A stretch of DNA of 64,000 nucleotides from Streptomyces sp. HUAS ZL42 (GTDB lineage Bacteria > Actinomycetota > Actinomycetes > Streptomycetales > Streptomycetaceae): assembly GCF_040782645.1 (NCBI RefSeq), contig NZ_CP160403.1:3286001-3350000 (forward strand), in the 5' to 3' direction. Made by a program: the position numbers and the translations under genes. The stretch's first letter is position 1, and every line of letters starts with the position of its first letter. The notes below the pieces were generated by a model. It saw only the letters and a program-made list of their open reading frames with translations, ran no database searches and had not been told where the DNA came from. Positions 1 to 64,000 of this stretch are shown in pieces.

Positions 1-329
1 CGCACCTCCTCCGGATCGGCGGAGACCAGCTCCTTGCCGTCGAGCCAGATCTCGCCGGACATCCGGACGTTCTTGCCGCTCGCGCCGAGCCGGTGCAGGC
101 CCATGATGGCCAGCGAGGTGACGGACTTGCCGGAGCCCGACTCGCCCACGATGCAGAGGGTCTTGCCCTTCTCCACCTCGAAGCTGAGCCCGTCGACGGA
201 CCTGACCAGGCCGTCGTCGGTGGGGAAGTGCACCTTGAGGTCACGGACCGCGAGGAAGGCGTCGGGCGCGTTCGCGGGCGAGCTCGTGGGCTCGCCCACG
301 GCGGCACCGGTCTTGGAGAGTTCGGTCAC
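1..329 (-). CDS. dppD: Peptide ABC transporter ATP-binding protein (DppD/OppD-like), partial
   Basis: This is the N-terminal 109 residues of an ABC ATPase that would energise import of di- or oligopeptides with the permeases and binding protein next to it; the C-terminus lies beyond the left edge. The Walker A motif GESGSGKS is at about residues 62-69, followed by the SLAIMGL helix usual in DppD/OppD. The GTG start overlaps the TGA stop of the upstream permease gene in a GTGA arrangement, so translation is probably coupled. It is the fourth gene of a leftward operon. The signature and Walker B motifs cannot be seen. OppD and DppD cannot be told apart on this fragment. Confidence 0.9.
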   Translation of the reverse strand, partial: MTELSKTGAAVGEPTSSPANAPDAFLAVRDLKVHFPTDDGLVRSVDGLSFEVEKGKTLCIVGESGSGKSVTSLAIMGLHRLGASGKNVRMSGEIWLDGKELVSADPEEV

Positions 330-1333
330 GAGAGCCTCACGCGCGGGTCGGCGGCGGCGTACAGCAGGTCCACCAGGAGATTTGCGATCACGACGAAGAA
401 GGCGGCGAGCAGGGTGACGCCGAGGATCGGGGGCAGGTCGTTGTCGGTAATGCCCTTCACCGCGTACTCACCGACGCCGTGCAGCGAGAACACCGTCTCG
501 GTGATCACGGCACCGCCGAGCAGCAGGCCGAGGTCCATGCCGAACACGGTGATGATCGGCGTCAGCGCGGCCCTGAGGCCGTGCCGGGCGACCACCCTGC
601 GCTCGCGCAGGCCCTTGGCCCGGGCCGTGCGGATGAAGTCCTCGTTCATCGTCTCCAGCATGCCCGAACGGGTCAGCCGCGCGTAGATGGCGGAGTACAG
701 CAGGGCGAGTGTGCACCAGGCCGGGAAGAGGGTGTTGGCCCACTGCGCCGGGTTCTCGGTGAACGGGACGTAGGTGCGGCCGAAGATCGGCCACTGGTAG
801 GTGAACAGCAGGATCGCCAGGCTGCCGGTGAAGAACATGGGCAGCGAGACACCGGCGAGCGCGACACCCATGAAGGTGCGGTCGAAGAACGAGCGCGGCT
901 TCAGGGCGGAGATCACACCGACCACCACACCGGACACCAGCCACAGGATGGCGGCACCGAGGGCCAGCGAACCCGTCACCGGGAGGCGGGAGGTCAGCTG
1001 CGGCCAGACCGCCTCGTGGGTCTTGAAGGAGTAGCCGAAGCACGGCGCGTCGCAGTGCGCGGTCGTGGGACCCAGGTTGTAGGTGGCGCCGGCCACGATC
1101 CCCTTGATGAAGTGCCAGTACTGGATGTACACGGGCTCGTCGAGACCGAGGTTGTGCTTGACCGCTGCGATGTCGGCCTTCGTCGGGCTCTTGCCGATGT
1201 ACTGCTGCGCGAGCTGGTCGGCCGTCTGGCCTGCGAGCCGTGGCAGCAGGAAGAAGATGGCGAAGGTGACCGCAGTGACGACCAGCAGCAGGATCAATGC
1301 CGCGAACGTCCGGCGGAGGATGTACGAGATCAC
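326..1333 (-). CDS. dppB: Peptide ABC transporter permease (DppB/OppB family)
   Basis: A 335-residue inner-membrane permease of the DppB/OppB type. A first membrane helix runs from about residue 8 to 30, followed by an extracytoplasmic segment (about 40-110) containing two closely spaced cysteines (HCDAPC), then a cluster of helices. The cytoplasmic EAA-like loop, with RTARAKGL followed by a glycine, contacts the ATPase. The length is normal for the family. The start is GTG without a clear Shine-Dalgarno, about 70 bases after the binding-protein gene. The end overlaps the ATPase start. It should pair with the DppC-type permease at 3212-4210 to form the translocation pore. Confidence 0.93.
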   Translation of the reverse strand: MISYILRRTFAALILLLVVTAVTFAIFFLLPRLAGQTADQLAQQYIGKSPTKADIAAVKHNLGLDEPVYIQYWHFIKGIVAGATYNLGPTTAHCDAPCFGYSFKTHEAVWPQLTSRLPVTGSLALGAAILWLVSGVVVGVISALKPRSFFDRTFMGVALAGVSLPMFFTGSLAILLFTYQWPIFGRTYVPFTENPAQWANTLFPAWCTLALLYSAIYARLTRSGMLETMNEDFIRTARAKGLRERRVVARHGLRAALTPIITVFGMDLGLLLGGAVITETVFSLHGVGEYAVKGITDNDLPPILGVTLLAAFFVVIANLLVDLLYAAADPRVRLS

Positions 1334-1402
1334 GGGGACCGGCGCTGGTGCCCGCGGGCCGCGAAGCCCGCGGGCACCAATGCCTTCACCTGCCTTCCGG
1401 GG

Positions 1403-3151
1403 CTACTTCTTGGTCGTGCCGATGTTGAGGTAGTCGTACTGCCCGCTCCAGGCCGCCGAGGAGACCATGTTGGTGAACGTCGTCGGGCGGTACAGCAGGA
1501 CCTTGAAGTAGGTCAGCGGAACGAGGGCAGCCTCGTCCATCACCTTCTTGTCGATCTGTGTGTACAGGGCGTCGCGGGCGGACTTGTCCTCGGTCGCGAT
1601 CGCCTTCTCCAGGTTCGCGTTGACCTCGGGGTTGTTCAGCTGCGACAGGTTGGTGTTGCCGGACGCGCCGATGGCGTCACCGTGCAGGATCTGCTGCAGG
1701 AAGCCGTAGCCGGACGGCCAGTCGGCACCCCACTGCATCATCATCAGACCGATGTTCTGCTTCTTGTCGAACTCCGGCACACCCGCGTAGTCGGTGAAGT
1801 ACTTGCCCGACGGGTACTGCTTCAGCGTGGCGTTGATGCCGGCCGCCTTCAGCGAGTTGATGATCGCGGTGGCCGCGTCGATCTCCTGCGGACGGTCGCT
1901 GCGCGCGGAGATGTTCGTGCTGATCGACGTCTTGCCGCAGGCCTTCAGCTGCTCCTTGGCCTTGGCCACGTCGCCCTTGTTGCCGTCGGTGGCGTACACG
2001 TCCGCCTTCTCGTAGCCGGGGATGTCCGGCGGGAGGACGGTGGTGGCGATGTCACCGCGGATCGGGCCGCCCTCGGCGGTCTGCACGGAGACCTTGTCGA
2101 TGGCGTACTCGACGGCCTTGCGGCAGGCGACGTTGTCGAACGGCGCGAGCTTGGTGTTGATCGCCATGTAGACGAGACGGCCACCGTAGGTGTTGTCGGT
2201 GTTGGCCTTCTTGTCGGCGTCGTTGACGACCTGCGCCTGGGTCGAGGCCTGGACACCCGTACCGCCCAGGTCGATCGCGTCACCGGCCTGGACGTCCTTG
2301 TCGATGGTCTCCGCGTTGACCTTGAGGTTGACCACGATCTTGTCCGGGTACTGCTTGCGCAGCGGGTCGGTGCTCGCGTCCCAGTTCTCGTTGCGGACGA
2401 GGACGGCCTGCTTGCCCTCGTCGTAGCTCTGGAACTTGTAGGAGCCCGAGGACACGATGCTCTTGACGTAGTCGATGCCCTTGTCCTTGGCCTGGGGCAC
2501 CGGAGCCGTCTGCGGCGTCGCGACCAGGTAGTCGAACTCCTGGAAGGCGCGGTTGAGCTTGAAGACGATCGTGGTGTCGTCCGGCGTCTCGATGGACGCC
2601 AGGCCGCCGGCGCTCTTGTCCTTGTAGGGGCCCTTGTACTTGTCGCCGCCCGCGAGGAACTGCTGGAAGTAGTTCGGGCCGAGGGAGAGGACGTCGCGCG
2701 CGAAGTTGGAGCGCTCGACGGCGTACTTGACGTCCTTCGACGTGATCGGCGTGCCGTCCTGGTACTTCAGGCCCGTACGCAGCTTGTACGTCCAGGTCTT
2801 GCCTCCGTCGCCCGGCACACCCGGGCTCGCGGCGAGGTCCGGGACCAGCTCGTTGCCCTTCTCGCCCGGGGCGGGCTTGAAGGTCATGAGCGGACGCGCG
2901 TAGAGACGGCTGAAGTTGTACATGTACGCGTAGTACGTGTTGCCGGGGTCGAAGGAGTCCGGCACGTCGGACAGCTCGTAGGTGACCGTGCCCCCCTTCG
3001 CGGTGGAGGCGTTGACAACGTCCTTGGTCGCTGCGTTGGCCCCAGCCGACTTCGTCCCGTTGTCAGTGTTGTCATCGGCCTTGCTGCATGCCGCGAGCAG
3101 CAGGCTCGCACTGCCGATGGCCGCAACCGCGGCCAGCGCTGACCTTCGCAT
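1403..3151 (-). CDS. dppA: Peptide-binding lipoprotein, SBP family 5 (DppA/OppA-like)
   Basis: Extracellular solute-binding protein of the family 5 peptide class, about 582 residues. The N-terminus is a lipoprotein signal, MRRSALAAVAAIGSAS followed by the lipobox LLAAC, so the protein is anchored outside the membrane by its cysteine. Family features include DVKYAVERS, AVEYAID and the late LVPLTYF region. A GTG seven codons upstream is possible, but the ATG at 3151 is preferred because GAAGGGGAAG sits at the right distance before it and the signal peptide is then normal. It lies between the two permease genes, so the operon order is C-A-B-D. The precise ligand cannot be read from the sequence. 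Confidence 0.93.
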   Translation of the reverse strand: MRRSALAAVAAIGSASLLLAACSKADDNTDNGTKSAGANAATKDVVNASTAKGGTVTYELSDVPDSFDPGNTYYAYMYNFSRLYARPLMTFKPAPGEKGNELVPDLAASPGVPGDGGKTWTYKLRTGLKYQDGTPITSKDVKYAVERSNFARDVLSLGPNYFQQFLAGGDKYKGPYKDKSAGGLASIETPDDTTIVFKLNRAFQEFDYLVATPQTAPVPQAKDKGIDYVKSIVSSGSYKFQSYDEGKQAVLVRNENWDASTDPLRKQYPDKIVVNLKVNAETIDKDVQAGDAIDLGGTGVQASTQAQVVNDADKKANTDNTYGGRLVYMAINTKLAPFDNVACRKAVEYAIDKVSVQTAEGGPIRGDIATTVLPPDIPGYEKADVYATDGNKGDVAKAKEQLKACGKTSISTNISARSDRPQEIDAATAIINSLKAAGINATLKQYPSGKYFTDYAGVPEFDKKQNIGLMMMQWGADWPSGYGFLQQILHGDAIGASGNTNLSQLNNPEVNANLEKAIATEDKSARDALYTQIDKKVMDEAALVPLTYFKVLLYRPTTFTNMVSSAAWSGQYDYLNIGTTKK

Positions 3152-3211
3152 GATGGTCTGCTTCCCCTTCACTGTTGGAAACCTGTTGGACTCTCGTCGC
3201 GGCGCCGCAGG

Positions 3212-4210
3212 TCAGCGGCTGCGCGGGTCGAGAGCATCACGGAGACCGTCGCCGAGCAGATTGAATGCCAGAACGGTCACGAAGATGGCAAGACCGGGCA
3301 CGATCATGTACTGGGGATCGACCTGGTAGTAGTCGACCGCCTGATTGAGCATGCCGCCCCACGAAGCCTGCGGGGGCTGGATGCCGACGCCGAGGAAGCT
3401 GAGGCTCGCCTCGAAGAGGATGTTGGTCGGGATGAGCAGCGTCGAGTAGACGATGATCGGGCCGACCAGGTTCGGGAGCAGCTCCCGGAAGAGGATGTAC
3501 GGCCCCTTGGCACCCATGCCCCGTGAGGCGTCGACGAACTCGCGCTCCCGCAGGGCGAGGGTCTGCCCCCGGACGATACGTCCCAGGTAGGGCCAGTTGA
3601 AGAAGCCGATGACGAAGATCAGCACGCTGATGTGGAGCGGCAGGCCTTCCAGGCCGAAGGCACCGCCCTGGAGCGTGGCGGAGATGGCGATGGCGAACAG
3701 CAGGAGGGGGAAGGCGAGGAAGGTGTCCATCAGCCGGCTGATGATCGTGTCGACCCGCCCGCCGTAGTAACCGGCCACCACACCGAGGACCGCGCCGATC
3801 GTGTTGGACAGGATCGTCGCGCCGAACGCGACGACCAGCGAGACCCAGGAACCCTCCAGGATGCGGGTGGCGATGTCGCGCCCGAACTTCGGCTCGACAC
3901 CGAGCGGGTGGTCCCAGCTCATGCCGCCGAAACCGCCCTTGGGCAGGGAGGTGTTGGGGTCGATGAGGTCCTGGTGGAAGGCGTTGGGGTCGAGGCCGAA
4001 GACCGCCTGGATGGGGCGCGAGAGGATCGCGATCAGTATCAGCAGGATCACGACGACCCCACCCGCGACGGCCACCCTGTCCTTCTTGAAACGGGACCAG
4101 GCGATCTGCCCCAGGGAACGGCCCTCGATCTGCCCCTTCGCGACGCCGGTGAGCACAGCCTCCGGCTGCGCCTCGGCTGCCGCTCCGGTGGTCTCGATCG
4201 GTGCGGTCAC
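3212..4210 (-). CDS. dppC: Peptide ABC transporter permease (DppC/OppC family)
   Basis: A 332-residue DppC/OppC permease and the first gene of the leftward operon. A cytoplasmic N-terminal tail of about 40 residues precedes the first helix (VVVILLILIAILS). A periplasmic loop with FGGMSWDHPLGVEPKFGRD, typical of this subfamily, follows, then five further helices and the EAA loop REREFVDASRGMGAKG. The start is GTG with AGAGGGG about 11 bases upstream. It ends with DALDPRSR, a common C-terminus for the family. The partner permease is at 326-1333. Confidence 0.93.
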   Translation of the reverse strand: MTAPIETTGAAAEAQPEAVLTGVAKGQIEGRSLGQIAWSRFKKDRVAVAGGVVVILLILIAILSRPIQAVFGLDPNAFHQDLIDPNTSLPKGGFGGMSWDHPLGVEPKFGRDIATRILEGSWVSLVVAFGATILSNTIGAVLGVVAGYYGGRVDTIISRLMDTFLAFPLLLFAIAISATLQGGAFGLEGLPLHISVLIFVIGFFNWPYLGRIVRGQTLALREREFVDASRGMGAKGPYILFRELLPNLVGPIIVYSTLLIPTNILFEASLSFLGVGIQPPQASWGGMLNQAVDYYQVDPQYMIVPGLAIFVTVLAFNLLGDGLRDALDPRSR

Positions 4211-4564
4211 AGTGACCCGACCCCTCTCGCCGGTGGTGACCGGCCTTTGTCCGCCGCTGTCGGCGGCTTCGTTCGCTTACCTACTACGCGGCCTGCGCCG
4301 ATGGTGCGGCCCAACTGTCCAATTGATCCTTTTGATGCCGATCGGCACTCGTTCAGAGGATCGATGACCTCGCGTCTGAGAGGCGAGTCTTCAACGCGCT
4401 CACGATCACACGCCAGGTCTGGCAGAGAAAGTATGCGCAACCGTGATGCCGACCTGGGCATTCCGTTATCCGAACGCAACGCTTCGCCCTGCGGACGCGC
4501 CTGACCCACCGGTCACTCCGCCGCGCATCAGCGGGTGACAGGCGTCACATCATGACCACATGGC
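4211..4564 (-). promoter_or_regulatory. Intergenic leader upstream of the dpp operon
   Basis: About 350 bases with no convincing gene lie between dppC and the end of the first sseB-like gene. The region must hold the dpp promoter. Two small perfect hairpins (GCCGGT/ACCGGC and CCGCCG/CGGCGG) are close to the dppC start. The rest is AT-richer than the flanking genes. I did not find a confident -10/-35 pair. An open frame on the minus strand here has poor codon bias and is rejected. Confidence 0.4.
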
Positions 4565-5365
4565 TCAGTAGGCCCCAGGAGGACCCGGATAGCCGTACCC
4601 GGCCGCCGGTGCCTGGGCGGGGGCGGGGGCATGGGCCTCGCGGTCGTAGAAGGGGCGGGCGTTGGCCCGCATCCACAGCACGACCGGGTCGTAGTCGTCG
4701 GACATCGCGACCGTCGACACGGGCAGACCGTCCGGGACCGCGCCGATGGACTGCTGCATCATCGAGCGCACCGAGTCGACGGCGGTCGGCGAGGTGTCGT
4801 ACACGTCCAGGCCGATGGCGAGGTACGGCGCGCCGAGCGCCGGCTGCACCCAGGCGCGGCGCAGCCCGCGGACCGCCGGGGTGCGGTGGGCGTTCTGCGC
4901 GAGCAGGGCGTAGAACTGGGGGATCTCGATACCGGGTTCCGAGAGACGCAGGGGGCCTGCCGGCTGGCGGTCCAGGCCCGTCGCGATGCGGCGCAGGTCG
5001 AGCCAGGGGATGCCGACGCCGCCACCCGGGGCGTGCGGGTTCAGCCAGAGGCCGTAGTGGTCCGGGTACAGGGTGCGGGCGACGTCGACTCCGTCGACCA
5101 CCTCGTACGAGCGGTTCCAGCCGCTGGCGGAGAGCTCCTGGGCGGAGGTGACACAGGGGGCGTAACCGTAGCCGTCGACCTCCATGTTCCCGTACTGGGC
5201 GTCCGGGGAGCCGGCCTGGCCGTGCCAGAGAAGCATCCAGACCTGGCCGGAGGACGGCGTCGCGAGCGCGCGCAGCAGCGCCTCGTAGGCGTCGTAGCGC
5301 CCGGGCGTCACCTGGCGCAGCATGTGCTCGACCTGCCCGGTCGCGGCAGTGCCGCTTGCGCTCAC
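4565..5365 (-). CDS. SseB-like protein (enhanced serine sensitivity family)
   Basis: A 266-residue protein resembling the enhanced-serine-sensitivity SseB family, a soluble two-domain fold known genetically from E. coli but of unknown biochemical activity. Features include MLLWHGQAGSPDAQYG in the N-terminal half, GYGYAPCVTSAQELSASGW, and a C-terminal half (PYLAIGLDVYD) that aligns with the second copy at 5486-6280. It ends in a Pro/Ala/Gly/Tyr-rich tail. GTG at 5365 is chosen because GAAGGGCGG sits just upstream; an earlier in-frame start lacks a ribosome site. It lies 120 bases downstream of the paralogue in the same direction. The location next to glycine/serine catabolic genes fits the family name but proves nothing about function. 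Confidence 0.8.
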   Translation of the reverse strand: MSASGTAATGQVEHMLRQVTPGRYDAYEALLRALATPSSGQVWMLLWHGQAGSPDAQYGNMEVDGYGYAPCVTSAQELSASGWNRSYEVVDGVDVARTLYPDHYGLWLNPHAPGGGVGIPWLDLRRIATGLDRQPAGPLRLSEPGIEIPQFYALLAQNAHRTPAVRGLRRAWVQPALGAPYLAIGLDVYDTSPTAVDSVRSMMQQSIGAVPDGLPVSTVAMSDDYDPVVLWMRANARPFYDREAHAPAPAQAPAAGYGYPGPPGAY

Positions 5366-5485
5366 CTTTAACCGCCCTTCAGATGTCCTGGCCCCCGGAT
5401 ATGAAACCAGCTTAGGTTGCTCCACCCGCAACAGGCGCCCAAGAGCTCGGGCGTTGTCGAGGGTTGGCGAGTGCGGGCGAAGTCG

Positions 5486-6280
5486 CTAGTAATCCCTCGT
5501 ATAGAAGGGGCGTACCTGCTCCCGCATCCAGTCCGCCACCGGATCTCCCTGGGCCACGTCGAGCAGGACCAGGTTGACCGGCCACTTCACCGCTGTCCCG
5601 GCCAGGGCCCGGGACAGCGCCTCCATGGGAACGGTGCGGAGGTCGCCCTCCCACTGGGACACCTCCACGCCTATGAACAGGACCGGGTCGGCCGTCTCGA
5701 CGGCGGCCAGGCAGCGGCGGGCCGTGAGGACGACGCCCGTTTCGGCGAACTCGGCCGAAGCCGCGGCGAGGAAGTCGACCGGGTCGTCCTGCCAGTCGGG
5801 CTCGAAGAGGCGGACGCGGCCGCCGCCGGCGGGGCCGTCCAGCGGGGTGCGGCCCACGCGGCACAGTTCCGCCACGGCGGGCGGCGGGAGCGGGATGCCG
5901 ACCACGCCGTCCGGGTTCAGGGCAATGCCCACCTGCGGGGGCAGACCGCGGGCGAACTCCACGGCGGGCGCGACGGTGTACGACATGTGGGAGCCGACGA
6001 CGTGCCGGAACTGCTCCTCGGAGCTGAAGACGGGGACGTACGCCTGCCCTTCGATCTCCAGCGTGGGCAGGTCGAGGGGACCGCTGTGCGGGCCGCCGCC
6101 GTTGGGCAGCGGCACCCACACGAAGCTGCGGCCGAGCACCTCGACGATCCGGCCGCCGGCCGTCGGGATGCCGACGGAGGCGGAGAGCACCTCCTCCAAC
6201 TCGTTGCCGGGCCACCCGCCGTGCGGATGGGGGTGCGCCTGTATCGGGAAGTCCGCGGGAAGGTCCGCCGGGAAGTCCAT
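5486..6280 (-). CDS. SseB-like protein, second copy
   Basis: A 264-residue SseB-family protein paralogous to the next gene downstream. The shared frame includes the region with EQFRHVVGSHMSYTVAP in the N-terminal domain, VGIALNPDGVVGIPLPP in the middle and PVLFIGVEVSQ in the C-terminal domain. The paralogues end similarly, with ADWMREQVRPFYTRDY here and LWMRANARPFYDREA in the other. No signal peptide or membrane segment is seen, so it is cytoplasmic. It probably forms a two-gene unit with the downstream copy. The function is unknown; the family name comes from a serine-sensitivity phenotype. Confidence 0.78.
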   Translation of the reverse strand: MDFPADLPADFPIQAHPHPHGGWPGNELEEVLSASVGIPTAGGRIVEVLGRSFVWVPLPNGGGPHSGPLDLPTLEIEGQAYVPVFSSEEQFRHVVGSHMSYTVAPAVEFARGLPPQVGIALNPDGVVGIPLPPPAVAELCRVGRTPLDGPAGGGRVRLFEPDWQDDPVDFLAAASAEFAETGVVLTARRCLAAVETADPVLFIGVEVSQWEGDLRTVPMEALSRALAGTAVKWPVNLVLLDVAQGDPVADWMREQVRPFYTRDY

Positions 6281-6394
6281 TTCTCTACCGCCTGCTGGGA
6301 ACCACTGCTGTGGCTGGAAAGGCTAACCGGTACGGGCCCGTGGGGACTCCGCCCGCGTCACCAACCTGGTCCGGTGAGCACACCTGGCCCGCAC

Positions 6395-7069
6395 CTAGCC
6401 CGTGAAGCCGATCCTGCGCAGTGTGTCCGCTGCCTGCCGGTCCAGGAGGACCGCCGAGCCGCAGCCCTGTGGCAGGTCGCCCTTCTCCACGGAGCGCAGC
6501 AGGTGGCCGGCCGCGGTGCGGTGGCGCAGGAAGGCGTAGCGCGAGACGCCGCGGCCGCGCTCTCGCTGGCCCTCGAGTGCGGTGTCCGGGGCGACGTCGA
6601 GGAGGAGCAGGTGCAGGGTGCCGCCGCGGCGGCGGGCCGCGCGGGAGAGCCAGCCGCGCACCCAGGCCTGCGTGCCGCAGTCGTGCACGACGACGCCGTC
6701 GCCCGTGCGCAGGGCGCGGCGCAGTCCGGCGTAGTGCGCGAGGCGGACGAGGGGACGGTAGAGCGCGTACGGCAGGAAGCGGGGCATGCGGGCGTCCCAG
6801 CGGTCGCGGGTGTCCTGGGAGTCGATGCGTGTTCCCTTCACCGTCCGCTTCATGAGCGTGGACTTGCCGCTCCCGGGCAGTCCGGTGATCACGACCAGGT
6901 CGTGGGGACCGAAGAGCAGGGCGTGCGGGCTGCGGCCGGAGCGCTCGCGCAGGTCGCGGACCACGGGTGCGGGGAGCGGGCCGCACCCCTCGAGGGCCGG
7001 GGCCGTGGGCTGCTTGGGCAGCGCCATGCCCGAGGTCGTCGCGTACACCGTGGTCCTGTTCACCGTCAT
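6395..7069 (-). CDS. P-loop ATPase/kinase-like protein (AAA_33 type)
   Basis: A protein of about 224 residues with the P-loop GLPGSGKS at about residues 63-70, followed by TRIDSQDTRDRWDARMP and a lid-like arginine-rich segment (SRAARRRGGT). This is the pattern of small nucleoside/polynucleotide-kinase-like P-loop proteins rather than hexameric AAA machines. ATG at 7069 is preceded closely by AGGGGAGG. A GTG two codons later has better spacing and is an alternative start. It is divergent from the glycine riboswitch and gcvT. The substrate is not evident. Confidence 0.72.
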   Translation of the reverse strand: MTVNRTTVYATTSGMALPKQPTAPALEGCGPLPAPVVRDLRERSGRSPHALLFGPHDLVVITGLPGSGKSTLMKRTVKGTRIDSQDTRDRWDARMPRFLPYALYRPLVRLAHYAGLRRALRTGDGVVVHDCGTQAWVRGWLSRAARRRGGTLHLLLLDVAPDTALEGQRERGRGVSRYAFLRHRTAAGHLLRSVEKGDLPQGCGSAVLLDRQAADTLRRIGFTG

Positions 7070-7244
7070 CGTCCTCCCCTGAGGTCGGGTAAGTACCTTC
7101 CCCACCGAGCGTAAAGAGAAGGTAATGGCAGATGTCTCGCGTTTTCGTGCGCGTACCGCCACAGGCTGGTTACAGATGCGGCCTGCCGCAATCGGTGCCG
7201 GGCGTGCAATGATGTCGGCGCCAACTGCATACCGGCCGTTCGAA

Positions 7245-7445
7245 TCCGCGCGGGAGAGTTCCCAGCCCTGGCTGGGACGCCGAAGGAGCAAGTCCCTCCC
7301 TTGAATCTCTCAGGCCCCGTTACCGCGCGGGCGAGGCACATCTGAAAAGCGGGCCGCTGCGACAGCGGCTCCACCCAAGGTGCAAGCCAGGACCCCTGTG
7401 CGGTCATGGCGAACCTCTCAGGTTCCGATGACAGATGGGGAGGAA
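7245..7445 (+). ncRNA. Tandem glycine riboswitch (two aptamers)
   Basis: Two glycine-aptamer-like units lie in the leader of gcvT. The first has CGCGGGAGAG at about 7249, GCCGAAGGAGCAAG at about 7279, the AATCTCTCAGGC core at about 7304, and a closing CCGCGCGGG. The second has a similar core, GGCGAACCTCTCAGG, near 7408, closing with GACAGATGGGGAGG near 7430. The gap of about 40 bases to the gcvT ribosome site and ATG at 7483 leaves room for an expression platform. Known glycine riboswitches activate glycine cleavage genes when glycine is high, which fits gcvT-gcvH-glyA-sdaA downstream. Boundaries are approximate. Confidence 0.9.
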
Positions 7446-7482
7446 CGACCTCGCCCGTCATGCCTTTGGAGACGACCGACCG

Positions 7483-8610
7483 ATGAGCAGTACCGAACCC
7501 GCAGAGAAGCGTCGCACCGCACTCGATGCCGTGCACCGCTCGCTCGGCGCCACGATGACCGACTTCGCCGGCTGGGACATGCCCCTGCGCTACGGCTCCG
7601 AGCGCGACGAGCACAACGCCGTACGCACCCGGGCCGGTCTCTTCGACCTTTCGCACATGGGCGAGATCACCGTCACCGGACCGCAGGCAGCCGCCTTCCT
7701 GAACCACGCGCTCGTCGGCGACATCGCCTCCCTCGGCGCCGGCCGCGCCCGCTACACCATGATCTGCCGGGCCGACGGCGGCATCCTCGACGACCTGATC
7801 GTCTACCGGCTCGCCGAGACGGAATACATGGTCGTCGCCAACGCCTCCAACGCCCAGGTGGTGCTGGACGCGCTGACCGAGCGCGTCTCCGGCTTCGACG
7901 CCGAGGTGCGCGACGACCGGGACGCGTACGCGCTGATCGCCGTCCAGGGCCCCGAGTCCCCCGGCATCCTCGCGTCCCTCACCGACGCCGACCTCGACGG
8001 GCTGAAGTACTACGCCGGTCTGCCCGGCACGGTCGCCGGCGTCCCGGCGCTGATCGCGCGCACCGGCTACACGGGCGAGGACGGCTTCGAGCTGTTCGTG
8101 GCCCCGGCCGACGCGGAGAAGCTGTGGCAGGCACTGACCGAGGCGGGCTCCCCGGCCGGCCTTGTCCCGTGCGGGCTGTCCTGCCGGGACACGCTGCGCC
8201 TGGAGGCGGGCATGCCGCTGTACGGGCATGAACTCTCCACCTCCCTCACCCCCTTCGACGCCGGGCTCGGACGGGTCGTGAAGTTCGAGAAGGAGGGCGA
8301 CTTCGTGGGGCGCGAGGCGTTGCGGAAGGCCGCGTCCCGCGCCGAGGAGAACCCCCCGCGCGTCCTCGTCGGCCTGGTCGCCGAGGGCCGTCGCGTCCCG
8401 CGCGCCGGGTACCCGGTCGTCGTCGGCGGCGAGGTGATCGGCGAGGTCACCTCCGGCGCGCCCTCCCCCACGCTGGGCAAGCCGATCGCCATGGCCTACG
8501 TCGACGCGGCGCACTCGGCGCCCGGCACGCCCGGCGTCGGCGTGGACATTCGAGGCAGCCACGAGCCCTACGAGGTCGTGGCCTTGCCCTTCTACAAGCG
8601 CCAGAAGTAG
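7483..8610 (+). CDS. gcvT: Glycine cleavage system aminomethyltransferase (T protein)
   Basis: A 375-residue T protein. It transfers the methylene group from the aminomethyl-lipoyl H protein to tetrahydrofolate, releasing ammonia. Family landmarks are [15 protein letters not shown] near the N-terminus, the folate-site region [23 protein letters not shown], and [17 protein letters not shown] in the second half. The C-terminus is the usual barrel domain ending in [15 protein letters not shown] at 7483 follows TTTGGAG at a suitable distance. It is the first gene after the glycine riboswitch and is followed by gcvH after 119 bases. The P protein (gcvP) is not in the window. Confidence 0.96.
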
Positions 8611-8729
8611 AGACTGGGCGCGGCGGCCGGCTATCCGAACGTGACTCCGCGCACATTTCCGCTGCTCACAAGCGTGTACAGCAGTGCCTCATTCATCAGC
8701 ACTCCCTCGCCTACAGGAGAATTCAGGCC

Positions 8730-9107
8730 ATGAGCAACCCCCAGCAGCTGCGCTACAGCAAGGAGCACGAGTGGCTGTCGGACGCCGAGGACGGCGTCGC
8801 GACGGTCGGCATCACGGAGTTCGCGGCCAACGCGCTCGGTGATGTCGTCTACGCCCAGCTCCCCGATGTCGGCTCCACGGTGACCGCGGGCGAGTCCTGC
8901 GGCGAACTGGAGTCCACCAAGTCCGTGTCCGACCTGTACTCCCCGGTCTCCGGCGAGATCACCGAGATCAACGAGGACGTGGTGAACGACCCGTCGCTGG
9001 TGAACTCGGCCCCCTTCGAGGGCGGCTGGCTGTTCAAGGTGCGCGTCGCGGAGGAGCCGGCCGACCTGCTCTCCGCCGACGAGTACGCCGCCCACACCGC
9101 CGGCTGA
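8730..9107 (+). CDS. gcvH: Glycine cleavage system H protein
   Basis: A 125-residue lipoyl carrier that shuttles the aminomethyl group between the P, T and L proteins. The lipoylated lysine is K64 in [13 protein letters not shown], and the flanking Glu/Ser residues are those recognised by lipoyl attachment enzymes. It starts with the family-typical [15 protein letters not shown] lies about 10 bases before the ATG. It lies between gcvT and glyA in the riboswitch-controlled block, with 15 bases to glyA, so cotranscription with glyA is very likely. Confidence 0.96.
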
Positions 9108-9122
9108 GGAGCCCTTCACCCG

Positions 9123-10388
<1,266 letters not shown>

Positions 10389-10399
10389 TTCCTTTTTGC

Positions 10400-10437
10400 G
10401 GGGTGCCACGCACACTCGAAGGTGGGCGTGGCACCCC
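10400..10437 (+). terminator. Hairpin between glyA and sdaA
   Basis: A perfect 12-bp inverted repeat, GGGGTGCCACGC paired with GCGTGGCACCCC, with a 14-base loop. It begins 12 bases after the glyA stop. No T-run follows it, so it could be a terminator of the actinomycete stem-only type, or an RNA-stability or attenuation element that lowers sdaA expression relative to glyA. Confidence 0.6.
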
Positions 10438-10473
10438 CACTCCCCGCACCACCCCCCGTATTGAGGAGTCACC

Positions 10474-11841
10474 GTGGCCATCTCGGTCTTCGATCTGTTC
10501 TCGATCGGCATCGGCCCGTCCAGCTCCCACACGGTCGGCCCCATGCGCGCGGCGCGCATGTTCGCGCGCCGGCTGCGCAACGAGGACCTGCTGGGCTCCG
10601 TCGCCTCCGTGCGCAGCGAGCTGTACGGCTCCCTGGGCGCGACCGGCCACGGGCACGGCACACCCAAGGCGGTGCTGCTCGGCCTGGAGGGCGCCTCGCC
10701 GCGGACGTTGGACGTGGAGACGGCGGACGAACGGGTGGAGCAGATCAAGGAGTCGGGGCGGCTGCGTCTCCTCGGCACGCGCGAGATCGCGTTCGACTTC
10801 GACAAGGACATGGTCCTGCACCGCCGCAAGGCACTCCCGTACCACGCGAACGGCATGACGCTCCGGGTGTACGACGCGCAGGGCGCCGAACTCCTGGAGA
10901 AGACGTACTACTCGGTCGGCGGCGGCTTCGTCGTCGACGAGGAAGCGGTCGGCGCGGACCGCATCAAGCTGGACGACACGGTCCTGAAGTATCCCTTCCG
11001 CACGGGTGACGAGCTGCTGCGCCTGACGAAGGAGACCGGCCTGTCGATCTCCTCGCTGATGCTGGAGAACGAGCGGGCCTGGCGCACCGAGGAGGAGATC
11101 CGCTGCGGCCTGCTGGACATCTGGCACGTGATGCGGGCGTGCGTGTCGCGCGGCATGTCCCGCGAGGGCATCCTCCCGGGCGGTCTGCGGGTACGCCGTC
11201 GCGCTGCGATGACGGCACGTCAACTGCGCGCCGAGGGCGACCCGTTGGCCCACGCCATGGAGTGGATCACGCTGTACGCGATGGCCGTGAACGAGGAGAA
11301 CGCGGCCGGCGGGCGGGTCGTGACCGCCCCGACGAACGGCGCTGCCGGGATCATCCCCGCGGTCCTGCACTACTACATCAACTTCATCCCGGGCGCGGAC
11401 GAGGACGGCGTGGTCCGCTTCCTGCTCGCGGCCGGCGCGATCGGCATGCTCTTCAAGGAGAACGCCTCCATCTCCGGCGCCGAGGTCGGCTGCCAGGGCG
11501 AGGTCGGCTCCGCCTGCTCCATGGCCGCGGGCGCCCTGGCGGAGGTGCTCGGCGGCTCTCCGGAGCAGGTCGAGAACGCCGCCGAGATCGGCATGGAACA
11601 CAACCTGGGCCTGACCTGCGATCCGGTGGGCGGCCTGGTCCAGATCCCGTGCATCGAACGCAACGGCATGGCCGCGGTGAAGGCGGTCACGGCGGCCCGC
11701 ATGGCCATGCGGGGCGACGGTTCGCACAAGGTGTCCCTGGACAAGGTCATCAAGACGATGAAGGACACCGGCGCCGACATGAGCGTGAAGTACAAGGAGA
11801 CGGCGCGGGGCGGGCTGGCGGTGAACATCATCGAGTGCTGA
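10474..11841 (+). CDS. sdaA: L-serine ammonia-lyase (L-serine dehydratase), Fe-S type
   Basis: A 455-residue single-chain iron-sulfur serine dehydratase converting L-serine to pyruvate and ammonia. The N-terminal beta domain begins with the classic [15 protein letters not shown]. The C-terminal alpha domain carries the conserved cysteines, seen in [14 protein letters not shown] and in [14 protein letters not shown], that ligate the oxygen-sensitive 4Fe-4S cluster. The start is GTG with TTGAGGAG upstream. It completes the glycine-to-pyruvate route: GcvTH and GlyA make serine, SdaA deaminates it. It is separated from glyA by an 85-base gap containing a hairpin, so the riboswitch may reach it only by read-through. 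Confidence 0.96.
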
Positions 11842-11888
11842 TCCGGCGCGGCTGCGCCAGGGTGAACGAGGACGGGGAGCTTCCAGGT

Positions 11889-12431
11889 ATGGGTGGGACG
11901 GTCAGTGCGGTCAGCAGCAACGGGGTGTACTCGTTCACCAAGCCCAACCGCGACGGCATCACGCTGATCGCCGGATTCGGGGTGGAGGGGGACGTGCACG
12001 GTGGAGTGACCGTGAAGCATCGGTCTCGGGTGCGGAGGGATCCCTCGCAGCCGAATCTGCGGCAGGTGCACCTCATACATGCGGAGCTGTTCGACGAGGT
12101 GCGCGAGGCCGGGTTCGAGGTGGCGGCCGGGGAACTCGGGGAGAACGTCACCACGCGTGGGATCGATCTGCTGGGGCTGCCCGCCGGGACACTGCTGCGG
12201 CTCGGGGAGGCGGCCGTGGTCGAGGTGACCGGGCTACGGAATCCGTGTGCGCAGATCGACGACTTTCAAAAGGGGCTGCTGAAGCAGGTCGTCGGGCGGG
12301 ACGCCGCGGGCGATGTGCGTTTCAGGGCCGGGATCATGAGCGTCGTACTGAGCGGCGGCGTGGTGCGGCCCGGGGACCCGATCACGGTCGAGGTGCCGAA
12401 CGGGCCGCACAGGCCCTTGCAGATCGTGTGA
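11889..12431 (+). CDS. MOSC domain-containing protein
   Basis: A protein of about 180 residues with a single MOSC domain, the sulfur-carrier fold shared with the C-terminus of molybdenum cofactor sulfurase. Typical features are GVEGDVHGG, the AGELGENVTTRGIDL segment that marks the fold, and the cysteine in GLRNPCAQID, where MOSC proteins carry the putative persulfide cysteine. It is small and soluble, with no MOSC N-terminal domain. The ATG at 11889 has GGGGAG about 8 bases upstream; a GTG nine codons earlier is an alternative. It starts about 48 bases after sdaA in the same direction. The substrate is unknown. Confidence 0.85.
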   Translation: MGGTVSAVSSNGVYSFTKPNRDGITLIAGFGVEGDVHGGVTVKHRSRVRRDPSQPNLRQVHLIHAELFDEVREAGFEVAAGELGENVTTRGIDLLGLPAGTLLRLGEAAVVEVTGLRNPCAQIDDFQKGLLKQVVGRDAAGDVRFRAGIMSVVLSGGVVRPGDPITVEVPNGPHRPLQIV

Positions 12432-12485
12432 CCTGGGCGCGGAACTCCGGGTGGGGCGCCCTGCCGGACGCCCCGTTCGCTCACG

Positions 12486-12698
12486 TCACTTGCTCAGGTA
12501 CGCCCAGAACTCGTCGAACGACAGGACCTTGTCGCCGTTCAGGTCACGGGTCTTGATGATGGCCTCGGCGACCGACTCGGTGACGTTCCAGTCGCCCTCC
12601 TGGGCCAGGGCGGTCTTGAACTCGGCGGCGGTGACGAAGCCGTCACCGTCAGTGTCGATCCGCTGGAAATGCTTGCGTGCTTCGTCGATGTCCGCCAC
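12486..12698 (-). CDS. Small EF-hand calcium-binding protein
   Basis: A 70-residue acidic protein made of two EF-hands. The first loop is DTDGDGFVTAAE (about residues 15-26) and the second DLNGDKVLSFDE (about 52-63); both keep the Asp/Asn ligands at positions 1, 3 and 5 and Glu at 12. It resembles the calmodulin-like CabC/CabD proteins of streptomycetes. The GTG start at 12698 follows AAAAGGGG. It is convergent with the MOSC gene, with about 55 bases between the ends. It has no signal peptide, so it is probably a cytosolic calcium buffer or sensor. Confidence 0.88.
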   Translation of the reverse strand: MADIDEARKHFQRIDTDGDGFVTAAEFKTALAQEGDWNVTESVAEAIIKTRDLNGDKVLSFDEFWAYLSK

Positions 12699-12779
12699 CG
12701 ATCCGCCCCTTTTCCTCGTACCTTGCGGTATTTCTCGCTGTCGTGCTGACGCAGGTCAGATTAACGGCCCGCCAGAGCG

Positions 12780-13240
12780 CGCGGCGCAGCGACCACCCAC
12801 GAGAACTCCTCCTCGTACGACGGCTGGGGACAGAGACCGTTCAGGATGACCGACAGCTCGCACGTCCGGCTGGGTTCTGGATCAGCTCGGCGAGCTCCAC
12901 CCACGCGTTCACCTGCTCGGGGGTGGGATCGTCCGGCAGTTGGGCGGCCGCGAACCGCAGCCGGGTGCGGATGTCGGGATCCGCCGTGTCGAGCCCCTCG
13001 AAGATCTCCGCCATGAAGTCCCCGACGATTCAGCGCCGTTCGGCCGCCGACAGTCGCGCCAGCTTGTTCATCAGGGTCATCTCCTCTGCGGTGGAGCCGC
13101 GTCGCGCCACGGTCGACAGCACGATGCCCTACACCTCCGCCCTGAAGCGTGGAGCACTGGACAAGTGTTCGGTAGCGGATGGTGCGCACGGTCAGTCCGG
13201 TGCCGTCATCGATCATGTCTGCGAGTCTGGGCCTTCCAGT
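12780..13240 (-). pseudogene. Decayed MerR-family regulator
   Basis: Reading the minus strand, pieces of a MerR-type regulator can be followed across broken frames. DGTGLTVRTIRY, matching the helix after the first HTH, is near 13175-13210. MTLMNKLARLSAAERR is near 13065. After an in-frame TGA near 13030 comes DFMAEIFEGLDTADPDIR and a helical segment, with PTPEQVNAWVELAELIQNP near 12900-12930. No single frame spans these parts and the N- and C-termini are missing. The fragments have kept protein-like wording, so decay is recent. It was presumably once a solo regulator. Confidence 0.65.
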
Positions 13241-13272
13241 GGGTGGAGACTCAAGCGAGGAGTGCGGGGGCG

Positions 13273-13962
13273 ATGGCGGAGACGCTGCGGGACATTCTGG
13301 ACGCGGCGGCGCGCGGTGTCTTCCCGCCGCCGGACGGCACGACGACCGTCGTACCCCAGCACTCCCACCGGGACGCCGGCGTCTTCGCCTTCACCGCGCA
13401 CTCCGTGGTCTGCACGGACGAGGACCCGGAGTGGGTGTACGAGACGCTGCGCGGCGTCGACTGCGACGCGCTCGCGGCGACGATGAACGCGCGGTTCCTG
13501 GCGGCCTTCATGGACCGTACGGGCCGCAGGACCGACACCATCGACGTGATGACCGTCGGTTCCCCGCTGCCGGGAGAGCCGTCAGTGGCCTTGCGGAAGG
13601 TCGACGATCCGGAACATCCGCGGGTCGTCAGCTCCCGGAAGCGACGCGACGATGTGCGGGTCTGGACGGCGCAGGGGGGCGTGCTCGTCCTGGGGCGCGG
13701 GGTCGCGGGACGGCTGGAGGTCGCCGTCGAGGTGGCGGAGGGGGTACGGCACCGGGGGCTGGGACGTGCCCTGGTGACGGCGGCGCGGCAGCTGAGCGGG
13801 GGCGAGCCGGTGTGGGCCCAGGTGTCGGCGGGGAACGCCCGCAGTCTGCGGGCGTTCCAGGCGGCCGGTTATCTGCCGGTGGGTTCGGAGGCGCTGTTCG
13901 TCGCCGGCCAGCGGGTGCTGCCTCGCCCTCAGCGGAAGATGCCCGTGTGGCCCAGTGAGTAG
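13273..13962 (+). CDS. GNAT family N-acetyltransferase
   Basis: A 229-residue protein with a C-terminal GNAT fold. The acetyl-CoA pyrophosphate loop is visible as VAEGVRHRGLGRALV (about residues 155-169), followed by the helix-strand region with SAGNARSLRAFQAAGYLPVG. The N-terminal about 100 residues (DAGVFAFTAHSVVCTDEDPEWV) are typical of actinomycete GNATs of unknown substrate. ATG at 13273 is preceded by a GAGG/GGGGG-rich stretch. It converges with the beta-propeller gene at 13929; the two coding regions overlap by about 34 bases at their 3' ends. Confidence 0.82.
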   Translation: MAETLRDILDAAARGVFPPPDGTTTVVPQHSHRDAGVFAFTAHSVVCTDEDPEWVYETLRGVDCDALAATMNARFLAAFMDRTGRRTDTIDVMTVGSPLPGEPSVALRKVDDPEHPRVVSSRKRRDDVRVWTAQGGVLVLGRGVAGRLEVAVEVAEGVRHRGLGRALVTAARQLSGGEPVWAQVSAGNARSLRAFQAAGYLPVGSEALFVAGQRVLPRPQRKMPVWPSE

Positions 13963-15110
13963 CGGCCCGGCTGCGGGTAGACCGCCAGGCCGTGCGGGCC
14001 GCTGCCGACGGGGACGCGGGCGAGCTCGGCGCCGGTGCGGGTGTCGATGGCGTACACCTCGGCGTTGTAACGCCCGGACAGCCACAGCACCTTGCCGTCG
14101 GCGGAGACTCCGCCCATGTCGGGGCTGCCGCCGCCCGGCAGGCGCCACTTCTTGGTGAGCTTGCTCTGCGTGAAGTCGAAGACGGAGACGGTGCCCTCGC
14201 CGCGGTTGGAGATGTACATCTCGCGGGAGTCGCGGCTGATGTACAGGCCGTGGGCGCCCTTGCCGGTGGGCAGGAGGGCAGGCTTGGTGAACCTGTCGCC
14301 GTCCAGGACCCAGACCCCGTCGGCCGTCATGTCGGCGATGTAGAACCTCTTCCCGTCGGGCGAGATCTTGACGTCCTGGGGCATCGCCCCGTGGAAGGGG
14401 AGCTTCTGCTGCCCGACGACCTTCATCTTCTCGGTGTCGACCTTGAGCAGTTCGCCACTGAACTCGCAGGAGACGATGAAGTACCTGCCGTCGAGGGAGA
14501 AGTCGGCGTGGTTGACGCCGTAGCAGGTCACCGGTTCGGTCCTGATCCGCTTCATGGTGTGCGGGTCGCGGAAGACCAGTTCGCGGTCGAGGGAGGCCAT
14601 GACGACGGCGTACTTGCCGTCGGGCGTGAAGTAGAGGTTGTACGGGTCGTGCACCTCGACCGGCTTGCCCGCCTTTCCCGTCCTCGGGTCGATGGGGGTG
14701 AGGGTGTGGCCGCGGTTGTTGTTGACCCACAGCGTCTTCATGTCCCAGGAGGGCACGACGTGCTGGGGTTGCCGCCCGACGTGGATCGTGTCGATGATCT
14801 TGTACGTCCCGGGGTCGATGACCGACACGGTGTCGGACCCGGTGTTGGGGACGTAGACACGGGACGGGAAGTCCTTGACCACCGGGGAGAGCTTGTTCGG
14901 GCGGTCTGCGGCGTAGACGTCCTTCGGGTCCAGGACGGGCGGCATGCCGGGCAGGCCCTGGACGACGTTCTTCTTCCTGGGCGGCGCGGGGACGGCGGCC
15001 TTGCTGCCGGCCGCCTCGGTGGGCCCGCTCTTGGGGTGGGAGCCGCAGGCGGCGAGGGCGACGAGGGCGGCGGCCGCGATCAGGGCGCTTTTCGTGAGGT
15101 TCCGGTGCAT
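13929..15110 (-). CDS. YVTN-type beta-propeller lipoprotein
   Basis: A 393-residue lipoprotein. The signal peptide MHRNLTKSALIAAAALVA ends in the lipobox ALAAC, so it is anchored outside the membrane. The mature part is a seven-bladed propeller of YVTN/NHL-like repeats: PNTGSDTVSVIDPGTYKIIDTI, NNRGHTLTPIDPRTGK, VVGQQKLPFHGAMPQDVKISPDGK, ISNRGEGTVSVFDF and SGRYNAEVYAIDTRTG are successive blades (each shown in part). Such repeats scaffold ligand or protein binding rather than catalysis. Its ATG overlaps the stop of the upstream deacetylase-like gene by one base (TGATG), so the two are translationally coupled and probably act together at the cell surface. Confidence 0.85.
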   Translation of the reverse strand: MHRNLTKSALIAAAALVALAACGSHPKSGPTEAAGSKAAVPAPPRKKNVVQGLPGMPPVLDPKDVYAADRPNKLSPVVKDFPSRVYVPNTGSDTVSVIDPGTYKIIDTIHVGRQPQHVVPSWDMKTLWVNNNRGHTLTPIDPRTGKAGKPVEVHDPYNLYFTPDGKYAVVMASLDRELVFRDPHTMKRIRTEPVTCYGVNHADFSLDGRYFIVSCEFSGELLKVDTEKMKVVGQQKLPFHGAMPQDVKISPDGKRFYIADMTADGVWVLDGDRFTKPALLPTGKGAHGLYISRDSREMYISNRGEGTVSVFDFTQSKLTKKWRLPGGGSPDMGGVSADGKVLWLSGRYNAEVYAIDTRTGAELARVPVGSGPHGLAVYPQPGRYSLGHTGIFR

Positions 15111-15886
15111 CAGCTGAGCAGCTCCGTGGTGGTGACCGCGCGCAGTCCGCGGCGGTCGAGTTCTTCCAGTACGACGGGGAGGGCGGCGACCGTGTCCGGG
15201 TAACCGAAGTGCAGGCTCACCACGGAACCGTTGCGGATCTCGTCGAGGACTTTGCGGGCGACGGCGGGGGCGCCGGGCGCGGTGAAGTCGAGCGAGTCGA
15301 CGTCGTACGACAGGACGTGGGGGTAGCCCGCGCGCTTGGCCAGGCGTTCGACGAGCGGGGAGGCGCGGGCGGCCCGGGAGGGGCGGAACCAGGTGCCGAT
15401 GGAGCCGGTGAGCCGCTTCAGACGGTCCGCGCAGGCGAGGATCTCCTGCTCGGCGTCGGCCTCGGGCAGGGCGTTGATGTCGACGTGGCGGTGGGTGTGG
15501 TTGCCGAGGTCGTGGCCGCCGTCGAGGATGCGGCGGGCGAGGGTGGGGTGTTCGTCCAGCCAGGTGCCGACGGCGAGCACGGTGAGGCGGGCGCCGTGGC
15601 GTTCGGCCTCGGTGAGGAGGGCTTCTGCGGTTTCGGGGTCGCCCTGGCCGTGGAAGGTGAGGGCGATGCGGGGGTGGTTGCGGGGGCCGTGGGTGAGTTG
15701 TGCGGGCAGGCCCGGGAAAAGGCGGGGGCCGGCTTGCGCGGCCGTCTCGCTGTCCGGATTGGCCGCGTGGGTGGGGTGTGCGACGGCGCCGCTCGTGGCG
15801 CAGCCGGCGGCGAACGCGCCTGCGGCGAGGAGGCCGGCTCCCGTGCGGAGGGCCGTCCGGCGGTCGGTCGTGGTCACCCGCACCAT
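15110..15886 (-). CDS. Polysaccharide deacetylase-like exported protein with altered active site
   Basis: A 258-residue exported protein with a NodB-type carbohydrate esterase 4 fold. The N-terminus (TTDRRTALRTGAGLLAAGAF followed by AAGC) looks like a Tat/lipoprotein signal. The metal-site motif GNHTHRHVD is present at about residues 127-135 and the later GTWFRPSR is the arginine motif. The first motif, normally TFDDG, is TFHGQGD here, so the catalytic-base Asp is replaced. The late LHFGYPDT region resembles the LHD motif but lacks its Asp. It may be a divergent CE4 enzyme or a non-catalytic sugar-binding relative. It is coupled to the downstream propeller lipoprotein. Confidence 0.8.
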   Translation of the reverse strand: MVRVTTTDRRTALRTGAGLLAAGAFAAGCATSGAVAHPTHAANPDSETAAQAGPRLFPGLPAQLTHGPRNHPRIALTFHGQGDPETAEALLTEAERHGARLTVLAVGTWLDEHPTLARRILDGGHDLGNHTHRHVDINALPEADAEQEILACADRLKRLTGSIGTWFRPSRAARASPLVERLAKRAGYPHVLSYDVDSLDFTAPGAPAVARKVLDEIRNGSVVSLHFGYPDTVAALPVVLEELDRRGLRAVTTTELLS

Positions 15887-15970
15887 TTAAGGGCGGATGG
15901 GGTGGAAAAGGGGCGATTGGGCCGAACGGTGGCTCTTGCGGGTTGCGTGGAGAGGGCACCCCTCGGACCG

Positions 15971-16474
15971 TCAGCGGTCTGCCACCTTCATTTCGAACCA
16001 GGTCGTCTTGCCGCGCGGGAGGAGGTCGACGCCCCAGCGGTCGGAGAGCTTGTCGACGAGGAAGAGTCCACGGCCGCTGATGTCCAGTTCCTGGACCGGC
16101 ATCAGGCAGGGCAGGCCCCGGGAGGGGTCGCGGACCTCGATGCGGATCCAGCCGCGGCGGCGGCGCATACGGAGGCCGAAGATCCGGGCGCCGGTGTGGC
16201 GTACGGCATTGCCCACGAGTTCGGAGACGAGTAACACCGCGTCTTCCGTCATCTTGGGGGTCAGGCACCACTGGCGCAGGACCACCACCTGCGTCAAACG
16301 GCGGGCCGTGGCCGCGGATTCGGGACGGGACGGAAGCGGAACCTCTGCCTCCGTGGGATTGCCGAACAGCTCCAGCGCCTTCAGTGCGCGGTCGTCCTCG
16401 ACCGCCGGCGACCAGCGCGCCGCAGTTGCACGACCGTGCCCCCGCGGCTGTTCGATGCCCTCCAGCCCCGCCAT
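15971..16474 (-). CDS. Anti-sigma-factor-like ATP-binding protein (HATPase_c, RsbW family)
   Basis: A protein of about 167 residues with a GHKL ATPase domain of the RsbW/SpoIIAB class. The N box is visible as LLVSELVGNAVRHTG and the G1/G2 region as DISGRGLFLVDKLSDRWGV. Many streptomycete paralogues of this type lack a known partner. ATG at 16474 opens a conserved-looking N-terminus (MAGLEGIEQPRGHGRA). A longer reading from a TTG at 16633 would add 53 residues with weaker codon bias and crosses a GGCATATGCC palindrome that looks regulatory. No sigma factor or anti-anti-sigma gene is adjacent, so the target is unknown. Confidence 0.82.
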   Translation of the reverse strand: MAGLEGIEQPRGHGRATAARWSPAVEDDRALKALELFGNPTEAEVPLPSRPESAATARRLTQVVVLRQWCLTPKMTEDAVLLVSELVGNAVRHTGARIFGLRMRRRRGWIRIEVRDPSRGLPCLMPVQELDISGRGLFLVDKLSDRWGVDLLPRGKTTWFEMKVADR

Positions 16475-16755
16475 GCCCCCATCATGGCCGCCCCGGGCGA
16501 CCTCCGTGGCCGTTCCGGCGGAATACACCCCCCTGGAGCCACGGCTCCGCGGGGTGCGATTGGCATATGCCGATGGTATTTCGGAGCTCGTCACAGCCCC
16601 TTCGACCTGCGACGACGTCTCGTCCAGAGGCAATCGACAGACTCCCTCGACAAGGCAGGCTTAAGGTCGTCTTAAGGTTCCCATAAACCGCCCCATCGAG
16701 GGACCCGGATGAGACATCGCGTCAACTGCAAGCGGTTCGACGGAGATTCACAGGT
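16475..16755 (-). promoter_or_regulatory. Intergenic leader of the HATPase gene
   Basis: About 280 bases between the enoyl-CoA hydratase stop and the preferred HATPase start. It contains the perfect 10-bp palindrome GGCATATGCC near 16561-16570 and a moderately AT-rich segment around 16660-16700. It could hold the promoter of the HATPase gene. No second gene is supported here. Confidence 0.35.
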
Positions 16756-17523
16756 TCAGAGGAACTTCGCCTTCCCCGGACCCTCCTCGACGAAGCTGCG
16801 CATCCCGCGCTCGCGGTCCTCCGTGGCGAACAGGCCCGCGAACCAGTTGCGTTCGACCGTGAGGCCCGTGTCGATGTCCGTCTCCAGACCGGCGTCCACG
16901 GCCTCCTTCGCCGCACGGAGTGCGATCGCCGGGCCCTGTGCCAGCTTCGCCGCCCAGGCGTGGGCCTCGGTGTACACGTCGGCGGCCGGGACCACGCGGT
17001 CCACCAGGCCCAGGGTCAGCGCCTCGTCCGCCTTCACCATGCGGCCCGTGAAGATCAGGTCCTTCGCCCTGGAGGGGCCGATCAGGCGGGACAGCCGCTG
17101 GGTGCCGCCCGCGCCGGGGATCAGGCCCAGCAGGATCTCGGGCTGGCCGAGCTTCGCGTTCTCCGCGGCGATGCGGTAGTCGGCGCACAGCGCGAGCTCG
17201 CAGCCACCGCCGAGCGCGTAGCCGGTGATGGCCGCGACCACGGGCTTGGGGATGCGGGCCACCGCCGTGAACGAGTCCTGCAGGGCCTTCGCGCGCAGGA
17301 CCATCGCCGCGTGGTCCATGGCATGCATCTCCTTGATGTCCGCGCCGGCCGCGAACACCTTCTCCCCTCCGTACACGACCACGGCGCGTACGTCCTCGCG
17401 GCGCGTGGCCTCCTCGGCCAGTTCCCTGAGGCGGTCCTGCGTGGCCACGTCCAGCGCGTTCATGGGCGGGCGGTCGAGACGGAGGGTGCCGACGCCCTCG
17501 GCGACTTCGAGATTCACGGTCAT
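16756..17523 (-). CDS. Enoyl-CoA hydratase/isomerase family protein
   Basis: A 255-residue crotonase-fold protein. The oxyanion-hole strands are visible as FAAGADIKEM (about residues 54-63) and ALGGGCELALCADYRIA (about 104-120), and the two catalytic glutamates of enoyl-CoA hydratases occur in the GQPEILLGLIPGAGGTQRL segment. The length is standard. It would hydrate trans-2-enoyl-CoA in fatty-acid or branched-chain breakdown. The ATG is at 17523. It stands alone, with terminator-like hairpins upstream separating it from the L,D-transpeptidase gene. Confidence 0.9.
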   Translation of the reverse strand: MTVNLEVAEGVGTLRLDRPPMNALDVATQDRLRELAEEATRREDVRAVVVYGGEKVFAAGADIKEMHAMDHAAMVLRAKALQDSFTAVARIPKPVVAAITGYALGGGCELALCADYRIAAENAKLGQPEILLGLIPGAGGTQRLSRLIGPSRAKDLIFTGRMVKADEALTLGLVDRVVPAADVYTEAHAWAAKLAQGPAIALRAAKEAVDAGLETDIDTGLTVERNWFAGLFATEDRERGMRSFVEEGPGKAKFL

Positions 17524-17535
17524 GCAGGCAGGTTA

Positions 17536-17665
17536 ACCATGACTCACGGCAACCGGCCGGGTGCGGTCGATCACACCCGGCCGGGGGTCTGGGGGTTGCC
17601 CCCAGGCAGGCACAGCACCATGACTAACGGCAACGGCCCCGGTGCCGTACCTCACACCGGGGGCG
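17536..17665 (-). terminator. Duplicated hairpin terminator region after ldt
   Basis: Two related units of about 45 bases lie in tandem, each starting CCATGACT(C/A)ACGGCAAC. Each contains a hairpin: CCGGCCGGGTG/CACCCGGCCGG at 17553-17584 and CCCCGGTG/CACCGGGG at 17637-17662. A third short hairpin, TGGGGGTTGCCCCCA, lies between them near 17590-17604. They follow the L,D-transpeptidase stop on the minus strand and probably end its transcript. The duplication itself is seen directly. Confidence 0.6.
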
Positions 17666-17692
17666 CGTGCCGGGCCGTATGTCTGGAAGGCC

Positions 17693-18940
17693 TTACGCCT
17701 TCCACTTCTCCCACGACATGTTCCAGCCGTTGAGGCCGTTGTCCGGGTCGACCGTGCGGTCGTTGGAGTTCTTCACGACGACCACGTCACCGACCATCGA
17801 GTGGTTGAAGAACCACGCGGCGGGCACGCCGCTGTCGTAGCCGCCCCGGACGTCACGCAGCCCGACGCAGCCGTGGCTGGCGTTGTAGTTGCCGAAGGCG
17901 CCGCCGCCCCAGTAGTTGCCGTGGATGAACGTGCCCGAGGTGGTCAGGCGGATGGCGTGCGGGACGTCCTTGATGTCGTACTCGCCGCCGTAGCCGACCG
18001 TCTCGCCGTTCATGCGGGTCACCGTGAGCTTCTCGCTCATGACCATCTGGCCGTTCCAGGTGTCGTAGCCGGGCTTGCCGGTGGTGACCGGGATGGTCTT
18101 GATGACCTTGCCGTCCTGCGTGACCTTCATGTTGTGCTTCTTGACGTCGACGATCGACACCTGGTTGCGGCCGATGGTGAAGGACACCGTCTTGGACTGC
18201 TTGCCGTAGACGCCGGGCCGGCCCTCGACGCCGTTCAGGTTCAGCTTCACCGTCACCTTGGTGCCGGACTTCCAGTACTGCTCCGGACGGAAGTCCAGCC
18301 GGTCGTTGCCGAACCAGTGGCCCTGGACGTCCACGGCCGGCTCCGTCTTGACGGTGATGGCCTTCTCGACGTCCTCCGGGTGCGTGATGCCCCGCGTGAA
18401 CCGGATGGAGAACGGCATGCCGACGCCGACCGTGGAGCCGTCCTCCGGCGTGAAGCTGCCGATGAAGGTGTTCTCCGGGGTCAGGGTGGTGAAGGCCGAG
18501 TCCTCGGCGGCCGTACGGCCCTCGGAGTCCTTCGCGACCGCGTGCACCTGGTACTTGGTGGACGCGGCCAGGTGCGAGGCGGGCGTCCAGCTGGCGCCGT
18601 CGGCGGAGATCGTGCCGTCGATCTTCGTGCCCTTGGCGTCCTTGACCTCGACCTCGGTCAACTTGCCCTTCGCGGCGCTGACCTTGAGGGCACCGCTCGT
18701 GTCGACGGACTTGGCGCCGTCCTTCGGGGTGATGGTGACGACCGCCTCGGACTGCTTGCTCTGGGCGGTGGAGGAGTCCCCGCCCGCCTTGCCCTTCGAG
18801 TCCTTGGAGTCGGACCCCCCACCGCCCCCGCCGCAGGCGGTGACGGCCAGCAGCAGCACCCCGAGGACCAACGCCAACAGCCCCCTGCGGCCGCGGTCGC
18901 GCGCGTCAACCGACGCCCCCGATATCGGTCGCACGTTCAA
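17693..18940 (-). CDS. L,D-transpeptidase lipoprotein (YkuD domain, Ig-like repeats)
   Basis: A 415-residue lipoprotein that would form 3-3 peptidoglycan cross-links. The order is a lipoprotein signal with lipobox AVTAC, a Ser/Gly-rich spacer, two Ig-like domains (about residues 65-260, with VVTITPKDG and FIGSFTPEDGSTVGVG), the YkuD catalytic domain, and a C-terminal cap ending NGWNMSWEKW. The catalytic motif is SHGCVGLRD with Cys358 and the preceding His in GTFIHGNYW. The start is probably TTG at 18940 after GGAGGG; GTG two codons later is an alternative. It is paralogous to the gene at 19109-20335. The architecture matches mycobacterial LdtMt2-type enzymes. Confidence 0.92.
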   Translation of the reverse strand: MNVRPISGASVDARDRGRRGLLALVLGVLLLAVTACGGGGGGSDSKDSKGKAGGDSSTAQSKQSEAVVTITPKDGAKSVDTSGALKVSAAKGKLTEVEVKDAKGTKIDGTISADGASWTPASHLAASTKYQVHAVAKDSEGRTAAEDSAFTTLTPENTFIGSFTPEDGSTVGVGMPFSIRFTRGITHPEDVEKAITVKTEPAVDVQGHWFGNDRLDFRPEQYWKSGTKVTVKLNLNGVEGRPGVYGKQSKTVSFTIGRNQVSIVDVKKHNMKVTQDGKVIKTIPVTTGKPGYDTWNGQMVMSEKLTVTRMNGETVGYGGEYDIKDVPHAIRLTTSGTFIHGNYWGGGAFGNYNASHGCVGLRDVRGGYDSGVPAAWFFNHSMVGDVVVVKNSNDRTVDPDNGLNGWNMSWEKWKA

Positions 18941-19108
18941 GTCTTTCTCCCTCCCCCGGGCCTGGTCAGGCCCGCAACCCCGGCGCAGCAGCTCGCGCGA
19001 TAGCGCATATTAACTGCATGATCGGCGCCCCCGGCGGCCCGCAAATGTCACCGTTCAGTCCCAACTTCAACGGCTTGTCGAGCCCCTGGGGACCCACCCC
19101 CTACCGGG

Positions 19109-20335
19109 TCATTTGACCGCGCTGCCCGCCTTCCACTCCTTCCAGCCCATGTTCCACCCTCCGAGCCCGTTGTCCGCAGCGACCTTTTTGTCATTGCTGT
19201 GGACGACTTCGACCACGTCCCCGACGAGGCTGCGGTCGAAGAACCAGCCCGCCGGCGTGTCCGAACCGCCGCCCTTCACGTCCCGCAACCCCACACAGCC
19301 GTGGCTGACATTGGCGTTGCCGAAGGCGTCCGACGCCCAGTAGTTGCCGTGCAGGAAGGTGCCGGAGTCGGTCAGGCGCATGGCGTGCGGGACGTCCGGG
19401 ATGTCGTACTCGCCGCCGAAGCCGACCGTGCGGCTGTTCATACGGGTCACCTCGAGCATCTCGGTGACGACCATCTTCCCGTTGTACGTCGTGGTCCTGG
19501 GCGCGCCTGCGGTGATGGGCACGGTGGCGAGGAGTTCGCCGGCACGCCGCACCTCCATGGTGTGCTTGGCGGCGTCCACCACGGAGACCTGTTCGCGGCC
19601 GACGGTGAAGGAGAACGTCTTGTACTGCAGGCCGTAGACACCGGGTGCGCCCTCGACGTCCCGGAAGCGCAGGTCGACGGTGACCTGGGTGCCGGGCTTC
19701 CAGTAGTGCTCGGGGCGGAAGTCGAGGCGGCCCTTGTCGAACCAGTGCGGGCGGACCTCGACGGGCGGTTTCGCGGTGACGCGGACGGCTCGTTCGACGG
19801 CGGCGCGGTTCTCGATCTCCCTGTTGAACTGCAGGGAGACGATCATTCCGGTGCCGACGACGGAGCGGTTCTCGGGGGTGACGTATCCGATGAAGCGCTC
19901 TTCGGGGACGTACGTCGTGAAGGTGGTGTGCCGGGCCGAGCGGCGCCCCCGGCCGTCCAGGGCGACCGCGTCGACCGTGTACTTGGCGGCCAGGGCCAGC
20001 TTCTCGTGCTCGGGTTCCCAGCGCAGGCCGTCCTCGGAGATGTGCCCGGGCACCGGGGTCTCCTGTGCGTCCTGCCACTTGACGACCTTCACCGACTCCA
20101 GGCGCCCGCTGGGCACCCGGATCCGCAGCGTCTCCTCGGGCCGTACGCCCTTGCTGCCGTCGTCCGGGGAGATGCGGATGACGTCCTCGGGCGCCGAGGG
20201 TTTCCCCAGCACCTCGCCGATGCCGCCGATGCCGTCCGAAGTACAGCCGGCGGCTCCGGCCAGCAGTCCTGCCCATGTCAGTACGGCGGCCAGCGCGGCC
20301 CCCGCGCGCCGTGCGCGCCCTTGTGCATGCCTCAC
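19109..20335 (-). CDS. L,D-transpeptidase lipoprotein, second copy
   Basis: A 408-residue paralogue of the neighbouring L,D-transpeptidase, with the same layout: a lipoprotein signal ending AGAAGC, two Ig-like domains (VIRISPDDGSKGVRPEE, FIGYVTPENRSVVGTG), a YkuD domain with SHGCVGLRD (Cys347), GTFLHGNYW, and a C-terminal cap NGLGGWNMGWKEW. GTG at 20335 is chosen because it opens a proper signal peptide (RHAQGRARRAGAAL); the ribosome site is weak. Both copies are leftward and separated by about 170 bases. The two catalytic domains are alike, but the N-terminal linker differs, so division of labour by stage or localisation is possible. It is divergent from glgX. Confidence 0.9.
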   Translation of the reverse strand: MRHAQGRARRAGAALAAVLTWAGLLAGAAGCTSDGIGGIGEVLGKPSAPEDVIRISPDDGSKGVRPEETLRIRVPSGRLESVKVVKWQDAQETPVPGHISEDGLRWEPEHEKLALAAKYTVDAVALDGRGRRSARHTTFTTYVPEERFIGYVTPENRSVVGTGMIVSLQFNREIENRAAVERAVRVTAKPPVEVRPHWFDKGRLDFRPEHYWKPGTQVTVDLRFRDVEGAPGVYGLQYKTFSFTVGREQVSVVDAAKHTMEVRRAGELLATVPITAGAPRTTTYNGKMVVTEMLEVTRMNSRTVGFGGEYDIPDVPHAMRLTDSGTFLHGNYWASDAFGNANVSHGCVGLRDVKGGGSDTPAGWFFDRSLVGDVVEVVHSNDKKVAADNGLGGWNMGWKEWKAGSAVK

Positions 20336-20486
20336 GAGGGGGACAACGACCGGGCCCGCCCTGGGGAAACGTGAGTGCGAGCCACGGTCTGGGCAGAACA
20401 GTGGGGAGGACGACGCGAGGGGGTGTCGTGGCCGGGACGCTTCACGCCCTTTCCACGTCGTTCCGCGAGCCGTGGGAGGCTGACAG

Positions 20487-22727
20487 GTGTCCAGCGCAGC
20501 CGAGCAGGAGGCGGTGACCGAGGAGGCGCGCGCCGCCGCCGTCGTGAACGGCGCGCAGCGCAAGGCGCCCGGCGCGCCCGTGTGGCCGGGTGCACCGATG
20601 CCGCTGGGCGCCCGGTTCCGGGTCGGCCCGGACGGGGTCGCCGGCACCAACTTCGCGCTGTGGGCGGGCGGGGCCGAGTCGGTCGAGCTGTGCCTGTTCG
20701 ACGAGCAGGGCAGGGAGACCCGGGCCCGGCTGACCGAGTTGACGCACGAGATCTGGCACGGCTTCGTGCCGGGCGTCATGCCGGGGCAGCGGTACGGCTA
20801 CCGGGTGCACGGCCGCTGGGACCCCTGGACCGGCGCCCGCTGGAACCCGGCGAAACTGCTGCTCGACCCCTACGCGCGCGCGGTGGACGGCGACTTCGGC
20901 CTTCCTCCGGAGGTGTACGGACACGTCCGCGACTGGCCGCAGCAGCAGGTCGCGGACACCGTGCGCGACGACCGGGACTCCGCGCCGTACGTGCCGAAGG
21001 GCGTCGTGGTCCACGACGACGCCACCGACGACGAGTGGATGGACGACCGCCGGCCGAAGACACCGTGGGCGGACTCGGTGATCTACGAGTTGCATGTACG
21101 GGGGTTCACGAAGCTGCACCCGGGGATCCCGGAGGAACTGCGCGGGACGTACGCCGGTCTGGCCCATCCCGCGGCGATCGAGCACCTGGTGAAGCTGGGT
21201 GTGACGGCCGTCGAGCTGCTGCCGGTGCACCAGTTCGCGCACGAGGACCATCTGCTGCGCAAGGGCCTGCGCAACTACTGGGGCTACAACTCCATCGGTT
21301 ACTTCGCCCCGCACGCCGCCTACGCCTCCTCAGGGACGACCGGTCAGCAGGTGGGCGAGTTCAAGCGCATGGTGCGCGCCCTGCACGAGGCGGGGATCGA
21401 GGTCATCCTCGACGTGGTCTACAACCACACGGCGGAGGCGGGCGAACTGGGTCCCACCCTGTCGCTGAAGGGCATCGACAACCGGGGCTACTACCGGCTC
21501 CAGTCGGACGCGCGCCGGTACGCCGACTACACGGGCTGCGGCAACACACTGCACGTGGTCCAGCCGCACGTGCTGCGCCTCATCACGGACTCGCTCCGCT
21601 ACTGGGTGACCGAGATGGGCGTGGACGGCTTCCGCTTCGACCTCGCCGCCGCGCTCGCGCGTTCCATGCACGACGTCGACATGCTGTCGCCGTTCCTCGC
21701 GGTCATCGCCCAGGACCCGGTGCTGCGGCGGGTGAAGCTGATCGCGGAGCCGTGGGACGTGGGGTCGGGCGGCTACCAGGTGGGCGCGTTCCCCCCGCTG
21801 TGGACGGAGTGGAACGACCGCTACCGCAACGCCGTACGGGACTTCTGGCGGGGTGCGCTGCCGGACGTACGGGACCTGGGGTACCGGCTGTCGGGCTCGA
21901 GCGACCTGTACGCCTGGGGAGGCCGCCGCCCCTACGCCTCGGTCAACTTCGTGACGGCGCACGACGGTTTCACCCTGCGCGACCTGGTGTCGTACGAACG
22001 CAAGCACAACGAGGCGAACGGCGAGGGCAACCGGGACGGCACGAACGACAACCGGGCGTGGAACTGCGGAGCCGAGGGCGACACGGCCGATCAGCGGGTA
22101 CGGGCGCTGCGGCGGCGGCAGTTGCGCAATCTGCTGACCACGCTGCTCCTGTCGACGGGCGTGCCGATGCTGGTCGCGGGCGACGAACTGGGGCGGACGC
22201 AGCGGGGCAACAACAACGCGTACTGCCAGGACAACGAGATCAGCTGGGTCGACTGGGGGCTGCTGGAGGAGCCCGCCTGGAAGGCCCTGTTCGACCTCAC
22301 CGCACGACTGATCGACCTGCGGCACCGGCACCCGGTGCTGCGCCGCCGGGCGTTCTTCTCCGGCCGGGCGCACTCGGCGGACGGGCTGCGGGACCTGGCC
22401 TGGTTCACCGCGCGGGGCACGGAGATGACGGAACGGGACTGGTACGCACCCGCGGCGACGCTGGGGATGTACCTGTCCGGGCGGGACATCCCGGGCCGCG
22501 ACGAGCGGGGGGCGCCGATCGTGGACGAGAGCTTCCTGGCCGTGCTGCACGCCGGGGACCGCCCGGTGAGTTTCGTGCTGCCGGGGCCGCCGTGGGCGGA
22601 GCGGTACGAGGTGGTCGTCGACACGTCGAGGGAGGAGCAGGCGGAGGCACCGGGCACGACGTACCGGGCGGGGGCGGCGATCACGGTGCCGGCGCGGGCG
22701 GTGCTGCTGCTGAAGGTGGCGGGGTGA
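20487..22727 (+). CDS. glgX: Glycogen debranching enzyme GlgX
   Basis: A 746-residue GH13 debranching enzyme cleaving alpha-1,6 branches of phosphorylase-limited glycogen. An N-terminal CBM48-like domain (FRVGPDGVAGTNFALWAGGAE) precedes the (beta/alpha)8 barrel. The barrel motifs are DVVYNHTAEAG, GFRFDLAAALAR (nucleophile Asp), LIAEPWDVG (acid Glu) and VTAHDGFTLRDLV. The short C-terminal beta domain has SGRDIPGRDERG. GTG at 20487 follows GGGAGG by 7 bases. It works with GlgP at 35221-37842 to degrade alpha-glucan, and may counter GlgB at 45684-48239. Confidence 0.94.
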   Translation: MSSAAEQEAVTEEARAAAVVNGAQRKAPGAPVWPGAPMPLGARFRVGPDGVAGTNFALWAGGAESVELCLFDEQGRETRARLTELTHEIWHGFVPGVMPGQRYGYRVHGRWDPWTGARWNPAKLLLDPYARAVDGDFGLPPEVYGHVRDWPQQQVADTVRDDRDSAPYVPKGVVVHDDATDDEWMDDRRPKTPWADSVIYELHVRGFTKLHPGIPEELRGTYAGLAHPAAIEHLVKLGVTAVELLPVHQFAHEDHLLRKGLRNYWGYNSIGYFAPHAAYASSGTTGQQVGEFKRMVRALHEAGIEVILDVVYNHTAEAGELGPTLSLKGIDNRGYYRLQSDARRYADYTGCGNTLHVVQPHVLRLITDSLRYWVTEMGVDGFRFDLAAALARSMHDVDMLSPFLAVIAQDPVLRRVKLIAEPWDVGSGGYQVGAFPPLWTEWNDRYRNAVRDFWRGALPDVRDLGYRLSGSSDLYAWGGRRPYASVNFVTAHDGFTLRDLVSYERKHNEANGEGNRDGTNDNRAWNCGAEGDTADQRVRALRRRQLRNLLTTLLLSTGVPMLVAGDELGRTQRGNNNAYCQDNEISWVDWGLLEEPAWKALFDLTARLIDLRHRHPVLRRRAFFSGRAHSADGLRDLAWFTARGTEMTERDWYAPAATLGMYLSGRDIPGRDERGAPIVDESFLAVLHAGDRPVSFVLPGPPWAERYEVVVDTSREEQAEAPGTTYRAGAAITVPARAVLLLKVAG

Positions 22728-22847
22728 GCGGACCGCCCGTATCCGCGTACGACTCCTCGAACATGCAGGTCGTAGGACTGACGGAGGACGGGAGTCCGGC
22801 CGAAACTCGGTGGGCGTTGTCAGCGGCGATCCGTAGGCTCGCTGCTG

Positions 22848-24743
22848 ATGCCCACGACACCTTTGACCACCCAGGACCGGTCCGCCGTACGGACGTTGCT
22901 GCGCCTGTGGCCGTATGTACGGCCGATTCGGGCGCGGCTGTTCACCGCCGCGTTCGTGGCGGTCGTCGCCTCCTGTACGGGGCTGGTGATCCCGCTCGTC
23001 CTGAAGTGGATGGTGGACGGGCCGGTCGCCGACCGGGATCCCGCGGGCGTCTGGCTCGGGGCGCTGTACCTGCTGCTGCTCGGGCTCGCCGAGGCGGGTC
23101 TGTTCGGGGTGCGGCGGTGGCTGGTGGCACGGCCGCTGTCGCATGTCGAGGCGGAGATGCGGGCGGATCTGTACCGGCATCTGCAGCGGCTGCCGGTCGC
23201 GTTCCACGATCGGTGGGCGTCCGGGCAGTTGCTGTCCCGGGGGACGACGGATCTGATGCTGCTGCGTATGTTCCTCGCCTTTCCGCTGACGTTTCTGCTG
23301 GTCAACGGAGTGACGATTCTCGTCGGCGTGGTGATCATGCTGCTGCAGGACTTGACGCTGGGGCTGGTGATCCTGGGGCCCGCCGTGCCGGTCGTCGTCA
23401 CCTGCGTGATCTTCGAGAAGCGGTACGCCGATGTGGCGCGGCTCGCCCAGGACCAGGTGGGTGATCTGACGACGGTCGTCGAGGAGAGTGTGCTCGGGAT
23501 CCGGATCATCAAGGGGTTCGGGCGGCATCGGTCGCAGGCGCGGGCGTTCCGCGAACTGTCGCGGACACTGCGGGGGACGGAGCTGCGGAAGGCTCGGCTG
23601 CTGGCGACCATCTGGGGCGTCATCGTGACGTTGCCGGAGGTGGCCATCGGGGCGGCGTTGGTGCTGGGGGCGGTGCAGGTTGCCTCCGGCGGTCTCTCGG
23701 CGGGCACGTTGGTCGCCTTTCTGTCCACGGCGCTTGCCTTGCGGTGGCCGGTGGACTCGATCGGGTTTCTGCTGGCGATGAGTCAGGAGGCGGCGACTGC
23801 TACGGAGCGGTACTTCGAGGTGATGGATGCGGAGCCGGAGGAGCCGTCGGGTTCTGGTGAGCCGGGGTCGGTGCGGGCCGGGGGTGGGTCGCGCAGCCCG
23901 GCGCTGCGGGGTGCCGCTGCGCCCACCCTCCCCCACTCTCGACTTCGCTCGAGCGGGGGGACCCCCATCGCCCCAGCGGCACGACTGCCCGCAGCTAGAC
24001 AGGGACTGACGTTCCACGACGTCACGTTCCGGTACCCCGACGCGCCATCCGACGCCCCTCCTGTTCTCCAGCGTGTCGATCTGCGCATCCGGCCCGGGGA
24101 GTCCATGGCTCTCGTCGGGGCCACCGGGAGTGGGAAGACCACCCTCACCGCGCTGGTGCCGCGGCTGCACGAGGTGACCTCCGGGTGCATCACGCTCGAC
24201 GGGGAGGACATCTCCGCGATGCCGAGGGAGGCGCTGCGCGAACTCGTCGCCGTCGCCTTCGAGGAGCCCACCCTCTTCTCCGCGAGCGTCGGGGAGAACG
24301 TCCTCATGGGAGCCGGAGACGGTGCCGGTGACACGGAGCTGGAGCGGGCGCTCGGGGTCGCGCAGGCCGACTTCGTGCACGCGTTGCCGCAGGGGACGGG
24401 GACCCAGGTCGGCGAGCAGGGGCTCAGCCTCTCCGGCGGTCAGCGGCAGCGGCTCGCGCTGGCCCGGGCGGTCGTCGGCAGACCCCGGTTCCTCGTGCTG
24501 GACGACCCGCTGTCCGCCCTGGACGTCCACACCGAGGCCGCCGTGGAGGCCGCGCTGCGGCAGGTGCTCGCGGACACCACCGCCCTCATCGTGGCCCACC
24601 GCCCGTCGACCGTCCTGCTCGCCGACCGTGTCGCGCTGCTGTCCGGCGGCCGGATCGCCGCCGTCGGCACCCACCAGCAACTCCTGCGGACGAACGCCGA
24701 GTACGCCCACCTGATGTCCGGGGAAGAGGGGGACCCTCGATGA
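22848..24743 (+). CDS. ABC exporter half-transporter with an expanded repeat-derived linker
   Basis: A 631-residue exporter half: six membrane helices (about residues 25-310) and an ATPase domain (about 385-620). Walker A is GATGSGKTT and the signature is intact (LSGGQRQR). Walker B is FLVLDDPLS, with Asp in place of the catalytic Glu, as in the degenerate site of heterodimeric exporters. Between the halves, residues 339-382 derive from a copy of a dispersed hairpin repeat also found at 37.99-38.59 kb. The start sits just after TAGGCT, a TANNNT-like -10, with no Shine-Dalgarno, so the message may be leaderless. It overlaps the next gene by four bases (ATGA) and should dimerise with it. Confidence 0.9.
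   Translation: MPTTPLTTQDRSAVRTLLRLWPYVRPIRARLFTAAFVAVVASCTGLVIPLVLKWMVDGPVADRDPAGVWLGALYLLLLGLAEAGLFGVRRWLVARPLSHVEAEMRADLYRHLQRLPVAFHDRWASGQLLSRGTTDLMLLRMFLAFPLTFLLVNGVTILVGVVIMLLQDLTLGLVILGPAVPVVVTCVIFEKRYADVARLAQDQVGDLTTVVEESVLGIRIIKGFGRHRSQARAFRELSRTLRGTELRKARLLATIWGVIVTLPEVAIGAALVLGAVQVASGGLSAGTLVAFLSTALALRWPVDSIGFLLAMSQEAATATERYFEVMDAEPEEPSGSGEPGSVRAGGGSRSPALRGAAAPTLPHSRLRSSGGTPIAPAARLPAARQGLTFHDVTFRYPDAPSDAPPVLQRVDLRIRPGESMALVGATGSGKTTLTALVPRLHEVTSGCITLDGEDISAMPREALRELVAVAFEEPTLFSASVGENVLMGAGDGAGDTELERALGVAQADFVHALPQGTGTQVGEQGLSLSGGQRQRLALARAVVGRPRFLVLDDPLSALDVHTEAAVEAALRQVLADTTALIVAHRPSTVLLADRVALLSGGRIAAVGTHQQLLRTNAEYAHLMSGEEGDPR
23863..23992 (+). repeat. Dispersed hairpin repeat copy inside an exporter gene
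   Basis: About 130 bases that, in reverse complement, align with each unit of the tandem repeat near 38.04-38.17 kb. Shared landmarks in order are GCGGGCAGTCGTGCCGC, GGGGCGATG, GGGTCC followed by CCCCGCTCGAGCGAAG, GGCACC, and CAGCGCCGGG. The hairpin core on the plus strand is CTCGACTTCGCTCGAG near 23939-23953. It lies wholly within the coding sequence at 22848-24743 and keeps the frame open. Confidence 0.8.
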
Positions 24744-26602
24744 CCGCGCCCACCACCTCCGTTCCCGCCGCCGACGACAACGAGCAGGAACTCCCGCGCG
24801 CGAAGGGCGCCCACGACCCCTTCGACCGCGATGTCCTGCCCACTCCCCCGGGCGCCACGGCCGCGCTCCTGCGCTCGCTCCTGGCCCCCATGAAGGCGCG
24901 CGTCGCCTTCACCACGCTCCTGCTGCTGTTCCAGCAGGCGGCCGTCCAGGCGGGCCCGCTGCTGGTGGCGTACGCCATCGACGACGCCGTACCGGCCTTC
25001 CGCCGGCACGACAACGGCCCGCTGATCGCGGTGGGCGTCGGCTATCTGCTGTGCGCGGTCGTCTCCGGTGCCCTGCAGTACGCCTTCATCGGGGCCTCCG
25101 CCCGCGTCAACCAGGACGTGCTGCTCGACCTGCGCGGCCGTATCTTCCGCCATGCGCAGGCCCTGAGCATCGACTTCCACGAGCGGTACACCTCGGGGCG
25201 GCTCATCTCCCGGTCCACCACGGACGTCGAGTCGCTGCGGGAACTGCTCAGCGAAGGCCTGCAGGAACTGGTCATGGTCATCCTGTCCTTCGCCTACATC
25301 TCGGCGATGCTGCTCTGGCTGGACCTGGGGCTGGGGGCCGTCGCGGTCGTGTCGTTCGTGCCGCTGTATCTGCTGGTGCGGGTGTATCAGCGGAGGGCCA
25401 AGCGCGTGTACCGGCTGCGGTCGACGGCCATCGCCGCGGTGATCGTGAAGTTCGTCGAGACGATGAACGGCATCCGTCCGGTGCGCGCGTTCCGTCGCGA
25501 GGCCGCCAACGACGCCGATTTCGCCGTACTCAACAAGCGTCACGAGCGGACCAACGGCGACGCGCTGCTCGAGATGGCCCGCTATGTCGTCGGCTCACGG
25601 CTGGTCGCCAACGCGTCCGTCGCGGTGATCGTGCTCTGGGGCGCCCACCGGGTGGCGGGCGGCTCGCTGGCCCTGGGTGTGCTGGCGGCCGCGGTGCTGT
25701 ACCTGCGGCGGCTGTACGACCCGATCGACCGGCTCGGCATGTTCCTCAACTCGTACCAGTCGGCGGCCGCCTCCCTGGAGAAGATCGCGGGCCTGCTGGC
25801 GCAGACGCCGTCCGTGCCCGAGACGTCGGCACCGAGGGAGCTCCCCCCGCTCGAGAGCGAACACCCCGGCCGCGAGGTCGTGTTCGACGGTGTGCGGTTC
25901 GCCTACCGCACCGGCGGTGAGGTGCTGCCCCGCTTCGACCTCACCCTGCCGGCCGGGCAGACCGTCGCGGTCGTCGGGTCGACGGGCGCCGGGAAGTCCA
26001 CGCTGGCCAAGCTGCTCGCCCGCTTCTACGACCCCTCGGACGGCCGGGTCCTCCTCGACGGGGTAGATTTGCGCGAGCTATCCGTGCCCGAACTGCGGCG
26101 CGGGGTGGTCATGGTGACGCAGGAGGCGTTCCTGTTCTCGGGCACGGTCGCCGAGAACATCGCCATCGGGCGGCCGGACGCGAGCCGAGAGGAGATCGAA
26201 CGGGCGGCGAAGGCGATCGGCGCGCACGAGTTCATCAGCGCGCTGCCCGACGGCTACGACACGGACGTACGCAAGCGCGGCGGCCGCATCTCCGCAGGTC
26301 AGCGTCAACTGGTGGCCTTCGCACGGGCGTTGCTGGCCGACCCCGCGGTGCTGATCCTCGATGAGGCGACCAGCTCGCTGGACATCCCCGGGGAGCGGGC
26401 CGTGCAGCGGGCCATGTCGACGGTTCTGCACGGCCGTACGGCCGTCGTGATCGCCCACCGGCTGTCGACCGTGGAGATCGCCGACCGGGTTCTCGTCATG
26501 GAACACGGGCGCATCGTCGAGGACGGAAGTCCGGCCGAACTCGTGGCTGGAACCGGTCGGTTCGCAAATCTGCACCGGGCTTGGCAGGACAGTCTGGCGT
26601 AA
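24740..26602 (+). CDS. ABC exporter half-transporter, catalytic partner
   Basis: A 620-residue partner of the preceding exporter half. Six helices lie between about residues 45 and 340, then an ATPase domain. Walker A is GSTGAGKST, Walker B has the catalytic Glu (VLILDEATSSLD), and the H-loop is VVIAHRLST. The signature is ISAGQRQ rather than LSGGQ. Combined with the preceding subunit, one composite ATP site pairs this intact Walker A/B with LSGGQ, and the other pairs the Asp-substituted Walker B with ISAGQ. This is the asymmetry known for BmrCD/TM287-288-type exporters. The start is coupled to the previous stop. The substrate is unknown; a drug or lipid is typical. Confidence 0.93.
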   Translation: MTAPTTSVPAADDNEQELPRAKGAHDPFDRDVLPTPPGATAALLRSLLAPMKARVAFTTLLLLFQQAAVQAGPLLVAYAIDDAVPAFRRHDNGPLIAVGVGYLLCAVVSGALQYAFIGASARVNQDVLLDLRGRIFRHAQALSIDFHERYTSGRLISRSTTDVESLRELLSEGLQELVMVILSFAYISAMLLWLDLGLGAVAVVSFVPLYLLVRVYQRRAKRVYRLRSTAIAAVIVKFVETMNGIRPVRAFRREAANDADFAVLNKRHERTNGDALLEMARYVVGSRLVANASVAVIVLWGAHRVAGGSLALGVLAAAVLYLRRLYDPIDRLGMFLNSYQSAAASLEKIAGLLAQTPSVPETSAPRELPPLESEHPGREVVFDGVRFAYRTGGEVLPRFDLTLPAGQTVAVVGSTGAGKSTLAKLLARFYDPSDGRVLLDGVDLRELSVPELRRGVVMVTQEAFLFSGTVAENIAIGRPDASREEIERAAKAIGAHEFISALPDGYDTDVRKRGGRISAGQRQLVAFARALLADPAVLILDEATSSLDIPGERAVQRAMSTVLHGRTAVVIAHRLSTVEIADRVLVMEHGRIVEDGSPAELVAGTGRFANLHRAWQDSLA

Positions 26603-26626
26603 TCAACAGGCCAACCAGGGGGACAG

Positions 26627-28378
26627 GTGATCGACGCGTACGAGGATCCCGGCACGCCCGACTCTCGTGGCGGCTGGCGATACCTGTGGTGGCTGGTGAT
26701 GCGGCAGCCGGGGCGTTCGGCGGCCGGCGCGGTGTTGGGCAGCTTGTGGATGGTGCTGCTCGCGGCGACGCCCTTCCTGATGGCCCGCGCCGTGGACCAG
26801 GGGCTCGAGAAGGGCGACATGGGCGCACTGGCCCTGTGGACGGGGCTGCTGCTCGCGGTCGGGACGTTCAACGCCTGGCTGAGCATCGTCCGGCACCGCA
26901 CGATGACGCGGGTGCGGATGGACGCCAACTTCCGCACGGTCAAGGTCGTCGTCGGGCACGCGGTGCGGCTGGGCGCCGCACTGCCGCGCCAGGTCGGGGC
27001 CGGTGAGGTCGTGACGATCGGTGTGGGGGACGTGCAGCAGATCGCCTCGGCCCTCACGGTGATCGGCCCCGGCGTCGGCGCGATCGTCGCCTACCTCGTG
27101 GTCGCCGTGCTGCTGCTGTCGGTCTCCGCGCAGCTCACCCTGGTGGTGCTGCTCGGGGTGCCGGTACTGGCCGCGCTCGTCGGGCCGCTGATGCGCCGGT
27201 TGCAGAGCACGGAGTCGGAGTACCGGGAGCGGCAGGGCGTGCTGACCGCGCGGATCGGCGACCTCGCGGGCGGCCTGCGCGTCCTCAACGGGCTGGGCGG
27301 CAAGGGGCTGTTCGCCGACGCCTTCCGCCGTGACTCGGCGCGGCTGCGCGAACAGGGGTACCGGGTCGGCGCGGTGACCAGCTGGATGCAGGCGCTCGGG
27401 CTGGGCCTGCCGACGCTCTATCTCGCCGTGGTGACCTGGATGGCGGCCCGGATGGCGGCCCAGGGGACCATCTCCGTGGGCGAGTTGGTGTCGGTGTACG
27501 GCTATGTCGCGGTGCTGGTACGGCCGGTGGCGTACTTCCTCGGCTGGGGCTACCAGCTCGCCCGGGGCGCCGTGGCCGCCCGGCGCGTCGTCCGACTGCT
27601 GCGGCTGGAGCCGGAGCCGGACGGCGGCGTGCGCGAAGCCCCCGCGGAGCCCGCGGTGCTGCACGACCCCGAGTCGGGGGTGCGGGTGCGGCCGGGGCAG
27701 CTGACCGCGCTGGCCGGGGCGCGGCCCGCCGACGCGGCGGCCGTCGTCGACCGGCTCGGCCGGTACGCGCCGTCGGCGGCGACCTGGGGCGAGGTGCGCC
27801 TGGACGAGGTGCCGCTGCCTCAGGTCAGGGCGCGGATCCTGGTCGCCGACAACGAGGCCGACCTGTTCTCGGGGCCGCTGCGCGAGCTCGTCGCCGGGCG
27901 CGCGGAACCCGCCTCGGTCGACGAGGCGGAGATCAAGCGTGCCGTGCGGGCCGCCATGGCGGAGGACATCGTGCAGGGCCTGCCGGACGAGCTCGATTCG
28001 GCGATCGACGCACAGGGGCGCAACCTGTCCGGCGGGCAGCGGCAGCGCGTACGGCTGGTCCGGGCGCTGCTGGCCGACCCCGAGGTGCTGCTGGCCGTCG
28101 AGCCGACCTCGGCGCTCGACGCGCACACGGAGGCCGCGGTCGCGGACCGGCTGCGGGACGCGCGCAGGGGTCGTACGACCGTCGTCACCACCACCTCCCC
28201 GCTCGTACTCGACCGGGCGGACACCGTGCACTACCTCGTCGACGGGAAGGTCGCGGCCAGCGGCAGCCATCAGCGGCTGCTGGAGGAGGAGCCCGGCTAC
28301 CGGGCGCTGGTGGCGCGGGATACCGACGCGCCTGCCGCCGACGAGGTCGACACGGACGCCGAGGAGGTCGTGGGGTGA
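26627..28378 (+). CDS. ABC exporter half-transporter lacking Walker A
   Basis: A 583-residue exporter half whose ATPase domain has lost its nucleotide-binding motifs while keeping the signature. In place of a GxxGxGKST loop there is [11 protein letters not shown], with no Gly-Lys-Ser/Thr. The Walker B region reads [11 protein letters not shown], with the Asp gone. The signature LSGGQRQRV is perfect. Six membrane helices run from about residues 20 to 320. GTG at 26627 has AGGGGGAC upstream. It overlaps the partner gene by four bases (GTGA). It is separated from the preceding exporter gene by only 24 bases, so all four may be one transcript. Confidence 0.9.
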
Positions 28379-30135
28379 CGCGGGAAAAGCTGCCGATCGC
28401 GGAGCCGGCCGCGGTGCGCCGGGCCACCGTCCGGCTCGTACGGGCCGATGGGCGGGCCTTCGCCGGCGTACTGGCGCTGAACGCGGCGGCCGCCGCGGCG
28501 GGGCTCGCCGGGCCGTGGCTGCTGGGCCGGATCATCGACGACGTGCGGGCCGGCTCCGGTGTCGACGCTGTGGACCGGGCCGCGCTGGGGATCCTGGTCT
28601 GCGCGGTGGCACAGTTGCTGCTGGCGCGCTGGGCCCGGTACGCGGGGCACCGGTTCGGTGAGCGGATGCTGGCGCGGGTGCGCGAGCAGTTCGTGGACCG
28701 GGCGCTGGCGCTGCCCGCGTCGGTGGTGGAGCGGGCCGGCACCGGCGATCTGACGACGCGCGGCACCGCGGACGTGTCCACCGTCGGCACCACGCTGCGC
28801 GACGCCGGCCCCGATCTGCTCATCAACATCGTCCAGGCTCTGTTCCTGCTCGGCGCGGTCCTCGCGATCGACCCGCTGCTCGGCGTGGTGGGCGTGTTCG
28901 GCCTCACGCCGATCTGGTTCGCCCTGCGCTGGTATCTCCGCCGGGCCCGGGACGGCTACCTCGCCGAGGGCGCGGCGAACTCGGACGTCGCCGAGATCCT
29001 CGCGGCGACCGCGGCCGGAGCCCGCACGGTGGAGGCGTTCCGGCTCCAGGAGCGCCGGGTCACGGCGAGCCGGGAGACGCTGGAGCAGTCCCGGCTCAGG
29101 CGCATGTACACGCTGTTCCTGCGCACCGTGTTCTTCCCGGTGGTGGAGGTGTCGTACCTCTTCCCCGTGGCGGGGGTGCTGCTGATCGGCGGGGTGCTGG
29201 TCGCGCACGACGCGGTGAGCGTGGGGGCGATCGTGGCGGCCGCGTTGTATCTGAGGCAGTTGGAGGGGCCGATCGACGAGATCCTGGTGCGGGTGGAGGA
29301 ACTGCAGAACAGCGGCGCCTCGTTCGCACGGGTGGAGGGTCTGGCGCAGGCACCGGTGGCCGACCGGGACGAGGATGCGGTGATCCCCGCGGACGACCGC
29401 ATCGACGTCACCGGGGTGCGGTACGCCTACGACCGCGGCGGCGAGGTGCTGCACGGGGTCGACCTGACCGTCCGGCCCGGGGAGCGGCTGGCGGTGGTCG
29501 GCCCGTCGGGCGCCGGGAAGACCACGCTGAGCAGGCTCCTGGCGGGCGTCGACGCGCCGACCTCCGGGTCGGTGACGGTGGGCGGAGTCCCGGTGGCCGC
29601 GCTGGGTCCCGAACGCCTCCGCCGCCAGGTCGTCCTGGTCACCCAGGAGCACCATGTCTTCCTCGGCACCGTCCGCGACAATCTGCGGATCGCCGAACCG
29701 GCCGCCACGGACGAGCAGTTGTGGACCGCGCTGGCCGCTGTCGGCGCGGACGACTGGGTGCAGGAGCTGCCGGACGGCCTGAACACCGAGCTGGGTACGC
29801 CCGCTTGCCGGACCGACGGCTCACAGGCCCAGCAACTCGCCCTGGCCCGCGTGGTCCTGGCCGACCCGCACACGCTGATCCTCGACGAGGCGACGGCCCT
29901 CCTCGACCCTGCCACCGCCCGCCACACCGAACGAGCCCTGGCCGCCGTCCTGGAGGGCCGCACCGTCATCGCCATCGCCCACCGCCTGCACACCGCGCAC
30001 GACGCGGACCGGGTGGCGGTCATGGAGGACGGCCGCGTCACGGAACTCGGCACGCACGAGGACCTGGTGGCGGAGGACGGCGCGTACGCGGCACTGTGGC
30101 GGACGTGGCACGGGGACCGGCACGGCTCGTCCTGA
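28375..30135 (+). CDS. ABC exporter half-transporter with degenerate signature
   Basis: A 586-residue half-transporter complementary to the preceding one. Walker A (GPSGAGKTT), Walker B with catalytic Glu ([11 protein letters not shown]) and the H-loop (AIAHRL) are intact. The signature normally reading LSGGQ is replaced by TDGSQAQQL. In a head-to-tail ATPase dimer this Walker A faces the intact LSGGQ of the partner, giving one full site, while the other site has neither a Walker A nor a signature. Membrane helices span about residues 20-300. The ATPase domain runs to the end. Substrate unknown. Confidence 0.9.
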
Positions 30136-30560
30136 GTTCAGGGTCCCAGCCCTGAAGGTCCTGAATCCGGAAGCTCCTGAGTCCTGAAGGGTCCTGAGTC
30201 CTGAAGGGTCCTGAGTCCTGAAGGGTCCTGAGTGCTGAAGGGTCCTGAGTGCTGAAGGGTCCTGAGTCCTGAATGCTGGGTGTTCGCGCAAGAAGACCGC
30301 AAATGGTCCGTATATCGAACATGACCAACCGGGCAACGGACCATTTCCGGCCAAGTTCTTGACGCGCTCCTGACAGTACGCGCTCTCCAGTGCCACGCTT
30401 CCCACGGCCACTTCACAGCAACCCCACAGCTACGTCCGCTGTGTCGTCACACGGCCGCCCGCACCTGGTTCTCCGTACCGCCCCTGTTCTGCCCGGACGG
30501 CCCACCCGCCGCCGGTCTCCCCTGGCCGCGCGATCCGCGGCCACGCAGAAGGAGTCAGTG
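30136..30560 (+). promoter_or_regulatory. Intergenic region before the M4 protease, with a minisatellite
   Basis: About 425 bases with no supported gene. The first 140 bases are a tandem repeat (separate entry). The remainder is AT-richer near 30290-30370 (GTCCGTATATCGAACATGACC), and TTCTTGACGC at 30354 resembles a -35. This is a plausible promoter region for the downstream metalloprotease, but no -10 is convincing. Confidence 0.4.
30170..30275 (+). repeat. 17-bp tandem repeat (minisatellite)
   Basis: Units of GGGTCCTGAGTCCTGAA start at 30189, 30206, 30223, 30240 and 30257, exactly 17 bases apart; two carry GTGCTGAA instead of GTCCTGAA. Degenerate copies extend to about 30150. Each unit contains two half-repeats of TCCTGA. 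The period is not a multiple of three and no start codon precedes it, so it is non-coding. It lies just after the last exporter gene and before the metalloprotease. Confidence 0.85.
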
Positions 30561-32612
30561 TTGAGAAGCAGTTCCTCTCGCAGACGCACCTCCCACACCC
30601 CGTACCGCAAGACCGCGGCCGTCGCCCTCGTCGGCGTCTCCGCACTCATCGCCGCCGCCGTGCAGTCCGGCGCCGCGACCGCCGCCCCGGAGAAGGCACC
30701 GCAGGCGGCGGGCAAGGCGATCCCGGGCGCCGAGTCGGTCCGGCTCACCCCCGCCCAGCGCGCCGAGCTGATACGCCAGGCCAACGCCGGCAAGGCGGAC
30801 ACCGCGAAGGACCTGGGCCTGGGCACCCAGGAGGCGCTGGTGGTCCGTGACGTCGTGAAGGACGCCGACGGCACGGTGCACACCCGCTACGAGCGCACCT
30901 ACGCCGGCCTCCCCGTCCTCGGCGGCGACCTGGTCGTCGACACCGCCAAGTCCGGCCGGACCGAGGGCGTCGTCAAGGCCACCCGGGCCGCGATCAAGGT
31001 CGCCTCGCTCACGCCGGCCGTCACCGCGGCCAAGGCGGAGAAGCAGGCGCTCACGCTCGCCGAGGACGCGGGCGCCGAGAAGGCCGGCACCAACCGCGCG
31101 CCGCGCAAGGTGATCTGGGCCGCGAACGGCAGGCCGACCCTCGCCTACGAGACCGTGGTGGGCGGCCTCCAGGAGGACGGCACCCCGAACGAGCTGCACG
31201 TCGTCACGGACGCGGCCACCGGTGCGAAGCTCTACGAGTACCAGGGCATCGAGACCGGCACCGGCAACACGATGTACAGCGGCCAGGTCACCCTCGGCAC
31301 CACGCAGTCCGGGTCGACGTACAACCTGACCGACGGGGCGCGCGGCAGCCACAAGACGTACAACCTCAACCGCGGCACCTCCGGCACCGGCACGCTCTTC
31401 TCCGGCTCCGACGACGTGTGGGGCAACGGCAGCGCCTCCAACGCGGAGACGGCCGGCGCCGACGCGCACTACGGCGCCGCGCTCACCTGGGACTACTACA
31501 AGAACGTCCAGGGCCGCAGCGGCATCCGCGGCGACGGTGTGGGCGCCTACTCCCGGGTCCACTACGGCAACGCGTACGTCAACGCGTTCTGGTCCGACAG
31601 CTGCTTCTGCATGACGTACGGCGACGGCGCGAGCAACACCCACCCGCTGACGTCCATCGACGTGGCCGGCCACGAGATGACCCACGGCGTGACGTCGAAC
31701 ACCGCGGGCCTCAACTACTCGGGCGAGTCCGGCGGTCTGAACGAGGCCACCTCCGACATCTTCGGCACGGCGGTCGAGTTCTACGCCAACAACTCCTCCG
31801 ACGTCGGTGACTACCTCATCGGCGAGGAGATCGACATCAACGGCGACGGCACCCCGTTGCGCTACATGGACAAGCCCAGCAAGGACGGCTCGTCCAAGGA
31901 CAGCTGGTACTCGGGCATCGGCTCGATCGACGTGCACTACTCGTCCGGTCCGGCGAACCACTTCTTCTACCTGCTGAGCGAGGGCAGCGGCACCAAGACC
32001 ATCAACGGTGTCACCTACAACTCGCCCACCTCGGACGGCCTTCCGGTCACCGGCATCGGCCGCGCCAAGGCGGAGAAGATCTGGTTCCGCGCGCTGACCA
32101 CGAAGTTCACGTCCACGACCAACTACGCGGCGGCCCGCACCGGCACGCTCGCGGCGGCGGGTGAGCTGTACGGCACCACGTCGGCCGAGTACAAGGCGGT
32201 GCAGGACGCGTGGGCGGGTGTCGCGGTCGGCTCGCGCTCCGACGGCGGGGGCGGCGGTGGCGGTACGTCCTTCGAGAACGCCGCCGACGTATCGATACCG
32301 GACAACGGCGCGGCCGTCACCTCGTCGATCACCGTGTCCGGCCGGACGGGCAACGCGCCGTCGAACCTCCAGGTGGGTGTCGACATCGTCCACACCTACA
32401 TCGGCGACCTTCAGGTGCAGCTGGTCGCTCCCGACGGCACGGCGTACACGCTGAAGGCGTACGGCACCGGCGGCAGCACCGACAACATCAACACCACCTA
32501 CACGGTGAACGCCTCGTCCGAGGTGGCCAACGGGACCTGGCAGCTGCGAGTCCAGGACAACGCGGCCATCGACACCGGCTACATCAACAGCTGGAAGCTC
32601 ACCTTCCCGTAG
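30561..32612 (+). CDS. Secreted M4 zinc metalloprotease with C-terminal P domain
   Basis: A thermolysin-family neutral protease of about 683 residues. Order: signal peptide (KTAAVALVGVSALIAAAV region, ending TAA), FTP/PepSY propeptide (residues to about 200), M4 catalytic domain, a GGGGGGG linker, and a proprotein-convertase P domain (about 575-683). The zinc motif is HEMTH (first His about 371), with the third ligand in GGLNEATSDIFG and the late HYSSGPANHFFY catalytic His region. A start at TTG 30561 has AAGGAG six bases upstream; GTG at 30558 would leave only three. It is paralogous to the next gene, which lacks the P domain. Confidence 0.93.
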   Translation: MRSSSSRRRTSHTPYRKTAAVALVGVSALIAAAVQSGAATAAPEKAPQAAGKAIPGAESVRLTPAQRAELIRQANAGKADTAKDLGLGTQEALVVRDVVKDADGTVHTRYERTYAGLPVLGGDLVVDTAKSGRTEGVVKATRAAIKVASLTPAVTAAKAEKQALTLAEDAGAEKAGTNRAPRKVIWAANGRPTLAYETVVGGLQEDGTPNELHVVTDAATGAKLYEYQGIETGTGNTMYSGQVTLGTTQSGSTYNLTDGARGSHKTYNLNRGTSGTGTLFSGSDDVWGNGSASNAETAGADAHYGAALTWDYYKNVQGRSGIRGDGVGAYSRVHYGNAYVNAFWSDSCFCMTYGDGASNTHPLTSIDVAGHEMTHGVTSNTAGLNYSGESGGLNEATSDIFGTAVEFYANNSSDVGDYLIGEEIDINGDGTPLRYMDKPSKDGSSKDSWYSGIGSIDVHYSSGPANHFFYLLSEGSGTKTINGVTYNSPTSDGLPVTGIGRAKAEKIWFRALTTKFTSTTNYAAARTGTLAAAGELYGTTSAEYKAVQDAWAGVAVGSRSDGGGGGGGTSFENAADVSIPDNGAAVTSSITVSGRTGNAPSNLQVGVDIVHTYIGDLQVQLVAPDGTAYTLKAYGTGGSTDNINTTYTVNASSEVANGTWQLRVQDNAAIDTGYINSWKLTFP

Positions 32613-32639
32613 GCCCCTGGCCTTCGGCACTCCTGGACA

Positions 32640-32688
32640 GGGCGCCGCCCCGGTGGTTCGACTCCCCGGGGCGGCGCCCCGCTTTTTT
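32640..32688 (+). terminator. Rho-independent terminator after the first M4 protease
   Basis: A 14-bp perfect stem, GGGCGCCGCCCCGG at 32640-32653 with CCGGGGCGGCGCCC at 32666-32679, a 12-base loop, and a run of six Ts at 32683-32688. It begins 27 bases after the protease stop and should stop transcription before the second protease gene. Confidence 0.92.
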
Positions 32689-32909
32689 GCCACGCGCTGA
32701 GACGCGCCTTGTCAGCCCTTTACCGAGGTCAACTCCGTTTACATTCCTGAAACTTTCACCCGGTGGTCGACTTTCGGTCAACATCACTTGAGGGGCCTGA
32801 CATGTACGCGCCCCTGATGTCACTCTTCCTGGCAACCGCCGCACAACTTCACCACCACTCCGGCCGGCCGCCCCACGCCGGTACCGGACTCCCCCACAAA
32901 GGAGCTTGT

Positions 32910-34571
32910 GTGACCTCCGTCTACGCGCGTCACAAGCGCACCACTCTGGCCATCGCCACCGCCGTCGCGGCCGGAGCACTGCTCACCACCGGTCTGACCA
33001 CCGGTTCCGCCGCCGCCCAGACCCCGGCCGAGGGCACCGGCAAGACGCCCCTCGCGGCACCGATCACGCTGTCCGCGGCCACCCGCACCGCCCTGATCCA
33101 GGACAAGCAGGCGGCGGCCACGGACACCGCCCGGGAGATAGGCCTCGGCGCCAAGGAGGCGCTGGTCGTCCGTGACGTCGTGAAGGACGCCGACGGCACG
33201 GTGCACACCCGCTACGAGCGCACCTACGCCGGTCTCCCGGTGCTCGGCGGCGACCTGGTCGTCCACGAGTCGGCCTCTGGTGCCCAGAAGGTCACCAAGG
33301 CGACCACGGCCACCATCAAGGTCGCCTCGGTCAAGCCGGCCATCGCCGCGGCCAAGGCGGAGAAGCAGGCCCTGACGCTGGCGAAGGCGGCCGGCTCGGA
33401 CAAGACCGAGGCCGGCGACGCCCCCCGCAAGGTGATCTGGGCGGGCAACGGCAGCGCGCCGGTCCTCGCCTACGAGACGGTCGTCGGCGGCCTCCAGGAG
33501 GACGGCACCCCGAACGAGCTCCACGTCATCACCGACGCGGCCACCGGCAAGAAGCTGTACGAGTACCAGGGCATCGAGACCGGCACGGGCAAGAGCCTCT
33601 ACTCCGGAACCGTCACCCTCGGCACGTACCTCTCGGGCTCGACGTACCAGCTGTACGACACCTCGCGCGGCGGCCACAAGACGTACAACAAGGCCCACGG
33701 CACCAGCTCCTCCGCGGGCACCCTGTTCACCGACGCCGACGACACGTGGGGCACCGGCGCGGCGTCCAGCTCGACCACCGACCAGACCGCGGCCGTCGAC
33801 GCCGCGTACGGCGCGCAGGTCACCTGGGACTTCTACAAGAACACCTTCGGCCGCAGCGGCATCAAGAACGACGGCAAGGCGGCGTACTCCCGGGTCCACT
33901 ACGGCAACGCGTACGTCAACGCCTTCTGGGACGACAGCTGCTTCTGCATGACGTACGGCGACGGCGAGAGCAACACCCACCCGCTGACGTCCATCGACGT
34001 GGCCGGCCACGAGATGACCCACGGCGTCACCTCCAACACCGCGGGCCTCAACTACTCGGGCGAGTCCGGCGGCCTCAACGAGGCGACCTCCGACATCTTC
34101 GGCACGGCCGTCGAGTTCTACGCGGCGAACTCCAAGGACGTCGGCGACTACCTCATCGGCGAGAAGATCGACATCAACGGCGACGGCTCCCCGCTGCGCT
34201 ACATGGACCAGCCGAGCAAGGACGGCGCGTCGGCCAACTACTGGTCCTCGTCGCTGAAGAACCTGGACGTCCACTACTCGTCCGGCCCGGCGAACCACTT
34301 CTTCTACCTGCTGTCGGAGGGCAGCGGCTCGAAGACGATCAACGGGGTCTCGTACAACTCCCCGACGTACAACGGCTCGACCGTCACCGGCATCGGACGC
34401 GCCAAGGCCGTCCAGATCTGGTACAAGGCGCTGACCGAGTACTTCACGTCGACCACCACGTACAAGGGCGCCCGCACCGGCACCCTGAGCGCGGCGGCGG
34501 CGCTGTACGGCTCCACCAGCACGGAGTACAAGGCGGTGGCGGCTGCCTGGTCGGCCGTCAACGTCAGCTGA
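32910..34571 (+). CDS. Secreted M4 zinc metalloprotease, P-domain-less paralogue
   Basis: A thermolysin-family protease of about 553 residues, highly similar to the preceding one through the propeptide and catalytic domain (KEALVVRDVVKDADGTVHTR, VVGGLQEDGTPNELHV, VAGHEMTHGVTSNT, GGLNEATSDIFGTA). It ends at the end of the catalytic domain, with no P domain. The signal peptide is ARHKRTTLAIATAVAAGALL. GTG at 32910 has AAAGGAG five bases upstream; longer in-frame readings lack a ribosome site. The terminator at 32640 separates it from its paralogue, so it is independently expressed. Tandem duplication with domain loss or gain is the likely origin. Confidence 0.93.
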   Translation: MTSVYARHKRTTLAIATAVAAGALLTTGLTTGSAAAQTPAEGTGKTPLAAPITLSAATRTALIQDKQAAATDTAREIGLGAKEALVVRDVVKDADGTVHTRYERTYAGLPVLGGDLVVHESASGAQKVTKATTATIKVASVKPAIAAAKAEKQALTLAKAAGSDKTEAGDAPRKVIWAGNGSAPVLAYETVVGGLQEDGTPNELHVITDAATGKKLYEYQGIETGTGKSLYSGTVTLGTYLSGSTYQLYDTSRGGHKTYNKAHGTSSSAGTLFTDADDTWGTGAASSSTTDQTAAVDAAYGAQVTWDFYKNTFGRSGIKNDGKAAYSRVHYGNAYVNAFWDDSCFCMTYGDGESNTHPLTSIDVAGHEMTHGVTSNTAGLNYSGESGGLNEATSDIFGTAVEFYAANSKDVGDYLIGEKIDINGDGSPLRYMDQPSKDGASANYWSSSLKNLDVHYSSGPANHFFYLLSEGSGSKTINGVSYNSPTYNGSTVTGIGRAKAVQIWYKALTEYFTSTTTYKGARTGTLSAAAALYGSTSTEYKAVAAAWSAVNVS

Positions 34572-34660
34572 ACGGCCTCCGGCCGACAAGGACTCTGATG
34601 GAGTGACGGGCGGCCCCCGGGACGAAGGCATCCCCGGGTGCCGCCCTACTCTTGGGTCCC

Positions 34661-35182
34661 ATGTCTGTTGGGGACTTCACCTACGAACACGTCGGCGCGA
34701 CCCTTCGCGACGCCGGTTTCTGCCCGCCCGGCTTCCACCCCCTCCGCGTCCGCACGCGCATCGGCGAGGGCGAGGAGGTCTTCCGGCGCGCGGCGGAGGC
34801 GGTCCTCACATGGGAGATGCACCGCGCTCTGGGCGTGGGCATCGACGCGTCCGCGGACCGGGCTTCCGAGGGCGTCGATGTGACGGTCACGCTCGCGGGC
34901 ATGATCAAGGCGCCGTGCCGGGTGGTCTGGGCGGTCGAGGAGTACCGCCGGTCGGGCTGGGCCTACGGCACGCTGTCCGGCCACCCCGAGTGCGGGGAGG
35001 AGGCGTTCCTGGTGGAGCGGACCGGGGACGGCACGGTGTGGCTGACGGTGTCCGCGTTCAGCCGCCCCGCCAAGTGGTACGCACGGGCGGGCGGGGCGGC
35101 TGTGCGCGGGCTGCAGAACGCGTACGCGCGGCGGTGCGGGGTGGTGCTGCGCAGGCTGTGCGCCGGTACGGAGGAGCTGTGA
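34661..35182 (+). CDS. DUF1990 family protein
   Basis: A 173-residue soluble protein with the family pattern FTYEHVGATL, AAEAVLTWEMHRALGVG, and RRSGWAYGTLSGHPECGEEAF, matching DUF1990, a family of uncharacterised actinomycete and plant proteins. ATG at 34661 is used. The earlier in-frame ATG at 34652 would add MGP only. It converges with glgP; the stops are 38 bases apart. No function can be assigned. Confidence 0.8.
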   Translation: MSVGDFTYEHVGATLRDAGFCPPGFHPLRVRTRIGEGEEVFRRAAEAVLTWEMHRALGVGIDASADRASEGVDVTVTLAGMIKAPCRVVWAVEEYRRSGWAYGTLSGHPECGEEAFLVERTGDGTVWLTVSAFSRPAKWYARAGGAAVRGLQNAYARRCGVVLRRLCAGTEEL

Positions 35183-35220
35183 CCGGCCGTCTCACGGAGG
35201 AGCGGTAGCGCCCCTCCGGC

Positions 35221-37842
35221 TCAACGCATCAACACCCCTCCGGCCTCGACCAGTTCCTCCGAAGGCACCGCCACCAACCCCAACTCCGCGCTGGAGGCGA
35301 GGAGTCGGTGCGCCGGGAGGATCCGGACCGTGTAGCCGTACGGCCCGGTGCGGTCGAGGGACAGCGGACCCTCGTACACCCACCGCCCCTCGTGGTCCGG
35401 CCCGCCCGTCGGCTTCAGCGGGACGGCCGTCGCGTCCGCGATGCGGTCGTCCGAGTCGACCCGGCCCGACACCGCCTGAACCTCGACATCGTCCGGACCG
35501 AGGTCGCCGAGCCCCACCCGCACGTGCAGCGTGAGGGTCGCGCCGAGTTCGGCCGTCGGTGTCGCCGCCGAGGTCTCGACGTGGTCGACCGTCACCCCGT
35601 GCCAGGACGCGCGCACCCTGGCCTTCCACTCCGCCAGTTCACGGGCGGAGTCCGTGTCCATCGAGCGGTGGGCCAGGGACGCGGGCGCGTAGAGGCGCTC
35701 GACGTACTCGCGGACCATCCGCCCCGCCAGCACCTTCGGTCCGAGAAGCGTCAGCGTCTGGCGGACCATCTCGATCCAGCGGTCGGGCAGACCCGCCTGG
35801 CCCCGCTCGTAGAAGCGGGGAGTGACCCTCTGCTCCAGCAGGTCGTAGAGCGCCGCCGCCTCTATGTCGTCCCGGCGGTCCGGATCCGTGCCGTCGCCGT
35901 CCGCCGTGGGGATCGCCCAGCCGAAGTCGGGCTGGAACCACTCGTCCCACCAGCCGTCCAGGACGGACAGGTTGAGGCAGCCGTTCAGCGCCGCCTTCAT
36001 GCCGGACGTCCCGCAGGCCTCCAGCGGCCGGAGCGGGTTGTTCAGCCAGATGTCGCAGCCCGGGTAGAGCTTCTGGGCCATCGCCATGCCGTAGTCGGGA
36101 AGGAACACGATCCGGTGGCGGACCCGTGGGTCGTCCGCGAACCGGACCAGCTCCTGGACCAGGCGTTTGCCGCCGTCGTCCGCCGGGTGCGCCTTGCCCG
36201 CGACCACGATCTGGACGGGGCGTTCGGGATGCAGGAGCAGGTCCATCAGGCGGTCCCGGTCCCGCAGCATCAGCGTCAGGCGCTTGTACGACGGAACCCT
36301 GCGCGCGAAACCGATCGTCAGGACGTCGGGGTCCAGTACGCCCTCGATCCAGCCCAGCTCCGCCGTGCCCGCGCCCCGCTGCCGCCACGAGGCGCGCAGC
36401 CGGTGCCGTACCTCGGTCACCAGCTGCTCGCGCAGTACCCGCCGCAGCTCCCAGATGTCCTGGTCCGGGATGTCCGAGACCGCGTCCCAGCGGCCCGCGC
36501 CGCCCACCGTCAGAGCGTCATCGGCGCGCTGGGCACCGACCTGGCGGGCGCCCAGCCGGAACACCTCGGGGGCGACCCAGGTGGGGGCGTGCACGCCGTT
36601 CGTCACCGAGGTGATCGGCACCTCGTCGGGGTCGAAGCCCGGCCACAGGCCCGAGAACATCTCCCGGCTGACGTGACCATGAAGGAGCGAGACGCCGTTG
36701 GCGCGTTGCGCCAGGCGCAGGCCCATCACCGCCATGTTGAAGAGGTTGGGCTCGCCGCCGGGATACGTCTCCATGCCCAGCTGCAGGATGCGGTGGACCT
36801 CGATGCCCGGGAGCTCGGCGTGGGGGCCGAAGTGGTGGGCGACCAGTTCACGGTCGAAGCGGTCGATGCCCGCCGGGACGGGGGTGTGCGTGGTGAAGAC
36901 CGTTCCCGCGCGGACCGACTCCAGCGCCGCGTCGAAGTCCAGGCGGGCCTCGTCGCAGAGCTCGGCGATGCGCTCCAGGCCCAGGAAGCCCGCATGGCCC
37001 TCGTTCGTGTGGAAGACCTCCGGCTGGGGGTGCCCGGTCAGACGGCAGTACGTCCGGACCGCGCGCACTCCCCCTATGCCGAGCAGCATCTCCTGCAGCA
37101 GGCGGTGCTCGCTGCCGCCTCCGTACAGGCGGTCGGTCACTCCGCGTTCCCCGAGATCGTTCTCCTCCACGTCCGAGTCGAGCATGAGGAGCGGGACGCG
37201 GCCCACCTGGGCCAGCCAGATGCGGGCGTGGAGCCGTTTGTCGCCGGGGAGGGCGAGGGAGACCTGGGCGGGGGTGCCGTCCGGCTCCTTCAGCAGGGCG
37301 ACCGGGAGCTCGTTGGGGTCCAGGACCGGATAGTGCTCCTGCTGCCAGCCGTCCCGGGAGAGGGACTGACGGAAGTAGCCGTGCCGGTAGAGGAGCCCCA
37401 CGCCGATCAGGGGTACGCCGAGGTCGCTGGCCGCCTTGAGATGGTCGCCGGCGAGGATGCCGAGGCCGCCGGAGTACTGGGGCAGGGCGGCCGTGATGCC
37501 GAACTCGGGGGAGAAGTACGCGATGGCGGCCGGGAGTTCGCCGGACTGCGTCTGGTACCAGCGGTCGCCCGTCACGTAGTCGTGGAGGTCGGCCGCGGCC
37601 GTGCCGAGCCGGCGCAGGAAGCGGCGGTCCTCGGCCAGCTCCGTGAGCCGCGCCGGCGAGACGCTGCCGAGGAGCCGCACGGGGTCGCCGTCCGAGGCGG
37701 CCCAGCGCTCGGGATCGACGGACTGGAAGAGGTCGCGGGTCTCCGCGTGCCAGGACCAGCGCAGATTGCGGGCCAGGTCGCTGAGTGGCCGGAGGGGTTC
37801 GGGGAGGACTGGACGGACGGTGAATCGACGGATCGCCTTCAC
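35221..37842 (-). CDS. glgP: Alpha-glucan (glycogen/maltodextrin) phosphorylase
   Basis: An 873-residue GT35 phosphorylase producing glucose-1-phosphate from alpha-1,4-glucans. It belongs to the bacterial subgroup with an N-terminal domain opening VRPVLPEPLRPLSDLARNL. Landmarks: YFSPEFGI, HTHTPVPAG-like FTTHTPVPAGIDRF, VTNGVHAPTW, and the PLP-lysine region CGTSGMKAALNG followed by NLSVLDGWWDEW. GTG at 37842 is chosen because GAGGTGG precedes it; a longer reading lacks a ribosome site. It is oriented away from glgE, separated by a 957-base gap and a subtilisin gene. It would feed glycolysis from the polymer built by GlgE/GlgB. Confidence 0.94.
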   Translation of the reverse strand: MKAIRRFTVRPVLPEPLRPLSDLARNLRWSWHAETRDLFQSVDPERWAASDGDPVRLLGSVSPARLTELAEDRRFLRRLGTAAADLHDYVTGDRWYQTQSGELPAAIAYFSPEFGITAALPQYSGGLGILAGDHLKAASDLGVPLIGVGLLYRHGYFRQSLSRDGWQQEHYPVLDPNELPVALLKEPDGTPAQVSLALPGDKRLHARIWLAQVGRVPLLMLDSDVEENDLGERGVTDRLYGGGSEHRLLQEMLLGIGGVRAVRTYCRLTGHPQPEVFHTNEGHAGFLGLERIAELCDEARLDFDAALESVRAGTVFTTHTPVPAGIDRFDRELVAHHFGPHAELPGIEVHRILQLGMETYPGGEPNLFNMAVMGLRLAQRANGVSLLHGHVSREMFSGLWPGFDPDEVPITSVTNGVHAPTWVAPEVFRLGARQVGAQRADDALTVGGAGRWDAVSDIPDQDIWELRRVLREQLVTEVRHRLRASWRQRGAGTAELGWIEGVLDPDVLTIGFARRVPSYKRLTLMLRDRDRLMDLLLHPERPVQIVVAGKAHPADDGGKRLVQELVRFADDPRVRHRIVFLPDYGMAMAQKLYPGCDIWLNNPLRPLEACGTSGMKAALNGCLNLSVLDGWWDEWFQPDFGWAIPTADGDGTDPDRRDDIEAAALYDLLEQRVTPRFYERGQAGLPDRWIEMVRQTLTLLGPKVLAGRMVREYVERLYAPASLAHRSMDTDSARELAEWKARVRASWHGVTVDHVETSAATPTAELGATLTLHVRVGLGDLGPDDVEVQAVSGRVDSDDRIADATAVPLKPTGGPDHEGRWVYEGPLSLDRTGPYGYTVRILPAHRLLASSAELGLVAVPSEELVEAGGVLMR

Positions 37843-38799
37843 ATTCCACCTCGACGCGTTCGCTGGAGGACGCACGACGATGTGCGTGGTCGTCTCCTAC
37901 GACGGTACCGGTGTTCACGCGTCCACCGCGGGGGCTTCTCGCCCCCGGCCCCCCGCTTCGGCCTGAAGTCCGCTCGCGCACGCCGCTCACCCACCGCGTC
38001 GATCCGGGGGCGCGCGGCGCTCGGCCACGCCGTCCATCCCGCGGGCAGTCGTGCCGCCTGGGGCGATGAGGGTCCCCCGCTCGAGCGAAGCCGAGAACGA
38101 GGGAGAGCGGACGCGGACGGCACCCGTCAGCGCCGGGTTGCGCGCCTCGCCCCCGCGCCGACCGCAGCCGCGGGCACCCGACCATCGGCCTCCGCCTGTC
38201 GCAGGCACTCGCGGCGGACGGCACCCCGTCAGCGCCGGCCTGCACGACCCACCCCCACGCCGACCGCAGCCCCGGGCACCCGACGCTCAGCCACCGCGTC
38301 GATCCGGGGGCGCGCGGCGCTCGGCCACCCCGTCCATCCCGCGGGCAGTCGTGCCGCCTGGGGCGATGGAGGTCCCCCCGCTCGGGCGAAGCCGAGAACG
38401 GGGGGAGAGCGGACGCGGACGGCACCCGTCAGCGCCGGGTTGCGCGCCCCACCCCCGCGCCGACCGCAGCCGCGGGCACCCGACCATCGGCCTCCGCCTG
38501 TCGCGGGCACTCGCGGCGGACGGCACCCCGTCAGCGCCCGCCTGCACGACCCACCCCCACGCCGACCGCAGCCCCGGGCACCTGCGCGCCGCCCGCCGCA
38601 GGCACGCGCACACACTGTCCAGAATTCAACGCAACCTTCACGCATCCCCCATGGCCGACATGGCCGATTCCACCCCCGTAGGCCCCCTTGTGTGCCTTCA
38701 CACCGCACGAAATGCTGCCCGGGGGCGTACCGGCCCGCGCCGGTTCCACCGGGCGCGACACGGCTGCCGTACGCCGAGTTGAGGAGGGGAACTCACACC
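37843..38799. repeat. Repeat-rich intergenic gap between glgP and the protease
   Basis: A 957-base gap without a supported gene. Its middle is a tandem duplication of a unit of about 300 bases (37992-38291 and 38292-38592); the landmark CACCGCGTCGATCCGGGGGC recurs exactly 300 bases apart. Each unit contains a half-repeat of about 120 bases (GGCACCC.GTCAGCGCC) and the hairpin core CCCCGCTC(G)AGCGAAGCCGAGAA (38072-38095 and 38374-38397). Long open frames occur on both strands but lack ribosome sites and codon constraint. The remaining 200 bases before the protease should hold its promoter. Confidence 0.85.
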
Positions 38800-40002
38800 A
38801 TGGCACGGACGCGAACACGGCGTCTGCGCTGGGCGGGGGGCTTCACCGCGGCGACCTGTGCCGCCGCGCTTTCGGCCGTCACGCTGCCCGCGCACGCCGC
38901 ACCGGAGGGGCTCATACTCGGCGCCGGAGACCCCGGCTCCGTCAGCGGAAGTTACCTGGTGACACTCAAGGGGGGAACGAAGGCCCCGTCGGCGGCCGGA
39001 AAAGGCCTCGCCGAGAAGTACGGGGCGAAAATAAGCCACACCTACGGCACGGTCCTCAACGGCTACGCCGTGAAGGCGAACGAGAGACAGGCCCGTCTCC
39101 TCGCGGCCGACTCCCGCGTGGCCTCCGTCACCCAGGACACCCGCGTCACACTCGAGCACACGCAGAAGAACCCGCCGTCCTGGGGCCTCGACCGCGTCGA
39201 CCAGCCCGCTCTACCGCTCGACAAGAGCTATGCCTGGCCCGACTCCGCGGGCAGCGGAGTGACGGTGTACGTGATCGACACCGGCATCCGGATCACGCAC
39301 AAGGACTTCGGCGGCCGCGCCGCATACGGGTGGGACTTCGTCGGAAACGACAAGAGCGCCGGTGACGGCAACGGACACGGCACCCACGTCGCCGGCACCA
39401 TCGCCGGAGCAAGGTACGGCGTCGCCAAGAAAGCCAAGGTCGTCGCCGTACGGGTCCTGGACAACGACGGCGCCGGCACCACCGCACAGGTCATCGCCGG
39501 CATCGACTGGGTCACCAGGAACGCGAAGAAGCCCGCGATCGCCAACCTCAGCCTCGGCGGCTACTACAACGCGCAGCTCGACGCCGCCGTACGCAACTCG
39601 ATCAGGTCCGGCGTGACGTACACCGTCGCCGCGGGCAACGACGGGCTGCCGGCCGCCCTGTACTCCCCCGCGGACGTACGGGAGGCCATCACGGTCGGCG
39701 CGAGCGACAGGAAGGACGCGAAGGCTGCCTTCTCCAACTTCGGATCCGCCCTCGACCTGTTCGCCCCGGGCGTGTCGATCACCTCGGCGTCGTACGCGAG
39801 CGACACGGGCAGGGCGACCTTCTCCGGTACGTCGATGGCGTCGCCGCACGCGGCGGGCGCGGCCGCGCTCTATCTGGCCGACCGCCCGAAGGCCACACCC
39901 GCACAGGTCGCGGCGGGGCTGGTTGCACTCGCGGCGACCGGGAAGGTGTCCGGCAGGGGCCTCGGCTCACCGAACAGACTTCTGCAGGTACCGCCCTCGT
40001 AG
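38800..40002 (+). CDS. Secreted subtilisin-like serine protease (S8)
   Basis: A 400-residue extracellular protease. The signal peptide runs from RTRRLRWAGGF to LPAHA (about residue 33). An inhibitor I9 propeptide (SYLVTLKGGTKAPSAAG to VTQDTRV) is followed by the catalytic domain with Asp160 (VIDTG), His193 (GHGTHVAG), Asn280 (oxyanion, AAGN) and Ser345 (GTSMASPH). It resembles the SAM-P45/aqualysin-type S8A group but has no C-terminal accessory domain. ATG at 38800 follows GAGGAGGGG. It sits between glgP and glgE, two genes usually adjacent, so it may be an insertion into the cluster. Confidence 0.93.
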   Translation: MARTRTRRLRWAGGFTAATCAAALSAVTLPAHAAPEGLILGAGDPGSVSGSYLVTLKGGTKAPSAAGKGLAEKYGAKISHTYGTVLNGYAVKANERQARLLAADSRVASVTQDTRVTLEHTQKNPPSWGLDRVDQPALPLDKSYAWPDSAGSGVTVYVIDTGIRITHKDFGGRAAYGWDFVGNDKSAGDGNGHGTHVAGTIAGARYGVAKKAKVVAVRVLDNDGAGTTAQVIAGIDWVTRNAKKPAIANLSLGGYYNAQLDAAVRNSIRSGVTYTVAAGNDGLPAALYSPADVREAITVGASDRKDAKAAFSNFGSALDLFAPGVSITSASYASDTGRATFSGTSMASPHAAGAAALYLADRPKATPAQVAAGLVALAATGKVSGRGLGSPNRLLQVPPS

Positions 40003-40016
40003 GGGCGGATCCCGCC

Positions 40017-40047
40017 ACCGGCCCCGTTCGTCGCGGATGGGGCCGGT
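40017..40047 (+). terminator. Hairpin after the protease gene
   Basis: ACCGGCCCC at 40017-40025 pairs with GGGGCCGGT at 40039-40047 around a 13-base loop, followed by CTTGTGTG rather than a long T-run. It lies 15 bases after the protease stop and probably ends its transcript. Confidence 0.7.
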
Positions 40048-40254
40048 CTTGTGTGTAGACATACGCGTGAGTAGTTAACAAAGTGCCGGATTGCTCACCC
40101 GAATAGGGTGGGAAGGCTCCTCCGGTACACGACTCGAGTACGCCACCCGGCGCACCCCGAGGTACACCCCCCGTACCCAGCACGCACGACCCATGCAGGA
40201 CCCACCTCCCCACAGCCATCCGCCCACCCACGTTGACGCGGACAGGAGCCGGTC

Positions 40255-42347
40255 ATGCCCGCCACGCACCACTCGTCAGCACCCCCGACACACAGCACCC
40301 AAGCGCCCCCCGCGCGCCCGGTCGGCGCCGGTCCGCCGGCTCCGGAGCAACCCTCCGTGGGCGGCGCCACCGCCGTCGGGCGCATACCTGTCCTCGACGT
40401 CCGGCCGGTCGTCCAGCACGGGCGCCGTCCCGCCAAGGCGGTGACCGGCGAAACGTTCGAGATCTCGGCGACCGTGTTCCGCGAGGGTCATGACGCCGTC
40501 GCCGCCAACGTCGTACTGACGGATCCGGACGGCCGTCCCGGTCCGTGGACGCCCATGCGGGAACTCGCCCCCGGCACGGACCGGTGGGGCGCCACCGTCA
40601 CCGCCGGAGCGCCGGGCCACTGGACCTACACCGTCGAGGCCTGGGCGGATCCGGTCACCACCTGGCGCCATCACGCGGAGATCAAGATCCCGGCGGGGAT
40701 GGACACGGACCTGGTCCTGGAGGAGGGTGCGCGGCTGTACGAGCGGGCGGCCGCCGGAGTACCCAAGGGCGGCCGGAAACGGGACGTCGTCCTCGCCGCC
40801 GTCGACGCACTCCGCGACGAGAGCCGCCCGGCCGCCTCCCGGCTGGCGGGGGCGTTGACGCCGGAGGTGGGTGCGGTGCTGGCCCGGTATCCGCTGCGGG
40901 AGCTGGTCACGGCGTCCGGGACGCTGCCGCTGCTGGTGGAGCGCGAGCGGGCCCTGTACGGCGCCTGGTACGAGTTCTTCCCCCGCTCCGAGGGCGCCCC
41001 CGAGCGGCCGCACGGCACCTTCCGCACCGCCGCCCGCCGTCTTGCGGCCATCGCCGCGATGGGCTTCGACGTGGTCTACCTGCCGCCCATCCACCCCATC
41101 GGCACCACCTTCCGCAAGGGCCGCAACAACACGCTCAACCCCACCCCCGACGACGTGGGCGTGCCCTGGGCGATCGGCTCCCCGGAGGGCGGCCACGACG
41201 CCGTCCACCCCGACCTGGGCACCCTCGAGGACTTCGCCTGGTTCGTGGACCGGGCGGCGGAGGCCGGCCTGGAGATCGCCCTGGACTTCGCCCTGCAGTG
41301 CTCCCCGGACCACCCCTGGGTGCACAAGCACCCCGAGTGGTTCCACCACCGCCCCGACGGCAGCATCGCCTACGCCGAGAACCCGCCGAAGAAGTACCAG
41401 GACATCTACCCCATCGCCTTCGACGCCGACATGGACGGCCTGATCGCGGAGACGCTGCGGGTGCTGCGGCACTGGATGTCCCACGGGGTGCGGATCTTCC
41501 GCGTGGACAACCCGCACACCAAACCGGTCGTGTTCTGGGAACGCGTGATCGCGGACATCAACCGCACCGACCCCGACGTGATCTTCCTGGCGGAGGCGTT
41601 CACCCGGCCGGCGATGATGCACACCCTGGCCCAGATCGGCTTCCAGCAGTCCTACACCTACTTCACCTGGCGCACCGGCAAACAGGAACTCACCGAGTAC
41701 CTGACCGAGCTGTCGGGCGAGGCGGCCGCCTACATGCGGCCGAACTTCTTCGCCAACACCCCCGACATCCTGCACGCCTACCTCCAGCACGGCCACCGGC
41801 CCGCCTTCGAGGTCCGCGCGGTGCTCGCCGCCACGCTCTCACCGACCTGGGGCATCTACTCCGGCTACGAACTGTGCGAGAACACCCCGCTCAAGGACGG
41901 CAGCGAGGAGTACCTCGACTCGGAGAAGTACCAGCTCAAACCACGCGACTGGGAGGCCGCCGAACGCGCGGGAGCCACCATCGCCCCCCTGATCACCCGC
42001 CTCAACGAGATCAGGCGCCGCAGCCCGGCCCTCCGTCAGCTGCGCGATCTCCACTTCCACCAGGCGGACAAGGACGCGGTGATCGCGTATTCGAAGAGAA
42101 GCGGTTCGAACACGGTTCTGGTGGTCGCCAACCTCGACCCTCACCACACCCAGGAGGCCACCGTCTCGTTGGACATGCCACAACTCGGCCTGGACTGGCA
42201 CGAGTCGGTGCCGGTGCGCGACGAGCTCACCGGCGAGACCTATCACTGGGGCAGGACCAACTATGTGCGCCTCGAACCGGGCATCCGGCCCGCGCATGTC
42301 TTCACCGTCCTGCGACCGTCCCCGCAGATCGGAGGGTCACCCACAAA

Positions 42348-42351
<4 letters not shown>
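40255..42351 (+). CDS. glgE: GlgE: alpha-1,4-glucan:maltose-1-phosphate maltosyltransferase
   Basis: A 698-residue GH13_3 enzyme that extends alpha-1,4-glucan by adding maltose from maltose-1-phosphate. An N-terminal beta domain (about residues 45-140) and a helical insert precede the barrel. Family motifs are [43 protein letters not shown] (nucleophile Asp), FLAEAFTRP (Glu) and the maltose-1-phosphate-site region ending [14 protein letters not shown] at 40255 has AGGAG upstream. It overlaps treS by four bases (ATGA). It is the product-forming step of the GlgE pathway fed by TreS and maltokinase next door. Confidence 0.96.
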
Positions 42352-44048
<1,697 letters not shown>

Positions 44049-44131
44049 AACCCGGGGCGGGGCGTTTCTCCCGTCCCGCCCGGGGCACGCATCAGTAACA
44101 CCCCGACCACGCGCGCGAGCCGAAGGGGCGC

Positions 44132-44199
44132 GCGGGTGTCGAGAGGTCGAGCGCGCGGAGGCCCGAAGGGCTGAGCACGGTCGAGCTCTCGACACCCGC
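44132..44199 (+). repeat. Long-spaced inverted repeat between treS and the maltokinase gene
   Basis: GCGGGTGTCGAGAG at 44132-44145 is the perfect complement of CTCTCGACACCCGC at 44186-44199, enclosing 40 bases that contain GGTCGAG and GGTCGAGC copies near each arm. It lies inside the 200-base gap between two otherwise tightly linked genes, so it may be a partial terminator, a processing site or a copy of a dispersed repeat. No T-run follows. Confidence 0.75.
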
Positions 44200-44249
44200 T
44201 GGAGCGCCCCGGAGGAACGAGCCAAAATAAGGGGAAAGGACGTGACGCC

Positions 44250-45647
44250 ATGGCGGAAACTGTCACACGTTCCAGCACGACAAGTCCTGGCCTGCTCGCG
44301 TCACTGGACCCGCTGCTGCGGGAGTGGCTGCCGCGGCAGCGCTGGTTCGCGGGCAAGGGGCGGCCGGTCACCGGTTTCTCCCTGGTGGCGGCCACGGAGC
44401 TGCTGCCCGCCGATGCCCGGCTCGGTCTGTACCACCTGCTGGTCCGCGTCCATCAGCCAAGCGCCCCGGGGGGCTCCTCCCACCCCGGGGACTGCTATCA
44501 GCTCCTGATAGGCGCGCGCGAGGCGCTGCCGCCCCGGCTGGCGCCCGCGCTGATCGGACACGTGGAGGACGGGCCGCTCGCCGGGAGGACGGTGTACGAG
44601 GCCCTGTACGACACCCGGCCCGCCGAACTGCTCCTGGAGGCCCTGCGCAGCCAGACCCGGATCGGCGGGCTGTACTTCGAGCGGGACCGCAACCAGGAGA
44701 TCCGGGCCGGGCTGGTCCCGCGCATGATGTCCGCCGAGCAGTCGAATTCGTCGGTCGTCTACGGAGATACGTTCATTCTGAAGCTGTTGCGCCGGATCGT
44801 GCCCGGGATCAATCCCGACCTGGAACTGCCGCTGGCCCTGGCGCACGAGGGCTGTGCGCGGGTGCCCGCGCCTGCGGCATGGATACGGGCGGACTTCGAC
44901 GGGGCCACGGAGGCGTCGTACGTCCTGGGTGTGCTCCAGCCCTTCGTGCAGGGCGCGGCGGACGGCTGGGAGCTGGCGCTGCGCGAGCTGGCCAAGGGCG
45001 AGGACTTCGCCGCCGAGGCGCGGGCGCTGGGGCGCGCCACCGCCGAGGTGCACACGGCCCTCGCCCGTGCGCTGCCCACGGTCACCCTGGGGCACGCCCA
45101 GTTGCAGCCGCTGGTCGACGGCATGATCGAGCGGCTCGACGCGGCCGCACAGGCCGTGCCGACGCTGCGCCCCCACGTGCCGGGGCTGCACTCCGCCTTC
45201 GCGGCGCTGGCCGACCTGGCCGCCGAGGGGCACACCTGGACCGCCCAGCGCATCCACGGCGACCTGCACCTCGGGCAGTGCCTGCGGGCTCCCGACGGGG
45301 AGTGGTCCCTGATCGACTTCGAGGGCGAGCCCGCCAAGCCGCTGGCCGAGCGGCGGATGCCGCAGCCGACGGTGCGGGACGTCGCGGGGATGCTGCGCTC
45401 CTTCGACTACGCGGCCCACTCCGCGGACCCGCCGGCGCCGGACTGGGCACAGGCGTGCCGGGCGGCGTACTGCTCCGGGTACGCCGAGGTCAGCGGCGTC
45501 GATCCGCGGACCGACCCCGTGCTGCTGCGGGCGTACGAGACGGACAAAGCGATCTACGAGGTCGTCTACGAGGCCCGCCACCGTCCCGACTGGCTGCCGG
45601 TGCCCATGGCCGCGATCGAGCGGTACGCCACACCCGACCTGACCTGA
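44250..45647 (+). CDS. Maltokinase (Pep2-type)
   Basis: A 465-residue kinase that phosphorylates maltose to maltose-1-phosphate for GlgE. The fold is aminoglycoside-phosphotransferase-like: the family N-terminal cap ([16 protein letters not shown]), the [13 protein letters not shown] catalytic loop at about residues 335-347, and [16 protein letters not shown] as the metal-binding segment. The length is normal for the stand-alone enzyme. ATG at 44250 follows GGGGAAAGGA. It is next to treS and 36 bases ahead of glgB. The symbol varies (mak, pep2, treY-unrelated), so none is given. Confidence 0.93.
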
Positions 45648-45683
45648 CCGACCTTCTGACCCTCGCCGAGGAGGCTCCCGCCC

Positions 45684-48239
45684 GTGACCCCCCGCCCACC
45701 GTCCAGCGGCCCGGATCCGAAGAAGACGGCCGAGGAGAACAGCGCCGAGCGGCCGACGGCCGCGAAGAAGAAGAGCGCCGCGAAGAAGTCGGCGGCCAGG
45801 AAGACGCCGGCCGAAAAGGCAGCGGTGAAGAAGACCCCTGCCAAGAAGGCGGCACCGCCCGAGAAGACCGAGTCGGCCAAGAAGACCGCATCGGCCAAGA
45901 AAACGGCGTCGGCGAAGAAGGCGGTTGCCAAGAAGGCGACGGCACAGAAAGCGGCCACCGCTGCGAAGAAAGCCACGCCGAAGAAGGACTCCCCCAAGAA
46001 GGCCGCCGCGAAGAAGACCGCTCCCGAGAAGGCGGCGCCACTGGTCGTAGCCGTCTCCCCCGCGCTCGACGCCGGTGACCGCGAGCGGCTGCTCGACGGC
46101 ACTCATCACGACCCGCACTCGGTGCTCGGCGCCCGTCCCGCACCGGGCGGGGTCGTCTTCCGGGCCTTCCGCCCGTACGCGCTGTCCGTCACGGTCGTGG
46201 CCGGGAATCTGCGGGCCGATCTGCACGACGACGGGGACGGGTTCTTCTCCGGGCTCCTCCCGCTGAACGACGTCCCGGAGTACCGGCTCCTCGTGACCTA
46301 CGAGGGGACGGTGCAGGACACCGAGGACGCGTACCGTTTCCTGCCCGCGCTGGGCGATCTGGACCTGCATCTGATCGGCGAGGGCCGGCACGAGCAGCTG
46401 TGGCGGGCGCTGGGCGCGGAGCCCATGACGCACCAGGGTGTGACGGGCACCCGCTTCACCGTGTGGGCGCCCAACGCTCGGGGCGTGCGCCTGGCCGGCA
46501 CGTTCAATTTCTGGGACGGCACCGGGTACCCGATGCGTTCGCTCGGCGGCTCGGGTGTCTGGGAGCTGTTCGTGCCGGGCATCGGCGAGGGCGAGCTGTA
46601 CAAGTTCGAGATCACCCGCCCCGACGGCTCGAAGACCCTGCGCGCCGACCCGCTGGCCCGCCGCACCCAGGCCCCGCCCGACACGGCCTCGATCGTGCAC
46701 GCCTCGCACCACGAGTGGAGCGACGGGGCGTGGCTGGCGCGGCGGGCCGACACGCCCGTGCACGAGTCGCCGTTCTCCGTCTACGAGGTCCATCTCGCGT
46801 CCTGGCGACCTGGACTGACGTACCGTCAACTCGCCGAACAGCTGCCGGCCTATGTCAAGGACCTGGGCTTCACGCACGTGGAGCTGATGCCGGTCGCCGA
46901 GCATCCCTTCGGCGGCTCCTGGGGCTACCAGGTCACCGGTTTCTACGCGCCGACGGCCCGCCTCGGCACCCCCGACGACTTCAAGTACCTGGTCGACGCC
47001 CTGCACCGGGCCGGCATCGGCGTCCTCATGGACTGGGTCCCGGCGCACTTCCCGCGCGACGACTGGGCACTGGCCGAGTTCGACGGCCGCCCCCTGTACG
47101 AGCACGAGGACCCGCTGCGCTCCGCCCACCCCGACTGGGGCACCCTCGAGTTCGACTTCGGGCGGCGCGAGGTGCGCAACTTCCTGGTCGCCAACGCGGT
47201 GTACTGGTGCGAAGAGTTCCACATCGACGGCCTGCGCGTGGACGCCGTCGCCTCCATGCTCTACCTCGACTACTCCCGTGAGCCGGGGCAGTGGATCCCG
47301 AACGTGCACGGCGGCCGGGAGAACCTGGACGCGGTGGCGTTCCTGCAGGAGATGAACGCGACCGTGTACCGGCGGGTGCCGGGTGTGATCACCGTCGCCG
47401 AGGAGTCCACGGCGTGGGACGGCGTCACGCGGGCCACGCACCACCAGGGACCGAGCGGCTTCGGCGGCCTCGGGTTCGGGCTGAAGTGGAACATGGGCTG
47501 GATGCACGACTCGCTCGAGTACGTGAGCCACGAGCCGGTCCACCGCAAGTACCACCACCACGAGATGACCTTCTCGATGGTCTACGCCTACAGCGAGAAC
47601 TACGTCCTGCCCATCTCCCACGACGAGGTCGTCCACGGCAAGCGCTCGCTGGTGTCGAAGATGCCGGGCGACTGGTGGCAGCAGCGCGCCAACCACCGCG
47701 CCTACCTCGGATTCATGTGGGCCCACCCCGGCAAACAGCTGCTGTTCATGGGCCAGGAGTTCGCCCAGGGCGCCGAATGGTCCGAGGCGCACGGCCCCGA
47801 CTGGTGGCTCCTCGACCCCGCCTACGGCGCCGAGGCCGACCACCGGGGGGTCAGAGACCTCGTCCGCGACCTCAACACCGTCTACCGCGCGACTCCGGCC
47901 CTGTGGCAGTGCGACGCCACGCCCGACGGCTTCCAGTGGGTGGTCGGGGACGCGGCCGACGACAACGTCTTCGCGTTCCTGCGCTTCGACGCGGAAGGCA
48001 CGCCCCTGCTGGCCGTGTCCAACTTCTCCCCCGTCGTCCGGCAGGACTACCGCCTGGGTGTCCCCGACGACATCCCGGCCTGGCACGAAGTCCTCAACAC
48101 CGACACGGCACGCTACGGCGGCGGCGACGTCACGAACCCCGACCCGGTCAAACCGGAGCCCCAGCCCTGGCACGGCCGCCCGGCAAGCATCCGCCTGACG
48201 CTGCCGCCGTTGTCAACGGTGTGGCTGCGGCCGGCGTAG
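45684..48239 (+). CDS. glgB: 1,4-alpha-glucan branching enzyme with Lys/Ala-rich N-terminal tail
   Basis: An 851-residue GH13 branching enzyme. Residues 12-118 are an unusual low-complexity tail of KK, AKK and KKTA/KKAA units resembling histone H1 or mycobacterial HupB tails. Then come the CBM48 domains ([16 protein letters not shown] and [18 protein letters not shown]) and the barrel: [28 protein letters not shown] (nucleophile Asp), [12 protein letters not shown] (Glu), and [15 protein letters not shown]. The catalytic part is of normal size, so the tail is an addition. GTG at 45684 follows GAGGAGG. It ends the glgE-treS-maltokinase-glgB run. The tail could bind polymer, nucleic acid or membranes; only its composition is evident. 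Confidence 0.95.
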
Positions 48240-48273
48240 CGTTTCCCGCCCCCGCCCAGCCCCCGGCCTATGC

Positions 48274-48303
48274 CCCACCCACCACCCGTTCATGGTGGGT
48301 GGG
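48274..48303. terminator. Hairpin between convergent glgB and P450 genes
   Basis: CCCACCCACCA at 48274-48284 pairs with TGGTGGGTGGG at 48293-48303 around an 8-base loop, about 35 bases after the glgB stop. Convergent genes on both sides make a bidirectional terminator likely. GC-rich palindromic runs with GGCGGAGCCCC continue to 48370. Confidence 0.7.
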
Positions 48304-48401
48304 CGCAGGCCCGGGGGTCCGGGGGGCGGAGCCCCCTGGCGGGGTCGAAGGGGCGGAGCCCCTGGGATGGGACGGGTAGGGGCGGCGGGGGCGAGGAAAC
48401 C

Positions 48402-49799
48402 TCAGCGACCCCCGAACATCAGCCTCCGCAGCGCCGCCAGCAGCCCCCTCGCCTGCCCGTCGGTGCCCTGCGCCTCCAAAGCCGACCGCGTCGGATGCGA
48501 CCGGCCGAGCGACGGTGCACCCGCCGCCAGTTCGTACCGCACCGGCAGCACCCGCAGTCCCCGCACAACCGGCCCCGACCGCCACGGCAACTGATCGGCA
48601 GGAAGGGTCAGTTCGGCCTTGGTGAAGTGGTCGAAGACACGCCCCACCGCCGTGCTCACGATCAGTCCCCCCAGTTCGCGCGCCGCGCTGGGGCACTGGT
48701 GCGGACCCGCACCCCACCCCAGATGGGCCCGGGTGCTGACCGCCGCACCGATCATGTGGGAGGAGCCGACGGCCTGCAGTTCCCGGTGCGCTGCCGCCGC
48801 GGACGGCGAGACGAGGTCGCCTGCCCGGACCCAGAAGTCGCCCAGCCGGACGTCCCGCGCGGCGAAGCGGAAGCACATGTTGGCGACCGGCGGGTTGGCG
48901 AGCGCCGCCCGGTTGACGGTTTCGCCGAGCTGCCCGGCGGACAGGCTGCGGCGGACGGTGACGTTGCCGCGCAGCACCTCGAGCAGGGTGTTGAGGACCA
49001 TGTTCCCGGTGATGTCGTTGAGGTAGACGGCGTTCATGAACAGCTCCCGGCCGAGCTGTTCGTCCGTGTAGTCCGGGTCGGCGAGCAGCATGTAGGACGT
49101 GAAGTCGTCTCCGGGGCGGGCCCTGCGGTGCGCGGCCAGCCGGGTGAACGCGGCCAGGGCCCGGGCGGTGGCGGGGCCCGAGTCGGGTCCGCCGTCCAGC
49201 ATCCGCCACAGGTCCATGACCAGTTCGTCGCCGAGCTCCACAGGGCAGCCGAACAGCTTGGCGGTGACCATCAGCAGCAGCGGCCGCGTGTACTGCGCGC
49301 CCAGGTCGGCGTAGCCGGCCGAGCCCGACTCCGAGGCGAGCAGGGCGACCAGTTCGTCCGCGTACCGCTCCACGGCGGCCCGCAGCTCCCACCCCTCCTG
49401 GCTGCGGGCGGCCTGGAAGGGGCCGAGCGCCGAGCGGTGCGTGCGGCGTGCCGCCCCGTGTTCCTCCTCGTCCATGAACATCATCTGCCGCACCTCGTAG
49501 CCGGCGAGCAGCGGCCAGTCGGGCGGCAGTTGCCCCTGCGCGCGGGCCCGCCAGTAACGGATGTCCCGCCGCCACTGACTCTCGTTCCTGAGGACCTCCA
49601 GGACCTCGCGGTAACCGAGAACCAGCCACACCGGCACGCCCATCAGACCGACGGGCGCCACCGGACCGTAGGTCCGCCGCAGCCGCTCGTACACGGCGCC
49701 CGGGTCGGCATCGAACTCCGCGGTGAGCAGCGGTTCCACGGGCAGCGACTCGAGCGTGGGGCTGTCGGCCGGTGCGGTGGCGTAGGGGTGGGCTTCCAT
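48402..49799 (-). CDS. Cytochrome P450-like protein lacking EXXR
   Basis: A 465-residue soluble P450. The haem-ligand loop is recognisable as HLGWGAGPHQCPSA with Cys369. The C-terminal ADQLPWRSGPVVRGLRVLPVRYEL resembles the CYP157 type found in streptomycetes. The K-helix EXXR is not preserved: the aligned segment is NRAALANPPV, where Glu and Arg are replaced by Arg and Leu. The I-helix also departs from AGxxT (NDITGN). CYP157 proteins are the known actinomycete exception to EXXR. ATG at 49799 opens the family-like start. It follows the helicase gene by 75 bases in the same direction; no ferredoxin gene is adjacent. Confidence 0.85.
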   Translation of the reverse strand: MEAHPYATAPADSPTLESLPVEPLLTAEFDADPGAVYERLRRTYGPVAPVGLMGVPVWLVLGYREVLEVLRNESQWRRDIRYWRARAQGQLPPDWPLLAGYEVRQMMFMDEEEHGAARRTHRSALGPFQAARSQEGWELRAAVERYADELVALLASESGSAGYADLGAQYTRPLLLMVTAKLFGCPVELGDELVMDLWRMLDGGPDSGPATARALAAFTRLAAHRRARPGDDFTSYMLLADPDYTDEQLGRELFMNAVYLNDITGNMVLNTLLEVLRGNVTVRRSLSAGQLGETVNRAALANPPVANMCFRFAARDVRLGDFWVRAGDLVSPSAAAAHRELQAVGSSHMIGAAVSTRAHLGWGAGPHQCPSAARELGGLIVSTAVGRVFDHFTKAELTLPADQLPWRSGPVVRGLRVLPVRYELAAGAPSLGRSHPTRSALEAQGTDGQARGLLAALRRLMFGGR

Positions 49800-49874
49800 G
49801 TGCACACGCTTACCGCACCGGCCGTGCACACGCAGTGATCGTGGCGTGAACTGTTACGGCTTGGTGATCCCCGG

Positions 49875-52151
49875 CTACGCAAAGGCGTCGGCCAGCGCCT
49901 TCGGCAGCCGGCCGGTGTACAGCACGCCCAGCCGCTGCGTGGCCCGCGTCAGCGCCACATACAGATCGCTCGTGCCGCACAGCCCCGGCTCGACGACGAG
50001 CACGGAGTCGAACTCCAGCCCCTTCGACTGCCGGGGGTCGAGGAGTACGACGGTCCGCGTCAGGTCGGGCGCGGCGCCCGCCGTCACCCCCTCCAGCCGT
50101 GCCGCCAGCCTGCGGTGCAGATGGCGCGGGGCGATGACCGCGAGCCGGCCCTCGGCGGGGGTCAGCTCCTTCACTGCCTCGGCCACGGCGCCGGGCAGGT
50201 CGTCGGTCGCGCGCACCCACGGCCGTACGCCCGTCGACCGCACCGAACTCGGGGGCTCGAAGCCGGGGTCCTCGGCGCGCACGACGGCTGCCGCGAGTTC
50301 CATGATCTCGGCGGGTGTGCGGTAGTTGACACCCAGGCGGGTGTGCTCCCAGCGGTCCTCGACGTAAGGCTGCAGGACCTTCTGCCAGGAGCCGACGCCC
50401 GCCGCCTCCGCGGTCTGCGCCGGGTCGCCGACCAGGGTCATCGAGCGGGTCGGGCTGCGCCGCATCAGCAGCCGCCACGCCATCGGCGACAGCTCCTGCG
50501 CCTCGTCGACGATGATGTGCCCGAACGCCCAGGTCCGGTCGGCCGCGGCGCGTTCGGCGGCGCTGCGGTGGTCGCCCTCCTCCTGCCGTTCGGCGAACCG
50601 CTCGGCGTCGATGATGTCGTGCGCGGACAGGACCTCGGAGCCGTCGGGATCGCCGTCCTCCTTGTCCTCGAACTCGTAGGTGCGGGAGGCGTACGAGACG
50701 TCGAGGACGCCCTGGGCATAGGCCACCTGCGTCTCCCGCTCGTGCTCGGCCCTCGCCCGCGCCACCCGTTCGTCCACGCCGAGCAGTTCGGCCGCCTCGT
50801 CCAGCAGCGGTACGTCCGCCACGGTCCACGCCCGGGTCACCGGGCGGCGGATGGCGGCCGCGTCCTCGTCGGGGAGGTAGCCGACGGGGTCGGCGAGGAA
50901 GTCCGCGACCAGGCGCTGCGGGGTCAGGCGCGGCCACAACTGGTCGATGGCGGCCCACACCTCGGGGTTCTCGGCGAGTTCGTCGCGGATCTGTGTGACG
51001 TCGCTCGGGTCCAGCAGGTTCGTACCGTCGTAGGGGTCCGTGCCGATGCGCTCGGCGACCATGTCGGTGAGCGTGTTGAGGATGTGGCCCTCGAAGTGCT
51101 CACGGGCCACGTTGTGCGGCAGCCCGGCCTCGCGGGTGCGCTCGCGCGCCACCTTCACCAGGCCGTCGTCGAGCATCAGGATCTCGCGGTCGTGCTCGAT
51201 CGCGATCACCGGGTCGGGCAGCGCCTGCCAGTCGCGTACGACGTCGGCCAGGACGTCCGCCATGTCGGCGCGTCCCTTCACCGCGGCCGCCGCGCGGGTG
51301 TCGCTCGCCGTCGCGTTCACACCGGGGAACAGTTCCCCGACCGTCGCGAGGAGGACACCCGTCTCACCGAGCGAGGGCAGCACCTCGCCGATGTAGCCGA
51401 GGAAGGCGGGGTTGGGGCCGACGATGAGGACGGCCCGCTTGGCCAGCAACTCCCGGTGTTCGTACAGGAGATACGCCGCCCGGTGCAGGGCGACGGCGGT
51501 CTTGCCGGTGCCCGGACCGCCCTCGACCACCAGCACGCCGCGGTGCGGTGCCCGGATGATCTCGTCCTGCTCGGCCTGGATGGTCTGCACGATGTCGCTC
51601 ATGCGGCCGGTGCGCGCGGAGTTGAGCGCGGCGAGCAGGACGGCGTCGCCGGTCGGGTCCTCGTGACCGGTGCGGGTCTCGTCGCCGAGGTCGAGGATCT
51701 CGTCGTGCAGCGCGGTCACCGTACGGCCGCTGGTGGTGATGTGCCGGCGCCGGCGCAGGCCCATCGGGGTGTGTCCGGTGGCCAGGTAGAACGGGCGGGC
51801 GACGTCGGCACGCCAGTCGATCAGGATCGGTGTGCGCTCGGCGTCGTCGGTGCGCAGGCCGATGCGGCCGATGTGGTGGCTCGTGCCCGAGGTGAGGTCG
51901 ACACGCCCGAAGCAGAGCGAGCCGTCGACCGCGTTCAGCGCGGCGAGCAGTCCCGATCGCTCGGCGACCAGGATGTCCCGCTCCAACCGGGCCTGCATGG
52001 GCGTGTTGCCCTGCGCGAGTGCGTCCGTCACGCCGGCCTCGGTGTCCCCACGCAGGGCGTCCACGCGCACGTACAGGCCGTCGATGAATTCCTGCTCGCG
52101 CCGCAATTCAGTGTCTTCACTGTGTGGAAAACCGGTGTTTGACAATTCCAC
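49875..52151 (-). CDS. HelD/HelR-like RNA polymerase-associated ATPase (UvrD-like)
   Basis: A 758-residue superfamily 1 helicase-like protein. An N-terminal region (LRREQEFIDGLYVRVDALRGDT) is followed by the P-loop GGPGTGKTA (about residues 215-223), a large insert, the DEAQ box (IIVDEAQELSPMAW), Q-motif-like segments and the C-terminal VALTRATQRL. This matches the HelD/HelR proteins that displace stalled RNA polymerase; streptomycete HelR also rescues polymerase from rifamycins. The GTG at 52151 crowds GGGAG; a TTG two codons later (52145) is better spaced. I saw no rifamycin-associated element upstream, so assignment to HelR rather than HelD is open. Confidence 0.85.
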   Translation of the reverse strand: MELSNTGFPHSEDTELRREQEFIDGLYVRVDALRGDTEAGVTDALAQGNTPMQARLERDILVAERSGLLAALNAVDGSLCFGRVDLTSGTSHHIGRIGLRTDDAERTPILIDWRADVARPFYLATGHTPMGLRRRRHITTSGRTVTALHDEILDLGDETRTGHEDPTGDAVLLAALNSARTGRMSDIVQTIQAEQDEIIRAPHRGVLVVEGGPGTGKTAVALHRAAYLLYEHRELLAKRAVLIVGPNPAFLGYIGEVLPSLGETGVLLATVGELFPGVNATASDTRAAAAVKGRADMADVLADVVRDWQALPDPVIAIEHDREILMLDDGLVKVARERTREAGLPHNVAREHFEGHILNTLTDMVAERIGTDPYDGTNLLDPSDVTQIRDELAENPEVWAAIDQLWPRLTPQRLVADFLADPVGYLPDEDAAAIRRPVTRAWTVADVPLLDEAAELLGVDERVARARAEHERETQVAYAQGVLDVSYASRTYEFEDKEDGDPDGSEVLSAHDIIDAERFAERQEEGDHRSAAERAAADRTWAFGHIIVDEAQELSPMAWRLLMRRSPTRSMTLVGDPAQTAEAAGVGSWQKVLQPYVEDRWEHTRLGVNYRTPAEIMELAAAVVRAEDPGFEPPSSVRSTGVRPWVRATDDLPGAVAEAVKELTPAEGRLAVIAPRHLHRRLAARLEGVTAGAAPDLTRTVVLLDPRQSKGLEFDSVLVVEPGLCGTSDLYVALTRATQRLGVLYTGRLPKALADAFA

Positions 52152-52243
52152 TCCCGCCCGGATATACTGCGTTCACTGAACTTCTTTGCGACCAGACCCA
52201 TTTACAGGCAGATCCGAAGTCGCGAATCGTTGAATATACGCAA

Positions 52244-52279
52244 GAAAATCCCCCGAGCGCAATTACTCGGGGGATTTTC
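52244..52279 (-). terminator. Terminator after trxA
   Basis: A 14-bp perfect stem: GAAAATCCCCCGAG at 52244-52257 with CTCGGGGGATTTTC at 52266-52279, loop CGCAATTA. The arms begin with A and end with T, so it works as a terminator in either direction. It lies just after the trxA stop on the minus strand and isolates trxA from the helicase gene. Confidence 0.92.
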
Positions 52280-52295
52280 TCGTGAATGGGCCGAG

Positions 52296-52628
52296 TTACA
52301 GCACGTCAGCCAGCTCCTCCAGCAGCCGCCGCTTGGGTCGGGCCCCCACCATCGCCTTCACGGGCTCCCCGTTGCGGAACACCATGAAGGTGGGCATCGA
52401 CAGCACCTTGTACGCGTTCGTCGTCTCAGGGTTGGTGTCCACGTCCAGCTGGACCACCTTGAGCCGCTCGCCCTCCTCGGCCGCGAGGGCCGTAAGCACC
52501 GGCCCCATCTGCCGGCACGGCGGGCACCAGTCCGCGGTGAACTCCACCAGAACCGGCAGCTCCGCCCCGATCACCTCCGCCGCGAAGTCCGCGTCCGTCA
52601 CCTCGGCCACGCCCGCCGCCTTGATCAC
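52296..52628 (-). CDS. trxA: Thioredoxin
   Basis: A 110-residue thioredoxin. The active site is WCPPC (Trp34, Cys35, Pro36, Pro37, Cys38) rather than the classical WCGPC; the buried Asp region (VVQLDVDTN), the cis-Pro (SMPTF) and the C-terminal helix are intact. The Pro-Pro variant occurs in actinomycete thioredoxins and would shift redox potential. GTG at 52628 follows GGAGGG and overlaps the stop of the merR gene (GTGA), so the pair is coupled and controlled together. Confidence 0.93.
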   Translation of the reverse strand: MIKAAGVAEVTDADFAAEVIGAELPVLVEFTADWCPPCRQMGPVLTALAAEEGERLKVVQLDVDTNPETTNAYKVLSMPTFMVFRNGEPVKAMVGARPKRRLLEELADVL

Positions 52629-53053
52629 CTGAAGGTCCCTCCCAGCTCGCACACCGGCTCCGGACCACCCGGAGCCTCCGCCTCGGCGGCCAGTTCGTCC
52701 CGCGCCCGCTCGGCCCGCGCCAGCTGCGCGCCGACCGTGGCCCGCACGGCCTGCAACTCGCCGATCAGCGCGTCCAGTTCGTCCAGCTTGCGCCGGTAGA
52801 CCGCGAGCGACGCGGGGCACGAGTCGCCCTCCGGGTGCCCCGCCCGCAGACACTCCACGAAGGGCCGGGTCTCCTCCAGGTCGAACCCGAAGTCCTGCAA
52901 CGTCCTGATCTGCTCCAGCAGCCGCAGGTCGCGCTCGTCGTACGACCGGTACCCGTTGTCGTCCCGCCGCGCGGGCAGCAGTCCCCGCGACTCGTAGTAC
53001 CGCAGAGTCCGCGTCGTGGTCCCGGCCCGTGCGGCCAGCTCGCCGATTCGCAT
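52625..53053 (-). CDS. MerR family regulator of trxA
   Basis: A 142-residue MerR-family regulator with the usual winged HTH (MRIGELAARAGTTTRTLRYYESRGLLPA, shown in parts), a coiled-coil dimerisation helix, and a short effector tail. Cysteines at about positions 68, 79 and 135 (VECLRAG, GDSCPAS, PVCELGG) could sense thiols or metals. It overlaps trxA by four bases. A perfect 8+4+8 palindrome just upstream (53069-53088) is the probable operator. It resembles redox-linked MerR proteins next to thioredoxin genes; the inducer is not known. Confidence 0.9.
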   Translation of the reverse strand: MRIGELAARAGTTTRTLRYYESRGLLPARRDDNGYRSYDERDLRLLEQIRTLQDFGFDLEETRPFVECLRAGHPEGDSCPASLAVYRRKLDELDALIGELQAVRATVGAQLARAERARDELAAEAEAPGGPEPVCELGGTFR

Positions 53054-53068
53054 GCGTCCGAACGTACG

Positions 53069-53088
53069 CCTTGACGCCGACGTCAAGG
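53069..53088 (-). promoter_or_regulatory. Probable MerR operator of the merR-trxA operon
   Basis: CCTTGACGCCGACGTCAAGG is an inverted repeat with 8-bp arms (CCTTGACG/CGTCAAGG) around a 4-base centre. It ends 16 bases before the merR ATG. MerR proteins bind such dyads within over-long promoter spacers and twist the DNA to activate transcription. Confidence 0.82.
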
Positions 53089-53164
53089 CAAGGCCGGCCG
53101 CCGGCAACGCGGCTCGGTCCCACCGGCCGCGACAGTCCGCCTCGAGGTGCTCCGGGTGGACGCT

Positions 53165-53200
53165 CGATGGGGTGGGCCCGGCGCCGGGCCCACCCCATCG
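53165..53200 (-). terminator. 36-base perfect palindrome before the isomerase-like gene end
   Basis: An 18+18-base palindrome with no mismatches, centred on GGCGCC: left arm CGATGGGGTGGGCCCGGC, right arm GCCGGGCCCACCCCATCG. It lies about 60 bases after the stop of the isomerase-like gene (minus strand) and would form a very stable hairpin, so a terminator is likely, although long perfect palindromes are also unstable in DNA replication. Confidence 0.75.
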
Positions 53201-53212
53201 GTTCCCCCGTAT

Positions 53213-53250
53213 CCCCGTGGTTCCTCTTGGTTCCTCGTGGTTCCTCGCGG
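53213..53250 (+). repeat. Short tandem repeat of GGTTCCTC
   Basis: Four imperfect copies of a unit GTGGTTCCTC lie between 53216 and 53248, directly next to the 36-base palindrome and just before the end of the isomerase-like gene. The role is not evident. Confidence 0.7.
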
Positions 53251-53262
53251 GCCTTGCCCGCG

Positions 53263-53970
53263 CTACCCGTGCGCGGTGGTCCGGCGGGCCATGAGCGGTT
53301 CGCACCCCGGCCGGCACTGTGCCGTCGACCGCGGCGGCTCCTCGGCCTCGCGCGCGCCTGCCCGCTCGAACCACTCACGGGCCGCTTCCTCACGCCCGGT
53401 GAGCAGCAGGAGCAGGGCCGCGATCGGGCCGCGGACATCCTCCCCCTGCCCGCGCGACCACTCGATGTCGGTGGCGACGAGCCGGACGTGCGGCAGGGGC
53501 CAGGGCCGCGGCGGCATGCGCATGGTCCACACCCGGTCGGCGGCGTCGCGGGCGGCCTCGGGGCGCATCTCACGCGTACGGCCGAGCGCGAGGGCGATGT
53601 CCTGGCCGTGGACCAGGACGTCGAGCAGCGACTCGCGGGGCGTGGTGACCGGTGCCATGCGGCGGCAGCCGACGATGGAGCGCAGGTTGGCGACGATCTC
53701 CTCGACCGGCGCCTGCCCCTCGCGGACCGAGGCGTCGTGGATCATCCGGTCGAGGTTGCCGCGTGCCCTGACGAACTCGCGCAGCACCCGGCGGTACGTG
53801 AAGCGCGCCCCCATCGTCAGATGCGCCGCGACGTCCCTCACCCGCCAGTCGCCGCACCGCGTCGGCGTATCCCACTCCCCCGGGCTCAGCCCCTCCAGAA
53901 GGTCGGCCAGACTCGCCCGCTCACGGTCGACGATCTGCCAGAGCTCGTCCGTGTCCAACGCCACACCCAT
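53263..53970 (-). CDS. Maleylpyruvate isomerase family, mycothiol-dependent (DinB-like)
   Basis: A 235-residue protein of the actinobacterial TIGR03083 type: a DinB-fold, mycothiol-linked N-terminal half (WDTPTRCGDWRVRDVAAHLTMG) with the metal-binding His, and a central LDVLVHGQDIALALGR segment. It probably uses mycothiol to isomerise or detoxify a substrate. ATG at 53970 has GGGGGTG upstream. It is divergent from a MarR regulator across 90 bases that contain three overlapping dyads, so it is likely the regulated target. Confidence 0.83.
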   Translation of the reverse strand: MGVALDTDELWQIVDRERASLADLLEGLSPGEWDTPTRCGDWRVRDVAAHLTMGARFTYRRVLREFVRARGNLDRMIHDASVREGQAPVEEIVANLRSIVGCRRMAPVTTPRESLLDVLVHGQDIALALGRTREMRPEAARDAADRVWTMRMPPRPWPLPHVRLVATDIEWSRGQGEDVRGPIAALLLLLTGREEAAREWFERAGAREAEEPPRSTAQCRPGCEPLMARRTTAHG

Positions 53971-54003
53971 GTGGATCACCCCCCACTCAAGTGGTAAGCT
54001 TCC

Positions 54004-54038
54004 CTGACTAAAGTAGTCAGAGACTCTGACCAAAGTCA
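54004..54038. promoter_or_regulatory. Overlapping palindromes: probable MarR operators
   Basis: In the 90-base divergent spacer: CTGACTAAAGTAGTCAG (54004-54020), GTCAGAGACTCTGAC (54016-54030) and TGACCAAAGTCA (54027-54038) follow one another with overlaps. Each is a perfect dyad with TGAC half-sites. MarR dimers bind such 15-20-bp dyads; three in a row suggests cooperative control of both divergent genes. Confidence 0.82.
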
Positions 54039-54060
54039 AGGTGCGAAGGGAGCATCGAAG

Positions 54061-54501
54061 ATGGTGACGGAGAGCGAGCTCAACACGGGGCTGCTCCTGT
54101 TCATCCCGTACCGGGCCCTGGAGAACCGTATCTTCGCCGTGCTCGCGGAGGCCGGCTTCGACGACTTCACGCCCGCCCAGGCCCGGGTCCTGCAGCGCAT
54201 CGGCCCGAACGGCACGCGACTGACGGAGCTGGCCGAACAGGCCCAGATCACCAAGCAGACCGCGGGCTTCCTGGTCGACCAGCTGGAGAAGGCGGGCTAT
54301 GTGAAACGCGTGCCGGACCCGACCGACAAGCGGGCCCGGCTGGTGTGCCTCGCGGAGAAGGCGTGGGAGTCCAAGGAGATCGCCGACGGCGTGGTCGCCG
54401 AGGTCGAGAAGGAGTGGGAGACACACCTCGGCAAGCGGCGCATGAATCAACTGCGTGAGGCGCTGACGCTGCTGCGGGAGATCACCGACCCCTGGGCCTA
54501 G
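54061..54501 (+). CDS. MarR family transcriptional regulator
   Basis: A 146-residue MarR regulator. The winged helix is at about residues 45-95 (QARVLQRIGPNGTRLTELAEQ, shown in part; QITKQTAGFLVDQLEKAGYV; the wing DPTDKRARLV). N- and C-terminal helices make the dimer. ATG at 54061 follows GAAGGGAG. Its divergent neighbour and the tandem operators suggest autoregulated control of the isomerase-like gene. Its TAG stop codon directly touches an MITE-like insertion. Confidence 0.92.
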   Translation: MVTESELNTGLLLFIPYRALENRIFAVLAEAGFDDFTPAQARVLQRIGPNGTRLTELAEQAQITKQTAGFLVDQLEKAGYVKRVPDPTDKRARLVCLAEKAWESKEIADGVVAEVEKEWETHLGKRRMNQLREALTLLREITDPWA

Positions 54502-54725
54502 GACCTGTCGGATCAGGTCGCAGAAAAGCGGTGGCGACCGACAAGCCCAGGTGAGCGGGGCGGTGGGGGTGCCCCCGCGCGAGGTTGTTCGAGCGTGGGG
54601 GAGCGTCCAGATGCAAGGCGGAGGAGGGCGTCGACGCGATGGGGGTCCCCCGCTCGAGCGAAGCCGAGAGTGGGCGGAGGGCGTGCCAGGCCCCGCGTCT
54701 GCGGCATGATCCGCCGGACAGGCCC
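54502..54725 (+). mobile_element. MITE-like element 1
   Basis: About 224 bases bounded by imperfect inverted ends: GGACCTGTCGGATC at the left (a four-base deletion relative to the second copy) and GATCCGCCGGACAGG at the right. Its interior aligns with the reverse complement of the element at 61757: GGTCGCAGAAAAGC, then GCGTCCAG(A/C)TGCAAGGCGG and AGGAGGGCGTCGACGCG, then CCCCGCGTCTGCGGCATGATC. It encodes no protein. Relative to copy 2 it contains an extra hairpin (54640-54676). It abuts the marR TAG stop. Confidence 0.8.
54640..54676 (+). repeat. Dispersed hairpin core nested in MITE 1
   Basis: GATGGGGGTCCCCCGCTCGA followed by GCGAAGCCGAGAGTGGGCGG. This is the same core as in the repeats at 38.07, 38.37 and 23.94 kb. 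At the matching place copy 2 of the element has unrelated sequence, so the core was gained by this copy. Confidence 0.7.
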
Positions 54726-54744
54726 CAGGAGCAGTGTGCCGATC

Positions 54745-54900
54745 AGCCGGCTGCACAAGCAGAGGAGGCGGGCCGCTCCGCCGCGGTGACCTTGCTGACC
54801 GCGGCGGGCGTGCCCGCCTCACGGGCCACCGAGCTGGTGGCCGAGCTGAGCGAATCGAGGCTCCCCCGTACGGAGCGATTGGACCGGGCGGATGAGCAAC
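54745..54900 (+). other. Possible gene remnant beyond MITE 1
   Basis: About 150 bases after the element read as protein-like sequence (AAVTLLTAAGVPASRATELV then AELSESRLPRTERLDRAD) with good codon bias, but no start codon or ribosome site precedes it, because the MITE-like element occupies that side. It may be the 3' end of a gene truncated by the insertion. I do not recognise a family. Confidence 0.3.
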
Positions 54901-54931
54901 GGGGGAGCACTCAGCCGCCCGGGGTATTGAG

Positions 54932-54972
54932 CCGGACGTCCGGCCCGGGTTCAGGCCGGGCCGGACGTCCGG
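54932..54972 (-). terminator. 17-bp hairpin after dctA
   Basis: CCGGACGTCCGGCCCGG (54932-54948) is the perfect complement of CCGGGCCGGACGTCCGG (54956-54972), loop of seven bases. Each arm itself contains the 12-base palindrome CCGGACGTCCGG. It lies 19 bases after the dctA stop on the minus strand. Confidence 0.85.
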
Positions 54973-54991
54973 AGTCGAGGCGGTCCGGAGG

Positions 54992-56386
54992 TCAGGCCTT
55001 CGCCAGCTCCTTCTCGCCGCCCTCGCGCTGCTCGGGCAGGTCGGCCGAGACCGCGGACTCGTCCTCGTCGAGCAGCGTCGTCTCGTCGAAGGGCAGTGCA
55101 CCGGCGAGCACCTGCTCGACGCGGCCCTTGTCGATCTCCTTGGTCCAGGTGCCGACCAGGACGGTGGCGACGGCGTTGCCGGCGAAGTTGGTGAGGGCGC
55201 GGGCCTCGCTCATGAAGCGGTCGATGCCGACGATCAGGCCGAGGCCGTCCACCAGGGCGGGCTTGTGCGACTGCAGACCGCCGGCCAGCGTGGCCAGACC
55301 CGCACCGGTGACACCGGCGGCACCCTTGGAGGCGACCAGCAGGAAGAGCAGGAGCGGGATCTGCTCGCCGATCGACATCGGCGTACCCATCGCGTCGGCG
55401 ATGAACAGGGACGCCATGGTCATGTAGATCATGGTGCCGTCGAGGTTGAAGGAGTAGCCGGTCGGGACGGTGATGCCGACCACCGGCTTGCTGACACCGA
55501 GGTGCTCCATCTTCGCGATGAGGCGCGGCAGCGCGGACTCGGAGGAGGAGGTGGACAGGATCAGCAGGAACTCACGGCTCAGGTATTTGAAGAGCGTGAG
55601 GATGTTCAGGCCCGCGACGATCCGCAGGAGCGCGGCGAGCACGATGAAGACGAAGAGGAAGCAGGTGACGTAGAAGCCGAGCATCAGGACGGCGAGGCTC
55701 TTGAGCGCGTCGAGGCCGGCGGATCCGACGACCGCGGCGATGGCACCGAACGCACCGATCGGCGCGGCCCACATCACCATCGCGAGGATGCGGAAGACGA
55801 GCCGCTGGATGTGCTCGACACCGCGCAGGATCGGCTGCCCGACCGGGCCCATGGCCTGCAGCGCGAAGCCCGCGAGCACGGCGATGAGCAGGGTCTGCAG
55901 GACCTCGCCCTCGGTGAAGGCGGAGACGATCGTGGTCGGGATGATGCCGAGCAGGAACTCGGTGGTGTCCTTGGCCTCCGAGTCCACCTGAGCGTGTCCG
56001 GCGTCCTTGACCGCGTCGGTGAGCGCAAGGCCGGAGCCCGGCTCCAGGATGTTGCCGACGACGAGCCCGATACCGAGGGCGACCAGCGACATCGCCAGGA
56101 AGTAGCCCAGGGCGATACCGCCGACGGCACCGACCTTGGCGGCCTTCCGTACGGAGCCGATGCCCAGGACGATCGTGCAGAAGATGATCGGCGAGATCAT
56201 CATCTTGATCAGGCTCACGAAGCCGGTACCGATGGGCTTCAGTTCGACGGCGAAGTCCGGTGCGGCCAGGCCCACGGCGATGCCGATGGCGACCGCGACG
56301 ATCACCGCGATGTACAGGTAGTGGGTGCGGTCCCGCTTTTTCGCGGGTGCGGCAGGTGCCGTTCGGGGAGTACTGGCGGCGGCCAC
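54992..56386 (-). CDS. dctA: C4-dicarboxylate transporter DctA
   Basis: A 464-residue DAACS-family symporter for succinate, fumarate and malate. Conserved features: the serine-rich hairpin STSSSESALPRL, the transport motif GYSFNLDGTMIYM, and about eight membrane helices starting at YLYIAVIVAVAIGIAVGLA. GTG at 56386 is used because AGGAGG lies six bases before it; longer readings lack a ribosome site and exceed family length. It is divergent from a DcuS/CitA-type sensor kinase, the classical arrangement for dicarboxylate-controlled uptake. Confidence 0.93.
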   Translation of the reverse strand: MAAASTPRTAPAAPAKKRDRTHYLYIAVIVAVAIGIAVGLAAPDFAVELKPIGTGFVSLIKMMISPIIFCTIVLGIGSVRKAAKVGAVGGIALGYFLAMSLVALGIGLVVGNILEPGSGLALTDAVKDAGHAQVDSEAKDTTEFLLGIIPTTIVSAFTEGEVLQTLLIAVLAGFALQAMGPVGQPILRGVEHIQRLVFRILAMVMWAAPIGAFGAIAAVVGSAGLDALKSLAVLMLGFYVTCFLFVFIVLAALLRIVAGLNILTLFKYLSREFLLILSTSSSESALPRLIAKMEHLGVSKPVVGITVPTGYSFNLDGTMIYMTMASLFIADAMGTPMSIGEQIPLLLFLLVASKGAAGVTGAGLATLAGGLQSHKPALVDGLGLIVGIDRFMSEARALTNFAGNAVATVLVGTWTKEIDKGRVEQVLAGALPFDETTLLDEDESAVSADLPEQREGGEKELAKA

Positions 56387-56539
56387 GGCTGCCCTCCTTG
56401 ACGTCTTCGTCGGCATCACCGGCGTGCGGCTCACGTCCGGGGTTATTGGGGAGATGCCGATGACTATGTCCCGGCCTGTGAGGGCGGTCACCCTTCCGTT
56501 CATTTAGTTCACGCTTAACCTCGGGGGCACACTGACGAC
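56387..56539. promoter_or_regulatory. Divergent promoter region between dctA and the sensor kinase
   Basis: A 153-base divergent spacer. An AT-rich core, TTCATTTAGTTCACGCTTAA at 56499-56518, contains TTCATTTAG and TTCACGCTTAA as near-direct repeats and may hold the response-regulator sites or a -10 box. No confident promoter is called. Confidence 0.4.
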
Positions 56540-58195
56540 ATGCACATCCGGGTACCGAGACCCCGCAGCCTGGCCGGCCAGCTGTTCGGCATGCAGGCCG
56601 TGCTGATCGCCGTCCTCGTGGCCGGTTACGCGCTGTTCACCTACGTCAGCGACCGCAGCCAGGCCGAGGACGCGGCCGGCCGACAGGCCACGGCGGTGGC
56701 CCGGGCGGTCGCCGACTCCCCCTCCGTGCGGGCGGCGATCCGCACCCCCGATCCCACGGCATCGCTTCAGCCGTACGCGCTGAAGGTCATGCACGACGCC
56801 CGGGTCGACTTCGTCACGATCATGAACCCCGAGGGCATCCGCTGGACGCACCCGGACAAGAACCAGATAGGCCGGAAATTCCGTGGCCACACCGGCCCGG
56901 CGCTGAAGGGCGACACGTTCACCGAGACCTACACCGGCACCCTGGGCGCGTCCGTCCGCGCGGTCACCCCCATCGAGGACGAGGACAAGCAGATCATCGG
57001 CCTGGTCAGCGCGGGCATCAAGGTCGACGCGATCAGCGCACGGGTGCAGGACCAGCTCACGGCCCTGCTCGGGGTCGCGGGCGGCGCCCTCGCCCTCGGC
57101 GCCATCGGCACGTACGTCATCAACGCCCGGCTGCGCCGTCACACCCATGGCATGAACGCGGCCGAGCTCAGCCGGATGCACGACTACCACGAGGCGGCCC
57201 TGCATGCGGTGCGCGAGGGGCTGCTGATGCTCGACGGGCAGTACCGGGTGGCGCTGATCAACGACGGCGGGCAGGAGTTGCTGGGGGTCTCGGGCGAGGT
57301 GGTGGGCCGGTCCGTCGCCGACCTCGGGCTGCCGGCACCGCTCACGGGCGCGTTGCTGGCGTCGGAGCCCCGGGTGGACGAGGTGTATCTGACGGCGTCG
57401 CGGGTGCTGGTGGTGAACACGTCGCCGGTGTCGGGCGGTGAGCGCAGGGGCACGGTGGTCACATTGCGCGATGTGACCGAACTCCAGTCCCTCATGGGCG
57501 AGTTGGACTCCGAGCGGGGCTTCACGCAGGCGCTGCGGTCGCAGGCGCACGAGGCGGCGAACCGGCTCCACACCGTCGTCTCACTGATCGAGCTGGGCCG
57601 GTCGGAGGAGGCGGTGGAGTTCGCGACCGCCGAGCTGGAGCTGGCGCAGGCGCTGACCGACCAGGTGGTCGCGGCGGTGAGCGAGCCGGTGCTGGCGGCG
57701 CTGCTGCTGGGCAAGACGGCACAGGCCAACGAACGGGGCGTGGAGTTGGTGGTCTCGGAGGAGAGCGGGCTGGACGACGGGTTGCTGCCGCAGTCGCTGC
57801 CGGCCAGGGACCTGGTCACCATTCTGGGCAACCTGATCGACAACGCCGTGGACGCGGCACAGGGGAGTCTGCGGGCGCGGGTGACGGTGGCGGCGTACAC
57901 GGAGGGTTCGGATCTGATCCTCCGGGTGTCGGACACGGGAGCCGGGGTGGATCCCGCACATGCCTCGCAGGTCTTCGACCGGGGTTTCTCGACGAAGCCG
58001 TCCGGACCGGGGGGCCGGGGGCTGGGGCTGGCGCTGGTACGGCAGGCTGTGCACCGGCACGAGGGGACCCTGGCGGTGGCGGAGGCCGAGGGGGGCGGGG
58101 CGGAGTTCGAGGTGCGGTTGCCGTTGCGGGAGGCAGTCGGATCGGCGACCGTGTCCGCGCCCGCGTCCGGACCCGCGTCTGGAGGCGACGCATGA
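56540..58195 (+). CDS. Sensor histidine kinase of the CitA/DcuS family
   Basis: A 551-residue membrane kinase. First helix about residues 15-35 (GMQAVLIAVLVAGYALFTYV), extracytoplasmic PAS/Cache-like domain (about 36-170, with RVDFVTIMNPEGIRWTHPD), second helix near 175, a cytoplasmic PAS domain, and the phosphotransfer His in LRSQAHEAANRLHTVVSL. The HATPase has the N box LGNLIDNAVDAA and GGRGLGLALV. This layout is that of the CitA/DcuS family that senses citrate or C4-dicarboxylates. It overlaps the response regulator by four bases. Target: dctA, divergently transcribed. Confidence 0.92.
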   Translation: MHIRVPRPRSLAGQLFGMQAVLIAVLVAGYALFTYVSDRSQAEDAAGRQATAVARAVADSPSVRAAIRTPDPTASLQPYALKVMHDARVDFVTIMNPEGIRWTHPDKNQIGRKFRGHTGPALKGDTFTETYTGTLGASVRAVTPIEDEDKQIIGLVSAGIKVDAISARVQDQLTALLGVAGGALALGAIGTYVINARLRRHTHGMNAAELSRMHDYHEAALHAVREGLLMLDGQYRVALINDGGQELLGVSGEVVGRSVADLGLPAPLTGALLASEPRVDEVYLTASRVLVVNTSPVSGGERRGTVVTLRDVTELQSLMGELDSERGFTQALRSQAHEAANRLHTVVSLIELGRSEEAVEFATAELELAQALTDQVVAAVSEPVLAALLLGKTAQANERGVELVVSEESGLDDGLLPQSLPARDLVTILGNLIDNAVDAAQGSLRARVTVAAYTEGSDLILRVSDTGAGVDPAHASQVFDRGFSTKPSGPGGRGLGLALVRQAVHRHEGTLAVAEAEGGGAEFEVRLPLREAVGSATVSAPASGPASGGDA

Positions 58196-58887
58196 CGAAC
58201 GAGCAACCCATCCGCGTCCTGGTCGTCGAGGACGACCCGGTGGCGGCGGATGCGCACGTGATGTACGTCGGGCGGGTGCCCGGCTTCGTCGCCGTCGGCA
58301 AGGCGCACACGGGCGCGGAGGCGCGGCGGATGCTGGACCGCATGCCGGTGGATCTGCTGCTGCTGGACCTGCACCTGCCGGACGCGCACGGGCTGCAGCT
58401 GGCGCGGTCGCTGCGGGCGGCCGGATATCACGCGGACGTCATCGCGGTGACGTCCGCGCGGGACCTGGCGATCGTGCGGGAAGGGGTGTCGCTGGGGGTC
58501 GTCCAGTACGTACTGAAGCCGTTCACCTTCGCGACCTTGCGGGACCGGCTGGTGCGGTACGCGGAGTTCCGGGGGGCCGCGGGAGAGGCGAGCGGCCAGG
58601 ACGAGGTGGACCGGGCACTGGCCGCGCTGCGGGCACCGGGGCCGGTCGCGCTGCCGAAGGGGCTGAGCGCGCCGACGCTGGAGCGGGTGCGGGGGGCCTT
58701 GCGGGAGTGCGAGGAGGGGCTGACCGCGGCGGGGATCGCGGAGGCCGTGGGGATCTCCCGGATCACCGCTCGGCGGTATCTGGAGCATCTGGTCGAGGCG
58801 GGGAGAGCCGAGCGGAAGCCGGTCTACGGGCAGGTGGGGAGGCCTGAGTTGGTGTATCGGTGGGTTCGCGGAGGGCGGGGGCGGTAA
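58192..58887 (+). CDS. Response regulator of the CitB/DcuR family
   Basis: A 231-residue regulator: receiver domain with the phosphoacceptor Asp in LLLLDLHLPDAHG (about residues 57-69) and the switch residues ITVTSARD-like VIAVTSARDLAIV, then a C-terminal HTH (TAAGIAEAVGISRITARRYL, residues about 183-202) of the DcuR/CitB type. The ATG overlaps the kinase stop (ATGA). It probably activates dctA in response to external dicarboxylate. Confidence 0.93.
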   Translation: MTNEQPIRVLVVEDDPVAADAHVMYVGRVPGFVAVGKAHTGAEARRMLDRMPVDLLLLDLHLPDAHGLQLARSLRAAGYHADVIAVTSARDLAIVREGVSLGVVQYVLKPFTFATLRDRLVRYAEFRGAAGEASGQDEVDRALAALRAPGPVALPKGLSAPTLERVRGALRECEEGLTAAGIAEAVGISRITARRYLEHLVEAGRAERKPVYGQVGRPELVYRWVRGGRGR

Positions 58888-58911
58888 GAACGGCCGACCA
58901 CGGCTTCACCG

Positions 58912-59469
58912 TCAGGCCACGGCGTCCCGCGACCCGAACGGCACCGCGTACACGACGATGAGGACCCCCAGCCCCACGACGGCGAGCGCCTCGACGACCG
59001 ACAGAACCAGCAGCCCCGCCGAGACCTGCCCGCCGGCCCAGTACACGACGAGCGCGGCCAGCGGTACGACGCAGAAGGCGAGCAGATCGATCACGCACTG
59101 CGCGACCTTCCGCGGCACGCGCCGCGTATCGCCCCGATGGAAGGTCTCCCACTTGAAGAGCCCGGTCTCCCCCGCCTGGGCGAGTTCGCCGAGCCTCGGC
59201 CCCAACTCCCCCCGTACATAGGCCCCGATCGCGGAGATCTTCTCGTCGTTGACCAGATAGGTCCACCCGAGCACGACACACACCGGCGGCAGCGCCAGCA
59301 GCATCGACGTCTGCTTCGCCTGAGCCGCCGCGGCGACGACGGCCGCGACGACACCGAGCGTCACGTACAGCAGGTTGTCGCGGAACCCGATGCGCGCCTT
59401 CTGCTCGTCCTTGACGCTCTGGTACTCGGCGAGCAGCAACTGCCCCACGGTGACGTCCTGCTCCGCCAC
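58912..59469 (-). CDS. Four-TM membrane protein of unknown function
   Basis: A 185-residue membrane protein. Helices are predicted by eye at about residues 33-49, 54-72, 124-145 and 150-175, giving two hairpins joined by a polar loop of about 50 residues (NDEKISAIGAYVRGEL to HRGDTRRVPRK). The N-terminal 30 residues (VTVGQLLLAEYQSVKDEQKAR) form a charged helix. GTG at 59469 has GGGAAGGGG upstream. I do not recognise the family. It is divergent from a nucleosidase gene across 66 bases and could be its membrane partner. It converges with the response regulator gene. Confidence 0.75.
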   Translation of the reverse strand: MAEQDVTVGQLLLAEYQSVKDEQKARIGFRDNLLYVTLGVVAAVVAAAAQAKQTSMLLALPPVCVVLGWTYLVNDEKISAIGAYVRGELGPRLGELAQAGETGLFKWETFHRGDTRRVPRKVAQCVIDLLAFCVVPLAALVVYWAGGQVSAGLLVLSVVEALAVVGLGVLIVVYAVPFGSRDAVA

Positions 59470-59535
59470 GTCCGGCCCCTTCCCCCGCTGCCGACACGCC
59501 GCCTGGGCCAGGCGACTTGGCAGTACCTTAAGGGT

Positions 59536-60381
59536 GTGCCGGAGATTGATCCCACCGTCGTGGTCCTCACCGCGCTCGCGCTGGAGTACACAGCCATGCG
59601 CGCTCACGTGGTCGACCGGGAGGAACTCGTCCACGAGGACGGAACCCGGGTCGAGCGCGGCCGGCTCGAGGGCACGGGGTGGAGGGTCGCGATCGCGGAG
59701 CTCGGCGAGGGGGCCGTGAACACCGCCGCGCTGACCACGCAGATCCTCTCGTGGCTGCGTCCGCAGGCTGTCCTCTTCGTCGGAGTCGCGGGCAGCCTCA
59801 AGGACGACATCGGGATCGGGGATGTCGTGGTCGGCACGAAGGTGTACGGGATCCAGGGCGGCAAGCAGACCCCGGGTGGCTTCCTGGTCCGCCCCGAGGC
59901 CTGGCACAGCTCGAACGCCCTTGTACAGGCCGCCCGTTCCGCCGTACGGGACATGGCTGACGTGCGGGCGCACTTCAAGCCCGTCGCGGCGGGCGACGTC
60001 GTCCTGGCCGACGCCCGGTCCGAGATCGCGCGGCACCTGCGCGAGAACTACAACGACGCGGCCGCCATCGAGACGGAGGGGTCCGGGACGGCTCATGCGG
60101 CGCATCTGAACGGGCAGTTGGACGCGCTGGTGATCCGGGGGATCAGCGATCTGGCCGATGCCGGCAAGAGCAAGGCCGACGTGGGCGGCTCTCAGGAGCG
60201 TGCGGCGGCGCGGGCGGCGGCCGTGGCGGTGGGGGTGCTGCGCAAGCATCGGCCGCGGGCGGACGGTCGCCGTGCCGGCTCCGACGGCGCCGCCGTCTAC
60301 CACGGCGACCACTACGACTTCCGTGGCGGCACCTTCCACGCGACCGTCATCGCGAAGTCGACCGGACGGCAGCAGCCGTAA
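59536..60381 (+). CDS. MTA/SAH nucleosidase-like phosphorylase-superfamily protein with C-terminal tail
   Basis: A 281-residue protein of the purine-nucleoside phosphorylase/MTAN superfamily. The N-terminal VVVLTALALEYTAMRAHV, FVGVAGSLKDDIGIGDVVVG, a glutamate motif (AAIETEGSGTAHAA) and the catalytic Asp (VIRGISDLAD) fit the fold. The C-terminal 30 residues are an unusual glycine/aromatic tail (GDHYDFRGGTFHATV) that I recall from Streptomyces defence- or NACHT-linked proteins. GTG at 59536 follows TACCTT, a possible -10 six bases away, so the message may be leaderless. The divergent four-TM protein suggests a functional pair. Confidence 0.82.
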   Translation: MPEIDPTVVVLTALALEYTAMRAHVVDREELVHEDGTRVERGRLEGTGWRVAIAELGEGAVNTAALTTQILSWLRPQAVLFVGVAGSLKDDIGIGDVVVGTKVYGIQGGKQTPGGFLVRPEAWHSSNALVQAARSAVRDMADVRAHFKPVAAGDVVLADARSEIARHLRENYNDAAAIETEGSGTAHAAHLNGQLDALVIRGISDLADAGKSKADVGGSQERAAARAAAVAVGVLRKHRPRADGRRAGSDGAAVYHGDHYDFRGGTFHATVIAKSTGRQQP

Positions 60382-60396
60382 GGACAGCGTCCAGGG

Positions 60397-60846
60397 TCAC
60401 GCCTCCGGCAACACGCCTGGCCGGAACGGCTCCACCCCCACCACCCGCCGCACCTTCACCGGCTCGATCAGCAGCATCACCCGCCGCTCCCCGGGCAGCA
60501 GCCACGGATAGCGGTCCTCCCCGATGTACTTCTTCGTCAGCCGGTCCATCGAGCGCTCCGCCTCCTCGCCCTCCACGAACCGGACCACCCGGCCCCGGAT
60601 CTCCACCCGGTCGTACGGGTTCTCGGGGTCGTGGTGCGACAGCGAGACGTTCGGATTGCGCCGCAGGTTTTCCTCCTTCACGCGGCCGATGGCGGTGTTG
60701 ACCATGACGTACTCACCTTCGAGGTCCGCCCACATGGGCGAAACCTGCGGAGCTCCGTCCGGGCCGACCGTCGCGAGGTGCCAGAAGTTCGGCGCCAGCA
60801 GACGCTCGCGAATATGCCCCTCTACCTTGCCGTTCACCTCGTACAC
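60397..60846 (-). CDS. PPOX-class flavin/F420-dependent oxidoreductase
   Basis: A protein of about 149 residues with the split beta-barrel flavin-reductase fold: FWHLATVGPDGAPQVSPMWAD at the start, VKEENLRRNPNVSLSHHDPEN, and YDRVEIRGRVVRF. This is the actinomycete F420/FMN-dependent PPOX group. GTG at 60846 is preceded by GGGAGG; another GTG three codons later is possible. Longer readings have no ribosome site. It converges with the nucleosidase gene. Substrate unknown. Confidence 0.82.
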   Translation of the reverse strand: MYEVNGKVEGHIRERLLAPNFWHLATVGPDGAPQVSPMWADLEGEYVMVNTAIGRVKEENLRRNPNVSLSHHDPENPYDRVEIRGRVVRFVEGEEAERSMDRLTKKYIGEDRYPWLLPGERRVMLLIEPVKVRRVVGVEPFRPGVLPEA

Positions 60847-60997
60847 GAAGCCCTCGCCCTCCCGAACGCCCGTCCCCGCCGGTCCCGGCGCCATCCTCGC
60901 CGCCGGCCCGCTCCGGCGACAGACGATCTCCGGACAGGCCCGCCCGGCGGCCCGAACCGTACGTTTCCACAATCCGTGATCCTGGCCGAACAGACCG

Positions 60998-61034
60998 TAG
61001 TCACCATGCCGCCGTGCCCGTACGTTGTGGGCCG
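60998..61034 (+). promoter_or_regulatory. Candidate leaderless promoter of the XRE regulator
   Basis: TAGTCA at 60998-61003 and TACGTT at 61021-61026 are separated by 17 bases, and the GTG start follows at the expected transcription start, 7 bases after the -10. Leaderless messages are common in actinomycetes. Confidence 0.45.
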
Positions 61035-61747
61035 TGCGCCGACCCCCAGCCCTGCCCGGCCAGCCCGGTCCCCCGTTCAACGCCCCCGTCGCCCGCAGAC
61101 TCCGTACCGCCCTCAACATGGCTCCCGAGCACGTCGCCCACGGGCTGCGTGCCTCGTACGGACTGCCCTACGTCACCCCTGATCTCGTCCTCGCCTGGGA
61201 ACGCGGGGCCACCACCCCGACAAGTCCCGAACTCACCGCCCTCGCGGGCGTGTTGTGGTGCTCCCCCGGTGAACTCATCGGCAGGCCACGCACCTTGCGC
61301 GAGCACCGGATCGCCCGCGGGCTCGCTCCCGAGGACGTCGCCCGTACCGTCGGGCACGAACTGCTCGCGTATCTGCGGATGGAGGAGAGCGGGCAGTGGC
61401 GCGGCAGCGAGCGGCAGTCCGCCGTCCTCGCCGAGCTGCTCTCGCTGTCCCTGCCCGACTTCGTCACCGTCACGGGGCGCGACCCCCACCTTGCCGAGCT
61501 GCTGCGCGGCGCGGTGACGACGCGCTGGCAGGCGTACGTCCGGCCGGTGGGCAGGACCGTGCCCCTGGACCGGCGCCTGCTGGAGCACGTACTCCGGGAG
61601 CTGCACCGGGAGTACCAGGGGCAGATGGTCGCCACGCTGAGCTGGGGCGGCGGCAGCGCCGCCGGCGACTCGAGCGACGCCGGCCGGGACCTCCTCGACC
61701 GGATCTTGGAGCACTTCTGGATCCGCGTCCGGGAGAACACCGGTTGA
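61034..61747 (+). CDS. XRE-family helix-turn-helix regulator
   Basis: A 237-residue regulator with two XRE-like DNA-binding segments (RRLRTALNMAPEHVAHGL..., then LREHRIARGLAPEDVARTVG), followed by a long helical C-terminal region (LLELSLPDF-type and LDRRLLEHVLRELHREYQG). GTG at 61034 has no Shine-Dalgarno. TACGTT lies seven bases upstream and TAGTCA 17 bases before that, as expected for a leaderless promoter. It ends just before the second MITE-like element. Target unknown. Confidence 0.83.
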   Translation: MRRPPALPGQPGPPFNAPVARRLRTALNMAPEHVAHGLRASYGLPYVTPDLVLAWERGATTPTSPELTALAGVLWCSPGELIGRPRTLREHRIARGLAPEDVARTVGHELLAYLRMEESGQWRGSERQSAVLAELLSLSLPDFVTVTGRDPHLAELLRGAVTTRWQAYVRPVGRTVPLDRRLLEHVLRELHREYQGQMVATLSWGGGSAAGDSSDAGRDLLDRILEHFWIRVRENTG

Positions 61748-61756
61748 AACGGGCCA

Positions 61757-61941
61757 GGGCCTGTCCGGCGGATCATGCCGCAGACGCGGGGTCTGGCACG
61801 CCCATCTGCCGCGTTGTCGTCGGTTGCCGACGCTCCGCGTCGACGCCCTCCTCCGCCTTGCAGCTGGACGCACCAGACCCCGCTCACCCGCGCTGATCAG
61901 GCGCCGCTGCTTTTCTGCGACCCGATCCGCCGGACAGGGCC
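61757..61941 (-). mobile_element. MITE-like element 2
   Basis: About 185 bases with nearly perfect inverted ends: GGGCCTGTCCGGCGGATC (61757-61774) and GATCCGCCGGACAGGGCC (61924-61941), 17 of 18 complementary. Its reverse complement matches element 1 (54502) in order over most of its length. No open frame of its own. It ends at the TAG stop of pfkA (61941-61943 on the minus strand), and the sequence at the junction reads CTAG. This looks like a non-autonomous relative of a DDE transposon. Confidence 0.83.
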
Positions 61942-62966
61942 TAGAAGACCGACTCGGCCTCGTCCATGCGGTCCTTCGGCACCGTCTTCAGCTCGGTCAC
62001 GGCCTCCGCCAGCGGCACCATCACGATGTCCGTCCCGCGCAGCGCGGTCATCCTGCCGAACTCGCCCCGGTGCGCGGCCTCCACCGCGTGCCAGCCGAAG
62101 CGGGTGGCGAGGACCCTGTCGTACGCGGTCGGTACGCCACCGCGCTGGACGTGGCCGAGGATGACCGGCTTGGCCTCCTTGCCGAGGCGGCGCTCCAGCT
62201 CGTACGCCAGGGCCGTGCCGATGCCCTGGAAACGCTCGTGGCCGAACTGGTCGATCTCACCCTTGCCGTAGTCCATCGTGCCCTCGGCCGGGTGCGCGCC
62301 CTCGGCGACGCACACCACCGCGAACTTCTTGCCGCGGGCGAAGCGCTCCTCGACCATCTTGACCAGGTCGGCCGGGTCGAACGGGCGCTCCGGCAGGCAG
62401 ATGCCGTGCGCGCCGGCCGACATGCCCGACTCGAGGGCGATCCACCCGGCGTGCCGGCCCATGACCTCGACGACCATCACGCGCTGGTGGGACTCGGCGG
62501 TGGTCTTCAGACGGTCCATCGCCTCCGTGGCGACCCCCACCGCCGTGTCGAAGCCGAAGGTGCGGTCCGTGGAGGAGATGTCGTTGTCGATCGTCTTCGG
62601 GACGCCCACCACCGGCAGCCCGGCGTCCGACAGCATCCGCGCCGCCGTCAGGGTGCCCTCGCCGCCGATCGGGACGAGCGCGTCGATGCCGAAGTCCTCG
62701 ACCATGTCGCCGGCCCGCTCGCAGGCCTCGCGCAACCGGTCGCGCTCCAGTCGGGAGGAGCCCAGGATGGTGCCGCCGCGGGCGAGGATGCCGCTGACCG
62801 CGTTCAGGTCGAGGCGGCGGTAGCGTCCGTCGAGCAGGCCCGCGTAGCCGTCCTCGAAGCCGATCACCTCGTCGCCGTAGTTGTCGACCGCTCGGTGCAC
62901 GACCGACCTGATCACGGCGTTCAGGCCGGGGCAGTCTCCGCCTGCGGTGAGAACTCCGATGCGCAT
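61941..62966 (-). CDS. pfkA: ATP-dependent 6-phosphofructokinase
   Basis: A 341-residue PfkA-type kinase. Motifs: LTAGGDCPGLNAVIR at the N-terminus, ATP-site IGGEGTLTAARML, catalytic PKTIDNDISSTDRTFGF, EVMGRHAGWIALESG, HVQRGGVPTAYDRVLATRFG. It belongs to the actinomycete group with GGDCPGLN. ATG at 62966. Divergent from pta across about 225 bases, linking glycolytic flux to acetate/acetyl-CoA metabolism. Confidence 0.95.
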   Translation of the reverse strand: MRIGVLTAGGDCPGLNAVIRSVVHRAVDNYGDEVIGFEDGYAGLLDGRYRRLDLNAVSGILARGGTILGSSRLERDRLREACERAGDMVEDFGIDALVPIGGEGTLTAARMLSDAGLPVVGVPKTIDNDISSTDRTFGFDTAVGVATEAMDRLKTTAESHQRVMVVEVMGRHAGWIALESGMSAGAHGICLPERPFDPADLVKMVEERFARGKKFAVVCVAEGAHPAEGTMDYGKGEIDQFGHERFQGIGTALAYELERRLGKEAKPVILGHVQRGGVPTAYDRVLATRFGWHAVEAAHRGEFGRMTALRGTDIVMVPLAEAVTELKTVPKDRMDEAESVF

Positions 62967-63042
62967 CGTGCTGTGTCTCCTGGTCGCTGTCGGTACCGGT
63001 GAGCCAGTCCGATTGTTTCACGTCGCCCAGGCAGGTGCCGAC

Positions 63043-63059
63043 GCGCCCCTGACGGGCGC
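63043..63059 (+). other. First hairpin in the pta leader
   Basis: GCGCCC at 63043-63048 and GGGCGC at 63054-63059 form a 6-bp stem with a 5-base loop, followed by TTTAG. It lies upstream of the second hairpin in the same leader and may be part of one folded regulator. Confidence 0.5.
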
Positions 63060-63086
63060 TTTAGCCGTGTGCGAGGGTATTGTCAA

Positions 63087-63119
63087 GTGGGTTCTGCCCA
63101 CCTTGGTGGGCGATTTTTT
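63087..63119 (+). promoter_or_regulatory. Putative attenuator in the pta leader
   Basis: GCCCACC (63096-63102) pairs with GGTGGGC (63105-63111) to make a stem followed by TTTTTT (63114-63119), an intrinsic terminator aimed into pta 72 bases downstream. The middle CCCAC (63097-63101) can instead pair with GTGGG at 63087-63091, giving a mutually exclusive antiterminator hairpin. No other gene upstream on this strand needs a terminator here. A ligand cannot be named. Confidence 0.6.
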
Positions 63120-63191
63120 GCACAGGCGTTTACCCAGGCGACATTGTTCGGATACGGGATTTTTCAGGACACGGAGAAACGGAGAGTTCGC

Positions 63192-64000
63192 GTGACGCGC
63201 AGCGTGTACGTGACCGGTATCGACCGCGGAGACGGCCGCCAGGTCGTCGAACTGGGGGTCATGGAGCTGCTGACCCGGCAGGTCGACCGGGTCGGGGTGT
63301 TCCGGCCGCTCGTCCACCACAGCCCGGACCGCCTGTTCGAGCTGCTGCGCGCCCGCTACCGGCTGTCCCAGGACCCGGCGACCGTGTACGGCATGGACTA
63401 CCACGAGGCGTCCGCCCTGCTGGCCGAGCGCGGGACCGACGAGCTGGTGTCGACCCTCGTCGACCGGTTCCATGTAGTCGCGCGCGACTACGACGTCGTC
63501 CTCGTCCTCGGCACCGACTTCGCCGACACCCAGCTCCCGGACGAGCTGTCGCTCAACGCACGGCTCGCGAACGAGTTCGGCGCCTCCGTGATCCCGGTCG
63601 TGGGAGGCCGGAAGCAGACCACCGAGTCCGTGCTCGCCGAGACGCGCAACGCGTACCGGGCGTACGACGGCCTCGGCTGCGACGTCCTCGCCATGGTCAC
63701 CAACCGCGTGGACCGCACCGGCCGGGACGAGATCGCCGGACTGCTCGACTCCCGTCTCCCCGTGCCCTGTTACGTCCTCCCGGACGAGCCCGCCCTCTCC
63801 GCTCCCACCGTCTCCCAGATCAGCCACACCCTCGGCGCCAAGGTCCTCATCGGCGACGACTCCGGGCTCGCCCGGGACGCGCTCGGCTTCGTCTTCGGCG
63901 GTGCGATGCTGCCGAACTTCCTGAGCGCCCTGACCCCGGGCTGCCTCGTGGTGACCCCGGGCGACCGCGCGGACCTGGTCGTGGGCGCACTGGCCGCGCA
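63192..64000 (+). CDS. pta: Phosphate acetyltransferase, partial
   Basis: The N-terminal 269 residues of a long-type Pta that converts acetyl-CoA and phosphate to acetyl phosphate. This part is the AAA_26/DRTGG regulatory region, with VYVTGIDRGDGRQVVELGVME, YGMDYHEASALL and the ALGFVFGGAMLPNFL DRTGG-like segment; the catalytic domain lies beyond the right edge. GTG at 63192 follows GGAGA. It is divergent from pfkA, and its leader carries the possible attenuator. ackA, its usual partner, is not in the window. Confidence 0.93.
   Translation, partial: MTRSVYVTGIDRGDGRQVVELGVMELLTRQVDRVGVFRPLVHHSPDRLFELLRARYRLSQDPATVYGMDYHEASALLAERGTDELVSTLVDRFHVVARDYDVVLVLGTDFADTQLPDELSLNARLANEFGASVIPVVGGRKQTTESVLAETRNAYRAYDGLGCDVLAMVTNRVDRTGRDEIAGLLDSRLPVPCYVLPDEPALSAPTVSQISHTLGAKVLIGDDSGLARDALGFVFGGAMLPNFLSALTPGCLVVTPGDRADLVVGALAA

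Follow-up and report, generated by a model that had tools for sequence, protein, structure and literature searches.

REP elements are small imperfect hairpins, extended on one side by a short unpaired tail, that occur in many dispersed copies. Palindromic repeats of another kind, the RPE of intracellular Rickettsia, form several families of 105–146 or about 150 bp and, according to the reports describing them, lie between genes as well as in frame within unrelated conserved proteins (PMC10969869, PMC2996958, PMC2229807). Repeats like RPE are also described in Wolbachia and Methanocaldococcus jannaschii, and one report associates protein-coding palindromes with Rickettsia, with Wolbachia and with a single archaeon (PMC2996958). 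Short non-autonomous MITEs (ERIC, Correia/NEMIS) have likewise been described as fused in frame to genes of enterobacteria and Neisseria (PMC2229807, PMC10969869).

Here, we analysed a 64,000-nt stretch of the Streptomyces sp. HUAS ZL42 genome (the window), which belongs to a single contig of 9.87 Mb. It contains a repeat that resembles RPE in being dispersed, palindromic and present both in intergenic DNA and in frame within unrelated conserved proteins, a likeness that refers to the published descriptions of RPE and not to RPE sequence. The Streptomyces unit differs from RPE in its size (42 nt, with a net contribution of 36 nt), in being nested within a larger composite and in its host, a free-living actinomycete of high GC content. 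Judged from the sequence, the outcome is the same as for RPE: repeat DNA becomes a protein segment without breaking genes. Among the papers listed by our search of the open-access full-text literature (subscription papers were outside its scope), there was no earlier report of the repeat or its peptides.

The host gene (22848–24743, + strand) encodes a 631-aa ABC exporter half-transporter, as identified from its ORF and its Pfam domains ABC_membrane (residues 32–302) and ABC_tran (residues 407–555). The interdomain linker, delimited by orthologue alignment, comprises 58 aa (residues 328–385; 23829–24002, + strand), and the block at 23863–23992 supplies its residues 339–382. Directly adjoining is a second ABC half-transporter of 620 aa (24740–26602, + strand; ORF and Pfam), which is likely the exporter's partner given its adjacency. 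In motif readings that we take as indicative, the exporter carries LVLDDP after Walker B compared with LILDEA in the second half-transporter, which in turn has ISAGQ compared with LSGGQ in the exporter, and the pair at 22848–26602 looks like a heterodimeric exporter. Outside the linker, dN/dS ranged from 0.12 to 0.20 in seven pairwise comparisons, values that indicate purifying selection on the flanking domains. Structure prediction of the linker from an alignment of 26 close orthologues gave a mean pLDDT of 46.3 and a pTM of 0.30, and because of this low confidence we make no structural claim on the linker.

The initial annotation had read the linker block as a copy of the repeat that forms a tandem array near 38 kb, and alignment in reverse complement bears this out (85% identity over 127 columns and 83% over 126). 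The array (37984–38582) consists of two copies of a 302-bp unit, each holding one copy of the repeat family, hereafter F1, on the minus strand (about 38041–38164 and 38341–38466). The block had been placed correctly, but the alignable repeat is slightly longer. The best other F1 copy matches at 91% over query bases 2–130 of the 130-bp block (E 1.3e-44) and, when extended, aligns to 23857–23994 at 90% over 140 columns. From the alignment of copies we assign these coordinates (+ strand) to the F1 composite within the linker, while alignments of some copies begin at 23851 or end at 23997. A separate tandem array in the window (30140–30273) has a 17-bp unit, AGGGTCCTGAGTCCTGA, in about 8 copies.

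A whole-genome search with the F1 block returned at least 47 matches, itself included, a lower bound because 40 of 235 first-look candidates were scored. F1 is built from modules joined in a composite, and the aligned copies show swapped modules. Its 16-nt core, CTTCGCTCGAGCGGGG, occurs in 36 exact copies in the window genome and at 83 places when up to two mismatches are permitted, compared with 7 for the reversed control. The fold of the 130-nt block is mildly unusual relative to shuffles (z −1.55 as RNA, −1.28 as DNA), and an Rfam search of 251 bases around it produced a single match of 15.9 bits, compared with a gathering score of 53. The linker block is thus a copy of a dispersed composite repeat, and the reading frame across it is open through to ABC_tran, as the initial annotation had held. 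Very probably, a copy of the dispersed hairpin repeat inserted into the exporter gene and has become part of its reading frame; it is presumably translated in vivo and would act as a neutral spacer.

The core piece of F1 is a 42-nt hairpin unit (23928–23969, + strand; CTCCCCC...CCCATC, consensus CTCCCCCACTCTCGGCTTCGCTCGAGCGGGGGGACCCCCATC), which we located by an anchored scan. Sequence stretches covering 79 of the 83 core places were analysed. Both consensus anchors were present at 53 of the 79 core matches, delimiting units of 42 nt (36 cases), 41 nt (11) or 43 nt (6); this constancy is partly by construction because the end anchors were taken from the consensus, and empty sites in relatives provide the independent test of unit length. 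The base following the unit is G in 47 of the 53, its left flank is commonly ACC yet varied, and many flanks are unrelated to each other. The unit is predicted to fold into an imperfect hairpin whose unpaired tail is 8 nt long (−9.1 and −10.4 kcal/mol for the two strands; z −1.55 and −2.24 against shuffles), and a short inverted stem lies near its ends. Over all folding tests, stability exceeds that of shuffles only moderately (z −1.28 to −2.24). The exporter copy, the 47-bp module and the unit consensus are free of stops in all six frames, so the unit can enter a gene without truncating its product. Among 17 composite copies each frame was open in 7 to 15, and not all copies were open throughout. 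The core of a further unit copy, found by core scan at 54648–54663 (− strand), has a different composite context; this copy and those at L263 and L266 share the right flank GCGTCGACGCCCTC or a version with one base different, which suggests further repeat families hosting the unit.

The unit also appears in frame inside several unrelated conserved proteins of the window genome, as judged from coding signatures and family matches. Identity to the 47-bp module reached 70% in 67 of the 79 core matches, and for 16 of these 67 (at 15 loci) the frame bears a GC3 coding signature to either side, while 51 lie outside such frames, in line with the non-coding copies that the initial annotation expected from a genome-wide search. 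The test requires open sequence on both sides and leaves copies at gene ends uncounted. Across the 15 coding-like loci, seven forward copies are read as LPHSRLRSSGGTP or a variant, four reverse copies as MGVPPLERSREWG or a variant, and four are read in other frames. A known family was recognised on the ORF at 11 of the 15: the exporter, P450, LacI, GNAT, LigD polymerase, PMT_2, a pyridine-nucleotide oxidoreductase, PNKP and three HATPase proteins. Such a match is evidence for a real ORF and not for an insert, which was tested in P450, LacI and LigD. The ORFs at L109, L118, L124 and L274 gave no family match (L124 without an NCBIfam search). The coding status of L124 and L274 is doubtful, as is that of L291 and L294, which have diverged cores and fall outside the 53 anchored units.

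Comparison with relatives revealed empty sites of uniform size. In the P450 gene, the 42 nt of the window genome correspond to exactly 6 nt in all six aligned relatives (6 of 14 fetched relatives aligned, the others being more distant or partial), and the nearest is 96.6% identical outside the gap with the hexamer CCGGAC. The LacI gene has 6 nt in 12 of 14 relatives, and in the remaining two (L316 and L321) the same hinge site is filled with a 45-nt unit with changed loop bases; match lengths of further LacI relatives were near full, which suggests more filled sites. For LigD, 6 nt were found in 11 of 11 relatives, one of which (L340) shows a net difference of 24 over a wider stretch owing to a second indel. 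Solved homologues of P450 and of the LigD polymerase have 12 residues fewer, and the LacI hinge shows a gap of 12 against PurR; in the solved-structure search with GNAT, the alignment stopped short of the insert. Within the exporter composite itself, the 42-nt unit of the window corresponds to CGTGCC in orthologues L149 and L162. At least four genes (exporter, P450, LacI and LigD) thus appear to have an empty site in relatives at the DNA level, and the net difference of 36 nt equals 12 codons.

The same 42-versus-6 difference occurs in the non-coding composite, where the frame is not under selection. In the window genome, a junction that lacks the unit, GCCCACCCGTGCCGCCC, occurs in 21 exact copies, and four of the five that were inspected are composites without the unit (L112, L125, L129, L138), while at L121 a unit lies just upstream of the junction. 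When up to two mismatches were permitted, the junction matched 64 places compared with 42 for the reversed control, so only the 21 exact copies are informative. In reverse orientation, the exporter orthologues L165 and L166 have 43 and 7 nt between the same flanks, again a difference of 36 nt. The replaced hexamers vary (CGCACG or CGCACC at 8 of 12 LacI sites, a mixture among the eleven LigD sites, and CGTGAC, CGCGTC, GACATC and CGTGCC among the others seen). A fixed target hexamer had been considered and was dropped when a recount showed that hexamers differ between sites. Either the unit may have replaced 6 nt, or 36 nt may have been inserted and the 6 nt next to them altered afterwards.

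That the difference is 36 nt in each of three unrelated genes, and in the non-coding composite too, speaks for a defined unit. Taken further, it is possible, albeit doubtful, that Streptomyces has in this hairpin a defined mobile element that moves as a unit, enters DNA by replacing 6 nt with a net gain of always 36 nt and continually supplies proteins throughout the genus with 12-residue insertions. If the replacement reading holds, insertions into genes would be in frame by construction, and because the hexamer that is replaced varies, recognition by the unit would have to rest on some other feature. The unit shares with REP elements its small imperfect hairpin, one-sided 8-nt tail and many dispersed copies, and with MITEs, in the parts of their descriptions available here, that it is a short repeat found in frame in genes. 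At the 4 of 10 Y1_Tnp matches examined for a RAYT gene flanked by the repeat, the core was absent within the 3.4-kb locus (best 20 of 30). Three of these Y1 loci (L176, L178 and L179), each no more than about 0.25 Mb from a chromosome end, have ORF lists that we take by eye to be IS200/IS605-like, two of them presumably with a TnpB-like ORF on the other strand. IS200/IS605 elements have hairpin ends and a fixed short target; the left flank of the unit is often ACC but varied, and the replaced hexamer differs between sites. It is also much shorter than MITEs, with no parent insertion sequence identified, and it stands against 6 nt in relatives, with no target-site duplication established at the P450, LacI and LigD sites.

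A different route to the same pattern, which we regard as a serious though still somewhat improbable contender, is that the unit is not mobile but has been duplicated through template switching or gene conversion among dispersed hairpins, with the 36 nt then reflecting homology boundaries together with selection for frame. The failure to find a mobilising enzyme that accompanies the unit in the loci examined, the swapped modules of the composites, the variable hexamer and the opposite orientation of F1 in near-sister linkers (L156/L153 and L165/L162) all speak for such copying. Against it, units sit in unrelated flanks, and the 36-nt difference recurs in three genes unrelated to one another as well as in the non-coding composite, which is free of selection for frame.

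The proposed entry of a dispersed repeat into the exporter gene can be examined in its orthologues. We collected 169 orthologue loci, a non-random sample of the more similar ones (the best 80 of 546 from one collection, plus 29 and 60 chosen by rank among 392 genomes of the genus), and obtained 170 rows with the window, or 157 distinct rows after removing 12 duplicates and 1 incomplete sequence. All of the best 80 of 546 orthologues, which come from named genomes, belong to Streptomyces. Linker length varied from 17 to 176 aa (median 34), with 58 aa in the window. The nearest orthologue by tree path (L184, joined to the window row with a support of 94, a branch that is not starred) has a linker of 23 aa, 35 aa shorter than that of the window exporter, in agreement with the initial expectation that orthologues without the insert would have a shorter linker between conserved flanks.

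With references taken from window-genome copies outside the exporter gene, F1 was detected in 28 of 157 linkers (window included; E ≤1e-6), 19 in forward and 9 in reverse orientation; a looser reference including flanks gave 31. An unrelated dispersed family, F2, was present in 24 of 157 linkers at the same threshold, again with references from outside the gene, and 105 matched neither family. None of 785 control segments from the same exporter genes matched F1 or F2. Linkers scored as 'none' in the F1 test had a median of 23 aa. The hairpin core was not found in all 28 F1 linkers: 4 reached a score of at least 23 of 30 in forward and 7 in reverse orientation. The window linker scored 29, compared with a maximum of 22 in 3140 mononucleotide shuffles. 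F1 was dispersed in each of the 19 carrier genomes searched (25–70 matches each; the genome of L064 was outside this set), and F2 in each of 21 genomes (43 matches in the window genome, 58–89 elsewhere). Thus, a linker conserved throughout the genus with no dispersed copies, named at the outset as the counter-outcome, was not observed; F1 is dispersed and the linkers vary.

F2 is a second dispersed hairpin family with the core GGGGCGCGGGGAACTGCGCGACCAGCCCCCAC. In the linkers of L057, L058, L065, L073, L163 and L172, it is read as peptides of the RGAGNCATSP kind and variants. A regular-expression label for F2 proved too loose, and with BLAST, L174 and L230 were excluded and L059, L214 and L040 included. 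In the linkers of L229, L078 and L051, GT-rich dipeptide runs are expanded, a third route to length change.

On a quick IQ-TREE gene tree built without the linker (SH-aLRT support only), linker type changed at least 29 times among four states and 25 times for any-versus-none, and starred branches alone force at least 19 changes for none-versus-any; these counts do not distinguish gains from losses. The near sisters L156 and L153 have F1 sequence facing opposite ways, as do L165 and L162. Loss accounts for some of the short linkers: remnants are visible by eye in L229 and L226, and within the element L166 lacks 36 nt relative to L165. For each filled site, we favour gain over loss. Within the order, exact cores were found in 110 of 391 genomes, all in the genus itself (110 of 368, compared with 0 of 23 outside it), and beyond the genus the 130-bp block gave a single weak match in each of two genomes (6e-5 and 6e-4).

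The idea of an absorbed repeat as linker is therefore supported, but the initial annotation was too narrow: the process involves many lineages, both orientations and two unrelated families, its core piece is the 42-nt hairpin nested in the composite, and P450, LacI and LigD carry the unit too. Mechanistically, the basic unit would be the imperfect hairpin with its short unpaired tail, for which relatives have 6 nt, and copies would survive if the residues they add come to lie in a loop or linker that tolerates them. The linker of the exporter may be especially tolerant, having been filled, partly deleted and refilled by F1 and F2 in many lineages; it probably recurs as a site because length change is tolerated there.

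Recurrence of two families in one linker could also mean that the insert is functional, recruited by selection for a longer exporter linker or for a regulatory mRNA hairpin. This appears improbable, since 105 of 157 orthologues match neither family, 'none' rows are short, the sequence and orientation of the insert are unconserved, and tolerance of the linker accounts for the recurrence. As the exporter linker is a recurrent location, it might instead be the source from which intergenic copies were derived by spread out of coding genes, which we consider very unlikely given that 51 of 67 core copies lie outside a coding-like spanning frame, that most linkers examined match neither family and that the unit is present in unrelated genes at positions that are empty sites in relatives. 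That the linker is ordinary low-complexity GC-rich coding sequence resembling intergenic repeats by compositional coincidence is hardly credible: linkers do have a high content of Gly, Ala and Pro and differ in length from one orthologue to another, but nearly the full block matches another locus at an E-value of 1.3e-44, F1 occurs in both orientations, control segments do not match, and shuffled linkers stay well below the core score of the window.

With a copy of a dispersed repeat that very probably entered the exporter gene and is read through, protein-coding palindromes are found here in a free-living bacterium with a large genome. Through the constant 36-nt difference, mobility becomes directly testable, and because hundreds of species of the genus have been sequenced, gain, erosion and loss can be traced at single sites. 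For annotation, the peptides TLPHSRLRSSGGTPIA and MGVPPLERSREWGRV can serve as flags for repeat-derived protein segments. A single linker, occupied in many lineages by repeats from two unrelated families, amounts to a natural replicate experiment on repeats becoming protein.
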